From Synergistaceae bacterium (GTDB lineage: Bacteria; Synergistota; Synergistia; Synergistales; Synergistaceae): 50,491 nt of DNA. Position numbers and translations under genes: made by a program. Shown one piece after another: positions 1 to 50,491 of the stretch; position 1 is the stretch's first letter; each line of letters starts with the position of its first letter. The stretch lies in NCBI GenBank assembly GCA_030523725.1, contig JAUNHV010000010.1:1-50491 (forward strand). The letters run 5' to 3'. The notes beneath the pieces were generated by a model, which did no database searches, was not told the DNA's origin, and saw nothing but the letters and a program-made list of their open reading frames with translations.

Positions 1-3000
1 ACGTCAGTGGTGACGCCCGCCCGAGCGGATGAACCCCTCAAGGCTGGTCTGATAAGGATAGACCAGATATTGCAGATGGGAGATCCTGCAAAAAAAGGCA
101 TAGGCGGTGGGGCGAGTAAACGCTATGGAGCTGCCGCAGACATGGCTAAGACGATTTACTTTGGCAAACAGAATGGTAGTGGACTTCTATGGCGAGTGCT
201 ATCGACGAATGAAACTACCACGGCAGGAGCAGGAACCGGAGTTCTGTTATTGTCAGACAACTTGCTAGCATATTCAAAATTTAATACCATATATACTAAT
301 CTATGGTATAAGTCCACAGTTCGCGGACTTCTACAAGAAATTTATACCAAAGCACATACTTCTAGTCCTGAGCCTAGTAGTGGAGTAACATTTGACGGAA
401 GAGAAAAAGCACAAATAGCGGAAACGCAATTAACAGATGTTGAGACAGGTGGTAAACCAGATTATCTGTTTCTATTGAGCAATAAAGAAGTGGCTGGAAA
501 AACTGACAAATCCAAAAGATATGGTTTCACAGATGACCTCAGTAGAAGAGCAATCGCTGCTCGTGCATATCGCACTAGCTCTTGGTGGTTGCGCTCGCCT
601 GGCTCTTATCGTACCCGTGCGTTCGCTGTCGACTTTGACGGCGGAGTCGGTGAGGACAGAGTGTACTCCTACAGTTTTGCCGTTCGCCCGGCTTTCAATC
701 TGAATCCAGAATCGGTTTTGTTTTTATCCGCCGCCGTAGGCGGCAAGAGAGCTGAGGCTTGCGTTGGAAAGTTTGGGGTCGATAATACCTATGATGGAAA
801 AGATGGTTGGAAGGTAACCTTGCGCGACGATAATATCAAAACACCTACAGTGGGAGCTGTTGAAGTTGTTAGCGCAAAATGGGATGTCAATGACCTTGCT
901 GCAGTAGCAATAAAAGAAGGAAAAATTATAAATATTTCAGACCAAACTCTCACTGGAAAACTAAAGATTTCCTACAGTGATGCCACTCCGGATGGAAAGA
1001 ATATGTATGTATCTGCATTGCTCAAAGACGGTGATACCTTTGTGAATTATGCTAAGGTGAATGCAATTACATCAAAAAAAGAAATATCAGGCACAAAATT
1101 TGTTGATATAACTAACGTAATGCCCGAGAGCGGAAGCAAGGATTATACCCTATATATTTATGGTGAACAGGAAAACGGAGATAAAAACACGGACTATGCC
1201 TCTTCTTTTAGTGTGCATACTGTTACGATACCTGCGAAACCGGCTGTGGTTAAGGTTTTAAATCATGCTAAATACGGTGCATCAGGCCTTACAGTGAATC
1301 TTTCAAACAACTGTGAGTTGGGCTTTGAAGGTGGCAAATATGACACAAAAATAATAGTTGGAGAAGGTGAGAAGGGTAAAATTACGGCAGATAAGAATGG
1401 TACAACCCTTACTGGTGATGTCACACTCGGTAACAAAGCAGTTCTCACAATGGGAGGCAAATTTACACTTGAAAATAATCTCTTCAAGCTTCAAAGTGAC
1501 CTAGCTCAAGACAAAGCTGGTAAGATTGAAGCAGAAGATCTAACAATTTCAGGTAACTTAAAGATTCAGTTTATGAATGACCCCATTTTTGCTACGGGGA
1601 TTGAAAGTGTTATGGGCAAAAGGATTCCGATACTTACCGTTACTAATGGCATTGATGCATCAAAAATGAATAAAATAATCGGTCTTTCTATACGTGGAAC
1701 TAGGGGAATTTTTACGCCTACATTGGTATTAGGTGGAGACAAAACTATATACCTGACAGGTTTTACTTTCGGATTTGACCGCAGGTATCAGTTGGTTAGG
1801 GAATCTGCTTGGCAATCAGGTTCGCCAATTCCTTATGGCAGCGTTGTGGAAAAGGATACGGATGGAAAGCTTTACACTTATAAGGTGAAGACTGGAGTTG
1901 GTCCTTGGGGACGTGTCGGGCGTGAGCTGGATAAGGGCGAAGGTGTTACACCAGAGACAAAGAGGTTTGTTTGGCACACAGCGGATCCAAGCGCGGAAAA
2001 GGAAGCAGACAAGAGAGACCACCTGAAGGAAGTGACAGATACTGCAGCAGATGCCGACATCGTTGTTACCTACAATGCGGCAAAGAAAACGGATCAACAT
2101 AAAGAAAGCTTTGTGGATGCTTTGGATGAGAATAAGCCCTTTACCGCTTTTGTGGGAGCGAAGAGTAACACAGGTGGGCGTGGCGGTGCAGTCTACCTTA
2201 ATAAAGTTAAATACGAGGAAGTCAAAGCAGATTTCGTACGTAACTGTGCAGTAATAAATGACCAAGACGTTATGTATGGAGGAGGAGCGATTTTTAACAA
2301 TGAAGGACAAATAAACGCGATTATAGGGGATTTCATAGGCAACTACGCAGACGCAATAGACGCAATATTTGAAAATACTATAACGAATGGGGGGGCGATT
2401 GATAACGGACCAAATTCATCAATTGGAGCTATCACGGGAGATTTCATAGGCAACTATGCTACTAGTGGATACTTGGCGAGTGGAGGAGCTATTTATAACC
2501 ATAATGCGATGGATATCTTAGAAGGCGACTTTATAGGCAACTACACATCAGTAACGAGCAATGCCTCCGGTTCAGCCTACGGTGGGGCAATTTATAACTC
2601 TGGAAGGCTAGGCAGTATCACGGGGAACTTTATAGGCAACTACGCAAAAAATACAGGAAATAGTGGTGAAGCCACAGGAGGAGCGATTAATAACGTTAGG
2701 ATACTAGAGAGTATCACAGGGAACTTTATAGGTAACTACGCAAAAAATTCAGGAAATGGTGGTTCCGCCTTAGGGGGAGCGATTTATAATAATGAGGGCA
2801 CAACGAGTATTGTTGCTGGTGCACAGGATATTCTCTTTAGCGGTAACTATGTGTCTGCAACAAATGGAAAAGCGCTAGGTGGTGCAATCTACAACTCTGG
2901 CACTGGCGATAACGGGATATATTTGCGTGCTGCGGAAGGCAAGTCCATCACCTTTGAGGGTAGAGACGGAGACCCAATAGTGGATAGCGTCCATAATGAA

Positions 3001-6000
3001 GGAAATCTTTCCATAAACGAAGCAGATGGCGAAAAAACCTACACTGGTACGGTCAACTTTGCCAGGATAACAGATGCAGCCACACCAAAAGGCACCATGA
3101 CCATCAATGGCGGAATTGTTAATATTGCTGGAGACGTTACACAGAATAAAATAACAATAGCCGATGGTGCAATGCTGAATCTGCCAGGCACAGGTAAAAT
3201 TGTAAGAACAGCTATAGAAAACAGCGGCGTTCTCAAGGGCAATTTGAATCAGAGCAATAATTTAATCGTTAAGGACAGCGGTGTGTGGCACCCTGTCTTT
3301 ACGGAACACGCGTCAAGCAACACCGTAAATGCCACCTTGTCAAACGGCGGCACGATAGACATTGCATATGACACCTTGACTAAAGACGCAAAAGGCAAAT
3401 TTACTCCTACATATAATAAGAAGACACAAATGGACGCCGCAACAGTGTCAAGCCTTACGATAAACGGCGGAGTCTTGAAAATACAGAGTGCCTTGGCAAA
3501 ATTGGATGCAGCAGCCAGTGAAGTTAGCAAGGCGGACAGTCTTAGAGTGACCGACTTGACACTTAATGGCAAGCTAAAAATTCAGGTTATGTATGACCCC
3601 TCCTTTGCTACGGCTACTACGGCTACAGGTGATATTATCGGCAAACAAATAGCAGTGCTAACTGCCACTAATGTTACTGGTGACTTGTCAAGTGCGGTAG
3701 CAGTCCTTGCCACGACGTATGATGGGAAGAGATTCTGCCCAACGCTTGCTTTTGATGAGCAAAACCAAAACATTTATTTAACCGGCTTTACATTTAAGGA
3801 ACTTTCACATAAATATATGCTAGAGAAGGGGGCTAGTTGGCCTACAGGTGTCACTGCTCCCTATGGCAGTGTTGTGAAAAATGACACGGACGGGAAATCT
3901 TACCTCTATAAGGTCAGGACGTATAAAGACGCTGCCGGATATACTGCTTGGGGACATTGGACAACAGATAAGGGTGGCGAAAACAAGGGCGAAAAATATT
4001 ACGTTTGGCACACGGGAAATGGAACAGATGCAGATCCAAACAGATTAAGTGAAAAATTGGAAGATGGCACGGACGTAACAGACAAAAATGCAGACATCGT
4101 TGTGTATTATGATAAGAGCAGTCTTGCCGATAGACGCAAAGAAGCATATAACAATGAGACCGCTTTTGTAGGTATAGCGACTACTACCCAGTCCCTTGGA
4201 GGTGCACTTAAAAATACTGCAATAATAGATTCAATGAATGCAGATTTTATAGGCAACTATGTTATAGGCAACTATGTATCGTTAATATCAGATCAGGTAC
4301 TAGGTGGTGCGATTTATAACGAATATGATAGTAAAATAGATACCTTAACAGGCGACTTTATAGGCAACTACGCATCAGGATCAAGCTATGCCTACGGTGG
4401 TGCAATTTATATATCACCATTCTCAGGCATAATGAGCACCTTAACAGGTGACTTTATAGGCAACTACGCATCGTCGGAACTTGAAGTAGTCGGTGGTGCG
4501 ATTTTTAACGGTGATTATGTCGAGATAGGGAGCATCAAAGGAGATTTTATAGGCAACTACGTCTATAATAACAAACTAGCACCAGAGGAAGTGATCTATA
4601 AAGCATTAGGTCAGGGTGGTGCGATTAATAACAATGGAACAATAACTAACTTAACAGGCGACTTTATAGGCAACTACGCCTATAGCAATATCATAGTAGC
4701 ATCATGTTTGGAGGAAATGTCCGGGGGAGAAGGAGTAATGTGTCGAGGTGGTGCGATTAATAACGGTGGAACAATAATTAACTTAACAGGCGACTTTATA
4801 GGCAATTATGCATCATCATCAGGATCATCCTCTGCACAAGGTGGTGCGATTTATAACACGGGAACTGTTACATTCCTTGCTGAAGATAAAGATATCCTCT
4901 TCAGTGGTAACTATGTTAGTAGTGGAGACTCAACAAAGGCGCTAGGTGGTGCAATTTATAATGGTAATGAGATGTATTTGCGTGCTGCGGAAGGCAAGTC
5001 TATCACCTTTGAGGGTAGAGACGGAGACCCAATAGTTGATAGTGTACACAATGAAGGAAATTTTTCCATAAACGCACCAGATGGTGAAAAAACCTACACT
5101 GGTACGGTCAACTTTGCCACGGTAACTGGTGCAAATGGTAAAATATATATCAATGGTGGAACGGTTAACCTGCATGGTGCAGTTACGCAGCAAGAAATTG
5201 AAAATAATGCTTTCTTGAACTTTGAGAAAGGTTCAACTTTAGCAAGCAACATAACAATGAAAGAAGGAAGCAAAGGGGTAACAAACTTCAATACAGATTT
5301 TACAGTTGGAGAAAATCAAAAAATTACCCAAGACACGATAAACATAGGAGATGCCGGAAAGTCAGCAACCGTAACAACCAACATAGATAACCTCAACGCT
5401 AGTAGCATAAAAGTGGGGAGTGCGGGTGTGCTAAATCTTACAAGTGGCATGATTGGCAAAGCAATAGCCAACAGTGGTACAGTAGCAGCAAAAAGCGGAG
5501 CAGTAGTTAATAGCACAATTACAAACACACCTGCAACTGGCAAGGTAAAGCTCGAGAAAGATTCGTCATTTGGAGCAAGTGGTAAGGTTACAGGTGGAGA
5601 ACTTGTATTCGAAGAGGGAACTGAATTTAAACCGGCCAACATAGAGAATATAAAAAATCTAACTTCAAATGGTGCAAAATTAAACTTTGCAGCAAAAATA
5701 GTAGATGAAGATGGAGGCAAGGCAATTTTTGAAAATGGCCGCATGCTAAATGTGGTTGGTAAAGCAACAGGACAGCTCAATCTACATGATATCAACCTTA
5801 CGGGAGTAGATCCAGCTGCTTGGCTGCCATATGAAGAGAATAAAAAGCAAATGCAGTATCTAAGCGCCAGTGTGATTTCTGCTACTGGCACAGATATGAC
5901 AATAGCAAATTCATTAACAGCTGTGCTTGGTAACACTGGTACATCCTTTACCTTCAAACAAGCAGTAGATGGAACAGGAAAGAAAATTATTGGTTGGATG

Positions 6001-9000
6001 GATGTAATAGCAGGTAATTCATACACCTTGTCGGAGGTAATTGCAGGCGATACGTGGGAAAAAGATGGTAAAGATTATGATGGCAAAACTCATAAAGCAG
6101 GAGAGCTCATTAACGCTACAGATTCTGCCTATGCACGTGGTGTAAATGTCTACACGTTGCAAGATAGTGGTAACAATACCTACATTGCGTCTCGTGGCTT
6201 AGGTCAACTGAAATGTGCAGAGGATACAGCTTCTGCATCTCGTACCATGATAATAAAAAGCGGTGCTAATGGTAAAGGCACAGTTAAGCAGATGAAATTC
6301 TATGGGACAGGTGCTACCCCAACTCGCAGTGATGATAGAGGAGGTTTGATTATTGGCGATACGTCAAAACCAACTCAGACACAGGAAGTTGAGGTTCAGA
6401 ATGTAGCAGAGATAGCCAAATGGAAGGATCATAAAGCCTTCACAGTTAATTCCAATGGCGAGCTAAGCTTTAGCGGAGAAGATGTTAATCTCACACTCTT
6501 GGACGGAATAGTTAATAACGATGGTGGAACGGTTACATTTAATCAGAATACAATTTTGAAATTTGCAGATGACGATGTAAGCAAAGCTGGTAAACTTTCA
6601 GGAGCAGGAAGTTATATTAACAAGAGAACAATGACAATTGCTGATATGGCAAAACTTGACGTAAGTGAGCTTACAAACAAAGGTATAGTGAACCTTGAAG
6701 ATAATGGCACACTTGGTGTAAAGATAGCTGGAGGCACCTTTAACATAAAAGAAAATGTAACGTCACAGGCAGACAAAATTGCGGGTGACACCAACACAAT
6801 AGCAGCATCCAAGACCCTTACCATAACAAGCGGTACACTTGCCAGAGCTGTAAGTGGTGACGGAACAGTAAAGTTCACTGGTGGAGATATTGCAGCGGAT
6901 GTTACAAGCAAAGTGCTTGAAATTGCAGGACACGTTACGGCAAAGGCAGACAATATTAAGGGAACAACTAATAAGATAACAAGTGGAACATTAAAGCTTA
7001 CTAGTGGAATCGTACTAAATGGACAGGTAACAGGTAATGGAACACTTGAATTTGCAACGGATATTAGGACAAACGTAGCCAATGTTGCAGCCGATACAAA
7101 CATGGTAGACAGCGGAGTAACCCTTACACTTACAGGAACAGACACAGCAACCGGCACGCTTAATAAAGTAATAAGCGGAGAGGGAAACCTTGTAGTAGAT
7201 GGAACAGTAAGCTCAGGTGTTGCAAACTTTGCGAATTCTGGTGCACTTTCTGTTAGGAGTGGAACACTTGAGTTGACGAGCGGCACACTTACCAAAGCGA
7301 TAGACAATGCTGGCACAGTGAAACTTGCAGGAGCAAATCTTGGAGGAGCTTATGTAACAAAAGGCACGCTTGAATTTGCGCAAAGCATTTCTACAAACGC
7401 TTCATATGTTGCAGCAGCAACAAACAGGGTAGACAGTGGGGTAACACTTACACTCACAGGAACAGACACAGCAACCGGCACGCTTAGTAAGGTAATAAAT
7501 GGAGATGGAAACCTTGTAGTAGATGGAACGGTAAGCTCAGATGTTGCAAACCTTGCGAATTCTGGTGCACTTTCTGTTAGGAGTGGAACACTTGAGCTAA
7601 CAAGCGGCACACTCACCAGAGCGATAGACAATGCTGGCACAGTGAAGCTTGCAGGAGCGAATCTTGATGGAGCCTACGTAACAAATGGAACGCTTGAATT
7701 TGCAAAAGACTTAGCAATCAACGCAAACTACGTAGTAGCAACAACGAATATAGTTGATAATGGTGTAACGCTTACGTTGAATGATGGAACTCTCTCAAAA
7801 GCCGTTGCAAATAGTGGCACAGTGAAGCTTGCGGGAGCAAACCTTGGTGGAGCCTACATAACAAAAGGCACGCTAGAATTTGCAAAAGATTTGGCAATTA
7901 ATGCAAACTACGTAGCAGCAACAACGAATATAGTTGATAATGGTGTAACGCTTACCCTGAACGATGGAACTCTCTCAAAAGCCATAACAAATAGTGGAGT
8001 CGTGAAGCTTGCGGGAGCAAACCTTGGTGGAGCCTACGTAACAAAAGGCACGCTAGAATTTGCAAAAGATTTGGCAATTAATGCAAACTACGTAGTAGCA
8101 ACAACGAATATAGTTGATAATGGTGTAACGCTTACCCTGAACGATGGAACTCTCTCAAAAGCCATGACAAATAGTGGAGTAGTGAAGCTTAATGGAGCAA
8201 CGCTAGGCGAAGCACATGTAACAAGTGGCACGCTAGAATTTGCAAAAGATTTGGCAATTAATGCAAACTACGTAGTAGCAACAACGAATATAGTTGATAA
8301 TGGTGTAACGCTTACCCTGAACGATGGAACTCTCTCAAAAGCCATGACAAATAGTGGAGTAGTGAAGCTTGCAGGAGCGGCGCTAGGCGAAGCACATGTA
8401 ACAAGTGGCACGCTAGAATTTGCAAAAGATTTGACAATCAATGCTAATTATGTGGCAGCAACAACGAATATAGTTGATAATGGTGTAACGCTTACCCTGA
8501 ACGATGGAACTCTCTCAAAAGCCATGACAAATAGTGGAGTAGTGAAGCTTGCAGGAGCGGCGCTAGGCGAAGCACATGTAACAAGTGGCACGCTAGAATT
8601 TGCAAAAGATTTGACAATCAATGCTAATTATGTGGCAGCAACAACGAACATAGTTGATAATGGTGTAACACTTACGTTGAATGATGGAACGCTCTCAAAA
8701 GCCATAACCAACAATGGCATAGTTAAACTTGCCGGAGCAAATCTTGGAGGAGCGTACGTAACAAATGGTATGCTCGAATTTGTGTCAAATCTTGTGACAA
8801 ACGCTTCATATGTTGCAGCTGTGACCAACTTGGTTGACAGCGGAGTAACGCTTACACTCAATGAAGGTACACTTACCAAAGCTGTAATGGGCGACGGGAC
8901 AGTGAAATTCACGGGAGGAGAGCTTGCAGCAGATGTTACAAGCTCTCAGCTTGAATTTGCAGGTGATATAACAGCAAATGCGGATAAAATTCAAGGAATA

Positions 9001-11925
9001 ATAAGCAACAAGGTTACAAGCGGAACTCTTGAACTTATTTCCGGTACACTAACTACAGCCTTAGCAAACAGTAGTAAGGTGACGATGCAAAACGGAGTAA
9101 AGCTAAATAGCACAGTTACAAATGAAACAGCGACAGCAAGTACAAAACTTGCGAGTGGTGCGTCATTTGGGGTAAACGGTAAGGTTACAGGTGGCGAGCT
9201 TGTATTCGAAGAGGGAACTGAATTTAAACCGGCCAACATAGAGAATATAAAAAATCTAACTTCAAATGGTGCAAAATTAAACTTTGCAGCAAAAATAGTA
9301 GATGAAGATGGAGGCAAGGCAATTTTTGAAAATGGCCGCATGCTAAATGTGGTTGGTAAAGCAACAGGACAGCTCAATCTACATGATATCAACCTTACGG
9401 GAGTAGATCCAGCTGCTTGGCTGCCATATGAAGAGAATAAAAAGCAAATGCAGTATCTAAGCGCCAGTGTGATTTCTGCTACTGGCACAGATATGACAAT
9501 AGCAAATTCATTAACAGCTGTGCTTGGTAACACTGGTACATCCTTTACCTTCAAACAAGCAGTAGATGGAACAGGAAAGAAAATTATTGGTTGGATGGAT
9601 GTAATAGCAGGTAATTCATACACCTTGTCGGAGGTAATTGCAGGCGATACGTGGGAAAAAGATGGTAAAGATTATGATGGCAAAACTCATAAAGCAGGAG
9701 AGCTCATTAACGCTACAGATTCTGCCTATGCACGTGGTGTAAATGTCTACACGTTGCAAGATAGTGGTAACAATACCTACATTGCGTCTCGTGGCTTAGG
9801 TCAACTGAAATGTGCGGAGGATACAGCATCTGCATCTCGTTCCATGATAATAAAAAGTGGTACAAACGATGATGGTACAATCAAGCAAATGAAATTCTAT
9901 GGGACAGGTGCAGCTGTTACTAGCAATGAAGACAGAGGAGGGCTGATTATTGGTGATACTTCTAAACCGCAACAAACACAAAATGTTGAGGTTCAGAATA
10001 TTGCAGAGATAGCCAAATGGAAGGATCATAAGGCCTTCACAGTTAATTCCAATGGAGAGCTAAGTTTTAACGGAGAAGATGTTAAGCTCACACTCTTGGA
10101 CGGAATAGTTAATAACGATGGTGGAACGGTTACATTTAATCAGAATACAATTTTGAAATTTGCAGATGAAGATACAAAGAAAGCAGGTACATTGTCAGGC
10201 AAAGGCAGCTACATAAACAATGCATTAATGACAGTTACAGATGTAGCCAAACTTGCAATGACGGGGCAAAAGGGACTTGAAAATATAGGTACGGTGATTT
10301 TGACGGGAGGAACACTTGCAAAGGGCGTAACGGTAACGGGGACAGGTTTAACGCTAATAGATGGAGTAGTAAAATCCGATACCAAGATAGCCAACATGAT
10401 AACGATAAATCCAGATAAATCACTTGAGATTTCAGCAGATAATGTTGGAGGAGAAGTAACAAACAACGAAGGAACACTTATCTTGAATGGTGGCACCTTA
10501 TCCCAGCAGGTGAATACTGCACTAGAGGGACAGATTGGTACGATAGATCTCCAGGCAGCAACAGAAATTGCAGCTAAAGTAAAAAATCAGAACATAAAAG
10601 CTACGAAAGGCTATTCTAAAGTTTCAGTTGAAAGCTATATAGCTAACAATGATTTAACCTTTAACGGTGGTGGTTTTGACTTTAGAGATGACAAGGTGTC
10701 AAATTACGTGGTCAAAAATATTAACCTTACTGATAATGGTAATTTGAAGCTTGATGTAGACCTTGCAAATAAATTGATGGATACCCTTAATGTTGCCGAT
10801 GGAGGAGGCGTTACCGGGACAGGAAAACTTCATGTCACTGCCCTTACACTTTTATCAGACGCAAAACAGAACAAAACAAATATTGCCTTCTCAGAGACAG
10901 ACGCCTTGAAGGGACATGTCGTGTCAGACGTTACACATGTAGCATCTGACATGTGGAAATACCTCGTTGCCTATGATAAAGAGACTGGTGAATTTGCCTT
11001 CACAAAGAGTGGCAGAAGTGAACCAGACAAGCCAGAGGTTAGCGAAACAGTAATGTCTATTTCTGATACCGCTCAGGCACTAAATGTGTCATGGTTGAAT
11101 AATATTAACAACCTACAAAAACGCCTTGGTGACCTCCGTGGAGGAGAAGCAAGCAACACAGGTTGGGCACGCTTCCAGAGGAGCAATGATGATGTGAATA
11201 CTGGCAGAAAGGCCAACGTATCTGGTAACCTATATCAGCTTGGTTATGACATTGCCTTAAAGAGTGATGCAGCCTCTCGCGGTTACTTCGGTCTCTCCCT
11301 TGAAAGATTTGACGGAAGCCAGTCATATAAGATTGGTGGTGGCGATGTAAAATCCACATCACTTAGCGCATACTACACAAAGATTTATGACAGTGGTCAC
11401 TACTTTGACTTCATCTTCCGTTATGGTAGATATGAAAGCGACACAACAAGCTACGACGCAGGACTTTCCACAAAACTCGACTACGGTATGAACGGAGTAA
11501 CCTTATCCGGTGAATATGGATATAGAGCAAATATTGGTAAGAATGGATTCTACTTCGAGCCACAGGCAGAAGTTATCTATGGTTATTTAGCTGGAGCAAA
11601 GAAGACAAGTAGCAGAGGCATCTTGGCAGACATAGATAGCACAAACCACTTTGTGACAAGACTTGGTGTTGCCTTGGGTAAGAAGGTTAAAAACTTTAAT
11701 TACTACTTAAGAGGCAGCTACTATCATGACTTTGCTGGTTCAACAAACATCTTGTATGGAGATGCATCATACAAACAAGACAGTGCGAGAAACTGGTGGG
11801 AACTTTCCCTCGGTGGAGGCTGGAACATGACAGACGCAAGTTACTTCTATGCAGAACTCACCAAACACTTCAAGGATGTAAGTAACTCGATAAACTTTAA
11901 TTTAGGTTTCCGCTTTACACTGTAA
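1..11925 (+). CDS. Giant Pmp-like autotransporter adhesin, 5' end outside window
   Basis: Type V secreted surface protein: the passenger would be exported through a C-terminal outer-membrane barrel. The frame is open to base 1, and the first codons read like the end of a signal peptide (TPARA then DEP, an A-x-A cleavage site), so the real start lies upstream; the GTG at 7 is probably not it. Numbering from that GTG, residues about 40-240 resemble DUF6273 (SWWLRSPG near 190, then FAVRPAFNLN). Residues about 490-1730 hold two Pmp-like modules rich in GGAIYN and FIGN. Residues about 1860-3400 are repeat-built, with predicted beta-helix character. From about residue 3715 (WARFQRS) to the end lies an autotransporter barrel of alternating aromatic strands, ending FRFTL, not with the usual final aromatic residue. 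Adhesion or immune exposure is inferred. The export class is firm; the ligand is unknown. Confidence 0.9.
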   Translation, partial: TSVVTPARADEPLKAGLIRIDQILQMGDPAKKGIGGGASKRYGAAADMAKTIYFGKQNGSGLLWRVLSTNETTTAGAGTGVLLLSDNLLAYSKFNTIYTNLWYKSTVRGLLQEIYTKAHTSSPEPSSGVTFDGREKAQIAETQLTDVETGGKPDYLFLLSNKEVAGKTDKSKRYGFTDDLSRRAIAARAYRTSSWWLRSPGSYRTRAFAVDFDGGVGEDRVYSYSFAVRPAFNLNPESVLFLSAAVGGKRAEACVGKFGVDNTYDGKDGWKVTLRDDNIKTPTVGAVEVVSAKWDVNDLAAVAIKEGKIINISDQTLTGKLKISYSDATPDGKNMYVSALLKDGDTFVNYAKVNAITSKKEISGTKFVDITNVMPESGSKDYTLYIYGEQENGDKNTDYASSFSVHTVTIPAKPAVVKVLNHAKYGASGLTVNLSNNCELGFEGGKYDTKIIVGEGEKGKITADKNGTTLTGDVTLGNKAVLTMGGKFTLENNLFKLQSDLAQDKAGKIEAEDLTISGNLKIQFMNDPIFATGIESVMGKRIPILTVTNGIDASKMNKIIGLSIRGTRGIFTPTLVLGGDKTIYLTGFTFGFDRRYQLVRESAWQSGSPIPYGSVVEKDTDGKLYTYKVKTGVGPWGRVGRELDKGEGVTPETKRFVWHTADPSAEKEADKRDHLKEVTDTAADADIVVTYNAAKKTDQHKESFVDALDENKPFTAFVGAKSNTGGRGGAVYLNKVKYEEVKADFVRNCAVINDQDVMYGGGAIFNNEGQINAIIGDFIGNYADAIDAIFENTITNGGAIDNGPNSSIGAITGDFIGNYATSGYLASGGAIYNHNAMDILEGDFIGNYTSVTSNASGSAYGGAIYNSGRLGSITGNFIGNYAKNTGNSGEATGGAINNVRILESITGNFIGNYAKNSGNGGSALGGAIYNNEGTTSIVAGAQDILFSGNYVSATNGKALGGAIYNSGTGDNGIYLRAAEGKSITFEGRDGDPIVDSVHNEGNLSINEADGEKTYTGTVNFARITDAATPKGTMTINGGIVNIAGDVTQNKITIADGAMLNLPGTGKIVRTAIENSGVLKGNLNQSNNLIVKDSGVWHPVFTEHASSNTVNATLSNGGTIDIAYDTLTKDAKGKFTPTYNKKTQMDAATVSSLTINGGVLKIQSALAKLDAAASEVSKADSLRVTDLTLNGKLKIQVMYDPSFATATTATGDIIGKQIAVLTATNVTGDLSSAVAVLATTYDGKRFCPTLAFDEQNQNIYLTGFTFKELSHKYMLEKGASWPTGVTAPYGSVVKNDTDGKSYLYKVRTYKDAAGYTAWGHWTTDKGGENKGEKYYVWHTGNGTDADPNRLSEKLEDGTDVTDKNADIVVYYDKSSLADRRKEAYNNETAFVGIATTTQSLGGALKNTAIIDSMNADFIGNYVIGNYVSLISDQVLGGAIYNEYDSKIDTLTGDFIGNYASGSSYAYGGAIYISPFSGIMSTLTGDFIGNYASSELEVVGGAIFNGDYVEIGSIKGDFIGNYVYNNKLAPEEVIYKALGQGGAINNNGTITNLTGDFIGNYAYSNIIVASCLEEMSGGEGVMCRGGAINNGGTIINLTGDFIGNYASSSGSSSAQGGAIYNTGTVTFLAEDKDILFSGNYVSSGDSTKALGGAIYNGNEMYLRAAEGKSITFEGRDGDPIVDSVHNEGNFSINAPDGEKTYTGTVNFATVTGANGKIYINGGTVNLHGAVTQQEIENNAFLNFEKGSTLASNITMKEGSKGVTNFNTDFTVGENQKITQDTINIGDAGKSATVTTNIDNLNASSIKVGSAGVLNLTSGMIGKAIANSGTVAAKSGAVVNSTITNTPATGKVKLEKDSSFGASGKVTGGELVFEEGTEFKPANIENIKNLTSNGAKLNFAAKIVDEDGGKAIFENGRMLNVVGKATGQLNLHDINLTGVDPAAWLPYEENKKQMQYLSASVISATGTDMTIANSLTAVLGNTGTSFTFKQAVDGTGKKIIGWMDVIAGNSYTLSEVIAGDTWEKDGKDYDGKTHKAGELINATDSAYARGVNVYTLQDSGNNTYIASRGLGQLKCAEDTASASRTMIIKSGANGKGTVKQMKFYGTGATPTRSDDRGGLIIGDTSKPTQTQEVEVQNVAEIAKWKDHKAFTVNSNGELSFSGEDVNLTLLDGIVNNDGGTVTFNQNTILKFADDDVSKAGKLSGAGSYINKRTMTIADMAKLDVSELTNKGIVNLEDNGTLGVKIAGGTFNIKENVTSQADKIAGDTNTIAASKTLTITSGTLARAVSGDGTVKFTGGDIAADVTSKVLEIAGHVTAKADNIKGTTNKITSGTLKLTSGIVLNGQVTGNGTLEFATDIRTNVANVAADTNMVDSGVTLTLTGTDTATGTLNKVISGEGNLVVDGTVSSGVANFANSGALSVRSGTLELTSGTLTKAIDNAGTVKLAGANLGGAYVTKGTLEFAQSISTNASYVAAATNRVDSGVTLTLTGTDTATGTLSKVINGDGNLVVDGTVSSDVANLANSGALSVRSGTLELTSGTLTRAIDNAGTVKLAGANLDGAYVTNGTLEFAKDLAINANYVVATTNIVDNGVTLTLNDGTLSKAVANSGTVKLAGANLGGAYITKGTLEFAKDLAINANYVAATTNIVDNGVTLTLNDGTLSKAITNSGVVKLAGANLGGAYVTKGTLEFAKDLAINANYVVATTNIVDNGVTLTLNDGTLSKAMTNSGVVKLNGATLGEAHVTSGTLEFAKDLAINANYVVATTNIVDNGVTLTLNDGTLSKAMTNSGVVKLAGAALGEAHVTSGTLEFAKDLTINANYVAATTNIVDNGVTLTLNDGTLSKAMTNSGVVKLAGAALGEAHVTSGTLEFAKDLTINANYVAATTNIVDNGVTLTLNDGTLSKAITNNGIVKLAGANLGGAYVTNGMLEFVSNLVTNASYVAAVTNLVDSGVTLTLNEGTLTKAVMGDGTVKFTGGELAADVTSSQLEFAGDITANADKIQGIISNKVTSGTLELISGTLTTALANSSKVTMQNGVKLNSTVTNETATASTKLASGASFGVNGKVTGGELVFEEGTEFKPANIENIKNLTSNGAKLNFAAKIVDEDGGKAIFENGRMLNVVGKATGQLNLHDINLTGVDPAAWLPYEENKKQMQYLSASVISATGTDMTIANSLTAVLGNTGTSFTFKQAVDGTGKKIIGWMDVIAGNSYTLSEVIAGDTWEKDGKDYDGKTHKAGELINATDSAYARGVNVYTLQDSGNNTYIASRGLGQLKCAEDTASASRSMIIKSGTNDDGTIKQMKFYGTGAAVTSNEDRGGLIIGDTSKPQQTQNVEVQNIAEIAKWKDHKAFTVNSNGELSFNGEDVKLTLLDGIVNNDGGTVTFNQNTILKFADEDTKKAGTLSGKGSYINNALMTVTDVAKLAMTGQKGLENIGTVILTGGTLAKGVTVTGTGLTLIDGVVKSDTKIANMITINPDKSLEISADNVGGEVTNNEGTLILNGGTLSQQVNTALEGQIGTIDLQAATEIAAKVKNQNIKATKGYSKVSVESYIANNDLTFNGGGFDFRDDKVSNYVVKNINLTDNGNLKLDVDLANKLMDTLNVADGGGVTGTGKLHVTALTLLSDAKQNKTNIAFSETDALKGHVVSDVTHVASDMWKYLVAYDKETGEFAFTKSGRSEPDKPEVSETVMSISDTAQALNVSWLNNINNLQKRLGDLRGGEASNTGWARFQRSNDDVNTGRKANVSGNLYQLGYDIALKSDAASRGYFGLSLERFDGSQSYKIGGGDVKSTSLSAYYTKIYDSGHYFDFIFRYGRYESDTTSYDAGLSTKLDYGMNGVTLSGEYGYRANIGKNGFYFEPQAEVIYGYLAGAKKTSSRGILADIDSTNHFVTRLGVALGKKVKNFNYYLRGSYYHDFAGSTNILYGDASYKQDSARNWWELSLGGGWNMTDASYFYAELTKHFKDVSNSINFNLGFRFTL
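1480..3155 (+). repeat. Pmp-like passenger module, copy 1
   Basis: In-frame module inside the autotransporter. It opens with a segment containing GNLKIQFMNDP, passes a linker with PYGSVVEKDTDGK and FVWHT, then has about eight GGA[IV] motifs alternating with five [GN]FIGNY motifs and one FSGNY, and closes with AEGKSITFEGRDGDP. GGAI plus FxxN tetrapeptides define the Pmp repeat of chlamydial polymorphic membrane proteins. A second copy follows at 3470-5190. Module boundaries are approximate. Confidence 0.75.
3470..5190 (+). repeat. Pmp-like passenger module, copy 2
   Basis: Second copy of the module at 1480-3155, in the same order: GKLKIQVMYDP, PYGSVVKNDTDGK, YVWHT, eight GGA[IL] motifs alternating with six FIGNY motifs and one FSGNY, then AEGKSITFEGRDGDP. 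The GGAI/FxxN part has diverged in repeat number and spacing, while the closing segment (about 4978-5120) is nearly identical to 2930-3070. This suggests duplication followed by local gene conversion or strong constraint. Confidence 0.75.
5602..6218 (+). repeat. 617-bp perfect direct repeat, copy 1
   Basis: Every base I compared matches 9199-9815, at a constant offset of 3597 bases. Similarity continues at lower identity on both sides (about 5572-6624 against 9169-10221) with no length change. The offset is 1199 codons, so recombination between the copies would keep the autotransporter frame. Confidence 0.93.
7039..7686 (+). repeat. Two 324-bp tandem units in autotransporter
   Basis: Two in-frame units of 108 codons (7039-7362 and 7363-7686), each starting GTLEFA. 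They are the 60-residue unit of the following array plus a 48-residue insertion containing GTDTATGTL and SGALSVRSGTLELTSGTL. The insertion was therefore either present before, or lost during, expansion of the shorter units. Confidence 0.85.
7687..8766 (+). repeat. Six 180-bp tandem units in autotransporter
   Basis: Six in-frame units of exactly 180 bases (60 residues), starting at 7687, 7867, 8047, 8227, 8407 and 8587. Each carries GTLEFAKDL, TTNIVDNGVTLTLNDGTL and VKLAGA, with slight changes in the first and last. A degenerate seventh runs to about 8880. Two adjacent stretches, 8277-8468 and 8457-8648, are identical, which points to recent unequal exchange or slippage. Confidence 0.92.
9199..9815 (+). 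repeat. 617-bp perfect direct repeat, copy 2
   Basis: Second copy of the repeat at 5602-6218. The first mismatch downstream is at 9816 (against 6219), and the nearest upstream mismatches are at 9198 and 9195. The flanks diverge at mostly silent or conservative sites, so the perfect core looks like a recent conversion tract inside an older duplication of about 1 kb. Confidence 0.93.
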
Positions 11926-11927
11926 AT

Positions 11928-12055
11928 AAAACGAGGATTATATACCTCATCTGCTTTGCGGTTGGGCGTAAAAGGATGCTCGATGGACGGTAAGTCCACC
12001 TGCGCTCCTTTTGCACCCAACCGCTTTGCATCTGAGGCATCTAATCCTCGTTTTT
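11928..12055 (+). terminator. Very long nested hairpin, likely bidirectional terminator
   Basis: Starts two bases after the autotransporter stop. Outer stem AAAACGAGGATTA (11928-11940) pairs with TAATCCTCGTTTT (12042-12054). Inside it lie CCTCA/TGAGG, TGC/GCA, GCGGTTGGG/CCCAACCGC, AAAAGGA/TCCTTTT and an apical TGGAC-GGTAA-GTCCA. The helices are separated by near-symmetric internal loops, including a ttt/ttt and a tc/tc loop. The A-run before and T-run after fit a terminator on either strand. The 128-base length is far beyond a usual intrinsic terminator, so another role is possible. Confidence 0.7.
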
Positions 12056-12072
12056 AATTTTTTTCCATCTTA

Positions 12073-12081
12073 TGCTACAAT
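12073..12081 (+). promoter_or_regulatory. Candidate extended -10 promoter of rlmB
   Basis: TGCTACAAT is an extended -10 (TGn plus TACAAT at 12076-12081), about 45 bases before the rlmB start and just after the long hairpin. No good -35 is visible (tttaat at the expected distance), as is common for extended -10 promoters. Confidence 0.45.
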
Positions 12082-12125
12082 ATAGACACTAAAGATTGCT
12101 TGTGGGTGCTTTTGAGGAGAGCTAC

Positions 12126-12896
12126 ATGATAGAACAAAAACAAAAAAATAACGAGGCAAGAGAAATAATTTTTGGTAGAAATGCAGTGCTTTCTCTATTA
12201 GAGAGTAGAGCAGAAACCGTGACGCGGGTTCTTGTGTCAAAGACTATAAAGCCACACATAAAAAGTGAAGTTCTTGATGCTTGTAGAGCAAGTAAAATCC
12301 CATTTGACCTGGTGGAAAATTCATTGTGCGAAAAATATGCGCCGAGTCAAAATCATCAAGGAGTAGTAGCCTTTGCCACACCAGTTGCAAGTTTGGATTT
12401 GGAAGATCTTATAAAGATTTTGCCTCCTACTCCAAACAAGTGTTTGTTGATTGTTTGTGACCACTTGGAAGACCCACATAACCTTGGTGCTATCATTAGA
12501 ACAGCAGAAACGGCAGGAGCAAGCGGAGTAATTATTCCAAAACGTGGCGGAGTTTCTGTTACTGGTGTTGTTATTAAGGTTAGCGCTGGAGCTGCAACGC
12601 GAGTGCCAGTTGCGCGTATTACAAATGTGGCAAACACATTGAAACGCTTACAGGAAGAAAATTTCTGGGTAACAGCACTCGATATGGATGGGCGAGACAC
12701 TCTCTTTAAGGAAGATCTGCCACCCAGGTCTGTCTTGGTCGTTGGTGCAGAAGGAAATGGCGTGTCACAAGCCGCAAAGAAATCTTGTGATGATGTGCGC
12801 TTTATTCCAATGGCTGGAAACGTAGGTTCACTTAATGCTTCTGTTGCCGCTGCTTTGGCAATTTATGAATGGGTAAGAAGCACAAACAACACTTAA
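12126..12896 (+). CDS. rlmB: 23S rRNA 2'-O-ribose methyltransferase, TrmH/RlmB type
   Basis: SpoU-class methyltransferase. RlmB in the strict sense methylates a guanosine ribose in 23S rRNA (G2251 in E. coli) using S-adenosylmethionine. The protein has 256 residues: an N-terminal substrate-binding domain (about 10-90; FGRNAVLSLLE) and a knotted catalytic domain with NLGAIIRTAE near 118 and GSLNASVAAALAIYE near 234, the SAM-binding knot motifs. I chose ATG 12126 because GAGGAG lies six bases upstream; an in-frame TTG at 12096 has no ribosome site. It is a single-gene unit between two strong hairpins. The exact target base cannot be read from the sequence. Confidence 0.92.
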   Translation: MIEQKQKNNEAREIIFGRNAVLSLLESRAETVTRVLVSKTIKPHIKSEVLDACRASKIPFDLVENSLCEKYAPSQNHQGVVAFATPVASLDLEDLIKILPPTPNKCLLIVCDHLEDPHNLGAIIRTAETAGASGVIIPKRGGVSVTGVVIKVSAGAATRVPVARITNVANTLKRLQEENFWVTALDMDGRDTLFKEDLPPRSVLVVGAEGNGVSQAAKKSCDDVRFIPMAGNVGSLNASVAAALAIYEWVRSTNNT

Positions 12897-12910
12897 TAAC
12901 GAAGTATGCA

Positions 12911-12955
12911 AAAAATTGATTAACATGGTTCGCCATGTTAATCAATTTTTTTTAG
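12911..12955 (+). terminator. Intrinsic terminator of rlmB with UUCG loop
   Basis: A perfect 18-bp stem, AAAAATTGATTAACATGG (12911-12928), a TTCG loop, then the exact complement (12933-12950) running into a T tract. It lies 14 bases after the rlmB stop and insulates the ribosomal cluster. Confidence 0.95.
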
Positions 12956-13141
12956 TTTTTAATTATTTTTTTTGATTCTGTCAAGTATATTTACCCTGAC
13001 AACACTTTTTGCTATATATTGTTTGTAAAGCTTGTAATTTTCACTGTGGAACCAGTTTTTATTAAATTTTTTGCAAATAAAAAAATTTGAAAAAAATTAA
13101 AAAAACACCCGAAAATTTTTGTTATTTTTCGTTCCGCCCCC
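12956..13141. other. AT-rich gap before str operon promoter
   Basis: No convincing gene. About 186 bases, very rich in A and T. The runs of A and T at about 13060-13130 sit directly upstream of the -35 box and look like an UP element for the RNA polymerase alpha CTD (inferred from composition and position). Confidence 0.5.
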
Positions 13142-13169
13142 TTGACAGTCTAGCTTTTTTTGATATAAT
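13142..13169 (+). promoter_or_regulatory. Consensus sigma-70 promoter of str operon
   Basis: TTGACA (13142-13147), a 16-base spacer, then TATAAT (13164-13169): both hexamers match the housekeeping consensus. Expected transcription start is near 13176. It is the only strong promoter seen upstream of the ribosomal gene series and should drive rpsL-rpsG-fusA-tuf and probably much of what follows. Confidence 0.88.
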
Positions 13170-13175
13170 TGCGAC

Positions 13176-13485
13176 CGTGTGTCTGAAAGGCTTTTCCGAC
13201 ACGCATTGTCTTTTTCTGTCTTTTTTTACAAGAGAAAAACTTGACATTGCTAACGTTAATGTCAAGATTTCTATTAGGACAGTTTGAAGTAGTGGAGGTT
13301 ATTACGGCTTGCTTTGTTGACAAGGGCAAGGCAAGAAAACCAGGTTTTTCTGTTATGGCAAAAGACAGCGCTCGGCAACAACAAATACCGACGCCGAGTC
13401 TAGAAGAAAACAATCCGTAAACAAATTCCGCTACAAAGACAATCCTAAAAATATATTTTCCTAAATTTGGAAGGAGGAAACTTTT
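13176..13485 (+). promoter_or_regulatory. Long 5' leader of str operon with inverted repeats
   Basis: About 310 bases between the predicted start site and rpsL, with no recognisable gene. It holds an inverted repeat, CTTGACATT (13240-13248) and AATGTCAAG (13258-13266), around AACGTT, and a short stem CTCGGC (13371-13376)/GCCGAG (13393-13398). A leader this long before rpsL suggests growth-rate or autogenous control, but no known ribosomal-protein leader motif was recognised. Confidence 0.45.
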
Positions 13486-13857
13486 TTGCCAACAATTCAA
13501 CAACTTATTCGCAATGGCAGGGAGGAAAAGAAAAAGCGCTCAAGTGCTCCTGCTCTTATGGAAAACCCACAGCGCAGAGGCGTTTGCACTCGTGTTTACA
13601 CGGTTACGCCAAAGAAACCTAACTCTGCTCTCCGTAAGGTCGCTCGTGTGCGCCTTACAAACGGTATTGAAGTCACAGCCTACATTCCAGGCGAGGGTCA
13701 CAACCTTCAGGAACACTCAGTCGTGCTTGTCCGCGGCGGTCGTGTGAAGGACTTGCCAGGTGTTCGTTATCACATTATTCGTGGTGCATTAGACTGTGGT
13801 GGAGTCGAGAAACGTCGTCAGAGCCGTTCGCTCTACGGTGCTAGAAAACCTAAATAA
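13486..13857 (+). CDS. rpsL: 30S ribosomal protein S12
   Basis: Decoding-centre protein of the small subunit, first gene of the str operon. 123 residues, the usual length. [10 protein letters not shown] and the [10 protein letters not shown]...[12 protein letters not shown] region are intact, including the lysines whose mutation gives streptomycin resistance in other bacteria, so the wild-type sensitive form is present. Translation starts at TTG 13486, set by AAGGAGGA at 13471-13478; a TTG start is uncommon for such a highly expressed gene. rpsG follows after 18 bases. Confidence 0.98.
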
Positions 13858-13875
13858 CATTGGGAGGAATTAAGA

Positions 13876-14346
13876 ATGTCTCGTAAAGGTCACATTAGAA
13901 AACGCATTTCAGCTCCCGATTCAGTTTATGGAAATCCAGATATCACAAGATTTATCAACTGCCTCATGCTTGATGGTAAAAAGAGCGTTGCAGAGAAAAT
14001 CTTCTATGGAGCACTGGAGTTGGCTGCTGAAAGACTAAAAATGGAGTCAAAAGAAGTTTACGAAAAAGCAATGCAGAATGTTCGCCCATTGGTTGAGGTT
14101 CGTCCTCGCCGTGTTGGTGGTGCTACATATCAGGTTCCAACAGAAGTGAACCCAGAGAGAGCACAGGCATTGGCTGTTCGTTGGATTCTTAACAATTCAC
14201 GTTCCCGTAAAGGGATGCCAATGGTTGAACGCTTGGCTCGTGAATTTGGTGATGCCTGCAAGGGTGAAGGCGGTGCCGTGAAGAAGCGTGACGAAACGCA
14301 TAGAATGGCAGAAGCAAACAGAGCCTTTGCACACTATCGCTGGTAA
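13876..14346 (+). CDS. rpsG: 30S ribosomal protein S7
   Basis: Assembles the head of the 30S subunit by binding the 3' major domain of 16S rRNA and contacts E-site tRNA. 156 residues, normal length; MSRKGHIRKR at the start and the conserved VEVRPRRVGGATYQVP segment are present. ATG 13876 follows GGGAGGAA. In E. coli S7 represses its own operon by binding between rpsL and rpsG; that gap is only 18 bases here and shows no obvious mimic of the S7 site. Confidence 0.98.
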   Translation: MSRKGHIRKRISAPDSVYGNPDITRFINCLMLDGKKSVAEKIFYGALELAAERLKMESKEVYEKAMQNVRPLVEVRPRRVGGATYQVPTEVNPERAQALAVRWILNNSRSRKGMPMVERLAREFGDACKGEGGAVKKRDETHRMAEANRAFAHYRW

Positions 14347-14365
14347 TTGATTAGGTTAATTCGCT

Positions 14366-16432
14366 ATGGCAAATTACGATTTATCAAAGGTTAGAAATAT
14401 CGGTATTGCTGCTCACATTGACGCAGGAAAGACCACAACAACAGAAAGAATTTTGTTCTACACAGGCAGAAAGCACAAAATCGGTGAAACACACGAAGGT
14501 GCTGCAACAATGGACTGGATGGAGCAGGAAAAGGAACGTGGTATCACAATCACTTCCGCTGCTACAACCTGCTTCTGGAAAGACTGCCTAATCAACATCA
14601 TCGACACCCCAGGTCACGTTGACTTCACAGTTGAAGTTGAACGCTCCATGAGAGTCCTTGATGGTGCTGTTTCCGTTTTCTGTGCTGTCGGTGGTGTTGA
14701 ACCACAGTCAGAAACAGTTTGGAGACAGGCTGATAAATACCGCGTTCCACGTGTTGCCTTTGTCAACAAGATGGACAGAGTCGGTGCAAACTTCTTGAAT
14801 GTTGTCGAACAGATGAAGAAACGCCTTGGAGCAAAGGCAATTCCTCTTCAGTTGCCAATCGGTGCTGAGGACACATTCGTCGGAATGGTTGACCTTATTA
14901 CACAAAAGGCTCACATCTATGATGATGAGCTTGGAACAGAGTTCCACGAAACTGATATTCCTGCAGACATGAAGGATGAAGCAGAAGTTGCACGTATGGA
15001 GCTTATTGAAGCACTTGCTGACCATGATGATGAGTTGGCAGAGCGTTACCTTGACGGTCAGGACATTACTGTTGAGGAAATCAAAAGAGTTATCAGAAAA
15101 GCAACAATCGCTTTGGAAATTGTTCCTGTCCTTTGTGGTTCAGCATTTAAGAATAAGGGCGTTCAGCCAGTGCTTGACGCAGTAGTTGACTACTTGCCAA
15201 GCCCAATTGATATGCCAGACACCGTTGGTGTTGACCCAGATCACACAGAGAATGAAATTGCAATAAAGCCAAAGATGGATGAGCCATTTGCGGCACTTGC
15301 ATTCAAAATCATGGTTGACCCATTCGTTGGTCGCCTTGCATTCTGCCGTGTTTATTCTGGTACACTCGAGAGTGGAACTACTATATATAATACAAATACT
15401 CGCAAACGCGAGAGAGTTGGTAGAATTCTTCAAATGCACGCAAATAAGCGTGAGGAGCTCACATCAACTCACGCTGGTATGATTGTCGCAATTCCAGGGT
15501 TGAAGCAGGTTAGAACTGGTGATACCCTTTGCGACGAAAAACACCCAGTTCTCTTAGAAAACCTTATTTTCCCAGAGCCAGTTATCTCACTTTCTGTTGA
15601 ACCAAACAGTAAAGCAGATCAAATTAAATTGGCAAAGGGACTTGAGGCATTGTCAGAAGAAGACCCAACGTTCCGCGTTTCTGTTAACGAAGATACAGGT
15701 CAGACACTCATTTCTGGTATGGGTGAGCTTCACTTGGAAATCATCGTTGATAGACTTAGAAGAGAATTCAACGTGGAAGTTACCGTTGGTAAGCCACAGG
15801 TTTCATACAGAGAAGCAATAAAGCAGCCAGCAAGAGCTCAAGGCAAATTTGTCCGCCAGTCTGGTGGTAAAGGCCAGTATGGTGACGTTGTCCTTGAAAT
15901 CGAGCCACTACCAGATGGCAAGGGCTTTGAGTGGGAAGATAAAATCGTCGGTGGTGCAGTTCCAAAAGAATATATCCCAGCAGCTCAAAAGGGTGTTGAG
16001 GATGCTTTGAATACAGGTATCTTGGGTGGTTACCCAGTTATCGGAGTCAAGGTTGCAATCGTTGACGGAAGCTACCACGAAGTCGATAGCTCTGAAATGG
16101 CATTCCGCATTGCTGGTTCTATGGCAATCAAGGAAGCACTTGCAAAGGCAAATCCAGTGCTTATGGAACCACTTATGTCTGTTGAAGTCGTCGTCCCAGA
16201 AGAATACATGGGAGACGTTATCGGAGACCTTTCAAGCCGTAGAGGTAGAGTGCTAGAGATGGGCGTTCGTGCTAACGCAAGAGTCGTTAAAGCATATGTT
16301 CCACTAGCAGAAATGTTTGGTTATGCAACAGACCTTCGTAGCCGTACATCAGGACGCGGATCTTACACAATGACTTTTGACCACTATGAGGAAGTTCCAA
16401 AGAGCGTGGCAGAAGCCGTTTTGAAAAAATAA
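14366..16432 (+). CDS. fusA: Translation elongation factor G
   Basis: GTPase that drives translocation and, with RRF, ribosome recycling. 688 residues with the five-domain layout of canonical EF-G. G1 [11 protein letters not shown] near residues 16-26, switch [10 protein letters not shown] near 80, NKMDRVG near 134. The C-terminal domains carry [10 protein letters not shown] and [16 protein letters not shown]. Only one copy is seen in the window. It lies 19 bases after rpsG and 30 before tuf, the classical order. Confidence 0.98.
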
Positions 16433-16462
16433 AATTTTGAAATTTGAAAAGAGGTAATTATT

Positions 16463-17653
16463 ATGGCAAAAGAGAAATTTGTACGTAACAAACCACACTT
16501 GAACATCGGAACCATTGGTCACATTGACCATGGTAAGACAACAACAACAGCCGCTATCACGAAGACGCTTGCCCGTCACGGTCAGGCAGACTTTACACCA
16601 TTCGACATGATAGACAAGGCTCCAGAAGAAAGAGAGCGCGGCATTACAATCAACATTGCACACGTTGAGTATGAAACAGAGAAGCGTCACTATGCACACA
16701 TTGACTGCCCAGGCCACGCTGACTACATCAAGAACATGATCACCGGTGCAGCTCAGATGGACGGTGCAATCCTTATTGTTTCTGCAGCTGATGGCCCAAT
16801 GCCACAGACACGTGAGCACGTTCTTCTTGCTCGCCAGGTTAACGTTCCAGCACTAGTTGTTTTCATGAACAAGTGCGATATGGTTGACGACCCAGAGCTT
16901 CTTGAGCTCGTTGAAATGGAAATCAGAGACCTTCTTACAAAGTACGAATTCCCAGGAGATGAAATTCCTATAGTTCGTGGTTCAGCATTGAAGGCATTGG
17001 AAACAGATACCGATAATGAGTGGACAGATAAAATCTTCGAGCTTATGAAGGCATGCGACGATTACATTCCAGATCCAGAGCGCGCAATCGACGAACCATT
17101 CCTTATGCCAATCGAAGACGTTTTCACAATCACAGGTCGTGGAACAGTTGTTACAGGGCGTGTTGAGAAGGGTATCATCAAGCCAGGTGACGAAGTTGAA
17201 ATCGTTGGATTGAAAGACACAAGAAAGTGCGTAGCGACATCACTTGAAATGTTCCGTAAGATATTGGACGATGCAGAAGCAGGTGACAACGTTGGAGCAC
17301 TACTCCGTGGTATAGACAAGACGGATGTTGAGCGTGGACAGGTATTGGCAAAGCCAGGCAGCATTCACCCACACACCCACTTCAAGGGAGAGGTTTATGT
17401 TTTGAAGAAAGAGGAAGGCGGACGCCACACCCCATTCTTCAGCGGCTACAAGCCACAGTTCTATTTCCGTACAACAGACATCACAGGCGAGATCAAGCTT
17501 GCTGAAGGTGTTGAAATGGTAATGCCAGGAGACAACAGCACATTTGAAGTTACATTGATTGCTCCAATAGCAATGCAGGTTGGACTTCGCTTCGCAGTTC
17601 GTGAAGGCGGTAGAACAGTCGGTGCTGGTGTCGTAACTGAAATCATTGACTAA
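16463..17653 (+). CDS. tuf: Translation elongation factor Tu
   Basis: GTPase that delivers aminoacyl-tRNA to the ribosomal A site. 396 residues. [15 protein letters not shown] near residue 19, [20 protein letters not shown] near 81 and NKCDMVDD near 136 form the G domain; barrel domains 2 and 3 follow ([11 protein letters not shown], then [10 protein letters not shown] at the end). ATG 16463 follows GAGGTAA. It ends the str part; rpsJ begins 20 bases later, so str and S10 genes are probably co-transcribed. Confidence 0.98.
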
Positions 17654-17673
17654 TTCACGGGAGGCGATTTCTC

Positions 17674-17982
17674 GTGGCTAACAAGAAAATTCGTATTAAA
17701 TTAAAAGCATTTGACCATGGTGTGCTAGACAGTTCCGCAGTGCAAATTGCGGAAACTGCCGTTCGCACTGGTGCAAAGGTTTCTGGTCCAGTGCCACTTC
17801 CAACAGAAGTGAATCGCTATTGTGTTCTTACGTCACCACATGTTGACAAGGATGCAAGAGACCAGTATGAAATCAGAACGCACAAGCGTTTGATTGATAT
17901 AGTTGAACCAACACAGAAGACAATGGAAGCTCTTATGCAGTTGAATTTGCCTTCTGGAGTGGATATACAAATTAAGCTGTAA
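17674..17982 (+). CDS. rpsJ: 30S ribosomal protein S10 (NusE)
   Basis: Head protein of the 30S subunit and, as NusE, the partner of NusB and NusG in antitermination and transcription-translation coupling. 102 residues, full length; [11 protein letters not shown] at the start and [19 protein letters not shown] in the middle are diagnostic. It starts at GTG 17674 behind GGGAGG (17659-17664). It is the first gene of the S10 block, with no separate promoter in the 20-base gap after tuf. Confidence 0.98.
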
Positions 17983-18011
17983 AAAGTTTTTTTAGAAGGA
18001 GTGAAGCAACA

Positions 18012-18635
18012 ATGAGTATGGGTATTCTTGGCCGTAAGGTAGGGATGACCCAGGTATTCGACGAAGCTGGCAGAGCCGTAGCAGTCACAGTTGTGGATGC
18101 AGGTCCATGCACAGTCGTTGAAATCCGGACACCTGAAAAAAACGGCTACAGCGCAGTGCAATTAGGTCTTGGTGAAGTTAAGCCTTCACATGTCACTAAG
18201 CCACAGAAGGGCTATTTTGACAAGCAAGAAGTTGCGCCAAAGCGCTGGCTGAGGGAGTTCCGCATTGATAACACAGCGGACTACCAGGTGGGACAGGAAA
18301 TTACAGTTTCTTTGTTCCAAGGAGGCGAAATTATTGATGTCACAGGCATCAGTAAGGGTAAGGGAACGGCAGGCGTTATGAAGCGTCATGGCTTTGGTGG
18401 TACACCATTCAGCCATGGACATTCTGTTACGCACCGTCACCCAGGTTCAATCGGTTGCTCTAGCTTCCCAGGCAGGGTTATGAAGGGAAGAAGAATGGCC
18501 GGTCACATGGGTTCAGAAAAAGTAACAACGAAGAACCTCAAGGTATTTGCAGTTGATGCCACGAACAACTTGCTTCTTATTGAAGGACCTGTTCCAGGCG
18601 CAAAGGACAGCCTTGTAGTGGTCAAAAAGAAGTAA
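18012..18635 (+). CDS. rplC: 50S ribosomal protein L3
   Basis: Early-assembly 50S protein near the peptidyl transferase centre. 207 residues, the usual bacterial length. ILGRKVGMTQVF at the N-terminus and the GHSVTHRHPGSIG extension loop that reaches toward the catalytic centre are intact. ATG 18012 follows AAGGAGTGAAG, 29 bases after rpsJ. Order rpsJ-rplC-rplD is standard. Confidence 0.98.
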   Translation: MSMGILGRKVGMTQVFDEAGRAVAVTVVDAGPCTVVEIRTPEKNGYSAVQLGLGEVKPSHVTKPQKGYFDKQEVAPKRWLREFRIDNTADYQVGQEITVSLFQGGEIIDVTGISKGKGTAGVMKRHGFGGTPFSHGHSVTHRHPGSIGCSSFPGRVMKGRRMAGHMGSEKVTTKNLKVFAVDATNNLLLIEGPVPGAKDSLVVVKKK

Positions 18636-18650
18636 GGAGGTTAGAAGACA

Positions 18651-19271
18651 ATGCCTATAGTAAAGAAAATTGATTTTGCTGGCAAGGTTTTGGGCGATTT
18701 TACTTTGTCCGATGCTGTCTTCGGGGCTCCAATTCACATGCCTGCTATGCACCAGGTTGTGGTTGCACACCTTGCAAACTGCAGACAAGGTACAGCAAAT
18801 ACTAAAGACAAAGGCGATGTCCGTGGCGGTGGCAGAAAGCCATATAGGCAGAAGCACACGGGCAGAGCACGCGCGGGTAGCAGCCGTTCACCACTATGGA
18901 TTGGTGGTGGCGTTGCACACGGACCACATCCACGCGATTATCACCAGAAGGTGAACAAGAAGGTTCGCCAGTTGGCAATTCGTAGTGCCCTCACCTTGAA
19001 GGCACAAGAAAACATGATGGTAATTGACAAGTTTGCAATTGATGCACCAAAGACAGCCGTATTTAAGGCATTCTTTGCAGCAATCAAGGCAGGAAAGAAG
19101 CCTCTTATTGTGCTTCATGAGAGCAACGCAAACATTTCAAAGTCAGTTGCAAACATCAAGGGTGCTTTTGTGCAACATGTTGATAGCGTCAATGTTTATG
19201 ACCTACTCAATCACGACACATTAATTGCAACCCCAGAAGCCATCAAAAAGCTCGAGGAGGTATTTGCATAA
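18651..19271 (+). CDS. rplD: 50S ribosomal protein L4
   Basis: Lines the peptide exit tunnel. 206 residues. The tunnel loop is visible as GGGRKPYRQKHTGRARAGS, near residues 62-80, the region altered in macrolide-resistant mutants elsewhere; no unusual change is evident. AAGGAGGTTAG precedes the ATG. In E. coli L4 also represses the S10 operon at its leader; no dedicated S10 leader is visible here because rpsJ follows tuf directly. Confidence 0.98.
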   Translation: MPIVKKIDFAGKVLGDFTLSDAVFGAPIHMPAMHQVVVAHLANCRQGTANTKDKGDVRGGGRKPYRQKHTGRARAGSSRSPLWIGGGVAHGPHPRDYHQKVNKKVRQLAIRSALTLKAQENMMVIDKFAIDAPKTAVFKAFFAAIKAGKKPLIVLHESNANISKSVANIKGAFVQHVDSVNVYDLLNHDTLIATPEAIKKLEEVFA

Positions 19272-19567
19272 TGGAAGTCACAGCATATGACATTATCGTT
19301 CGTCCAATCATCACGGAAAAAACAAGCCGTCAGATGGAATTAGGACAATATACATTTGAAGTTCTTCCAAAAGCTGGAAAAGTTGAAATCAGAAAAGCTG
19401 TGGAAGAAGCATTCAAGGTTAAAGTAGCGAAGGTTCATACCGTTAACGTCGCTTCAAAGCCAAAGCGCATGGGTGCCTTCATGGGCAGATCGCGCACTTG
19501 GAAGAAAGCAATCGTTTCTCTCGTAGAGGGAGAAAAGATTGAATTCTTTGAAGGATCACAGGCTTAG
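19271..19567 (+). CDS. rplW: 50S ribosomal protein L23
   Basis: Sits at the tunnel exit and docks trigger factor, SRP and the Sec translocon. 98 residues; YDIIVRPIITEKTSRQ near the start and MGAFMGRSRTWKKAIV are typical. Its ATG overlaps the last base of the rplD stop (TAATG), so translation is coupled. The ribosome site GAGGAGG lies inside the 3' end of rplD. Confidence 0.98.
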   Translation: MEVTAYDIIVRPIITEKTSRQMELGQYTFEVLPKAGKVEIRKAVEEAFKVKVAKVHTVNVASKPKRMGAFMGRSRTWKKAIVSLVEGEKIEFFEGSQA

Positions 19568-19587
19568 GCTGAAAGGAGAGAAGAAAG

Positions 19588-20412
19588 ATGGGAATTAAGA
19601 AATTTCGTCCCACTACGCCGGCACGTCGTCAAATGGCACTTCCTGACTTTGCTGAAATCACAAAGTCAAAGCCAGAGCGTAGTTTGGTAGTTTCGCTCTC
19701 ACAGTCAGGCGGACGTAATAACAATGGTCGCATCACATCACGTCATCGTGGTGGTCATGGCAGAATCCAATATCGCATTATAGACTTCAAGCGTAACAAA
19801 CTTGGTGTTCCAGGTGTTGTCGCTGCAATTGAGTATGATCCAAACAGAACAGCTCGTATTGCTCTCATCAACTATAAAGATGGTGAGAAGAGATACATCT
19901 TGGCTCCAGTTGACTTGAAGGTGGGAGACACAATTCTCGCAGGCGAAGGTGCAGACATTACACCAGGAAATGCCTTGAAACTAAAAGATATGCCAGTCGG
20001 TACAATAATTCATAACATTGAATTAGAACCAGGCAGAGGTGGAGTTCTTGTGAGAACTGCTGGCGCAGTTGCACAGCTCATGGCAAAGGAAGGCAAATAT
20101 GCATTTGTCAAGATGCCATCAGGCGAACTTCGTCTTATTCTTTTGGAATGCATGGCAACAGTTGGTCAAGTCGGAAACGAAGAACATGAGAATGTTATCT
20201 CAGGTAAAGCAGGTAGAACCCGTTGGTTCGGTGTGAGACCTCACATCCGTGCTATGATTCAGAACCCTGTCGATCACCCAATGGGTGGTGGTGAAGGTAA
20301 GTCTAAGTCTAACAAGCATCCTGTGTCACCATGGGGAACACCAGCAAAAGGTTACCGTACACGCAAGAGGAAACCTTCTGATAAGTTCATCGTTCGTCGT
20401 CGTAACAAGTAA
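19588..20412 (+). CDS. rplB: 50S ribosomal protein L2
   Basis: Large-subunit protein needed for subunit joining and peptidyl transferase activity. 274 residues, normal. The conserved C-terminal block [16 protein letters not shown] with the functional histidine is present, followed by [23 protein letters not shown] 19588 is behind AAAGGAGAG. rpsS begins 18 bases downstream. Confidence 0.98.
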
Positions 20413-20430
20413 CCTGTAGGAGGAATTATA

Positions 20431-20712
20431 ATGGCTCGTTCACTTAAAAAAGGCCCATACGTAGATGTTAGACTTCTAAGTAGGGTTGAGAGCATGAATG
20501 ATGGCGGTAAGAAAACTGTCCTAAAGACATGGTCACGTGCCTGCTCAATTGTTCCAGAAATGGTCGGTCACACAATAGCAGTACACAACGGCAGAATTCA
20601 TGTTCCTGTTTATATTAGCGATAATATGATAGGGCACAAACTTGGTGAGTTTGCTCCTACCCGTAAGTTCGGCGGTCATGCTGGACAGGAAAAGAAAACT
20701 TCTGTGAAGTAA
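20431..20712 (+). CDS. rpsS: 30S ribosomal protein S19
   Basis: Forms a complex with S13 at the top of the 30S head and contacts bridge B1 elements. 93 residues. [12 protein letters not shown] at the N-terminus and the [18 protein letters not shown] block are diagnostic. AGGAGGAATT precedes ATG 20431. Standard position between rplB and rplV. Confidence 0.98.
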
Positions 20713-20728
20713 TAGGAGGGCTCTATCT

Positions 20729-21070
20729 ATGGAAAAGAAAATAGTAAAGGCTTATGCGAAGAATGTCAGGCTCGCAGCTGAAAAGGTTAGAAGAACCTTG
20801 GCACTTATTCGCGGCAAAAATGCACAGGAAGCTCTTATGATATTGAGATATACACCAAACAGACCATCAGAAGCAGTTTACAAGGTTTTGGCAAGCGCAA
20901 TTGCCAATGCTGAGCATAACTTCGGTCTTGATATGGATAAGCTTGTTGTTTACACCGCACAAGCAGATCAGGGACCATTCATGAGACGTTTCCGCCCAGT
21001 AAGCAAGGGCAGTGCACATCCATTCAGACACCATACCTGTCACATTACGGTGACAGTGTGTGAGCAGTAA
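20729..21070 (+). CDS. rplV: 50S ribosomal protein L22
   Basis: Its beta-hairpin, together with L4, narrows the exit tunnel. 113 residues. ALIRGKNAQEALMIL near residue 25 and the hairpin segment QGPFMRRFRPVSKGSAHPFR near 80-100 are present without deletions of the macrolide-resistance type. AGGAGGGC precedes ATG 20729. rpsC follows after 13 bases. Confidence 0.98.
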   Translation: MEKKIVKAYAKNVRLAAEKVRRTLALIRGKNAQEALMILRYTPNRPSEAVYKVLASAIANAEHNFGLDMDKLVVYTAQADQGPFMRRFRPVSKGSAHPFRHHTCHITVTVCEQ

Positions 21071-21083
21071 GGGGGTATGAACT

Positions 21084-21749
21084 GTGGGTCAGAAAATACA
21101 CCCGATTGGTTATAGAATCGGCGTTATCAAAGATTGGGAATCACGTTGGTACGCAGACGGCAAGAAGTATGCAAAATTTTTACACAAAGATATTGAGCTT
21201 CGCAACTGGATTAAGAAGCATTGGGCTCAGGCAGGCATTAGCCGTGTGGAAATTGAGCGTATAGGAGACGTAATGCGTTTCACAGTTTGGACTGCAAGAC
21301 CAGGCGTTGTCATAGGCAAGCAGGGTGCAGAGATCCAGACAGCACGTGAACAACTCCAAACCATGACCGGTAGCCGTGTCATGATAAATGTTAAAGAAAT
21401 GAAGAACCCGGATGTTGAAGCACAGATTGTTGCAGAGGGAATTGCTTCCTCATTGGAGCGTCGTGTTAGCTTCCGTCGTGCAATGAAGCAGGCTATCTTC
21501 CGCGCTATGAAGGGTGGTGCACTTGGAATTAAACTTTCATGTGCTGGCCGTCTTGGAGGCGCAGAAATTGCTCGTAAAGAGTGGTATTTGGAGGGTCAAC
21601 TTCCACTTTCAACGCTCAGAGCAGATGTTGATTATGGCCTTGCTGAAGCACACACAATCTATGGTGTAATTGGCATCAAGGTTTGGATTTATAGAGGCGA
21701 AGTGATAGGAAAGAAGCCTGTTTCTTCCGCCGAACCGTTGAAGGGATAG
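21084..21749 (+). CDS. rpsC: 30S ribosomal protein S3
   Basis: mRNA-entry protein with helicase role, on the solvent side of the 30S head. 221 residues. GQKIHPIGYRIG at the start; a KH domain with the GxxG loop (VVIGKQGAEI) near residues 74-83; C-terminal domain ending VIGKKPVSS. It starts at GTG 21084 behind AAGGGGGTATG. The N-terminal sequence leaves no better start. Confidence 0.98.
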   Translation: MGQKIHPIGYRIGVIKDWESRWYADGKKYAKFLHKDIELRNWIKKHWAQAGISRVEIERIGDVMRFTVWTARPGVVIGKQGAEIQTAREQLQTMTGSRVMINVKEMKNPDVEAQIVAEGIASSLERRVSFRRAMKQAIFRAMKGGALGIKLSCAGRLGGAEIARKEWYLEGQLPLSTLRADVDYGLAEAHTIYGVIGIKVWIYRGEVIGKKPVSSAEPLKG

Positions 21750-21761
21750 GAGGGGATAGAG

Positions 21762-22181
21762 ATGTTAGCTCCAAAAAGAGTAAAATATCGTAAGCCTCAC
21801 TTGAAGGCCCTTCGTGGTTATAGCAAGGGAGCAACAAAAGTTGATTTTGGCGAATATGGTCTCCAGGCATGTGAAAATGGCTGGATTACAGCTCGTCAGA
21901 TAGAAGCCGTCCGTGTTGCTATCTCTAGAAAAATGAAAAAAGGCGGACAAATTTGGATAAGAATCTTCCCAGATAGACCAGTTACGCAAAAGCCTTTGGA
22001 AACTCGTATGGGTAAAGGTAAAGGTGGAGTTGAATACTGGACAGCGGCAGTGAAGCGCGGGCGTGTAATGTTTGAAATTGCTGGCGTTCCAAAGGAAGTT
22101 GCAGTTGCGGCATTCCGCACGGCATCTTTCAAGTTGCCAATCAAGGTGAAGATGCTTGCCAGAGAGGGAGCAGGTGAATAA
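21762..22181 (+). CDS. rplP: 50S ribosomal protein L16
   Basis: Binds between the central protuberance and the A site. 139 residues. [14 protein letters not shown] and GYGLQA-like [14 protein letters not shown] are typical, as is the basic [16 protein letters not shown] loop near residues 73-88, which contains the arginine hydroxylated in some bacteria. AGGAGGGGATAGAG precedes ATG 21762. rpmC begins two bases after the stop. Confidence 0.98.
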
Positions 22182-22183
22182 TT

Positions 22184-22390
22184 ATGAAGTCACAGGAATT
22201 TCGTGACTTGAGCATCGCTGAGCTCAAGGATAAGCATAAGCAATTAAAAGAAGAATTGTTCAATCTTCGCTTCCAGAATGCAATTGGTCAGTTGAACAAT
22301 GTTAGCAGAATAAAAGAAGTGAAGAAAAATACAGCCCGTGTTCTTACAGTTTTGACTGAAAAAGAAAACGGCGAGGCAAAGGAGGACTAA
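22184..22390 (+). CDS. rpmC: 50S ribosomal protein L29
   Basis: Small two-helix protein at the tunnel exit next to L23. 68 residues. [20 protein letters not shown] and [12 protein letters not shown] are family signatures. Its ribosome site (GGGAGCAGGTGAA) lies in the 3' end of rplP, and rpsQ starts three bases after its stop, so translational coupling is likely. Confidence 0.97.
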
Positions 22391-22393
22391 ACC

Positions 22394-22678
22394 ATGGAAG
22401 GCAAACAGCGTAAAATCCGTAAAGGAATAGTTGTTAGCAACAAGATGGAAAAAACCATCGTTGTTAAGGTTGAGCGTATGGCAAAACACGCACTCTATGG
22501 TAAGCCAGTTCTTTCCTCAAAGAAATTCTTAGTTCAAGATTCCGAGAATGCCTGTCGTAAAGGTGACGTTGTTTTGATTGGTGAAACACGTCCACTTTCA
22601 CGTCACAAGCGCTGGGAACTCTTGGAGATCGTCGAAAAGGCAAAAATCTTGGGCACAGACGAGGAGGCAACTAAATAA
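22394..22678 (+). CDS. rpsQ: 30S ribosomal protein S17
   Basis: Primary 16S rRNA binding protein with an OB fold. 94 residues. [20 protein letters not shown] at the N-terminus and [20 protein letters not shown] are diagnostic. GGAGGACTAAACC precedes ATG 22394. Its stop overlaps the rplN start by one base (TAATG). Confidence 0.98.
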
Positions 22679-23046
22679 TGATACAATTACGTACAGTATT
22701 GAATGTTGCTGACAACTCTGGTGCAAGACGCATCATGTGTGTTCAGGTGCGAGGCGGAAGCTTTCACAAGGTTGGCACAGTTGGTGATGTTATTGTTGCC
22801 TCTGTTAAGGAAGCAACCCCTGGTGGTAATGTCAAAAAAGGCGATGTGGTCAAGGCTGTCATAGTCAGAACAAAGAAAGAAATCCGTCGTAAAGATGGTT
22901 CTTATGTGCGTTTTGATGACAATGCAGCAGTTCTCATTGATGGAAACGGTGATCCAAGGGGTACTCGTATTTTTGGGCCTGTTGCAAGGGAATTGAGAGA
23001 GAAGAGATACATGCGTATTTTGTCCCTCGCGCCCGAAGTTGTATAG
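22678..23046 (+). CDS. rplN: 50S ribosomal protein L14
   Basis: Interface protein that forms intersubunit bridges with 16S rRNA and is the docking site of the silencing factor RsfS. 122 residues, exactly the canonical length. [17 protein letters not shown] at the start, [19 protein letters not shown] near the end. Translation is coupled to rpsQ through the TAATG overlap, with GAGGAGGCAA just upstream. Confidence 0.98.
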
Positions 23047-23059
23047 GGGGTTGGTGATC

Positions 23060-23386
23060 ATGTCTAGAATGAGAATCAGAAAAGGCGACACTGTCCGTGT
23101 AATCTCCGGTCGTGACGCTGGCAAGGAAGGCAAAATTTTAGCAAGAAATATTGCTAAGCATACCTGCCTTGTTGAAAATATAAATATCGTCACAAAGGCT
23201 GTCCGTCCTTCACAGCAGGATCCACAAGGTGGTCTTATCAAGAAAGAAGCTCCTCTCAACGAGTCAAAGCTTATGCTTGTTTGCCCAAATTGTGGCAAGG
23301 CTACAAGAGTGGGACATGCTTTCCTTGATGGTGGCAAAAAGGTTCGTGTTTGCAAGAAATGCGGCGAACTCATAGATAAGGCATAG
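23060..23386 (+). CDS. rplX: 50S ribosomal protein L24, zinc-ribbon form
   Basis: Assembly initiator near the tunnel exit, with an N-terminal KOW fold ([20 protein letters not shown]). 108 residues from ATG 23060, preceded by AGGGGG; the frame extends upstream to a TTG at 23039 but that overlaps rplN and lacks a ribosome site. Cysteines C75, C78, C98 and C101 form a zinc ribbon, seen in many but not all bacterial L24 proteins. Confidence 0.97.
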
Positions 23387-23397
23387 GAGGTAAGAAT

Positions 23398-23940
23398 ATG
23401 ACTCCACGTCTTTTAACTCAATATAAAAAAGAAGTTATTTCTCGTTTGAAGAAGGAATTTCGGTACAAAAACATTATGCAGATTCCACGCCTTGAAAAGG
23501 TTGTTATCAACATCGGCGTGAACGAAGCAAAGCTTGACCAAAAGTATATGGATGCAGCTTTCAATGAGCTCACTATTATTTCTGGTCAGAAGCCAGTGTT
23601 GAAGCGTGCAAAGAAATCCATCGCAGGCTTTAAGGTTCGTGAAGGAATGCCAGTTGCCTGTGCAGTTACTTTGAGAAATGATAGAATGTGGGAATTTGTT
23701 GATAGACTTATTTCTATTGCTTTGCCCCGTATCAAGGACTTCCAGGGTGTTTCAAAGAAGGGCTTTGATGGCAGAGGTAACTATAATCTTGGTCTAAAAG
23801 AGCAACTTCTTTTCCCTGAAATCGACTATGATAAGGTTATTCGTCAGCGTGGTATGAATATCACCTTTGTGACATCTGCTACGACAAACGAAGAGGCCAT
23901 GGCGCTTTTAGCAGCCCTTGGTATGCCTTTCACAAGGTAG
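23398..23940 (+). CDS. rplE: 50S ribosomal protein L5
   Basis: Binds 5S rRNA and contacts P-site tRNA and S13. 180 residues, canonical. [16 protein letters not shown] near residue 28, [20 protein letters not shown] near 61, and the [19 protein letters not shown] block near 118. ATG 23398 follows AGGAGGTAAG. The next gene is 11 bases away. Confidence 0.98.
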
Positions 23941-23951
23941 GAGGATAAACG

Positions 23952-24137
23952 ATGGCACGTTTAAGTATGAAGATTAAGGCTACACAAGAGCCACGTTTCA
24001 AAGTTAGAAAATACAATCGTTGCCCACTTTGCGGCAGACCACATGGCTACATGCGCAAATTTGACATGTGCCGCTGCTGCTTCCGCAAGCTTGCACGCGA
24101 GGGAAAAATTCCTGGCGTTGTGAAGGCGAGCTGGTAA
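23952..24137 (+). CDS. rpsN: 30S ribosomal protein S14, zinc-binding (type Z)
   Basis: Short 61-residue S14 with a zinc knuckle, C24-x2-C27 and C40-x2-C43 ([11 protein letters not shown], then CRCC). This form is typical of Firmicutes, Synergistota and many anaerobes, in contrast to the roughly 100-residue zinc-free form. No zinc-free paralogue is seen in the window. AGGAGGATAAACG precedes ATG 23952. Confidence 0.97.
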
Positions 24138-24159
24138 CGGCAAGTTAGGAGGATCGATT

Positions 24160-24564
24160 ATGCTTATTACAGATCCAATAGCGGATATGCTAACGCGTAT
24201 CAGAAATGCAAATATTGTCTATCACGAAGTGGTAGATATGCCGCTTTCAAAGATGCGTGCTGAATTAGCAAGAATCTTGAAAGAGGAAGGTTACATTCGT
24301 AACTATAAGGTAATTACGGATGCAAAGCAGCCAATGCCAACCTTAAGACTCTTCATCAGCTATGGTCCAGGAAAAACAAGAGTTATCCAGGGTCTAAGGA
24401 GAGTTAGTAAATCAGGCAGAAGAATTTATGCAGGTCATAAATCATTGCCAAAGGTTATGGGCGGTCTTGGCATCGCAATAATTTCAACAAGCAAAGGCAT
24501 TATGACAGACCATACTGCAAGAAAAGAAGGTCTTGGCGGTGAAGTCCTTTGCTATGTGTGGTAA
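24160..24564 (+). CDS. rpsH: 30S ribosomal protein S8
   Basis: Primary binder of the central domain of 16S rRNA. 134 residues. [16 protein letters not shown] at the start and [20 protein letters not shown] at the end are signature segments. In E. coli S8 is the spc-operon repressor, acting in the L5 region; no equivalent was tested here. AGGAGGATCG precedes ATG 24160. Confidence 0.98.
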
Positions 24565-24579
24565 TGGAGGTGGTTTGAA

Positions 24580-25122
24580 ATGTCAAAAATAGGACGTAAA
24601 CCAATAAAGTTGCCACAGGGCGTTGAGGTAAAATTGAATGGTTCTCATGTTACTGTCAAGGGTGCAAAGGGCACACTTGAAATGGACATCATGCCAAACC
24701 TTAGCGTTGCGGTTGAAAATGGAGAAGTGACTGTTACCCGTGCAAACGAAACAAAACCAGTCAAGTCTGCGCATGGTATGACAAGATCACTCTTAAACAA
24801 TATGATTATCGGTGTTTCCGAAGGTTTCTCAAAGACCTTGGACATCGTTGGTGTTGGTTACAGAGCTCAGATGAAGGGCAAAACCCTTAGTATGAACCTT
24901 GGCTATTCTCACCTCGTTGAAATTGATCCACCAGCAGGTATCACATTTGCATGTGAAAGCCCAATCAAGATAATTGTTTCTGGTATCGACAAACAGCTTG
25001 TTGGTCAAACAGCAGCAAATGTTCGTGAGTGGAGAAGCCCAGAACCATATAAGGGCAAGGGTATTCGTTACACAGACGAGTACGTAATCAGAAAAGCCGG
25101 TAAGACCGGTGGTAAGAAATAA
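24580..25122 (+). CDS. rplF: 50S ribosomal protein L6
   Basis: Two-domain protein near the GTPase-associated centre. 180 residues. SKIGRKPIKLPQGVEV at the N-terminus; the SPEPYKGKGIRYTDEYVIRK block near residues 150-169 is the family hallmark. TGGAGGTGG precedes ATG 24580. rplR starts 15 bases downstream. Confidence 0.98.
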   Translation: MSKIGRKPIKLPQGVEVKLNGSHVTVKGAKGTLEMDIMPNLSVAVENGEVTVTRANETKPVKSAHGMTRSLLNNMIIGVSEGFSKTLDIVGVGYRAQMKGKTLSMNLGYSHLVEIDPPAGITFACESPIKIIVSGIDKQLVGQTAANVREWRSPEPYKGKGIRYTDEYVIRKAGKTGGKK

Positions 25123-25137
25123 GGCGAGGTGAAGCAA

Positions 25138-25500
25138 ATGAATAATCGCAGTCGTAATGCAATGCGTGTACTTCGCCACCTTCGTCTTAGAAAGAAAATT
25201 TCAGGAACTGCTGAGTGCCCACGTCTCGCTGTCTTTGGTAGTTTGAAGCATATTTATGCTCAGATTATCGATGATACAAAGGGATGCACACTTGCTTCTG
25301 CCGGAACAGTTCAAGACAAGTTGGCAGATGTTAAGGGCACTGGTAATGCTCACGCTGCTCAGGCAATTGGTAAACTTATTGCTGAGCGTGCTGCAGCACT
25401 TGGTATCACGAAAGTTGTTTTTGATAGAGGCGGTCACATCTTTCAGGGACGTGTCAAGGCTCTTGCTGAAGCAGCTCGTGAAGCAGGTCTGAAGTTCTAA
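25138..25500 (+). CDS. rplR: 50S ribosomal protein L18
   Basis: Binds 5S rRNA with L5 in the central protuberance. 120 residues from ATG 25138, chosen because GGCGAGGTGA lies just upstream; the in-frame GTG at 25129 overlaps that ribosome site. [20 protein letters not shown] and the C-terminal [17 protein letters not shown] match the family. Confidence 0.96.
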
Positions 25501-25514
25501 GGGAGGCAATTACA

Positions 25515-26042
25515 GTGGCAAAAGAAACACGTGAAAATTCAAAAATATTTAGTGCAAGAGGTCTTGAGCTCTCAGAGAGAGTTGTTGCCATAAACCGTGT
25601 TAGCAAAGTCGTTAAAGGTGGTAAGAGATTCCGCTTTAGCGTTCTTGTTGCCGTTGGTGACAGTGTTGGTCAAGTTGGTCTTGGCATGGGCAAAGCAAAA
25701 GAAATTTCAATTGCCATGAAGAAGGCCATTGAACGCGCAAGAAAAAATCTTGTAGATTTGAAAAAGACGGGTAACACACTTCCACATCCAATTGTTGGAA
25801 AGTTTGGTGCTGCGGAAGTACTTATTCGTCCAGCAGTTCCTGGTACCGGTGTCTTGGCAGGTTCTTCTGTTAGACCTATCATGGAACTTGGTGGAGTCAA
25901 GGATGTTATCGCAAAAGTCATTGGTAGAACAGCTAACCCAATCAATATTGCCTATGCTACAATGGATGCTGTTAACAGACTCCGCACGCCAGAGGAGATT
26001 TATCGTCTCCGTGGCAAGAACAAGGAAACAAAGGAAGCGTAA
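25515..26042 (+). CDS. rpsE: 30S ribosomal protein S5
   Basis: mRNA-entry and fidelity protein with an N-terminal double-stranded-RNA-binding fold (LSERVVAINRVSKVVKGGKR) and a C-terminal S5 domain (PGTGVLAGSSVRPIMELGGV). 175 residues. It starts at GTG 25515 behind GGGAGGC. The loop where spectinomycin-resistance changes occur (VVKGGKRFRF) looks intact. Confidence 0.97.
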   Translation: MAKETRENSKIFSARGLELSERVVAINRVSKVVKGGKRFRFSVLVAVGDSVGQVGLGMGKAKEISIAMKKAIERARKNLVDLKKTGNTLPHPIVGKFGAAEVLIRPAVPGTGVLAGSSVRPIMELGGVKDVIAKVIGRTANPINIAYATMDAVNRLRTPEEIYRLRGKNKETKEA

Positions 26043-26056
26043 GGGGGTAAGAGATT

Positions 26057-26239
26057 ATGGCTAAACTTCGTATTACATGGAAGAAGAGCACGATCGGTAG
26101 ACCTCCCCAGCAGGAAAGAGTAATTAAGGCATTAGGTTTTCACAGACTTGGCGAGACCGTAGTCCGTGAAGATGTCCCTACAATTCGCGGAATGGTGAAC
26201 AAAATTTCTCACCTTCTCGAATGGGAAAATGTAGATTAG
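26057..26239 (+). CDS. rpmD: 50S ribosomal protein L30
   Basis: Small peripheral 50S protein found in most but not all bacteria. 60 residues. KLRITWKKSTIGRPPQQERV and ALGFHRLGETVVREDVPTIR fit the family. AGGGGGTAAGAG precedes ATG 26057. Placed between rpsE and rplO as usual. Confidence 0.96.
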   Translation: MAKLRITWKKSTIGRPPQQERVIKALGFHRLGETVVREDVPTIRGMVNKISHLLEWENVD

Positions 26240-26250
26240 GAGGTGAGCCT

Positions 26251-26697
26251 ATGAGACTAGAAGATTTACAACCAGTTCCAGGTTCAAGAACAACTCCAAA
26301 ACGCCTTGGTATGGGACTTGGCTCAGGTCACGGTAAGACCGCGGGCAAGGGACATAAAGGTTCTAAAGCTCGTAAGAGCCCAGACATCAGGGCGAACTTT
26401 GAAGGTGGACAAATGCCACTTGCACGCCGCATTCCAAAACGCGGTTTTTCAAATTTCTTCTTCAAGAAGAATTTTGAAGTGGTAAATTTGGCTGCTTTGG
26501 AGGAAAAATTCGATGCTGGCGCAGAGATTACACCGGAAAAGCTAGCAGGAGTTCGTCTTATTTCCTCACCAGTTTCACTTGTCAAAATTTTGGCAGATGG
26601 TGAGCTTACAAAAGCTTTCACCGTTCGTGCAAATGCATTTAGTGCTAAGGCAAGCGAGAAAATCGCAGCTGCAGGCGGAAAAGCAGAGGTTCTATAA
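26251..26697 (+). CDS. rplO: 50S ribosomal protein L15
   Basis: Late-assembly 50S protein with a long basic N-terminal tail. 148 residues from ATG 26251, fixed by AGGAGGTGA at 26238-26246; an in-frame ATG at 26221 would overlap rpmD and lacks a site. The glycine-rich GLGSGHGKTAGKGHKGSKAR tail and FEGGQMPLARRIPKRGF are diagnostic. Its stop overlaps the secY start (TAATG). Confidence 0.97.
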   Translation: MRLEDLQPVPGSRTTPKRLGMGLGSGHGKTAGKGHKGSKARKSPDIRANFEGGQMPLARRIPKRGFSNFFFKKNFEVVNLAALEEKFDAGAEITPEKLAGVRLISSPVSLVKILADGELTKAFTVRANAFSAKASEKIAAAGGKAEVL

Positions 26698-28007
26698 TGT
26701 TAGACTCCGTTAAGGGCACATTTGCAATGCCAGACTTAAAACGTAAGATACTGTTTACGTTAGCAGCACTCTTTATATATCGTTTAGGTTCTCATGTGCC
26801 AACTCCTGGAGTTAATACAGCAGCTTTGGCAGAACTCTTCAAACAAGGATCAGCTACTGGGACAGTACTTGGCTTTTTGGATTTGTTTGCAGGTGGAGCA
26901 CTCAGCAGATTTTCTGTTTTTGCTTTGGGTGTTACGCCTTACATTAACGCTAGCATCGTTATGCAGCTTTTGGCTGTTATCATTCCTACACTGGAAACGA
27001 TGCAAAAGGAAGGTCTTGAAGGTAGACAAAAAATTGCACAGTGGACTCGTTATGGTGGTATTGGTTTTGCATTCCTGCAAGCACTTGGCATGACGAGTTG
27101 GCTTCGCAGCCTCGGAATTTATTCCGGTTCAATTTGGGGATTGATTCTTGTTTCTGTAACTCTCACAGCTGGTGCTGTGGCGGTTATGTGGTTAGGCGAA
27201 ATAATGACGGATTTTGGCATTGGCAACGGTATTTCACTGTTGATTTTTGCTGGTATCGTTGTTCGTATTCCAGAAGCATTTATCAGAACAACTCAAATGT
27301 TGAAGCTCGGTGAAATTAATCCAATTGCCTTGATCATTGCAATTGCGTTAATGATTCTTGTTATTGCCGGTTGCGTCATGCTCCAGGAGGGGCAGCGTAG
27401 ACTTCCCGTGCAATATGCTAAGAGAATGATGGGTAACAAAATGTATGGCGGTCAGTCAAGCTTCATTCCATTGAAGGTTGATACAGCAAATGTTATTCCT
27501 ATAATTTTTGCTTCTTCAATATTGATTTTCCCATATACAATCGCTGGATTTTTCAAGGGACCAATTTCACAAGCAATTCAAAAATATTTAGCTCCAGATA
27601 AACCAATTTACTTAATCCTTTTCGTTCTTTTCATCATTTTCTTTAGCTTCTTCTATGTTGAAATAGTTTTCAAACCAGAGGAAATTGCTGATAATATGAA
27701 AAAGAACGGTGGATTTATTCTTGGGATTCGCCCAGGTAAACCGACACAAGACTATATACAGCGTGTTATGGACAGATTAACGCTTGGTGGCTCAATTGCA
27801 TTAGCAATTGTTGCAGTTATACCAAACATAATGTCTGGTGTTATGAATATCAATTCTTTCGCCTTTGGTGGCACAGCAGTAATAATTGTGGTTGGTGTCG
27901 CATTGGAGACAGTTCACCAGATTGAAGGTCAGCTTCTTATGCATCATTATGAAGGAATATTGAAGCATAACAAGGGTGGCAAGCAGGGTAGCTTGCTCAG
28001 ACTGTAG
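26697..28007 (+). CDS. secY: Protein translocase subunit SecY
   Basis: Channel of the Sec translocon in the inner membrane, required for export of the autotransporter and other exported proteins. 436 residues with ten predicted transmembrane helices. RKILFTLAALFIYRLGSHVP near the start, the YINASIVMQLLAVIIPTLE segment (TM2), and the cytosolic loop RRLPVQYAKRMMG are conserved. The ATG overlaps the rplO stop by one base. adk follows after eight bases. Confidence 0.98.
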   Translation: MLDSVKGTFAMPDLKRKILFTLAALFIYRLGSHVPTPGVNTAALAELFKQGSATGTVLGFLDLFAGGALSRFSVFALGVTPYINASIVMQLLAVIIPTLETMQKEGLEGRQKIAQWTRYGGIGFAFLQALGMTSWLRSLGIYSGSIWGLILVSVTLTAGAVAVMWLGEIMTDFGIGNGISLLIFAGIVVRIPEAFIRTTQMLKLGEINPIALIIAIALMILVIAGCVMLQEGQRRLPVQYAKRMMGNKMYGGQSSFIPLKVDTANVIPIIFASSILIFPYTIAGFFKGPISQAIQKYLAPDKPIYLILFVLFIIFFSFFYVEIVFKPEEIADNMKKNGGFILGIRPGKPTQDYIQRVMDRLTLGGSIALAIVAVIPNIMSGVMNINSFAFGGTAVIIVVGVALETVHQIEGQLLMHHYEGILKHNKGGKQGSLLRL

Positions 28008-28015
28008 AGGCTAAA

Positions 28016-28654
28016 ATGAGGTTGATATTATTAGGTGCGCCTGGCGCCGGTAAAGGCACTCAGGCAGATGTTGTAAAATCTAAGTACAACATAGCACACA
28101 TTTCTACTGGGGATATCCTCAGAGCAAATGTAAAACAAGGGACAGAACTGGGCAAACTTGCTCAAGGATACATGACAAGTGGTAAGCTTGTGCCAGACGA
28201 TGTTATCATCAATATGATGAAAGCACGTTTGGTTGAGCCAGACTGCAAAGAAGGTTTCATGCTTGATGGTTTTCCACGCACAATTACACAGGCAGAGGCA
28301 TTGGATAAGATGCTTGCTGAGCTTGGTATAGCACTTGACGCTGTTGTTTCTCTTGAAATTGATGACGAGGTTGTAGTCAGCCGTCTTACTTCACGTAGAG
28401 TTTGCAAACAGTGTGGTGAAATTTATAACACAATTGGCAAGCCAAGCCGTGTTGATGGAGTTTGTGACAAATGTGGTGGAGAAGTTATTCAACGTGCTGA
28501 TGACAATGAAGGCACCATTAGAAATCGTCTTTCAGTCTTCCACGAACAGACAGCTCCTCTCATTGAATACTACAAAAAAGCAGGGATCCTCGTTTCTGTT
28601 GATGCAACAGCTGGCAAGGATTCAGTATTAAAAATAATTGAGAGACAAGGCTAG
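28016..28654 (+). CDS. adk: Adenylate kinase, zinc-LID form
   Basis: Converts ATP plus AMP to two ADP. 212 residues. P-loop GAPGAGKGTQ at 7-16, the NMP-binding DGFPRT near 84-89, and a long LID with C130-x2-C133 and C150-x2-C153, the zinc-binding variant common in Gram-positive and Synergistota-like bacteria and absent in E. coli. Classical position after secY, followed three bases later by map. Confidence 0.97.
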   Translation: MRLILLGAPGAGKGTQADVVKSKYNIAHISTGDILRANVKQGTELGKLAQGYMTSGKLVPDDVIINMMKARLVEPDCKEGFMLDGFPRTITQAEALDKMLAELGIALDAVVSLEIDDEVVVSRLTSRRVCKQCGEIYNTIGKPSRVDGVCDKCGGEVIQRADDNEGTIRNRLSVFHEQTAPLIEYYKKAGILVSVDATAGKDSVLKIIERQG

Positions 28655-28657
28655 TCT

Positions 28658-29431
28658 ATGATAACTTTCAAAAGTGATAGCGACATTGTCTTAATGCGTC
28701 AAGCAGGAAGAATTGTTGCGGATGTTTTAAAACTTATGAGAGATATGGTTCGCCCTGGAATTGACACCTTGACGCTCGATAAAGCGGCTGAAAACCTTAT
28801 CATTAAGGCCAATGCTAAGCCTGCTTTCAAGGGCTACAAGGTTCCAGATACGCCACCTTTCCCGGGAACGATTTGTGCTTCTATTAACAATGAAATTATT
28901 CACGGGATTCCTTCGAAAGATAGATTTCTTGAAGAAGGAGATATTATAAGCATTGACACAGGAGCATCGTTTAAAGGATTCTTTGGCGATGCGGCGATCA
29001 CCTTACCGGTAGGACAAATAAGCGAGGATCGACAGAGACTGCTTGATCTAACGCTCTTGTCTCTTCATAAGGGACGTGATGCTATTCGCCCTGGGGCAAC
29101 CCTGGGAGACATTGGCAATGCTGTTGAAAGAACAGTAACACCTCATGGTTTGGGGGTTGTTAGGGATTATGCCGGTCACGGCATTGGTCGCCATTTACAT
29201 GAGGCGCCGCAAGTGTGCAACTTTGGACAAAAAGGTACTGGCATTACAGTAAAAAGTCGCATGACTTTTTGTGTGGAGCCAATGATTACCGCTGGTTCAG
29301 AGGAAATTGTGCTTGATGAGGAAGACAAATGGACAGTTTATACGGCTGACGGAAGTGATGCTGCACACTTTGAATATTCTCTTCTTGTTACAGATGAGGG
29401 TTCGGAGATATTGACACCATGGGAAGACTAG
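28658..29431 (+). CDS. map: Methionine aminopeptidase, type I
   Basis: Removes the N-terminal methionine from nascent proteins. 257 residues, pita-bread fold. All five metal ligands are visible: D100 and D111 (IDTGASFKGFFGDAAIT), H174 (GHGIGRHLHEAP), E207 (FCVEPMIT) and E239 (HFEYSLLVT). No N-terminal zinc-finger extension. Its 3' end overlaps the next frame by 13 bases. Confidence 0.97.
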   Translation: MITFKSDSDIVLMRQAGRIVADVLKLMRDMVRPGIDTLTLDKAAENLIIKANAKPAFKGYKVPDTPPFPGTICASINNEIIHGIPSKDRFLEEGDIISIDTGASFKGFFGDAAITLPVGQISEDRQRLLDLTLLSLHKGRDAIRPGATLGDIGNAVERTVTPHGLGVVRDYAGHGIGRHLHEAPQVCNFGQKGTGITVKSRMTFCVEPMITAGSEEIVLDEEDKWTVYTADGSDAAHFEYSLLVTDEGSEILTPWED

Positions 29432-29709
29432 GTGCAGTGTCTTACAAACCGGGGGATGTTGTCCTCGTAAAGCAGGGAAAGTATAATCATCTTCCATTTG
29501 CGGTTGTCGGGTGTGAACAGGACAGAGTCCTGATTGCTGATGGGGCTAATTACAGTGCAATAAAGCCCAAAAAAAAGAATGTTATTCACTTGCAGCGCAC
29601 ACATTTTTATCTTGAAGATGTTGCTCAATATGTGGCAGAAGGAAAACTTCTGGATAACGGATGGCTTATCCAAAGGCTACGTGGTGCATCTTCCACGAAG
29701 GAGGCATAG
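29419..29709 (+). CDS. KOW-domain RNA-binding protein (L14e/YlxR-neighbourhood type)
   Basis: Small 96-residue protein with an N-terminal KOW motif (YKPGDVVLVKQGKYNHLPF, then CEQDRVLIADG) and a basic KPKKKN stretch. Similar KOW proteins, related to archaeal/eukaryotic L14e, occur between map and infA in clostridia and related phyla, where their function is unproven. The start is uncertain: ATG 29419 overlaps map by 13 bases; GTG 29437 (GAVSYKPG) would give 90 residues. A ribosome or rRNA role is inferred from the domain and location only. Confidence 0.8.
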   Translation: MGRLGAVSYKPGDVVLVKQGKYNHLPFAVVGCEQDRVLIADGANYSAIKPKKKNVIHLQRTHFYLEDVAQYVAEGKLLDNGWLIQRLRGASSTKEA

Positions 29710-29712
29710 ATC

Positions 29713-29934
29713 GTGGCTGAAAATAGCAACACATTAGAGGTCAAGGGGACAGTTTTAGAACCGCTACCAAACGCAATGTTTAGGGTGCAACTTGAAACTG
29801 GTCACAAAATTTTGGCACATGCTTCTGGCAAAATGAGGATGAATTTTATACGCATCCTACCGGGAGACAAGGTTTCCGTTGAAATTACACCTTATGACCT
29901 TACAAGAGGTAGAATAACATACAGATTCAAGTAG
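29713..29934 (+). CDS. infA: Translation initiation factor IF-1
   Basis: OB-fold factor that occupies the A site during initiation. 73 residues, one more than most. [20 protein letters not shown] and the C-terminal [15 protein letters not shown] match the family. It starts at GTG 29713, with GGAGG at 29699-29703 inside the 3' end of the KOW gene, so the two are probably translationally coupled. Confidence 0.97.
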
Positions 29935-29974
29935 ACAAAAATAAGAGTTAAAATTACCTTGGAGGTATCAGTCT

Positions 29975-30100
29975 ATGAAAGTAAGACCGTCGGTCAAACC
30001 AATATGTGAACACTGCAGAATTATCAAACGCCATGGCGTTGTTCGAGTAATCTGCAGCAAAAACCCACGCCATAAGCAGCGTCAGGGTGCAAGGAGGTAA
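29975..30100 (+). CDS. rpmJ: 50S ribosomal protein L36, zinc type
   Basis: A 41-residue protein, [14 protein letters not shown]..., with the zinc ligands C11, C14, C27 and H33 of the standard (C+) form. The typical protein ends at ...KHKQRQG with 37-38 residues; here a short Gly-Ala-Arg-Arg end follows, and its last codons form the AAGGAGG ribosome site of rpsM. GGAGG at 29961-29965 precedes ATG 29975. It is short enough to be missed by automatic calling. Confidence 0.95.
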
Positions 30101-30105
30101 CGTGA

Positions 30106-30483
30106 ATGGCTCGTTTAGCCGGTGTTGACCTTCCACGCGAGAAACGTATCGAGATTGCGTTAACGTACATCTACGGTATCGGTCCAGCGATTGCGAAGGA
30201 TATCATAAAACTAACAGGGATAAATCCAGATACGAGAGTTAAGGATTTATCAGAGGAAGATGAGCAGAAGCTCAGGAACGAAATTGAAAACAACCGCGTA
30301 GTTGAAGGTGACCTTCGTCGCGAGGTTGCGATGAACATCAAACGTCTAATGGACATTGGATGCTATCGTGGTCTTAGACATCGTCTTGGACTCCCAGTCA
30401 GAGGACAGCATACAAAAACAAATGCACGTACTCGTAAGGGACCAAAACGCACGGTTGCAGGTAAGAAGAAAGCCACTAAGTAG
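30106..30483 (+). CDS. rpsM: 30S ribosomal protein S13
   Basis: Head protein that contacts P-site tRNA and the 50S bridge B1. 125 residues. [20 protein letters not shown] at the start; [20 protein letters not shown] and [14 protein letters not shown] at the end. AAGGAGG (30091-30097), inside rpmJ, sets ATG 30106. First gene of the alpha block. Confidence 0.98.
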
Positions 30484-30503
30484 GCTACGGGGAGGGATTT
30501 TAA

Positions 30504-30896
30504 TTGGCAAAACGTGTAGTGCGTAGTCGTAAACGCAGAGAAAAAAAGAATGTAAGTTACGGAGTTGCACATATTTATTCAACATTTAACAACACCATAG
30601 TTACTTTGACAGACAAGCAGGGAAACGCGTTGTCTTGGGCTTCCGGTGGAAACGTTGGTTTCAAGGGAGCACGTAAGTCAACTCCATATGCAGCTCAGAT
30701 GTCTGCTCAGCAGGCAGCTAAGGTTGCACAGGATAATGGAATGGTAAATGTAGACGTCATTGTCAAAGGGCCAGGCCCAGGTCGTGAGTCTGCTATCAGA
30801 GCCCTTCAAGTTGCTGGACTTAATGTTAATGTCATTCGTGATGAAACGCCAGTTCCACACAACGGTTGCCGTCCACCAAAACGTCGCCGCGTGTAA
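30504..30896 (+). CDS. rpsK: 30S ribosomal protein S11
   Basis: Platform protein lining the mRNA exit. 130 residues. [17 protein letters not shown] near residue 22, [14 protein letters not shown] near 53 and the C-terminal [18 protein letters not shown] are diagnostic. The start is TTG 30504, behind GGGGAGGGA, a weak start codon for a ribosomal gene (rpsL also uses TTG). Confidence 0.97.
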
Positions 30897-30916
30897 TTAT
30901 AGGAGGATTAGATGAT

Positions 30917-31540
30917 ATGAGCAGATATACAGGACCAGTATGTCGTCTTTGCCGTGCAGAAGGTGCAAAGCTCTTCTTAAAGGGAGATCGTTGCTACACT
31001 GAAAAATGTTCTTTGAATAGACGCAATTCAAAGCCAGGTCAGCACGGTGCAAAAAGAGGAAAAATAACAGAATATGGATTGCGTCTCCGTGAGAAGCAAA
31101 AACTTCGTCGTTTTTATGGTTTGCATGAAGTGCAGTTTAGCACCCTTTTTGTGCAGGCTACAAAAATGGCTGGACAGACAGGTCACAATTTCTTACAGTT
31201 GTTGGAAAGAAGATTGGACAATGTTGTTTATCGTCTCGGTTTTGGTAAGAGCCGTGCAGAGGCACGTCAGCTTGTTTGTCATGGTCACTTTACCGTCAAT
31301 GGTAGAAAGCTCGATATTCCAAGTGCAAGATTAAAGGTTGGGGATGTCGTAGCCGTTGCAGAAGGTAGCCGTGATATAGACATTATAAAAGAAAATATTG
31401 AAGCCAAAAAGGCAGTTCCCGCCTGGCTTGAATTCAACGCAAATGCAATGAGCGGGACAGTTGCGTCAAATCCTTTAAGAGAGCAGATTGATGCCCCTGT
31501 TGACGAGCAGCTCGTCGTTGAATTTTACGCACGTAACTAA
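30917..31540 (+). CDS. rpsD: 30S ribosomal protein S4, zinc-binding form
   Basis: Nucleates 30S assembly at the 5' domain of 16S rRNA. 207 residues from ATG 30917 (AGGAGGATTAG upstream); the frame's earlier TTG at 30866 lies inside rpsK. Zinc cysteines C9, C12, C26 and C31 are present. The S4 RNA-binding domain is near residues 97-160 ([21 protein letters not shown]). In E. coli S4 represses the alpha operon; no test of that here. Confidence 0.97.
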
Positions 31541-31636
31541 TTTAGTGGGTGAGAGAATAGCTTAACACCACATTACACTTCGCAGTGTGGTATTTGAGCA
31601 TCAGAGTCATTCGCATAGAAAAGGAGGGAACAAAAA
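31541..31636 (+). other. Gap rpsD-rpoA with small hairpin
   Basis: 96 bases, the widest gap inside the spc-alpha part. ACCACA (31566-31571) can pair with TGTGGT (31585-31590), or alternatively ACACT with AGTGT around a TCGC loop. No T-run follows, so it is not a terminator; RNA processing or attenuation is possible but unproven. AAGGAGGG before rpoA is strong. Confidence 0.4.
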
Positions 31637-32707
31637 ATGCAACATGAACGTCAATATGAGATTGCAATATTGGATTCTAGTAAGACATATGGCAAGGTTA
31701 ATATAGGACCTCTCGAAAAAGGCTATGGTGTCACGTTAGGAAATTCACTTCGTCGTGTTTTGCTTTCATCCATTACAGGAGCAGCAATTGTTGCTGTCAG
31801 AATAGATGGTGTGGTTCATGAATTTAGTACAATTCCTGGTGTAAAGGAAGACGTAATTGAAATTCTAGTGAACTTGAAACATATTCCAGTTGCTTGTGAA
31901 GCAGATGAGGTGCAGGTACTTCATCTTTCTGCAACAGCCACAGATGGTGCAAAGGAAGTTACAGTTGCGGATATAGAGCCAAACTCCGAAGTAGAATTTC
32001 AATTGGATGAAGATGGAGAAACCCCTTATATCTGCACGTTGGAAGAAGGATGTTCTGTTAATATGGATATATATGTTGCGGTTGGCGTAGGATATGATTC
32101 AATTGACAGACCACGTGCTTCATATTTACCAGTAGATGCACTTCAAACAGATGCACTTTACTCACCAGTCAAGCGTGTGAAATATGAAGTGAACCCTCAG
32201 CGTTATGGCAAGAAGACTGATTATGACAATCTTACTATGGAAATTTGGACAAATGGTGTTGTTACACCAACAGATGCCATAGCAGAGGCAAGCAGCATTT
32301 TGAGAAACTATTATATAGATATCATCAATGCTGTTGCTGCTGGAAACGAGGAGAAGTTTGCAGAGGATGCTGAAATAAATACAGCGGAACCGCTTCCAAC
32401 AAAGGGAAACTTTCAGATAACACAGCAGTTTCCAATGGGTGAGAATTCTGTTTACATGAAGACAGTTGAAGAGCTTGATCTTTCTGTTCGTAGCTTAAAT
32501 TGCTTGAAGAAAGCAGGTATAAACTTTATTCATGAATTAGTGGCACGTTCACCAGAACAACTCTTGAGGTATCGTAACTTAGGGAGAAAGTCCCTTGTGG
32601 AAATTCAAGAGAAAATTGCAAGATATGATTTACATTTGGCTGGGGACAGTGGCGTAACTGGCATATCCTACGACACTTACCTGGACGAAGCAAAGGAGGA
32701 GGATTAA
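31637..32707 (+). CDS. rpoA: RNA polymerase alpha subunit
   Basis: Assembles RNA polymerase and, through its C-terminal domain, contacts UP elements and activators. 356 residues, longer than the common 314-330. N-terminal domain with GPLEKGYGVTLGNSLRRVLL near residue 24 and HEFSTIPGVKEDV near 62; CTD with ELDLSVRSLNCLKKAGI near 281 and YRNLGRKSLVEI near 312. The extra length is a tail of about 25 residues (GVTGISYDTYLDEAKEED) beyond the CTD plus a linker. AAGGAGGG sets ATG 31637. Confidence 0.98.
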   Translation: MQHERQYEIAILDSSKTYGKVNIGPLEKGYGVTLGNSLRRVLLSSITGAAIVAVRIDGVVHEFSTIPGVKEDVIEILVNLKHIPVACEADEVQVLHLSATATDGAKEVTVADIEPNSEVEFQLDEDGETPYICTLEEGCSVNMDIYVAVGVGYDSIDRPRASYLPVDALQTDALYSPVKRVKYEVNPQRYGKKTDYDNLTMEIWTNGVVTPTDAIAEASSILRNYYIDIINAVAAGNEEKFAEDAEINTAEPLPTKGNFQITQQFPMGENSVYMKTVEELDLSVRSLNCLKKAGINFIHELVARSPEQLLRYRNLGRKSLVEIQEKIARYDLHLAGDSGVTGISYDTYLDEAKEED

Positions 32708-32710
32708 CCG

Positions 32711-33064
32711 ATGAGACACCATGTGACAATGAGGCGCCTCGGGCGTTGCAGCTCACACAGGCGTGCAATGCTTGGTAATATGGCAGCCAGTCTCTTCATA
32801 GATGGTAGCATCGAGACAACTGTTACAAGAGCTAAAGAACTTCGCAGAGTTGCAGAAAAGCTTATCACAAAGGCAAAGGGTGCTAGCCTCACAGATAGAA
32901 GGCTCGTTATCGCACGTATGCCCCACAAAGCAGCTGTAATAAAGTTATTTGATGAGATTGGTCCAAAATACAAGGAGCGTAATGGCGGTTATACCCGCAT
33001 AGTGAAAATAGGAAATCGTGTTGGAGATGCATCTCCAATGGCGATCATCAGCCTTGTAGACTAA
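32711..33064 (+). CDS. rplQ: 50S ribosomal protein L17
   Basis: Exit-face 50S protein, the usual last gene of the alpha operon. 117 residues. MRHHVTMRRLGRCSSHRRAM at the start is diagnostic; the typical KLGRPSSHR is varied to RLGRCSSHR. GGAGGAGGATTAACC at the end of rpoA serves as its ribosome site. A 15-bp inverted repeat follows. Confidence 0.97.
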   Translation: MRHHVTMRRLGRCSSHRRAMLGNMAASLFIDGSIETTVTRAKELRRVAEKLITKAKGASLTDRRLVIARMPHKAAVIKLFDEIGPKYKERNGGYTRIVKIGNRVGDASPMAIISLVD

Positions 33065-33070
33065 CAAATT

Positions 33071-33117
33071 AAAGCCAGCAGAATAGGTGCATTATGTGCA
33101 TTTATTCTGCTGGCTTT
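33071..33117 (+). terminator. Inverted repeat after rplQ, likely end of ribosomal cluster
   Basis: AAAGCCAGCAGAATA (33071-33085) pairs exactly with TATTCTGCTGGCTTT (33103-33117), a 15-bp stem with a loop that has its own short TGCA pairs. Only a short T-run ends the stem, so termination may be partial, with some read-through into the ECF ATPase genes. Confidence 0.7.
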
Positions 33118-33164
33118 GTATATGATAGAATTTTTTAGTTTTGGGACAAGGGGAGAGATAATAT

Positions 33165-33899
33165 ATGGAGTTAATGCCAAAAATTTCTGTGCAGAATGTT
33201 TCATTTAATTATTCTGAAGATATAAAAATATTGAATGAAATTTCATTGAACATTTTTGCTGGTGATAGGGTGTGCTTGCTTGGAACGAATGCTAGTGGGA
33301 AATCTACTCTATTAAAAATTATGGCAGGCTTATTGTCTCCAACAAACGGGCAGGTTTTATTTGAGGGCTATCCTGTCAATAAGGTGCGAAAAGGTGAAAT
33401 TTGCTACGTGTTTCAAGATGCAGAATATCAAATTGTGGCGAGTACTGTTGAAGCAGATGTTGCCTTTGGTGCTGAAAATCTTGCCCTGCCTCAAGAAGAA
33501 ATTGAAAAAAGAGTAACGGATTCACTAAGTGTAGTGAACCTTTTACACAAGAGATATGCAGATGTTGAATGTCTTAGCGGTGGACAAAAAGCTTGTCTTG
33601 TACTTGCAGATGCATTGGTTATGCAGCCGAGTGTGCTTTTGCTTGATAATGTGACAGAGCACCTTGACAAATATGGGCAGGAAATGGTGGAACAACTGTT
33701 GCAAAAATTTAATGCTAAAGGAGTAACCATTGTTTCTGCGGAACATTCACTTGGTAAAATTAGAAATTGCGATAGAGTTTTTATCTTAAAAAATGGCAGC
33801 ATTGTAGCAGAAAAAATGCCAGATGAAATTTTTGAAATGACTGATCTTGAACTAGCCAAGCTTGGTTTTCTACAGATAGAAAATTTCTTTACACAATAA
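33165..33899 (+). CDS. ecfA1: ECF transporter ATPase with degenerate Walker B
   Basis: Cytosolic ATPase of an energy-coupling-factor module (vitamin or metal uptake). 244 residues. Walker A GTNASGKS at 40-47, Q-loop FQDAEYQ, signature LSGGQ at 137-141, H-loop H194. The Walker B reads LLLDNV: catalytic Glu is replaced by Asn162 after Asp161. The family usually has DEPT here, so its own ATP site may hydrolyse poorly. It begins 100 bases after rplQ, the usual position of ecfA1, and its partner follows after 13 bases. Assignment as A1 rests on order. Confidence 0.85.
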   Translation: MELMPKISVQNVSFNYSEDIKILNEISLNIFAGDRVCLLGTNASGKSTLLKIMAGLLSPTNGQVLFEGYPVNKVRKGEICYVFQDAEYQIVASTVEADVAFGAENLALPQEEIEKRVTDSLSVVNLLHKRYADVECLSGGQKACLVLADALVMQPSVLLLDNVTEHLDKYGQEMVEQLLQKFNAKGVTIVSAEHSLGKIRNCDRVFILKNGSIVAEKMPDEIFEMTDLELAKLGFLQIENFFTQ

Positions 33900-33912
33900 T
33901 TGGTGAAGTGAA

Positions 33913-34611
33913 ATGTCATTAGAGATTAAAAATCTTACTGTAATATATAACGAAGGAATGGAAGACGAAGTAGTGGCTCTAAAGGGAATAAGTGTCGTTT
34001 TTTCTCCCGGAGAGATTACTGCTGTTGTAGGAGAAATGGGGAGCGGTAAGTCTACCTTGGCTGATCATCTTAACGGTCTTTTGACACCGACAAAGGGAAG
34101 TGTATTGCTTGATGGACAAGATATGGCACAGGCGAGAAAAAAAGAAATAACTCGTCGTGTTGGTTACATTATGCAGCAATCGGAGAAGCAGATCTTTTGC
34201 CAAACTGTGAAGGAAGAAATCGCATTTGCTCCCAAAAATTTTGGTTTTTCAGAAGATAAAACGGAGCGTATTATATCAGAAGTTACAAGTGAACTAGGTC
34301 TGGAAGAAATTTTGCAAAGTGATCCCTTGAAATTATCTTTTGGACAAAGGAGGATTGTGACTATTGCTTCCGTTTTGGCGCAAGAACCCGATTTCCTTGT
34401 GTTGGATGAACCAACGGCAGGACTTGATGATTTTGCCACTAAAGCTGTCTTAAAACTTGTCTGGCATCTGAAAGAAAAAAATATTGGAATTGTCTTTATT
34501 ACCCATAATTTTGATTATGCTTTTGCGATTGCAGATAAGTTTTTGGTGTTAAAAAATGGGTTAGCTGTATTTTATGGAACAAAAGAAGAAGCGAAAAAAT
34601 ATTTGTATTAA
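33913..34611 (+). CDS. ecfA2: ECF transporter ATPase, second subunit
   Basis: Partner ATPase, 232 residues. Walker A GEMGSGKST at 40-48, Q-loop MQQSEKQIF, signature LSFGQ at 141-145 (second Gly replaced by Phe), intact Walker B LVLDEPTAGLD with E166, and switch histidine in FITHNFD. In a heterodimer its Walker B would face the partner's intact LSGGQ, while the partner's damaged Walker B faces this LSFGQ. No EcfT or substrate-binding S protein follows. Confidence 0.87.
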   Translation: MSLEIKNLTVIYNEGMEDEVVALKGISVVFSPGEITAVVGEMGSGKSTLADHLNGLLTPTKGSVLLDGQDMAQARKKEITRRVGYIMQQSEKQIFCQTVKEEIAFAPKNFGFSEDKTERIISEVTSELGLEEILQSDPLKLSFGQRRIVTIASVLAQEPDFLVLDEPTAGLDDFATKAVLKLVWHLKEKNIGIVFITHNFDYAFAIADKFLVLKNGLAVFYGTKEEAKKYLY

Positions 34612-34852
34612 CATGTACTTTGGTCTTTATGTATCAAGAAAAATCTAGAACATTGTGGATTGGTGTTTCCTTTCCTGTATCTGACAAAATTAATTTAGAC
34701 AGCCTAGTAGTTAGGTTAAATAAAAACTGAAAAATGTACATTCTTTAGACTTATAGTTTGTCAAAATCATATCTTGCAAAACACTTGTTATGTTTGTATA
34801 ATTCATATGTGACTTTTGTGTTTATTTTTTATTTTATAGTGGAGAAATGTAA
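34612..34852 (+). other. Non-coding gap where ecfT is expected
   Basis: 241 AT-rich bases. The only protein-like stretch is a 33-codon frame from ATG 34629 (MYQEKSRTLWIGVSF, stop near 34731), with no clear ribosome site and no recognised similarity; it could be a decayed remnant. The xseB promoter is in the 3' part. No hairpin terminator for ecfA2 was found. Confidence 0.5.
34774..34802 (+). promoter_or_regulatory. Promoter of xseB-ispA-dxs operon
   Basis: TTGCAA (34774-34779), 17-base spacer, TATAAT (34797-34802), about 50 bases before the xseB start. Perfect -10, four of six at -35, optimal spacing. Confidence 0.75.
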
Positions 34853-35068
34853 ATGGATTTTTCAAAAAAATTAGAGGAACTAGAAAAAATTTTAGCAGAG
34901 TTAGAAGATGAAGCAAAACCACTAGAAGAGACATTGGCTTCATATGAAAAAGGAGTCGCACTTTTTAAAGAATGTTTTGAATTTATAAATGATGCTGAGA
35001 AAAAAATTCATTTTTTAAGTGAAAAAGATTTGGATGACCTGGGAGGAACGGTTCAAGATGGAATGTAA
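34853..35068 (+). CDS. xseB: Exodeoxyribonuclease VII small subunit
   Basis: Small helical subunit of the single-strand-specific exonuclease VII; several copies coat the large subunit XseA. 71 residues, usual size. FSKKLEELEKILAELED at the start and LEETLASYEKGVALFKEC are the family core. GGAGAAATGTAA precedes ATG 34853. XseA is normally just upstream but is not in this window, so it must be encoded elsewhere. The end overlaps ispA by 11 bases. Confidence 0.93.
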   Translation: MDFSKKLEELEKILAELEDEAKPLEETLASYEKGVALFKECFEFINDAEKKIHFLSEKDLDDLGGTVQDGM

Positions 35069-35954
35069 AAAATTATTAGAAGTAACCTTTGCAAAATATG
35101 TAAGTATGTTTAATTGCTATATGGAACATACTCGCGCGGAACGATCCAAGGATGTCCCTAATTGTCTCTTCAAGGCTATGGAGTATTCTCTTTCTGTGGG
35201 AGGCAAAAGGTTAAGACCAGTGCTTTGTATGGCAAGCGCTGTTTCAAATGGATTGAAAGCTGAGCAAGTTTTGCCTATGGCTCTGGGACTTGAAATGCTT
35301 CATACTGCAACTCTTATTCATGATGATATGCCTTGCATGGATAATGATGTCTTGCGTCGTGGAATGCCTTCCTGCCATGCAAAGTTTGGTGAAACCATGG
35401 CTTTGCTTGCAGGTGACACTCTTATTGTAGAAGGATTTGAGTGGGCTCTACATAACCTGGATCTTCCAGCTCAAAATGTCTTAAATGCATTTAAAATTAT
35501 CACAAAAGCTGGTGGTGCGTCTGGTGTTTGTGCCGGGCAGGCGTTAGATATATTCAAAGAAGGTGCTGAGGGAGATCCAAATTTTGTTGGTAAAGTTGCT
35601 GCAAGAAAAACAGGGGACCTAATTTATGCTGCCGTTATGACGGGGGTTGCACTTGCTGGAAGTGATCCAAAGAGATTTAAGGGGTATGAAGACTATTCTC
35701 GTCAGTTAGGACTTGCTTTTCAGATAGTAGATGATATTTTGGATGTAGTTGGAACAAAAGAGGAGTTAGGAAAAACAATAGGCAAGGATGCAGAGGAAGG
35801 AAAATTGACCCACGTTACTGTTTATGGGCTTGATAGAGCTAGAATGATGGCAGAAGGTGCATCGCTAAAAGCACGCGAAATTATCTCTCGTTTTGAAAAG
35901 CCTGATTCATTCCTTTCACTTTTACCGGAGTATTTAGTTGACAGGACAAGGTAA
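35058..35954 (+). CDS. ispA: Short-chain polyprenyl diphosphate synthase (FPP/GGPP)
   Basis: Condenses isopentenyl diphosphate with allylic primers to make farnesyl (or geranylgeranyl) diphosphate for undecaprenyl phosphate and quinones. 298 residues from ATG 35058 (GGGAGG at 35041-35046); an earlier in-frame ATG at 35019 lies deep in xseB. First Asp-rich motif HDDMPCMDND near residue 87, GGKRLRP near 48, second motif VDDILD near 224. Product length cannot be fixed from sequence. The dxs start overlaps its stop. Confidence 0.93.
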   Translation: MECKKLLEVTFAKYVSMFNCYMEHTRAERSKDVPNCLFKAMEYSLSVGGKRLRPVLCMASAVSNGLKAEQVLPMALGLEMLHTATLIHDDMPCMDNDVLRRGMPSCHAKFGETMALLAGDTLIVEGFEWALHNLDLPAQNVLNAFKIITKAGGASGVCAGQALDIFKEGAEGDPNFVGKVAARKTGDLIYAAVMTGVALAGSDPKRFKGYEDYSRQLGLAFQIVDDILDVVGTKEELGKTIGKDAEEGKLTHVTVYGLDRARMMAEGASLKAREIISRFEKPDSFLSLLPEYLVDRTR

Positions 35955-37828
35955 TGCCACTTTTAGAAAAATTGAAAAATTACAAAGATCTTGCAGAGTT
36001 TTCAGAAGAAGACCTAAAAAGCTTATGTTCTGAACTGCGAGAGAAAATAATATCCGTAACTTTGAAAAACGGTGGGCATCTTGCTTCTTCCTTAGGGGCG
36101 GTTGAGCTTACCGTTGCTTTGTTGCGTTCATTTGATCCCGATTTTGACAAGATAATCTTTGACGTTGGTCACCAAAGTTACGCATATAAGATTTTAACTG
36201 ATAGAAAAGATACCTTTGCCACATTACGCACAAGGGATGGAATAGCTGGTTTTCCACGTATCAGTGAGAGTAAGTATGATTTTTTTACTGTTGGACATTC
36301 AAGTACTTCTATTTCTGCCGCTATTGGCTATGCCATAAGCCGTGATATAAAAAAAGAAAAACATGAAGTTGTTGCAGTAATTGGTGATGGCGCTCTCTTA
36401 AACGGTGTGTCGTTTGAGGCTTTGAATAACATAGATAGCGCAAAGACAAAAGTTATTATTGTTTTGAATGATAATAATATGTCTATTTCTCCTCGTGTTG
36501 GTGGTTTTGCAAGACATCTTGCTGCATTAAGCACGAGCGATTTTTATGTTCGTTTCAAAAAATTGGTTAAGCAGCATTGCCGATCGAATGAAAATGGTCA
36601 AATTTTAGCTGACAGATTAAAGAACATAAAACATAGATTAAAATCTCTAATTACGCCACGAATGACAAACACATTTGATGAGATTGGTCTTTCTTATTGG
36701 GGACCATTTGATGGTCACAATATATCTGAGATGGAAGAGATATTTCGTTTAGCGAAAGACTATGAAGGACCTCTTTTGTTGCATTTTACGACTCAAAAAG
36801 GCAGAGGACTAGAGATTGCTGAAAAAAATCCATCGTTTTTTCACGGAGTTTCTGCTTCAACTGACCTTGCTACCGTTTTACAGCCAAAGGAAGACAAATC
36901 TTGGAGTGCTTGTGTAGCAAAGACTTTTATGTCTATTGCTGAAAGTGATGACCGAATTGTAGCTCTTACTGCTGCAATGAAGGATTCTTTTAAGTTGAAT
37001 GAATTTGAAAAGAAGTATCCAAGAAGATTTTTTGATGTAGGAATAGCGGAGGAGCATATGTTAACCTTTGCAGCTGGGCTTTCTGCAGCTGGAATGCTTC
37101 CGGTAGTTTTTATATATTCTACATTTTTGCAGCGCGCTGTTGATGCAGTTATCCATGATATTGCATTGCAGGATTTACCTGCTTTGATATTGATAGACAG
37201 AGCTGGATTGGTTGGTGAAGATGGAGAAACACACCAAGGAGTGTTTGATGTTCCACTTTTATTACCAATACCAAATTTGGTGTTTGCAACGCCAAGAGAC
37301 AGCAAAGATTTAGAAATAATGGTACGAAATTGGCATGATAACCCTTGTCCAATGGTTATCCGCTATCCAAGAGCAACTTGTCCAACTGAAATTACTAGTA
37401 TCTTTGGCAAGAGCGAAAGAATGCTAGATCGTAAAGCAGAAATTTTACAAAGTGGTGAAAAGTGCCTTTTAATTGGATTTGGTAGTACAGTAGAAATATT
37501 GCTAGATGCAGCAAGGGAGATAAAAGAAACACTGGGCATTACAGTCACTGTGCTAGATCTCCGTTATATAAAGCCCCTTGACCTTAATTTGCTGAAAAGC
37601 GAACTTGTCAAACATGAGCTTGTTATTACTGCCGAGGAATCGAGTTTATGTGGGGGCGTAGGTGAAAAGATTGCGCGGCTTATCGCAAGTAACAATTTGA
37701 AGACAAAAATTGTTTCTCTTGGTGTTGGTGATGCATTTGTTCGTCATGCGACGAGAAAAGAACAATGGAGTGAAGCTGGATTAACTGTGTCAAATATTGT
37801 TGCGCTATGTAAGGAAAATCTGTCTTGA
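35954..37828 (+). CDS. dxs: 1-deoxy-D-xylulose-5-phosphate synthase
   Basis: First step of the MEP isoprenoid pathway: pyruvate plus glyceraldehyde 3-phosphate give DXP, using thiamine diphosphate. 624 residues. HSSTSISAAIGYAI near 115, ThDP motif GDGALLNGVSFEALNN near 143 (family more often GDGAL[TS]GGM), and catalytic-Glu segment VGIAEEHMLTFAAGL near 362; C-terminal transketolase domain with EESSLCGGVGEKIA. ATG overlaps the ispA stop (TAATG). The next gene overlaps it by four bases. Confidence 0.97.
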   Translation: MPLLEKLKNYKDLAEFSEEDLKSLCSELREKIISVTLKNGGHLASSLGAVELTVALLRSFDPDFDKIIFDVGHQSYAYKILTDRKDTFATLRTRDGIAGFPRISESKYDFFTVGHSSTSISAAIGYAISRDIKKEKHEVVAVIGDGALLNGVSFEALNNIDSAKTKVIIVLNDNNMSISPRVGGFARHLAALSTSDFYVRFKKLVKQHCRSNENGQILADRLKNIKHRLKSLITPRMTNTFDEIGLSYWGPFDGHNISEMEEIFRLAKDYEGPLLLHFTTQKGRGLEIAEKNPSFFHGVSASTDLATVLQPKEDKSWSACVAKTFMSIAESDDRIVALTAAMKDSFKLNEFEKKYPRRFFDVGIAEEHMLTFAAGLSAAGMLPVVFIYSTFLQRAVDAVIHDIALQDLPALILIDRAGLVGEDGETHQGVFDVPLLLPIPNLVFATPRDSKDLEIMVRNWHDNPCPMVIRYPRATCPTEITSIFGKSERMLDRKAEILQSGEKCLLIGFGSTVEILLDAAREIKETLGITVTVLDLRYIKPLDLNLLKSELVKHELVITAEESSLCGGVGEKIARLIASNNLKTKIVSLGVGDAFVRHATRKEQWSEAGLTVSNIVALCKENLS

Positions 37829-38631
37829 GTAACTTACTAGTAAGGCTCGATAAATATTTGTTTGACAGACACCTTGCCTCTTCAAGAACGGTAGCGCAAA
37901 GCTATATAACAGAGGGACGAGTCTTTGTAAATGGAATATTGGCGACAAAGGTTTCTATGCAGATTGCGCCAACAGCTAGTGTAAAAGTTGTTCACACGGA
38001 AAAAGAATGGGTAAGTCGTGGTGCATATAAGCTTTTACGCGCTTTTGAAGTTTTTGATATAGACGTAAAAAATGCCGTTTGTCTTGATATAGGTGCTTCT
38101 ACTGGCGGCTTTACAGAGGTCTTGTTGCATAATGGCGCAAGAACTGTTTATTCTGTCGATGTCGGTTATGGTCAACTAGCATGGGCTTTGCGCAACGACA
38201 AGCGGGTTGTCGTAATGGAAAGAACTAATGCGAGGGATCTAACATTAGAACAATTTAACGATAAAAGGTTAGACATAATAGTATCAGATGCCTCTTTCAT
38301 TTCAATAAAACTTTTATTACCTGTAATACAGGAACTTTTATCAGATGAAGGTGCAGCTGTCATTTTGGTAAAACCTCAGTTTGAAGCCGGCAAGGAGCGT
38401 GTTGGTAATGGGGTTATAAAAGATTCTTCCCTGCATTTAACGATATTGGAAGAGGTGCGTGATTTTATTTTGTACCAAACGAATTTGTTCTTAGCAGATG
38501 CAACATATTCGCCTATAAAAGGTCCGGAGGGAAATATTGAGTTTCTGTTTCTTTTGAAGAAGGATCCGAATGTATCTCAGGATATAGATTTTGAAAAATT
38601 AGTAAATGACGCGCACATGAATGCAAAATAA
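37825..38631 (+). CDS. tlyA: TlyA-type rRNA 2'-O-methyltransferase
   Basis: S4 domain plus FtsJ-like methyltransferase; characterised members methylate cytidine riboses in 16S/23S rRNA. 268 residues. S4 domain near 5-65 (RLDKYLFDRHLASSRTVAQ, GRVFVNG), SAM motif LDIGASTGGFTEVLL near 88-102, DASFIS near 151, and LVKPQFEAGKE near 177. It starts at TTG 37825, overlapping the dxs stop (TTGA). Some homologues are annotated as haemolysins; that role is not supported by the domain content. Confidence 0.92.
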   Translation: MSNLLVRLDKYLFDRHLASSRTVAQSYITEGRVFVNGILATKVSMQIAPTASVKVVHTEKEWVSRGAYKLLRAFEVFDIDVKNAVCLDIGASTGGFTEVLLHNGARTVYSVDVGYGQLAWALRNDKRVVVMERTNARDLTLEQFNDKRLDIIVSDASFISIKLLLPVIQELLSDEGAAVILVKPQFEAGKERVGNGVIKDSSLHLTILEEVRDFILYQTNLFLADATYSPIKGPEGNIEFLFLLKKDPNVSQDIDFEKLVNDAHMNAK

Positions 38632-38656
38632 CATTTATTTGCAAAATGGTGACAAT

Positions 38657-39535
38657 ATGAAAACAAATTTTTTACCAAAAAATAAAAATATTGGACTTCT
38701 TTTTAACTGCGATAATAAAAATTGCCTTTCCTTTGCGCAGGAGTTGATTTTCTGGGGCAAAGAAAAAGGCTATAATTTTTTGTTGCGTGAAGAGGAAGCT
38801 GAGTGTTTAGGAATGCCCTACACAGATAAGGACCAATGGATAAAAAAAATTTCTTTTTGTGTTGTTTTAGGTGGTGATGGTGCAATGGTGCGAGCATCTC
38901 ACACAGTGTATAGGTATGACATTCCACTTCTTGGTGTTAATTTTGGACATCTTGGTTTCCTTGCCTTATGCAATGGTTCTGATTGCAGAGCAATGATAGA
39001 AACTATTTTTGCAGGACAGGCTTTTTGCTTAAAACGTAGATTATTACGTGTGAAGGTTTGGCGTAATGGTGGCATTGTAAAAACGTTTAGAGCCTTGAAT
39101 GATGCAGTTATCTCTTCTTCCTTGATTTCCCGAATTGGTCATTTTATTCTTGAAGTTGGAGGTAAACGTTTTGTTGCTTTTTTAGCTGATGGTATTATAT
39201 GCTCAACTCCAACTGGTTCGACTGCCTATAACTTATCTGCTGGAGGACCAATTGTACCTCCTCATGCGCCACTTATGGTGATGACACCGATTTGTGCGCA
39301 CACGTTAAATGCGCGTTCTGTTGTGTTTAGTGAAGGTGATAATATTGTAGTAATTCCGACTATCAAAGGTGGCAAACACGTTTTGACCGTTGATGGTCAG
39401 ATTGCATATAACTTAAAGCTGGGTGACAAAATTGAAATAGAGTTGGATCCCAAATACATAATTTCTACTTTTGCTTTGCAGGATGAAAACTATTTTGCTA
39501 TAATTCAGGAAAAGTTAGGTTTTGGAAAACGCTAG
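38657..39535 (+). CDS. nadK: NAD kinase
   Basis: Phosphorylates NAD to NADP. 292 residues from ATG 38657; an in-frame ATG at 38621 overlapping tlyA would add 12 residues, and neither start has a strong ribosome site. Catalytic motif LGGDGAM near residue 71, LGVNFGHLGFLA near 95, NDAVIS near 150 (usual NE is ND here), GSTAYNLSAGGP near 187. Position between tlyA and recN is common in many phyla. Confidence 0.93.
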   Translation: MKTNFLPKNKNIGLLFNCDNKNCLSFAQELIFWGKEKGYNFLLREEEAECLGMPYTDKDQWIKKISFCVVLGGDGAMVRASHTVYRYDIPLLGVNFGHLGFLALCNGSDCRAMIETIFAGQAFCLKRRLLRVKVWRNGGIVKTFRALNDAVISSSLISRIGHFILEVGGKRFVAFLADGIICSTPTGSTAYNLSAGGPIVPPHAPLMVMTPICAHTLNARSVVFSEGDNIVVIPTIKGGKHVLTVDGQIAYNLKLGDKIEIELDPKYIISTFALQDENYFAIIQEKLGFGKR

Positions 39536-39547
39536 GGGGAACGGGTA

Positions 39548-41197
39548 ATGCTGGATGAGTTGACTATAAAATCTATAGGTGGCATAAGCTCTACGACCCT
39601 TGCATTTCATGGTCGTTTTATTGTTATAACAGGCGAAAGTGGTGCTGGCAAAAGTAGTATTGTTCGTGGTATAGAGTTTATTTCTGGGTGTCGTGCTCAA
39701 GCAAACCTCATCAATACTAATTCAGAAAGTTGTGAGGCGCAAGCAACCTTTACGAGTAAGCCCATTCCAAATTTCCCTGAGAGTTATCAGCCTCAGGAGC
39801 AAACACTAATTCTTTCCAGAAGTTTTTCTAGATCTGGAAAGGGGCAATGCAAGATTCAGGAGAAGAGTGTTCCACTTAACATGCTAGCCTATGCTGCGTC
39901 GCAAAATTTGGCTATACAAAGTCAATTTGCGCAGCTTTCACTTCTTGACCCACAAAAACAGATATCTATTGTAGATTCCTGTGGTGGCCAAGAGTTGCTT
40001 GAAGTAAAGAGATCCTTGCAGGAAGTTTTTTGTGAGGCTTTGCAGACTGAAAAAAAATTGCTTGAAATAAAAAAACAGCGTTCTGAAGTGGAAGAACGCT
40101 TTGACAAAGCTCCCATAATTTTAAAGACTGTAAAATCGCTTGATCTCACGACAGATTGTCTCGAAAAATGGGATGCGGAATATAATTCTCTTGACAAAAA
40201 AGGAGAAACTCGTCAGCAAGTGGCATCTATCCTTTTGGCTCTAACGGCAACCGAGGGGGGGCTTTATCCAAAATTAGAGCGTATTTGTCAAAAACTCTAT
40301 GGCACAGTGGACGTGTCTGATGAGAAGAAAAATATAATAGAAAATGCTCTGGATTCAATTGGAAATCTTACAAATTTTGTTTCTGAACTTACACGGGAAC
40401 AGATGGATGAAAGTGAGATAGAAGAGCAAAAGGAAGCACTTGAAGTTAAAATGGGATTGGTTCGTAAGTTGCTTCGTACTGCCAATGTTGCGAACGTCGA
40501 AGAATTGATTGAATATACAAATATAGCAGAAGAAAAACTTGCATGGCTTGCTTCATCACGTCAGGAGATTGAAGATCTGGAAAATAAACGACAGATTTTG
40601 AGGAACCAAACGGCAGATTATGCTAGAAAATTGCGTAGTTTACGTAAAAATGCTGCCTCTTTACTAGCTGAGAAGGTTAATAAGAATTTAGCGGATATGG
40701 CGATGGAGTATGCCGTGTTTGGTATAAAAGTTGAAGAGCTTGGAAGCATTCGTTCAACTGGAGCTGAAAATATTATTTTTACCCTTTCCATCAAGGGAGG
40801 TACGGCTTTGCCAGTGGCTAGAAATGCTTCAGGAGGCGAACTTTCTCGAATCTTGATTGCTTTGCAGGTTTCATCTGAACCGACACTATTGCCTGATAAT
40901 ATGGTATTTGATGAAGTTGAGGCAGGCCTTGGTGGTAAGACTGCGTTTCTCGCAGGACAAAAATTAAAAGAGTTGTCTCGCGTGTGTCCGACAATCCTTA
41001 TTACTCATGAAGCATCTATTGCTGCAATGGCAGATCAACACTTTGTTGTTAGGAGGCTTGGTGAGGAGACAAAAGTTGAAGAAATAAGTGGTGCAGAAAG
41101 AGAAAAAGAAATTGCAAGAATGCTTGCAGGAGAAGAATCGTTTGAGGCAATCGAACATGCAAGAGTTCTATTGGCAAATAATCAAAGAAATCTATAA
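39548..41197 (+). CDS. recN: DNA repair protein RecN
   Basis: SMC-like ATPase that acts early in double-strand-break repair. 549 residues. Walker A GESGAGKSS near 28-36, central coiled coil about 150-370, signature ASGGELSRILIALQV near 425 and Walker B VFDEVEAGLGGKTAF near 453, then LITHEASIAAMADQHF. AGGGGGAACGGG precedes ATG 39548. Slightly shorter coiled coil than E. coli RecN (553 residues in total there), otherwise typical. Confidence 0.94.
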   Translation: MLDELTIKSIGGISSTTLAFHGRFIVITGESGAGKSSIVRGIEFISGCRAQANLINTNSESCEAQATFTSKPIPNFPESYQPQEQTLILSRSFSRSGKGQCKIQEKSVPLNMLAYAASQNLAIQSQFAQLSLLDPQKQISIVDSCGGQELLEVKRSLQEVFCEALQTEKKLLEIKKQRSEVEERFDKAPIILKTVKSLDLTTDCLEKWDAEYNSLDKKGETRQQVASILLALTATEGGLYPKLERICQKLYGTVDVSDEKKNIIENALDSIGNLTNFVSELTREQMDESEIEEQKEALEVKMGLVRKLLRTANVANVEELIEYTNIAEEKLAWLASSRQEIEDLENKRQILRNQTADYARKLRSLRKNAASLLAEKVNKNLADMAMEYAVFGIKVEELGSIRSTGAENIIFTLSIKGGTALPVARNASGGELSRILIALQVSSEPTLLPDNMVFDEVEAGLGGKTAFLAGQKLKELSRVCPTILITHEASIAAMADQHFVVRRLGEETKVEEISGAEREKEIARMLAGEESFEAIEHARVLLANNQRNL

Positions 41198-41214
41198 ATA
41201 AAGGGAAAAAGAGC

Positions 41215-42405
41215 ATGAGCAAATATTTAGTGATATATGGTAAGCCGCGTTATTTTGGCGTTGTAGCAACAGATACAGAATTGAATCGTGGTGATGTGAT
41301 AGTTTCACGTACCATACGAGGAGAGGAATTATCTACTGTGATTTCTCTTCTAACAGATGAACAAGAACAAGCGTGCAGAGCTATGTTTCGCAGTCTTGAA
41401 CATGGTAATGAAGGTATGGCGAAAACTCAAGAGCCACTTGTTACAGATGTTGAGTTTGTCTCTATGGCATCGCAACTTGATCTTGAAGAAGCGGCTTTTC
41501 ACCGTCAAGAGGAACCAAAATGGTTGAAGGTTGCAAAAGAAATTCTCGCAGAGCAAGAAAATATTGAAATGAAGCTAGTTGATATTGAAAGCTTGCGTTG
41601 TGAAAAGAAGGTTTATTTTTACTTTTCTGCTGAAGGTCGAGTGGATTTTAGAGATTATGTCAAAGAGCTTGCTCGTGAATTCAAAATGCGAATAGAGCTT
41701 CGTCAGCTAAGCACGAGGGATTCTGCAAGGGTTCTAGGTGGTGTTGCTGCTTGTGGACATGTTTGCTGTTGTAATTATTGGCTTAATCAATTCATGCCAG
41801 TCTCTATCAAAATGATAAAGGATCAAAATACAGCACTAAATCCTACGAAAATTTCTGGACTATGCGGTAGGTTAATGTGCTGTATGTGTTTTGAACATTT
41901 AACCTATCAAGAGGCATGGGAAGGATTCCCTCCGCAGGGTACAAAAATCAAAATGCCAGATGGTCGTGCTGTAGTTGTAACTGGAATTGATTTAAAGGCA
42001 AAAAAAGTTCGCTTCTCTGTTCCAGACAGGGGTGAAGTGCTTGTGGCGAAGGAAGAGCTAGAATCTGTTACAAAAGCAATTGAATCTGGTGAGGATTGGA
42101 AAACAGAGGAAGAGTTAGCAAAAATGAATGCAATAAAACAAAGTCTTGCTTCCTTTGCTGAACCAGACATTATCAATATCCCTGATAAGCAAGAAGAACA
42201 GGAAAAAACAAATAATTACGATAACTACCAGAGAACAAAAGACACAAACTCACGTTACGATAATCAGAACACTTCAAAGAAACAAAGAGCTCGTAAGCAA
42301 GATGGAGATAGATCGGCGAATCAGGCTAGGTCACGGAGTACTGATGATGCTAATACAGAACAGAAACAGGGGAAGAGAATTACTTTCTTTAGGAAGAAAA
42401 AGTAG
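41215..42405 (+). CDS. ricT: PSP1 domain protein, RicT/YaaT-like
   Basis: 396 residues. N-terminal PSP1 domain with DIESLRCEKKVYFYFSAEGR and FRDYVKELAREF. Two cysteine clusters, CGHVCCCNYW near 180-189 and CGRLMCCMCFE near 217-227, match the Fe-S-binding cysteines of B. subtilis RicT, a partner of RicA and RicF in RNase Y-dependent mRNA maturation. A low-complexity basic tail (about 320-396, ending ITFFRKKK) is likely disordered and may bind RNA. RicA and RicF are not in the window. The gene name is by similarity. Confidence 0.85.
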   Translation: MSKYLVIYGKPRYFGVVATDTELNRGDVIVSRTIRGEELSTVISLLTDEQEQACRAMFRSLEHGNEGMAKTQEPLVTDVEFVSMASQLDLEEAAFHRQEEPKWLKVAKEILAEQENIEMKLVDIESLRCEKKVYFYFSAEGRVDFRDYVKELAREFKMRIELRQLSTRDSARVLGGVAACGHVCCCNYWLNQFMPVSIKMIKDQNTALNPTKISGLCGRLMCCMCFEHLTYQEAWEGFPPQGTKIKMPDGRAVVVTGIDLKAKKVRFSVPDRGEVLVAKEELESVTKAIESGEDWKTEEELAKMNAIKQSLASFAEPDIINIPDKQEEQEKTNNYDNYQRTKDTNSRYDNQNTSKKQRARKQDGDRSANQARSRSTDDANTEQKQGKRITFFRKKK

Positions 42406-42420
42406 TTAGGAGATTTTTTT

Positions 42421-43350
42421 ATGGGAGTATTTTCCAAAATTACAGGAACATTAAATAAATGGTCACAAGAATTAACGAATGCGTTTTCATCAGAACCCGT
42501 TGATGATTTATTTTGGGAAGAATTAGAAGATGAATTATTAGCTGGTGATGTTGGTCTTGATACAACAGAAAAACTACTTGATCAACTTAGAACTATAATG
42601 GAGCAAGAAGGTATAGCGACAAGAAAGAAGCTGAAATCAGCATTCAAAAATTTGCTTTGCAAAATGCTTACTGCTGTGCCTAATATGGGGCACCCGTTGT
42701 CAGAAACAGTAAAGCCGTCCGTTTATGTATTTATTGGCGTGAATGGAAGTGGCAAAACGACTACCTGTGGTAAGCTGGCTCATCAATTAACGCAAAAGGG
42801 TAAAAAGGTTATTCTTGCCGCTGCTGATACTTTTCGTGCTGCGGCTATCGAGCAACTGGAGCAGTGGGGAGAGAGAGCGCACGTGCGTGTAGTAGCTCAA
42901 GAACAGGGAAGTGATCCAGCAGCAGTTATTTTTGATGCCATTTCTTCAGCCAAGGCTACTAATGCAGATGTCGTTATAGCCGATACTGCTGGACGTTTGC
43001 ATAACAAATCAAACCTCATGGAAGAACTAGGGAAGGTAACACGCATAATAAAAAGAGAAATTCCAGAAGGTCCAGCGGAAGTTTTGATTGTTCTTGATGC
43101 CGTGACTGGGCAGAATGGATTTATTCAGGCAGAAACCTTTAATAAAATCATGCCGATAACTGGTGTTGTTCTGACGAAATTTGACAACACTGCCAAGGGA
43201 GGAATCGTCCTTGCCATTGCAGATAGATTAAAACTTCCTATCCGTTATGTTGGGCTTGGAGAAGGAATTGATGATTTAAAGGTGTTTAATCCAGAAGAAT
43301 TTGTCGATTACTTGCTTGATGCTGAGGAAAGGGAAAGAGACGAATTTTAA
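42421..43350 (+). CDS. ftsY: Signal recognition particle receptor FtsY
   Basis: SRP receptor GTPase that brings ribosome-nascent chains to SecYEG at the inner membrane. 309 residues: NG core with GVNGSGKTTTCGKLA near 103-117, DTFRAAAIEQLEQW near 138, DTAGRLHNKSNLMEEL near 189, TKFDNTAKGG near 253. The acidic A domain is nearly absent, as in Gram-positive-type FtsY. TAGGAGATTT precedes ATG 42421. Its stop overlaps the next start (TAATG). Confidence 0.97.
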   Translation: MGVFSKITGTLNKWSQELTNAFSSEPVDDLFWEELEDELLAGDVGLDTTEKLLDQLRTIMEQEGIATRKKLKSAFKNLLCKMLTAVPNMGHPLSETVKPSVYVFIGVNGSGKTTTCGKLAHQLTQKGKKVILAAADTFRAAAIEQLEQWGERAHVRVVAQEQGSDPAAVIFDAISSAKATNADVVIADTAGRLHNKSNLMEELGKVTRIIKREIPEGPAEVLIVLDAVTGQNGFIQAETFNKIMPITGVVLTKFDNTAKGGIVLAIADRLKLPIRYVGLGEGIDDLKVFNPEEFVDYLLDAEERERDEF

Positions 43351-43904
43351 TGGATTTCCTTTTGCCGGAATATGACGAACTTTCCCATCATCCAAGGGAA
43401 CCAAGAGTAAAAAAAATTGTGGCACTTCTTGTGCCACGGGACGAACCACAAATTTTTGAAGAAGCGAAAAAATTACTAGAAAAAGTGTGGGGGGCTCCGG
43501 AAAGAATTAGTCCTCGCATTCACTTTGTATGGACAAACTACTATGAGGATATTTCTCCAAAGCTTGATAGAGTTTTCTTTTCTTACCCTTCGTTGCACCA
43601 TTTTAGTGACCTAGCTTCATGGAAACGTCTCACAGTCGAGTTGGAGAAAAAGACCGGGGGGAGTCGTCGTGTTAATCTTGATCCTGGAACTATTGATGGA
43701 GCTAGGCTTGTCCTTGCTTCAACAAAGGGGCAAGCACACAGGGTGTATTTATCTAGGGGAATTTTTTGTGAAGTTACGCTTTGTAGGAGAAAGGGTCACT
43801 GGGAAAGTTTTTTTTATACCTTTCCAGATTTCAAGAGTGGCGCATATGACGAATTTTTAGAAACAGTTCGGCAAGACTGGAAAAAAGAAATGCAGAAGCA
43901 ATAA
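43350..43904 (+). CDS. DUF4416 family protein
   Basis: 184 residues, function unknown. Recognised as DUF4416 by segments such as VALLVPRDEPQIFEEAKKLL, VWTNYYEDISPKLDR, RRVNLDPGTIDGARLVLAST and a C-terminal YTFPDFKSGAYDEFLE. The family is known mainly from Synergistota, delta-proteobacteria and Aquificae. The ATG overlaps the ftsY stop by one base, so the two are translated together; a role tied to membrane targeting is only inferred from that. Confidence 0.8.
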   Translation: MDFLLPEYDELSHHPREPRVKKIVALLVPRDEPQIFEEAKKLLEKVWGAPERISPRIHFVWTNYYEDISPKLDRVFFSYPSLHHFSDLASWKRLTVELEKKTGGSRRVNLDPGTIDGARLVLASTKGQAHRVYLSRGIFCEVTLCRRKGHWESFFYTFPDFKSGAYDEFLETVRQDWKKEMQKQ

Positions 43905-43920
43905 AAGGGGTTGTGGACAA

Positions 43921-44232
43921 ATGGATCAAGGGTTGAAAGCAAAATGGTTTGAGATGCCAATAGAGATGCAGATTTCAAACATAGGCAGTGAGGTTAATCG
44001 TGCTATCAATTGGAAGAATAGGGGAAACGATAAAAGAAAAGAAGGCTTTTGTCTGAAGGCAATTGATTATCTATCACTGTCAATGGAAGATCCTAAAAAT
44101 ATTCATAGAATTCAAGAGTTGTTATTTTGTGTTAGGGAGCTTCAAGATTATTTCCTTGGGGTTAATTATTATAATACTAATGATGAGACACTTCGTAAAT
44201 ATTATGATGCTTTTATCTTTAGCACAAATTAA
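43921..44232 (+). CDS. Small helical protein of unknown function
   Basis: 103 residues, predicted almost all helical. Recognisable features are SEVNRAINWKNRGNDKRKEG, then LKAIDYLSLSMEDPKN, a REL motif and DYFLGVNYYNT near the end, reminiscent of small uncharacterised helix-bundle proteins in gut bacteria. AGGGG lies 11 bases before ATG 43921; an alternative start at 43954 would give MPIEMQI. Lower GC than its neighbours, and probably the last gene before the glpX promoter. Confidence 0.65.
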   Translation: MDQGLKAKWFEMPIEMQISNIGSEVNRAINWKNRGNDKRKEGFCLKAIDYLSLSMEDPKNIHRIQELLFCVRELQDYFLGVNYYNTNDETLRKYYDAFIFSTN

Positions 44233-44283
44233 AAAACGAATAAACCAAAATTTGCAAAATTAGCACTATCAAAAAAGTGTTAG

Positions 44284-44305
44284 AAGTGTATAATACACTT
44301 ATAAT
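44284..44305 (+). promoter_or_regulatory. glpX promoter with palindrome over -10
   Basis: AAGTGTA-TAA-TACACTT (44284-44300) is a perfect 7-bp inverted repeat whose centre is a TATAAT (44289-44294). A second TATAAT lies at 44300-44305, and AAGTGTTA (44275-44282) repeats the left half. No good -35 is seen. The layout suggests a repressor site overlapping the -10, or an activator-dependent promoter. Confidence 0.5.
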
Positions 44306-44333
44306 ATTAAACGACGAGGATGGAGGCTTATCG

Positions 44334-45302
44334 ATGTCAGCACCAAACAGAAATTTAGCGCTAGAAATGGTTAGAGCAACAGAGGCAGCTGCAATTTCGG
44401 CAGCACGTTGCATGGGGCGTGGCAACAAAAATGAAGTTGATGGCGCAGCTGTCAATGCAATGAGACGCGTATTAAATACAGTCCAAATGAAGGGTGTTGT
44501 TGTCATTGGAGAGGGTGAAAAGGACGAAGCTCCAATGCTCTTCAATGGGGAACAACTTGGCTGGGCAGAAGATCCAATGCTTGATATTGCTGTTGATCCA
44601 GTGGATGGAACAAGACCAACAGCAGAAGGCAAGCCAAATGCAATCAGCGTTGTGGCCTTTGCGGATCGCGGTTCAATGTTCAACCCAAAGCATATTTTTT
44701 ATATGAGCAAGATTGCAGTAGGACCACAGGCAGCACACGCAATAAATATAGAAGCAAGTCCGAGCGATAATGTCAGAGCGGTTGCACGTGCCTTGAGAAA
44801 GGCAACTCAGGATGTTACTGTTGCAGTTCTTGATAGACCACGTCACGCAGAATTGATAAAAGAACTTCGCTCAATAGAAGCAAGAATACTTCTCGTTGCT
44901 GATGGAGATGTTGCGGCAGCTCTTGCAACTTGCAAGCAAGGGAGCGGTGCCGATATGATGATGGGAGTTGGTGGCTCACCCGAGGCAGTTATCACTGCAT
45001 GTGCAATGAAATGCATGGGGGGTAATTTGCAGTGCAAACTTTGGCCACGCAATGATGAAGAAGCAACAAAATGCAAGGAAGCCGGTCTTGATTTGGATCG
45101 TGTGCTTTACCTCAATGACCTTGTAAAGTCTGAAAATGTCTTCTTTGCTGCAACTGGCGTTACAGATGGTACATGGCTCAATGGTGTTCGCTATACATCA
45201 GATGGAATCTTAACGGACTCAGTTGTTATGAGGTCAAAGAGTGGTACTGTTCGTTACATCAAAGCAGTCCATAATCCATTCAAGGTAAATTACAACGAAT
45301 AA
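44334..45302 (+). CDS. glpX: Fructose-1,6-bisphosphatase, class II
   Basis: Gluconeogenic enzyme converting fructose 1,6-bisphosphate to fructose 6-phosphate. 322 residues from ATG 44334 behind TGGAGGC; the frame's earlier start at 44277 lies in the promoter. Lithium-sensitive-phosphatase motifs GEGEKDEAPML near 59 and DPVDGTRPTAEGKPNA near 88 bind metal and substrate. Some class II enzymes also act on sedoheptulose 1,7-bisphosphate. It has its own promoter and terminator, so it is likely controlled independently of its neighbours. Confidence 0.95.
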   Translation: MSAPNRNLALEMVRATEAAAISAARCMGRGNKNEVDGAAVNAMRRVLNTVQMKGVVVIGEGEKDEAPMLFNGEQLGWAEDPMLDIAVDPVDGTRPTAEGKPNAISVVAFADRGSMFNPKHIFYMSKIAVGPQAAHAINIEASPSDNVRAVARALRKATQDVTVAVLDRPRHAELIKELRSIEARILLVADGDVAAALATCKQGSGADMMMGVGGSPEAVITACAMKCMGGNLQCKLWPRNDEEATKCKEAGLDLDRVLYLNDLVKSENVFFAATGVTDGTWLNGVRYTSDGILTDSVVMRSKSGTVRYIKAVHNPFKVNYNE

Positions 45303-45307
45303 AAATA

Positions 45308-45338
45308 AACAGCCTGCGAATTTTCGCAGGCTGTTTTT
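45308..45338 (+). terminator. Intrinsic terminator of glpX
   Basis: AACAGCCTGCGA (45308-45319), loop ATTT, TCGCAGGCTGTT (45324-45335), then a T-run. GC-rich 12-bp stem six bases after the stop. Confidence 0.95.
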
Positions 45339-45369
45339 CTCTAAAAAATCAAATAAGGCGATAAAAATG

Positions 45370-45378
45370 TGTTATAAT
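45370..45378 (+). promoter_or_regulatory. Extended -10 promoter of greA
   Basis: TGTTATAAT is a perfect extended -10 (TGn-TATAAT, -10 at 45373-45378), 30 bases before the greA start. The -35 region (caaata) is poor. Confidence 0.65.
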
Positions 45379-45407
45379 ACCGCGTTGAAATTAGGAGGCG
45401 ATGTTTT

Positions 45408-45896
45408 ATGGCAAAGAGTGTAATTGATCTAAATGCTATTAGGATGACAAGAGAAGGTTATGATAGGCTAAAGGAAGAATTAGCTAACCTTCGTGGTGAT
45501 GGTAGAAAGATAGTTGCAGAGAAATTAGAAGAGGCACGTGCATTTGGTGACCTGTCTGAAAATGCTGAATATCATGCGGCAAAAGAGGAACAGGAAAAGC
45601 TAGAGAATAGAATTCTTGAATTAGAAGCACAGCTTGCAAAGGCAGTTGTTGTTGAAAAGAAAGATATTGACACCAGCACGGCGAGCATTGGAACGACGGT
45701 GACTATCGTTGATAAAGCGACGAATCAGGTTTATACCTACACACTTGTTGCAACTGAGGAAGCTGATATAAGGGAAAATAGAATTTCCATGTCTTGCCCA
45801 GTTGGTAAAGCCATAATAGGTCACAGGGTTGGTGAGGTAATAAAAGCACACACACCACGTGGCATTAGAACCTTAGAAATTACAGATATAAAATAA
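45408..45896 (+). CDS. greA: Transcription elongation factor GreA
   Basis: Rescues backtracked RNA polymerase by stimulating transcript cleavage through the secondary channel. 162 residues. N-terminal coiled coil (about 12-78; YDRLKEELANL, KEEQEKLENRILELEAQL) with the acidic tip D48 and E51 in FGDLSENAEY, then a C-terminal FKBP-like domain (ISMSCPVGKAIIGHRVGE). AGGAGGCG precedes ATG 45408. Monocistronic between two terminators. Confidence 0.97.
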   Translation: MAKSVIDLNAIRMTREGYDRLKEELANLRGDGRKIVAEKLEEARAFGDLSENAEYHAAKEEQEKLENRILELEAQLAKAVVVEKKDIDTSTASIGTTVTIVDKATNQVYTYTLVATEEADIRENRISMSCPVGKAIIGHRVGEVIKAHTPRGIRTLEITDIK

Positions 45897-45908
45897 AATC
45901 ACTTATAA

Positions 45909-45941
45909 AAAAGCAGAGAGGAAAATTCCTCTCTGCTTTTT
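45909..45941. terminator. Shared terminator of greA and lplT-like gene
   Basis: AAAAGCAGAGAGGAA (45909-45923) pairs with TTCCTCTCTGCTTTT (45926-45940). It has an A-run before and T-run after, between convergent genes, so it can serve both strands. Confidence 0.9.
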
Positions 45942-45964
45942 GTTGTGATATAAGAATGAAATGG

Positions 45965-47245
45965 TTATAGCTTTTTTACTAATAATATTACAGGTAAATT
46001 TAACAATCCAAATATGAGGAATAATCCAGGAACAGAAATGCCAAGAGCGAGGAGTAACGTGGAAATTGCTGCTGTTAAAACCATTCCAAGTGAGTCTGTA
46101 ACATTCAAGCTAGCTATTACTCTTGCACCGTGGCTGCGAGGCATTTTGTTCTGAAGTAAGGCGTAAAGTGGAACGCTGAACATTCCACCAAACAATGCGA
46201 TTGAAAGCAATAATAGACAGACTAAAATAGAGCGTCCATGGGTTAAAAATTCAACCAAACCACAAAGTTCAGTGCCTGTGTTTGCTCTAAAGAAAGACGA
46301 AACGGTGTAGAGTAGAATGGATGATATAGTCATTGCTATAAGAGAAGGAGTGGCAAGACGCGCAGAAATTTTGCCCTTTAGGATTTTATTACAACAAAAA
46401 GCTCCAAATGCTACCCCGACGGAGAAGAGAACAAGGAAAAATGTCGAGACTTGATTGTTGGCGCAGGCAAATTCCTTTGCGAAGGTTACAAACTGAGCAA
46501 GAAAAACGCTACCAATGCACCAAAACCACGAAATGCAAAGAATTATTGTAGAAATTTTTGGCAAGGTGAAGGGGAATTTTAGCATCTCAGTTGTTCCTGC
46601 AAAAATATTAGTGCGAATAGTAAGCTCCGGGCTTGAGGGAGAAATATGTGGTACGTAGCAACTTGCAAAAAGTCCTAATGCAGCTACAACAACAATTCCA
46701 ACGGATACCAAGCCTCTGCCATGTTGCGTCATAATAAGTAGTCCGCCGCAAATTGTTCCAAGCAAAATTGCAACGTTTGTGCTTGCGTTTACCAAAGCGT
46801 TTCCCGTTACCAATTCGTCTTCTGCTAGCAATTCAGGGATTACCGAGTATTTTAATGGGCCAAAAAATGTGCTTTGCGCTCCCATGAAAAACAAAAGAAT
46901 AATAAGCAGAAAAATATTGAGTTTTACAAAACAAATTGCCGTAAGAATCATCAAAATTAACTCAGTTAGTTTTGTCATTTTTACAACAAAAGATTTCTCA
47001 AATTTGTCGGAAATTTCTCCCGCGAGGCTTGAAAAAAGAAAAAAAGGCAAAATGAAAAGACCTGCTACTATTGTTACAAGCACGCCAGATGAGATTCCGT
47101 GAAACTGTTTTAATTCGTATGTAATAAGGGTTACCAGTGCGCTTTTGAAGAGATTATCGTTAAAGGCACCAAGAAACTGTGTAAAAAACATAGGAGCAAA
47201 TCTGCGAGAGGTTAATAGATCGTATGCTAGTGCTTTTTTTGTCAT
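45965..47245 (-). CDS. MFS transporter, LplT-like
   Basis: Inner-membrane carrier with about 12 predicted helices. FFTQFLGAFNDNLFKSALVTL at the N-terminus and FFGPLKYSVIPELL near 130 resemble LplT and the MFS part of Aas-type fusions, which flip lysophospholipids for re-acylation; substrate here is inferred. 426 residues from ATG 47245 (MTKKALAYD), with AAAGGA upstream; a start at 47278 would overlap the preceding gene. No acyltransferase or acyl-ACP synthetase domain follows. Last gene of the malQ operon. Confidence 0.78.
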   Translation of the reverse strand: MTKKALAYDLLTSRRFAPMFFTQFLGAFNDNLFKSALVTLITYELKQFHGISSGVLVTIVAGLFILPFFLFSSLAGEISDKFEKSFVVKMTKLTELILMILTAICFVKLNIFLLIILLFFMGAQSTFFGPLKYSVIPELLAEDELVTGNALVNASTNVAILLGTICGGLLIMTQHGRGLVSVGIVVVAALGLFASCYVPHISPSSPELTIRTNIFAGTTEMLKFPFTLPKISTIILCISWFWCIGSVFLAQFVTFAKEFACANNQVSTFFLVLFSVGVAFGAFCCNKILKGKISARLATPSLIAMTISSILLYTVSSFFRANTGTELCGLVEFLTHGRSILVCLLLLSIALFGGMFSVPLYALLQNKMPRSHGARVIASLNVTDSLGMVLTAAISTLLLALGISVPGLFLIFGLLNLPVILLVKKL

Positions 47246-47267
47246 TTTATTTTGGTTCCTTTCGCAA

Positions 47268-47747
47268 TTACATTTCACATGTAACAGGGATTTTTACTAC
47301 AAGCTTGTTGTGCGTATCTGACGTGTCCGCAATAAGGCATGGAGCGTGGGCGTCACAAGGTGCGAGAAATATTCCATTGCCAGGACACAGGGTATAGACC
47401 TCCCCACCTAGCTTTTCTACAGTGCCATAGAATTCTATGTCTTTAGCTTCGTCATAGTTTATTACGGGCTTACCTGCATTGCTAACGGGCAAAACGCCGA
47501 TAGCCTCTTTTCCTGAAAAGATTATTTGTAGGTCCCAGGCTTTTTTATGTGCTTCATATCTTGTTTTTGCAGGTGCTTTTGTAGTTACATTTCCTGGTCT
47601 GATGTCTAAAGCAAAATTTTGTGACAAAGCCTCGTTGTAACTGTGCGTAGCAATGAAGGTAAGAAATTTCTTGAGCTCATTTGCGGTTGAAGCTTGAAAC
47701 TTTGACGAAGCAAAGGCCATCAACTCTTTATATGTACCTAATTTCAT
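47268..47747 (-). CDS. YhcH/YjgK/YiaL family protein
   Basis: 159-residue cupin-like protein (DUF386, EbgC-type fold). YEAHKKAWDLQIIFSGKE near 64 and a C-terminal metal-site-like FLAPCDAHAPCL...KLVVKIPV. Members sit in sugar operons (beta-galactosidase, sialic acid) as possible sugar anomerases or isomerases. Here it overlaps malQ by four bases (ATGA), so it probably acts on a sugar linked to maltodextrin metabolism; the substrate cannot be told from sequence. Confidence 0.87.
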   Translation of the reverse strand: MKLGTYKELMAFASSKFQASTANELKKFLTFIATHSYNEALSQNFALDIRPGNVTTKAPAKTRYEAHKKAWDLQIIFSGKEAIGVLPVSNAGKPVINYDEAKDIEFYGTVEKLGGEVYTLCPGNGIFLAPCDAHAPCLIADTSDTHNKLVVKIPVTCEM

Positions 47748-49309
47748 TTTGAAATTCTGCTGAAATAAGGAGCTCTTTCTGTTATTTTATTTAGTTTACG
47801 CAGTTCACGAGAAGTTGCCTTGTCTATTGTGAAGGCAAAGTCTTCGTCTGTCATTTGCCAAACCCAGTTGCCAGAGCAAGTGCCCGGAACATTCGTCCTG
47901 CAGGAATCGTCTTTTAACAAAATATCTTGCATTGGCAAGATTGCGAGTTTGCTTTTTGCAACAAGGCAAGTGCGTACCAGATGCTTTGCCAATTCTTCAG
48001 CCGTCAATTTTTCTTTAATTTTTAATAAATCAAGAACCTTTTGAAAGGCGATCTCGTCACGTGATTGACACCAACCGAGGATTGTGCTGTTGTCATGTGT
48101 TCCTGTGTAACAGACGGTGTTTGTGGTTATGTTTTTAGGCAAGTACGGATTTTTTTTATCTGAATCAAAGGCAAATTGCAAAACTTTCATTCTTGGCAGA
48201 TTGAAACGCGTTAACATGTGTCGAACATGTGGTGTTATTACGCCGAGATCTTCTGCAATGAGAGGTAATTTGCCGTTGAAATCCTCTTGTACTAGGTGTA
48301 ATAGGTTATAGCCAGGTGTCTTGACCCACTCCCCGTCAATGGCAGTTTCGCAGGTTTCATTTACATTCCAATATGCCGCAAGGGCTCTTATGTGGTCAAT
48401 TCTGCAAAGGGTAGAGTAGGCTAGTGTATGCTTTATTCTTTTTCTCCACCATGAAAAATTATCTTGCTCCATGTAACTCCAGTCGTAGAGAGGATTGCCC
48501 CAGCGTTGACCTGTTGGAGAAAAATAATCTGGTGGAACGCCAGCTACGCCACGTTGAGAGCCGTTTTCATAGAGAGAAAAGTTTGCTTTATCAACCCAAA
48601 CGTCACTTGAGTCGTAGGAAATATAAAATGGCAGATCAGAAATTATGCCAATTCCTCTGCTTTTTGCATAGTTAAAGATGTCTCCAAGTTGCTTATAAAA
48701 TATAAATTGCGTGAAACGGACGGTGTCCCAAGAAAGTTTGTTATTTTCTCTTAGCTCTGAGATTGCATTGGTATCACGATTTTTTATAGCTTCAGGAAAA
48801 TCACACCAAGCCACATCATTAAAGATACTTTTTGCGGTTATAAAATCTGCATAGGGCAGGAGCCAATCGGAGTTTTCTTGAGAGAAGTTGTCAAATTCAG
48901 CTTTTAAGTCTGCAAATTGTGACTGATTGGCAGAAAAATTTGTATAGGCAAGGGATATAATTTCCTGCTTTGCGCTCATTGCATAGTCATAGTTACATTT
49001 GCCAGTATTTTTAGTTGCAAATTGCAAAATTTTATTCTCGTCAACTAACCCAACACGAGCAAAAAACATGGGGTCAATAAAAAGCAAGTTGCCAGCAAAA
49101 GCGCTGCTTGCGCTGTATGGAGAATAGCCGTTTATTGCATTCGTGGAGGAGAGGGGTAATATTTGCCAGTAGCTAAAGCCAGCTTTTTTAAGAAAATCAA
49201 TAAATAATTTTGCATTGTCACCAAAGTCTCCAACGCCAAATTTGCTGGGCAAAGAAAAAACTGGAAGCAACACGCCAGAAGTTTTTTTCATTTTCCTATA
49301 AGTTTTCAT
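47744..49309 (-). CDS. malQ: 4-alpha-glucanotransferase (amylomaltase)
   Basis: Glycoside hydrolase family 77 disproportionating enzyme that transfers glucan segments between maltodextrins or glycogen-derived chains. 521 residues, single domain. SGVLLPVFSLPSKFGVGDFG at the start; catalytic nucleophile D305 in CRIDHIRALA, acid/base E353 in AEDLGVI, and D406 in YTGTHDNST. GAGGCG precedes ATG 49309. First gene of a three-gene minus-strand operon. Confidence 0.96.
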   Translation of the reverse strand: MKTYRKMKKTSGVLLPVFSLPSKFGVGDFGDNAKLFIDFLKKAGFSYWQILPLSSTNAINGYSPYSASSAFAGNLLFIDPMFFARVGLVDENKILQFATKNTGKCNYDYAMSAKQEIISLAYTNFSANQSQFADLKAEFDNFSQENSDWLLPYADFITAKSIFNDVAWCDFPEAIKNRDTNAISELRENNKLSWDTVRFTQFIFYKQLGDIFNYAKSRGIGIISDLPFYISYDSSDVWVDKANFSLYENGSQRGVAGVPPDYFSPTGQRWGNPLYDWSYMEQDNFSWWRKRIKHTLAYSTLCRIDHIRALAAYWNVNETCETAIDGEWVKTPGYNLLHLVQEDFNGKLPLIAEDLGVITPHVRHMLTRFNLPRMKVLQFAFDSDKKNPYLPKNITTNTVCYTGTHDNSTILGWCQSRDEIAFQKVLDLLKIKEKLTAEELAKHLVRTCLVAKSKLAILPMQDILLKDDSCRTNVPGTCSGNWVWQMTDEDFAFTIDKATSRELRKLNKITERAPYFSRISK

Positions 49310-49341
49310 AGTAATCGCCTCGATATTAAAAATAACGGGTA

Positions 49342-49370
49342 ATTATACAAAAAATGACATTATTTGACAA
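49342..49370 (-). promoter_or_regulatory. Promoter of malQ operon
   Basis: On the minus strand: TTGTCA (49370-49365), 17-base spacer, TATAAT (49347-49342), about 33 bases before the malQ start. Near-consensus. Confidence 0.8.
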
Positions 49371-49435
49371 TAGTGGTGTTTGATTGTTTTTAGCCATAAG
49401 CGCGTGCTTTGCGACTAACATAAAGGCTCTCAAAG
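49371..49435. other. Gap before palindromic repeats
   Basis: Upstream of the malQ promoter I see nothing convincing in this 65-base stretch. Confidence 0.4.
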
Positions 49436-49577
49436 TAGGGGCGCTACTTGTAGCGACCGCTGTGGTGCGAAGCACCACAAAAATTAAACGAAAAAACGGG
49501 CTTTACAAGTAAAGCCCCTACGTGCAAAACGCTGTAAATCCTTGTGGCGCAACAGGTAGGGGTTCTACTTGGTGCGA

Positions 49578-49634
49578 CCGAAAAAGCTGATAAAAAAAAT
49601 GTTCACTTTTGTGAACATACCGCAAGTGATAAAT
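49578..49634 (+). repeat. 55-57-bp repeat with ATGTTCAC hairpin, copy 1
   Basis: Runs from CCGAAAAAGCTGAT, through a poly-A of eight and the perfect hairpin ATGTTCAC-TTTT-GTGAACAT, to CCGCAAGTGATAAAT. It follows a member of the palindromic family. A second copy is at 50437-50491 with a poly-A of six. Confidence 0.9.
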
Positions 49635-49699
49635 GTAGTAATATCATATAAAAAAGCAACTTAAATTTTGAGAAAATTTTAAGAAAAATCGATAGTCAA
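49635..49699. other. AT-rich spacer in repeat cluster
   Basis: 65 AT-rich bases, no gene or obvious motif seen. Confidence 0.4.
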
Positions 49700-49830
49700 G
49701 TAGAGGCGCTACTCGCGCACCCTACGAAGGCAAAAAATAATCTTTATGTTAGCAAGTAGGGGGTCTACTTGTAGACCCCGAAAAGCGGAAACAACGGAAG
49801 GCGGGCTTTACAAGTAAAGCCCCTACGTGC

Positions 49831-49986
49831 CTATCGATATTATTTAGCCATAATAAATTTGCCCTGCTAGTTGTAGTACAATGTATTTACAACAGCAGGT
49901 TTTTGCGATATACTAACTAAGATTTGGCAAACTGATGACACTTGGTGGATTTTGAGCAACATATTATATGAAGGGAGATCAAACAT
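49831..49986 (+). other. Upstream region of dinJ-like gene
   Basis: AT-rich. TTGTAG (49873-49878) is a possible -35, and TATACTA-type bases around 49908-49914 a weak -10. GAAGGGAG (49970-49977) is the ribosome site of the antitoxin. Toxin-antitoxin operons are usually repressed through such a region, but no clear operator palindrome stands out. Confidence 0.35.
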
Positions 49987-50259
49987 ATGGCATTAACAAC
50001 TACAACATTTCGTATGGATACTGTGGTGAAGGAGAACCTTAGAAACTTACTAACGGAACTTGGAATGGATATGTCTACATATTTTGTGATGGCAGCAAAA
50101 CAAGCGGTTCGTGAACAGGGCATTCCGTTTAAGATTACAATGGATATTCCTAACTCAGAAACAATCCAAGCAATGAAAGATACAAAAAACGGAGTGGGTG
50201 TAAGTAAGGGATTTACTTCTGTCGCCGCATTGATGGAGGATCTTGATGCTGACAATTAA
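49987..50259 (+). CDS. dinJ: RelB/DinJ-family antitoxin
   Basis: 90 residues. N-terminal ribbon-helix-helix DNA-binding and dimerisation segment (TTTTFRMDTVVKENLRNLL, LGMDMSTYFVMAAKQAV), then GIPFKI and a C-terminal part that would wrap the toxin. GAAGGGAGATC precedes ATG 49987. The toxin gene overlaps its 3' end by 14 bases, the usual arrangement. The gene itself is intact although its partner is broken. Confidence 0.9.
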   Translation: MALTTTTFRMDTVVKENLRNLLTELGMDMSTYFVMAAKQAVREQGIPFKITMDIPNSETIQAMKDTKNGVGVSKGFTSVAALMEDLDADN

Positions 50260-50449
50260 ATATCACGCATCTTTCAAGAGAGATTATAAAAGAATCAAGA
50301 AACGTGGATATGATATTCGGTTATTAGGACAGATAATTGAAAATCTTGCTTCTGGTCAATCATTGGATGTTAAGCACCATGATCATCCATTAGCAGGTGA
50401 TTGGATTAGCGCATCCCACGAAGGCTACTCGAAAGCCCGAAAAAGCTGA
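50246..50449 (+). pseudogene. yafQ: YafQ-type toxin, 3' half replaced by repeat sequence
   Basis: YafQ toxins are ribosome-dependent mRNA endonucleases of about 90 residues. Here the frame from ATG 50246 (or TTG 50243) matches the family through KYHASFKRDYKRIKKRGYD to DHPLAGDW (ends 50404), where E. coli YafQ continues WKGYRDAHVEPDW and carries the catalytic C-terminal His. After Trp the sequence turns to repeat-like DNA (ISASHEGYSKARKS, stop at 50449), so catalytic residues are lost. Insertion of the repeat or a misassembly at the contig end are both possible. Confidence 0.85.
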
Positions 50450-50491
50450 TAAAAAATGTTCACTTTTGTGAACATTCCGCAAGTGATAAAT
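50405..50491 (+). repeat. Repeat element in toxin gene; 55-bp repeat copy 2
   Basis: From 50405 the toxin reading is replaced. GCGCATCCCACGAAGGC resembles GCGCACCCTACGAAGGC at 49715-49731, and AAGCCCG matches the end of the palindromic family. From 50437 to the window end the sequence copies 49578-49634 (ATGTTCAC-TTTT-GTGAACAT hairpin). The window stops exactly where homology would end or leave known sequence. Confidence 0.85.

Follow-up and report, generated by a model that had tools for sequence, protein, structure and literature searches.

The protein encoded at the beginning of the window, by which we mean the whole stretch of 50,491 nucleotides analysed here, is in our reading a type V adhesin with a lectin-like DUF6273 tip that undergoes, or recently underwent, diversification by a diversity-generating retroelement (DGR), and we give this reading a probability of about 0.86. 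The protein would be built from a signal peptide, an N-terminal DUF6273 head, a long beta-solenoid passenger and a C-terminal barrel, which would carry the passenger across the outer membrane and leave the head displayed at the far tip. In type V secretion the passenger emerges C-terminus first, and the N-terminus finishes at the tip. The last part of the head would be a variable repeat (VR) written by the DGR: a reverse transcriptase (RT) with Avd would copy a template repeat (TR), mutating its adenines in the process, and the resulting cDNA would take the place of the VR. AAY codons in the template would thereby become NNY codons on the binding face, with the framework codons staying fixed. 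One template type would have served six paralogous heads of this genome (G000). For the window head we infer the tip position, the lectin fold and ligand binding, and the proposal in the original prediction that the DUF6273 head is the binding part probably holds.

The window is the whole of contig G000:C11 from a 1.55-Mb genome of 15 contigs, the assembly of which is rated 100% complete. A giant autotransporter ORF on the forward strand (1 to 11925; 3,974 codons plus stop) is open from base 1, its 5′ end being cut by the contig edge. Comparison with paralogues revealed that the contig begins within the part coding for the signal peptide, most of which is missing; the remnant at positions 1 to 30 on the forward strand (TSVVTPARA/D, with a putative cleavage site) was recognised by eye against 5′-complete paralogues, and an N-terminal signal peptide is visible by eye in the paralogues C9, C4R and C4L. 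The head at positions 241 to 705 matches the profile of DUF6273 (PF19789), published as C-type-lectin-like (PMC10743442), with an E value of 6.9e-13 in the whole protein and of 3.3e-14 in residues 1-420 (53.6 bits, cut-off 23.5). The C-terminal translocator, an autotransporter beta-domain at positions 11164 to 11859, was identified by TIGR01414 autotrans_barl (E 4.5e-40, 138 bits, cut-off 16) and by PF03797, which scored 90.1 bits (E 2.5e-25, cut-off 26) on the C-terminal 274 aa alone and was not listed when the whole 3,974-aa protein was the query. By this C-terminal beta-domain the protein is a type V autotransporter. The original prediction was thus borne out in describing a single ORF of nearly 4000 residues with a DUF6273-type head and a type V beta-barrel translocator. 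Within the passenger, tandem repeats of 324 and 180 nt occupy positions 7082 to 8782 of the same strand. Two further passenger copies (5581-6660 and 9178-10257) have 360 residues each, 333 of them identical, and just 2 base differences across the first 630 nt, so they reflect recent internal duplication or conversion. A SpoU-family rRNA methylase gene (12096-12896) comes next downstream of the giant ORF, followed by EF-G (14366) and EF-Tu (16463), which places core translation genes (within 12096-17653) beside a giant variable surface gene.

The window protein belongs to a family of at least ten DUF6273 proteins in this genome, nine of which were found as six-frame matches and the tenth by scanning singly an ORF on C13 (1,000 aa, with a barrel also inside). 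PF03797 has 15 matches in the genome, and the window barrel has 12, eight of them (the window counted) 92-100% identical. DUF6273 and PF03797 share one frame in seven of the ten cases (C14, C11, C9, C2 twice, C4 and C13). The DUF6273 ORF on C6 is interrupted at a G9 tract and a second ORF there carries the barrel, C4L has a related C-terminus unrecognised by PF03797, and searches with the window barrel and PF03797 found no barrel for the C5 protein. The largest paralogue, a 6,336-aa ORF on C10 (L218, L030), carries the common barrel; it gave no DUF6273 match, and no such head could be seen by eye. Contigs break at the 5′ ends of DUF6273 genes in five places (C11, C14, C9 and both ends of C4), and C4R, C9 and C6a share an upstream stretch of roughly 350-480 nt with 92-97% identity; these observations suggest shared promoters and assembly collapse. 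The G9 tract (G000:C6:14722-14730; L024:4723-4731) lies at the frame break between ORFs of 860 and 1,618 aa, and a G12 tract precedes the C5 DUF6273 gene by about 150 nt. The genome has only seven distinct G/C tracts of at least 9, and the G9 and G12 tracts are possible sites of slipped-strand phase variation. Four of the seven tracts (C6:11664, C6:69933, C7:129 and C15:1) form part of variants of one repeated element, in which a CCCTTGCGGCGCAAGGG-type stem precedes poly-G; three of the four lie near contig ends.

The original prediction missed that the end of the head carries what looks like the DNA signature of a DGR variable repeat. This VR spans 33 codons from LRSP to AVR (589 to 687, forward strand; search-pattern core 619-642). 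When the heads were aligned as DNA from WWLRSP to VRPA, six of the ten (window, C14a, C9, C6a, C4R and C4L) had a common framework with mostly NNY codons between, which in most copies reads GCG TTC NNT GTC NNC NNT NNC GGC NNN GTC ... GTG NNC NNC NNC NNT NNT GCC GTT CGC; the other four (C5, C2a, C2b and C13) lack the exact framework. The derived pattern GCGTTCNNTGTCNNCNNTNNCGGC has six exact matches in the genome, every one within a DUF6273 head, and the reversed control pattern has none at up to one mismatch and two at up to two. Pairwise difference rates at codon positions 1, 2 and 3 were 0.44, 0.40 and 0.16 over the 31 codon columns of the VR, 0.41, 0.35 and 0.48 in the upstream head, and 0.10, 0.11 and 0.23 downstream. 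Among codon pairs encoding the same residue, synonymous differences were found in 10 of 137 in the VR, 336 of 907 in the upstream head and 36 of 273 downstream (VR against upstream, p 4.6e-14, for pairs that are not independent). Between the window gene and its paralogue C14a, 25 of 99 bases differ in the VR, 4 of 99 in the adjoining downstream stretch and 10 of 93 in the adjoining upstream stretch; the remainder of the upstream head is also variable (63 of 330). Repeated copying of an AAY-rich template would be expected to scramble the first two codon positions, largely preserve the third and leave the framework homogeneous, as is seen here. The VR part of the window head (residues 188-237) also matches a PHROG of Hoc-like phage head decoration (E 2.9e-5).

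A DGR cassette is present in the sister genus G014, where contig C88 (L168, 6,453 bases) carries an Avd-like ORF (275-697), a template, an RT ORF (992-2101) and a DUF6273 target ORF (2114-6451) in this order on one strand. The RT scored 69.2 bits with RVT_1 (cut-off 29.6), and the target has a signal peptide seen by eye, a DUF6273 head (58.6 bits, cut-off 23.5) and a passenger. The Avd-like ORF fell below the cut-offs of bAvd (5.8e-9, 36.8 bits, cut-off 40) and DivGenRetAVD (6.4e-11, cut-off 80), and it matched the PHROG 'Avd protein of DGR' at 1.8e-16. The TR is AAY-rich, its aligned part lies at L168:765-866, and its translation reads NNNGNSNWWLRSPGNNDNNAYNVNNNGNVNDNNNVNNDNNAARS. The cognate VR differs from the TR only at adenines, with 15 of 36 adenines and none of 72 other bases changed, which is the relation that marks a DGR target, observed directly in G014. 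The same alignment gave 19/36 adenines and 6/72 other bases for the L169 head on another contig. With stretches cut out by regular expressions, the TR differed from L171 at 23/38 adenines and 7/64 other bases; the bias was weak for L178 of genome G015 (22/36 and 21/63), and L174 had no adenine bias (15/38 and 29/64). Local alignments that include flanks gave changed adenines and other bases, respectively, of 26/51 and 22/94 for L170, 26/50 and 14/92 for L171, 27/50 and 17/89 for L172, 28/48 and 29/94 for L173, 1/14 and 9/33 for L174, and 9/18 and 12/44 for L175; summed over L168-L171, 95/201 adenines and 53/369 other bases were changed (p 4e-17). The C-terminus of the G014 target is 53% identical to L178 over 404 columns, and its last 31 residues are identical to the start of the PF03797 domain of L178 (E 1e-13). 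By this homology, rather than by a complete barrel, the G014 target would be an autotransporter. This target reaches the contig edge some 22 residues into the barrel, so that RT, VR and a whole barrel were not seen on one DNA piece. Two other bAvd matches in G014, on C54 and C95, were rejected as DGR parts, as the surrounding 2-kb stretches hold no AAY-rich template or RT ORF; they are presumably 23S intervening-sequence proteins, judging by eye. A second DGR with a DUF6273 target was located in another relative, G013 (L176, G013:C1:3135000-3146000), which has an Avd above the bAvd cut-off and an RT. The target there ends in an Ig-like part with a weak intimin match and Synergist_CTERM, not in a barrel, and its frame contains an internal TGA.

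The G014 template was overlaid codon for codon on five of the six VRs of the window genome (C9, two codons shorter, was excluded; the template, which is a codon longer than the VRs, was used with one codon left out). Adenine columns were variable in 31 of 36 cases and other columns in 13 of 63 (p 1.7e-10), which for the window family points only indirectly, via the template of the sister genus, to a VR written from adenines. The assembly of the window genome, rated 100% complete, gave no match to RVT_1 or bAvd, and none to the G014 RT protein at E values up to 10, although the last empty answer alone shows little. A search for a template in it gave no further framework copy, the only seventh match (2 mismatches) being the C5 head. 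The window gene is therefore DGR-marked and not part of a proven DGR, since RT, Avd and TR were not found in the same genome; the cassette either lies in unassembled sequence, sits on an element outside the bin or has been lost. Loss would mean that an ancestral DGR diversified the heads before RT, Avd and template disappeared, so that the six VRs were inherited frozen, and we give this nearly even odds: all three components were not found in an assembly rated complete, and Treponema denticola isolates with targets but neither RT nor TR are described in PMC4891356. Against it, the synonymous sites of the VRs are far more alike between paralogues than those of the rest of the head, which indicates that the VRs were rewritten recently compared with the time at which the heads diverged, and a cassette could hide at the five contig ends 5′ of DUF6273 genes. 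That the tips of this genome were all rewritten from one shared template as a combinatorial adhesin library, by machinery still operating from an unassembled or mobile locus, is a tentative reading that we regard as possible but somewhat doubtful. An origin of the variable stretch with no DGR in the lineage, through diversifying selection and gene conversion between paralogues, has in its favour that seven paralogue barrels are 92-96% identical to that of the window and three upstream regions 92-97% identical to one another, which makes exchange between copies likely. However, if selection were the only force at work, third bases should not be preserved beside scrambled first and second ones, and conversion should distribute variable codons blockwise. 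The sister genus, moreover, has a cassette with a homologous template, and we consider an origin without a DGR highly improbable.

It is also very unlikely that the window protein is a member of the chlamydial Pmp family carrying an unusual head, as the description 'Pmp-like' in the original prediction might be taken to mean. Chlamydial Pmp proteins combine GGAI/FxxN repeats with an autotransporter barrel in a paralogous family, and the window protein is like them in these respects; we know of no Pmp protein with a DUF6273 head or a DGR. Two stretches of such repeats lie on the forward strand at positions 2104 to 3003 and 4198 to 4959 (the latter residues 1400-1653). The whole protein contains 16 GGA[ILV] motifs (shuffled mean 1.2, maximum 6) and 22 FxxN motifs (shuffled mean 9.9, maximum 21; 500 shuffles each), an excess that favours the Pmp assignment and upholds one side of the description. 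On the other side, the best piece scored 20.5 bits with Chlam_PMP (PF02415; E 4.9e-4), 0.1 bit below the Pfam cut-off of 20.6, another piece scored 15.6, and neither Pfam nor NCBIfam scans listed another Pmp-type model, whether for the full-length protein or for pieces, which covered part of the passenger; the HMMER filters used can miss weak matches. Repeats of this type would equally suit other beta-solenoid autotransporters. Of the predicted three-part architecture, the DUF6273 head and the barrel therefore stand clearly above their curated cut-offs and the Pmp part is borderline. An AlphaFold2 model of the 300 residues encoded at 2104-3003 was all-strand and solenoid-like (pLDDT 73, pTM 0.80), in line with the predicted fold; Foldseek returned nothing for it at E ≤ 0.001 (best 0.26), and its non-significant list includes several solenoid proteins.

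For the head, the AlphaFold2 model based on 9 sequences was poor (pLDDT 42), and the VIA-align list obtained with it (best Z 4.0) is not interpretable, so that the absence of lectins from this list is uninformative about the fold. We infer a C-type-lectin-like head from the published fold instead of our own model: in PMC10743442, AlphaFold2 and DALI assigned phage DUF6273 to the C-type-lectin domain, the VR forming a hairpin at its surface. A profile of the heads found one relevant solved relative in the PDB, namely 9qa6 (2.1e-10), an IgA protease with an N-terminal DUF6273. This entry is probably ThomasA, the N-terminal domain of which is annotated as DUF6273 in PMC12402451, although '9qa6' does not occur in that text. 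The protease is a secreted M64 peptidase of a gut bacterium, unlike the window autotransporter, and DUF6273 is N-terminal in both. With the window head alone as the query, no relevant match was obtained in the PDB.

LapA is known as a type I secreted protein. The Pseudomonas LapA-like giant adhesin of 4,623 aa, reported as a DGR target in PMC6642488, resembles the window protein as a giant adhesin with variable repeats; unlike the window protein, it is not called an autotransporter, a word absent from PMC6642488. The gut-phage DUF6273 targets of DGRs (tentaclins in PMC10743442, and Faecalibacterium prophages in PMC11792537) share with the present system DUF6273 and an RT with Avd and template. 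The position of DUF6273 at the N-terminus agrees with tentaclins (PMC10743442), and that of the VR at the C-terminal end of DUF6273 agrees with the Faecalibacterium prophage targets, the VRs of which map to the C-terminus of this domain (PMC11792537). Those targets are phage proteins, the tentaclins with Ig-like stalks, whereas here the target would be a bacterial protein, an outer-membrane autotransporter thousands of residues long and one of several paralogous targets; the word autotransporter is absent from the texts of PMC10743442 and PMC11792537. Treponema denticola TvpA and the Legionella surface targets, as described in PMC4891356, are likewise bacterial surface C-type-lectin DGR targets, including remote ones, but they are mostly predicted lipoproteins without a type V barrel anchor, unlike the window protein.

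Within the phylum, DUF6273 was found in 34 of 185 genomes and 12 of 62 genera. Among the matches, only the window genome and G014 and G015 (one other genus) have frames that exceed 930 aa, although many assemblies are fragmented. Comparison of contigs and frame lengths across 52 family genomes located a DUF6273 head and a PF03797 barrel in one frame only in the window genome and on G015:C145. The family is probably Synergistota, as suggested by the Synergist_CTERM match in G013 (26 bits, cut-off 22.5). A search of genome contigs retrieved seven head relatives, titled Clostridia or Bacillota, a Coriobacteriaceae and a 'Candidatus Woodwardibium'. At up to one mismatch, the VR pattern also occurred in 12 of 51 family relatives (13 of 52 with the window genome) and the reversed control in 7; none of the matches in the other relatives lay in a DUF6273-like frame. 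Viral relatives were also sought with this pattern and the candidates rejected: of 64 stretches from viral_contigs, seven had a loose RSP, RPA or RPV tag in translation, none of them DUF6273-looking, and the remainder had no such tag. A tblastn search of the phages collection with the window head gave no match, and no viral relative of the G014 head was found. A search with the head alignment led by the window head found one viral relative, L187, whose own search retrieved itself alone.

DGRs generate targeted protein diversity on a very large scale; the targets known to us are chiefly proteins of phage tails or capsids, lipoproteins and pilins. The main text of a large survey (PMC8144416) contains none of the terms autotransporter, Synergist, adhesin or outer membrane, and in PMC4319957 DGR appears in the reference list only. 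The DGR reading suggests a possible function for the DUF6273 heads found in these genomes, for which mucus, host glycoproteins, other bacteria and phages are candidate ligands. Coupling a DGR to a type V secretion scaffold that is thousands of residues long, with several paralogous tips to rewrite, would give a bacterium a novel means of varying its contact surface.

Follow-up and report, generated by a model that had tools for sequence, protein, structure and literature searches.

The ecfA1-ecfA2 pair behind rplQ probably encodes the ATPase of the only ECF import module in this genome, and this ATPase would work asymmetrically: one of its sites would hydrolyse ATP and the other would hold it, in convergence with other ECF modules. 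The Walker B Glu of EcfA1 and the signature of its partner EcfA2 were both altered in one composite ATP site, and the other site was canonical at its core, which is the arrangement that defines a degenerate composite site. The window, meaning the whole stretch of DNA analysed, comprised 50,491 nt from a Synergistaceae bacterium (GCA_030523725.1, contig JAUNHV010000010.1, positions 1-50,491, forward strand). Its relevant features are collected in Table 1.

Table 1. Positions of the ECF ATPase genes, their motifs and the upstream elements in the window
Feature	Position	Strand	Remarks
rplQ	32711..33064	+	Conserved neighbour upstream; fixes orthology of the EcfA pair
Hairpin between rplQ and ecfA1	33070..33118	.	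23-bp perfect, terminator-like, -34.8 kcal/mol, z -8.6
ecfA1, first ECF ATPase	33165..33899	+	244 aa, without C-terminal domain; orthology by synteny and tree
EcfA1 Walker A, GTNASGKS	33282..33305	+	Ala in place of Gly43; Lys46 and Ser47 retained
EcfA1 signature LSGGQ, residues 137-141	33573..33587	+	Canonical; faces ATP of EcfA2
EcfA1 Asn162, codon AAT, catalytic Glu position	33648..33650	+	Glu in 40/40 orthologues
ecfA2, second ECF ATPase	33913..34611	+	232 aa, without C-terminal domain
EcfA2 signature LSFGQ, residues 141-145 (Phe143)	34333..34347	+	Faces ATP of EcfA1; S-G-G in 36/36 orthologues
EcfA2 Glu166, codon GAA, catalytic Glu intact	34408..34410	+	

The coordinates, frames and residue numbers of both ATPases in the initial annotation were all correct on re-reading. 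The ribosomal cluster ends in the order rplQ-ecfA1-ecfA2. The best curated NCBIfam models were TIGR04520 and TIGR04521, both below their curated cut-off (206 vs 315 bits; 234 vs 330). The AlphaFold models of EcfA1 and EcfA2 reached a mean pLDDT of 86 and 93, and their top structural matches were solved ECF/CbiO ATPases. These below-cut-off family models and fold matches placed the pair in the sequence family of the group II ECF ATPases, and synteny and the tree gave it the group II orthology and position. In the tree, EcfA1 of the window was basal to the rplQ-linked EcfA1 clade, and EcfA2 fell inside the EcfA2 clade. Both proteins were stand-alone NBDs, and the exporter-type fusion to transmembrane domains was absent. 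Their frames were open, with codon-position GC like that of neighbouring working genes. A search of a wider genome contig collection for close EcfA1 relatives returned one distant Clostridia ABC match only. Judged by sequence, the module belongs to a known family, of which it is a divergent representative with a putatively one-sided ATPase. At the start of the window, the open frame at 7-11925 codes for 3972 aa; it is very large and autotransporter-like, contains long repeats internally and has a barrel-like C-terminus.

The motif states were compared with syntenic orthologues of the same family and order, 40 for EcfA1 and 36 for EcfA2. Asn162 in place of the catalytic Glu and LSFGQ in place of LSGGQ, as first annotated, were confirmed, and both were unique among these rplQ-linked orthologues. 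The nearest relatives had canonical motifs, the genus itself being represented by a single genome in the comparison. Group II modules are marked by the catalytic Glu and LSGGQ or LSGGE in both ATPases, from which the pair departs at both places. The AAT codon of Asn162 differs by two base changes from every Glu codon, and codon 143 of EcfA2 (TTT, 34339-34341) by two or three from every Gly codon. Because each substitution needs at least two base changes, a single-base read error explains neither of them. With two independent codons of this kind and clean frames, sequencing error was ruled out.

Apart from Asn162 and Phe143, the core residues were kept in both subunits. They included Walker A (Lys46 and Ser47 in both), the Q-loop (Gln84 in EcfA1 and Gln88 in EcfA2), the Walker B Asp (Asp161 before Asn162 and Asp165 before Glu166), the D-loop Asp (Asp168 and Asp172) and the switch His (His194 and His198). 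The claim that the second site is intact was thus upheld for its core, but not for its second shell, in which Q143A and R144C follow LSGGQ in EcfA1, and F87M and P90S lie in the Q-loop of EcfA2. Near-invariant columns were changed at 14 of 51 positions in EcfA1 (27%) and 11 of 56 in EcfA2 (20%), the highest values of the set.

In the closed ECF module of L. delbrueckii, each ATP is engaged by the signature of the partner subunit (PMC10368641), so the proposal that the two faults face each other in a head-to-tail dimer is sound. Once a Glu has been lost and a signature changed, the two share a composite site by chance with a probability of about one half; therefore, same-site pairing proves little alone, and chance placement is not rejectable from this pair.

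The two changes had been described as damage, but LSFGQ is not clearly damage, since Ser142 and Gly144 are retained. The retention of these two residues, together with His194 and Gln84 of EcfA1, is consistent with a reading in which LSFGQ is tolerated and Asn162 lowers catalysis without abolishing it, so that both sites hydrolyse ATP with no real division of labour. Variant third signature positions (LSVGE, LSKGQ, LSLGD) also occur in other ECF pairs whose catalytic residues are all canonical. However, Asn has no base function, a Glu to Gln change abolishes measurable ATPase activity in the characterised ECF module (PMC10368641), and Pdr5 has a natural Asn for Glu at its degenerate site (PMC7756269). 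Hydrolysis at both sites is improbable on these grounds.

A division of labour between the sites was considered by analogy with degenerate-site transporters, in which turnover takes place at one site and the altered one serves as an ATP-holding hub (PMC7756269). Site 1 (Asn162/LSFGQ) should hold ATP, and site 2 (Glu166/LSGGQ) should hydrolyse it. ATP bound on EcfA2 (Glu166, His198) would be hydrolysed against LSGGQ of EcfA1 in every cycle, and ATP bound on EcfA1 would stay sandwiched against LSFGQ of EcfA2 and be hydrolysed very slowly. We infer that EcfA1 and EcfA2 dimerise, are active, and use the slow site as a hinge that keeps them paired. Each time the dimer closes and reopens, the movement would still reach the separately encoded EcfT via its two Arg-motif helices, and in the L. 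delbrueckii module closure is relayed to EcfT through X-Arg-X helices (PMC10368641). Movement of EcfT would then drive release and reset of the S-component, most likely the PF07456 protein.

In L. delbrueckii, either single Glu-to-Gln mutant showed severe growth defects, and the ATPase activity of the mutant modules was not above background (PMC10368641). This counts against a one-sided working module, since an unadapted module does not tolerate such a loss. In degenerate-site transporters, restoring the canonical motifs can reduce function (PMC7756269).

To find other Asn-bearing ATPases, 188 genomes of the phylum were screened with a DNA pattern for LSGGQ-19 aa-Asp-Asn. Besides the window, four ABC ATPases with Asn were recovered, and the remaining matches read as unrelated sequence. 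The four (L148-L151, from G014, G029, G026 and G007, genera g8 and g15) each belonged to a dedicated ECF operon encoding a TrpP-like S-component, EcfA1, EcfA2 and a CbiQ-like EcfT. In their EcfA1, Glu was changed to Asn, the switch His to Gln and the Q-loop Gln to Glu; their EcfA2 kept Glu and His. According to the initial annotation, relatives combining Asn with a canonical LSGGQ partner would have counted against its reading. Such a combination was sought in the 188 genomes, and the partners of all four carried MSRGE, MTRGE or MGRGE. Five further genera (L155, L157, L158, L160, L161) had the same kind of module, in which EcfA1 keeps Glu with His changed to Gln (VEQK) and EcfA2 carries L/MSRGE. 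These pairs are a putative intermediate state.

Ten dedicated ECF pairs were also read on plasmids of Archaea, Actinomycetota, Thermomicrobiota and Enterococcus. The signature of the second NBD was not S-G-G in nine of them, and in two the first NBD was also without Glu and His. In these two, on plasmids of Thermomicrobium roseum (L174) and Haladaptatus (L180), Glu was changed to Gln, His to Arg or Gln and the Q-loop Gln to Glu in the first NBD, and the second signature was deviant. The Thermomicrobium first NBD had also lost the Walker A Lys.

Among the 19 dedicated ECF pairs checked, a small and non-random sample, the second-NBD signature was altered in 18. Catalytic loss occurred in the first NBD only; the first signature and the second Glu were kept in all 19. 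Where EcfA1 had lost Glu or His, the second signature was deviant in every pair (12/12), and where EcfA1 was intact it was deviant in 7/44 (Fisher p 9e-8, a value that ignores shared descent, the 12 pairs representing only about four independent clades). The frequent alteration of the second signature in dedicated ECF pairs, with occasional loss of the first-NBD catalytic residues, is the more general result. The asymmetry had been described as not the usual state for ECF modules; this was borne out for the rplQ-linked modules of the lineage, but many dedicated ECF pairs are asymmetric.

Replacement of the window pair by an Asn-bearing paralogue was ruled out by synteny and the tree. Since EcfA1 and EcfA2 of the window fall apart from the Asn-bearing paralogues in the tree, the Asn of the window arose separately, with the same polarity, and this recurrence in other ECF pairs favours a working one-sided module. 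With confidence that is evenly balanced, we suggest that ECF modules repeatedly and convergently turn the site of the first NBD and second signature into a non-hydrolytic, ATP-holding one, and that the window holds an rplQ-linked, shared-type module that has switched in this way and shed its C-terminal domains.

The surroundings of the pair were also rearranged. The two relatives read whole (L117, L120) showed the operon order rplQ-ecfA1-ecfA2-ecfT-truA with a rplQ-ecfA1 spacer of only 3-6 bp, and ecfT lay just past ecfA2 in most other relatives. In the window, the spacer contains the terminator-like hairpin, of which no second copy was found elsewhere within the window, and ecfA2 is followed by xseB-ispA-dxs. 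Loss of ecfT was ruled out, because ecfT-truA was found relocated to a different contig (G000:C10). Directly upstream of the relocated genes were five tandem dicarboxylate/amino-acid symporter-like paralogues (L116, 352-6615). The genome had one EcfT above the family cut-off, with both X-Arg-X coupling motifs kept (SRG, ESRGY), as in group II EcfT but in a non-adjacent position. One S-component family, PF07456, was recognised on the same contig as ecfT, and a search of the genome for PF12822, BioY, PF07155 and ThiW found none of them.

The C-terminal domain of ECF ATPases was missing from both EcfA1 and EcfA2, unlike in their relatives. This domain is a dimer contact in ECF ATPases; without it, a long-lived ATP hinge would be of greater use. 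An HMM search downstream of ecfA2 in all frames gave no trace of a remnant, which argues against a frameshifted domain there; the corresponding HMM for EcfA1 was weak (five sequences). The loss of both domains, together with the separation from ecfT, could point to an EcfA pair that was uncoupled from EcfT and recruited as soluble ATPases for a different task. However, the genome retains one intact EcfT with both Arg motifs as well as an S-component, and it has no second EcfA pair to serve them, which makes such recruitment very improbable.

The distances of EcfA1, EcfA2 and EcfT were 1.5-1.9 times those among relatives, compared with 1.04 for TruA and 0.96 for RplQ, and each of the three had diverged further than any of its counterparts in the compared set. 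The fast evolution, the lost C-terminal domains and the moved ecfT, none of which was in the initial annotation, leave room for relaxed decay, the main rival of a one-sided working module. Under decay, the module is being lost in a reduced, fast-evolving genome, with Asn162, LSFGQ, the truncations and the ecfT split as successive losses and transport weak or gone. The divergence of the pair and EcfT, the lost domains and the changed second shell weaken the case for a one-sided module to this extent, and decay also agrees with the absence of most S-component families searched for and with the hairpin, which severs the EcfA pair from the ribosomal operon.

Nevertheless, RpoA of the same genome is also fast (ratio 1.63), no component contains a frameshift or stop, GC by codon position is typical of a working gene, and both core losses match what conserved ECF pairs show. 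In genus g6 of the same family, rplQ is not followed by ecfA1, and EcfT and PF07456 are both missing. This is a precedent for decay, but since g6 is without the whole set, a full ECF set can be discarded when unneeded, yet it was kept in the genome studied here. Decay is thus the less likely reading, though a serious alternative, and the one-sided working module is favoured because the frames are open, the other core residues are kept, and the EcfT Arg motifs and PF07456 are present.

Compared with known systems, the module shares with the group II rplQ-linked shared ECF transporters (L. delbrueckii ECF-FolT2/CbrT) the rplQ-EcfA1-EcfA2 order, the fold, a single EcfT that carries the Arg motifs, and the encoding of the S-component at another locus. 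It differs from them in Asn162, LSFGQ, the missing C-terminal domains and the detached ecfT, whereas both catalytic Glu residues are required in L. delbrueckii. Published ECF data show that both Glu residues are needed. A natural one-Glu module and the recurring pattern provide material for testing ECF transport on one hydrolysis per cycle, which bears on the number of ATP molecules hydrolysed per ECF transport cycle and on the joint action of the two sites. The TrpP-like dedicated modules (L148-L151) resemble the window in an EcfA1 with LSGGQ and Asn for Glu, and an EcfA2 whose signature is altered and whose Glu and His are kept. However, they form a different clade, their EcfA1 is also without the switch His and the Q-loop Gln, and they have their own S-A-A-T operon with full-length ATPases.

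No description of degenerate ECF sites, or of the pattern across dedicated ECF pairs, was found in the open-access papers searched. The one-sided design is known chiefly from work on drug exporters. In the exporters TAP, TM287/288, MsRv1273c/72c and Pdr5, the Walker B change likewise faces the altered signature of the partner, and Pdr5 has Asn for Glu as in EcfA1 of the window (PMC7756269). Unlike the window proteins, these heterodimeric exporters have NBDs fused to transmembrane domains and belong to a different transporter class. The earlier comparison with heterodimeric exporters was too narrow, since asymmetric sites occur in dedicated ECF pairs and in the importers RbsA/NupO, in which a degenerate ATP site is likewise paired with a working one (PMC11466899). 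RbsA/NupO differ from the window in their fused NBDs, classical transmembrane domains, binding protein and lost Walker A Lys. Together with these importers, the recurring one-sided ECF pairs suggest that the logic of the degenerate site is not an exporter speciality.
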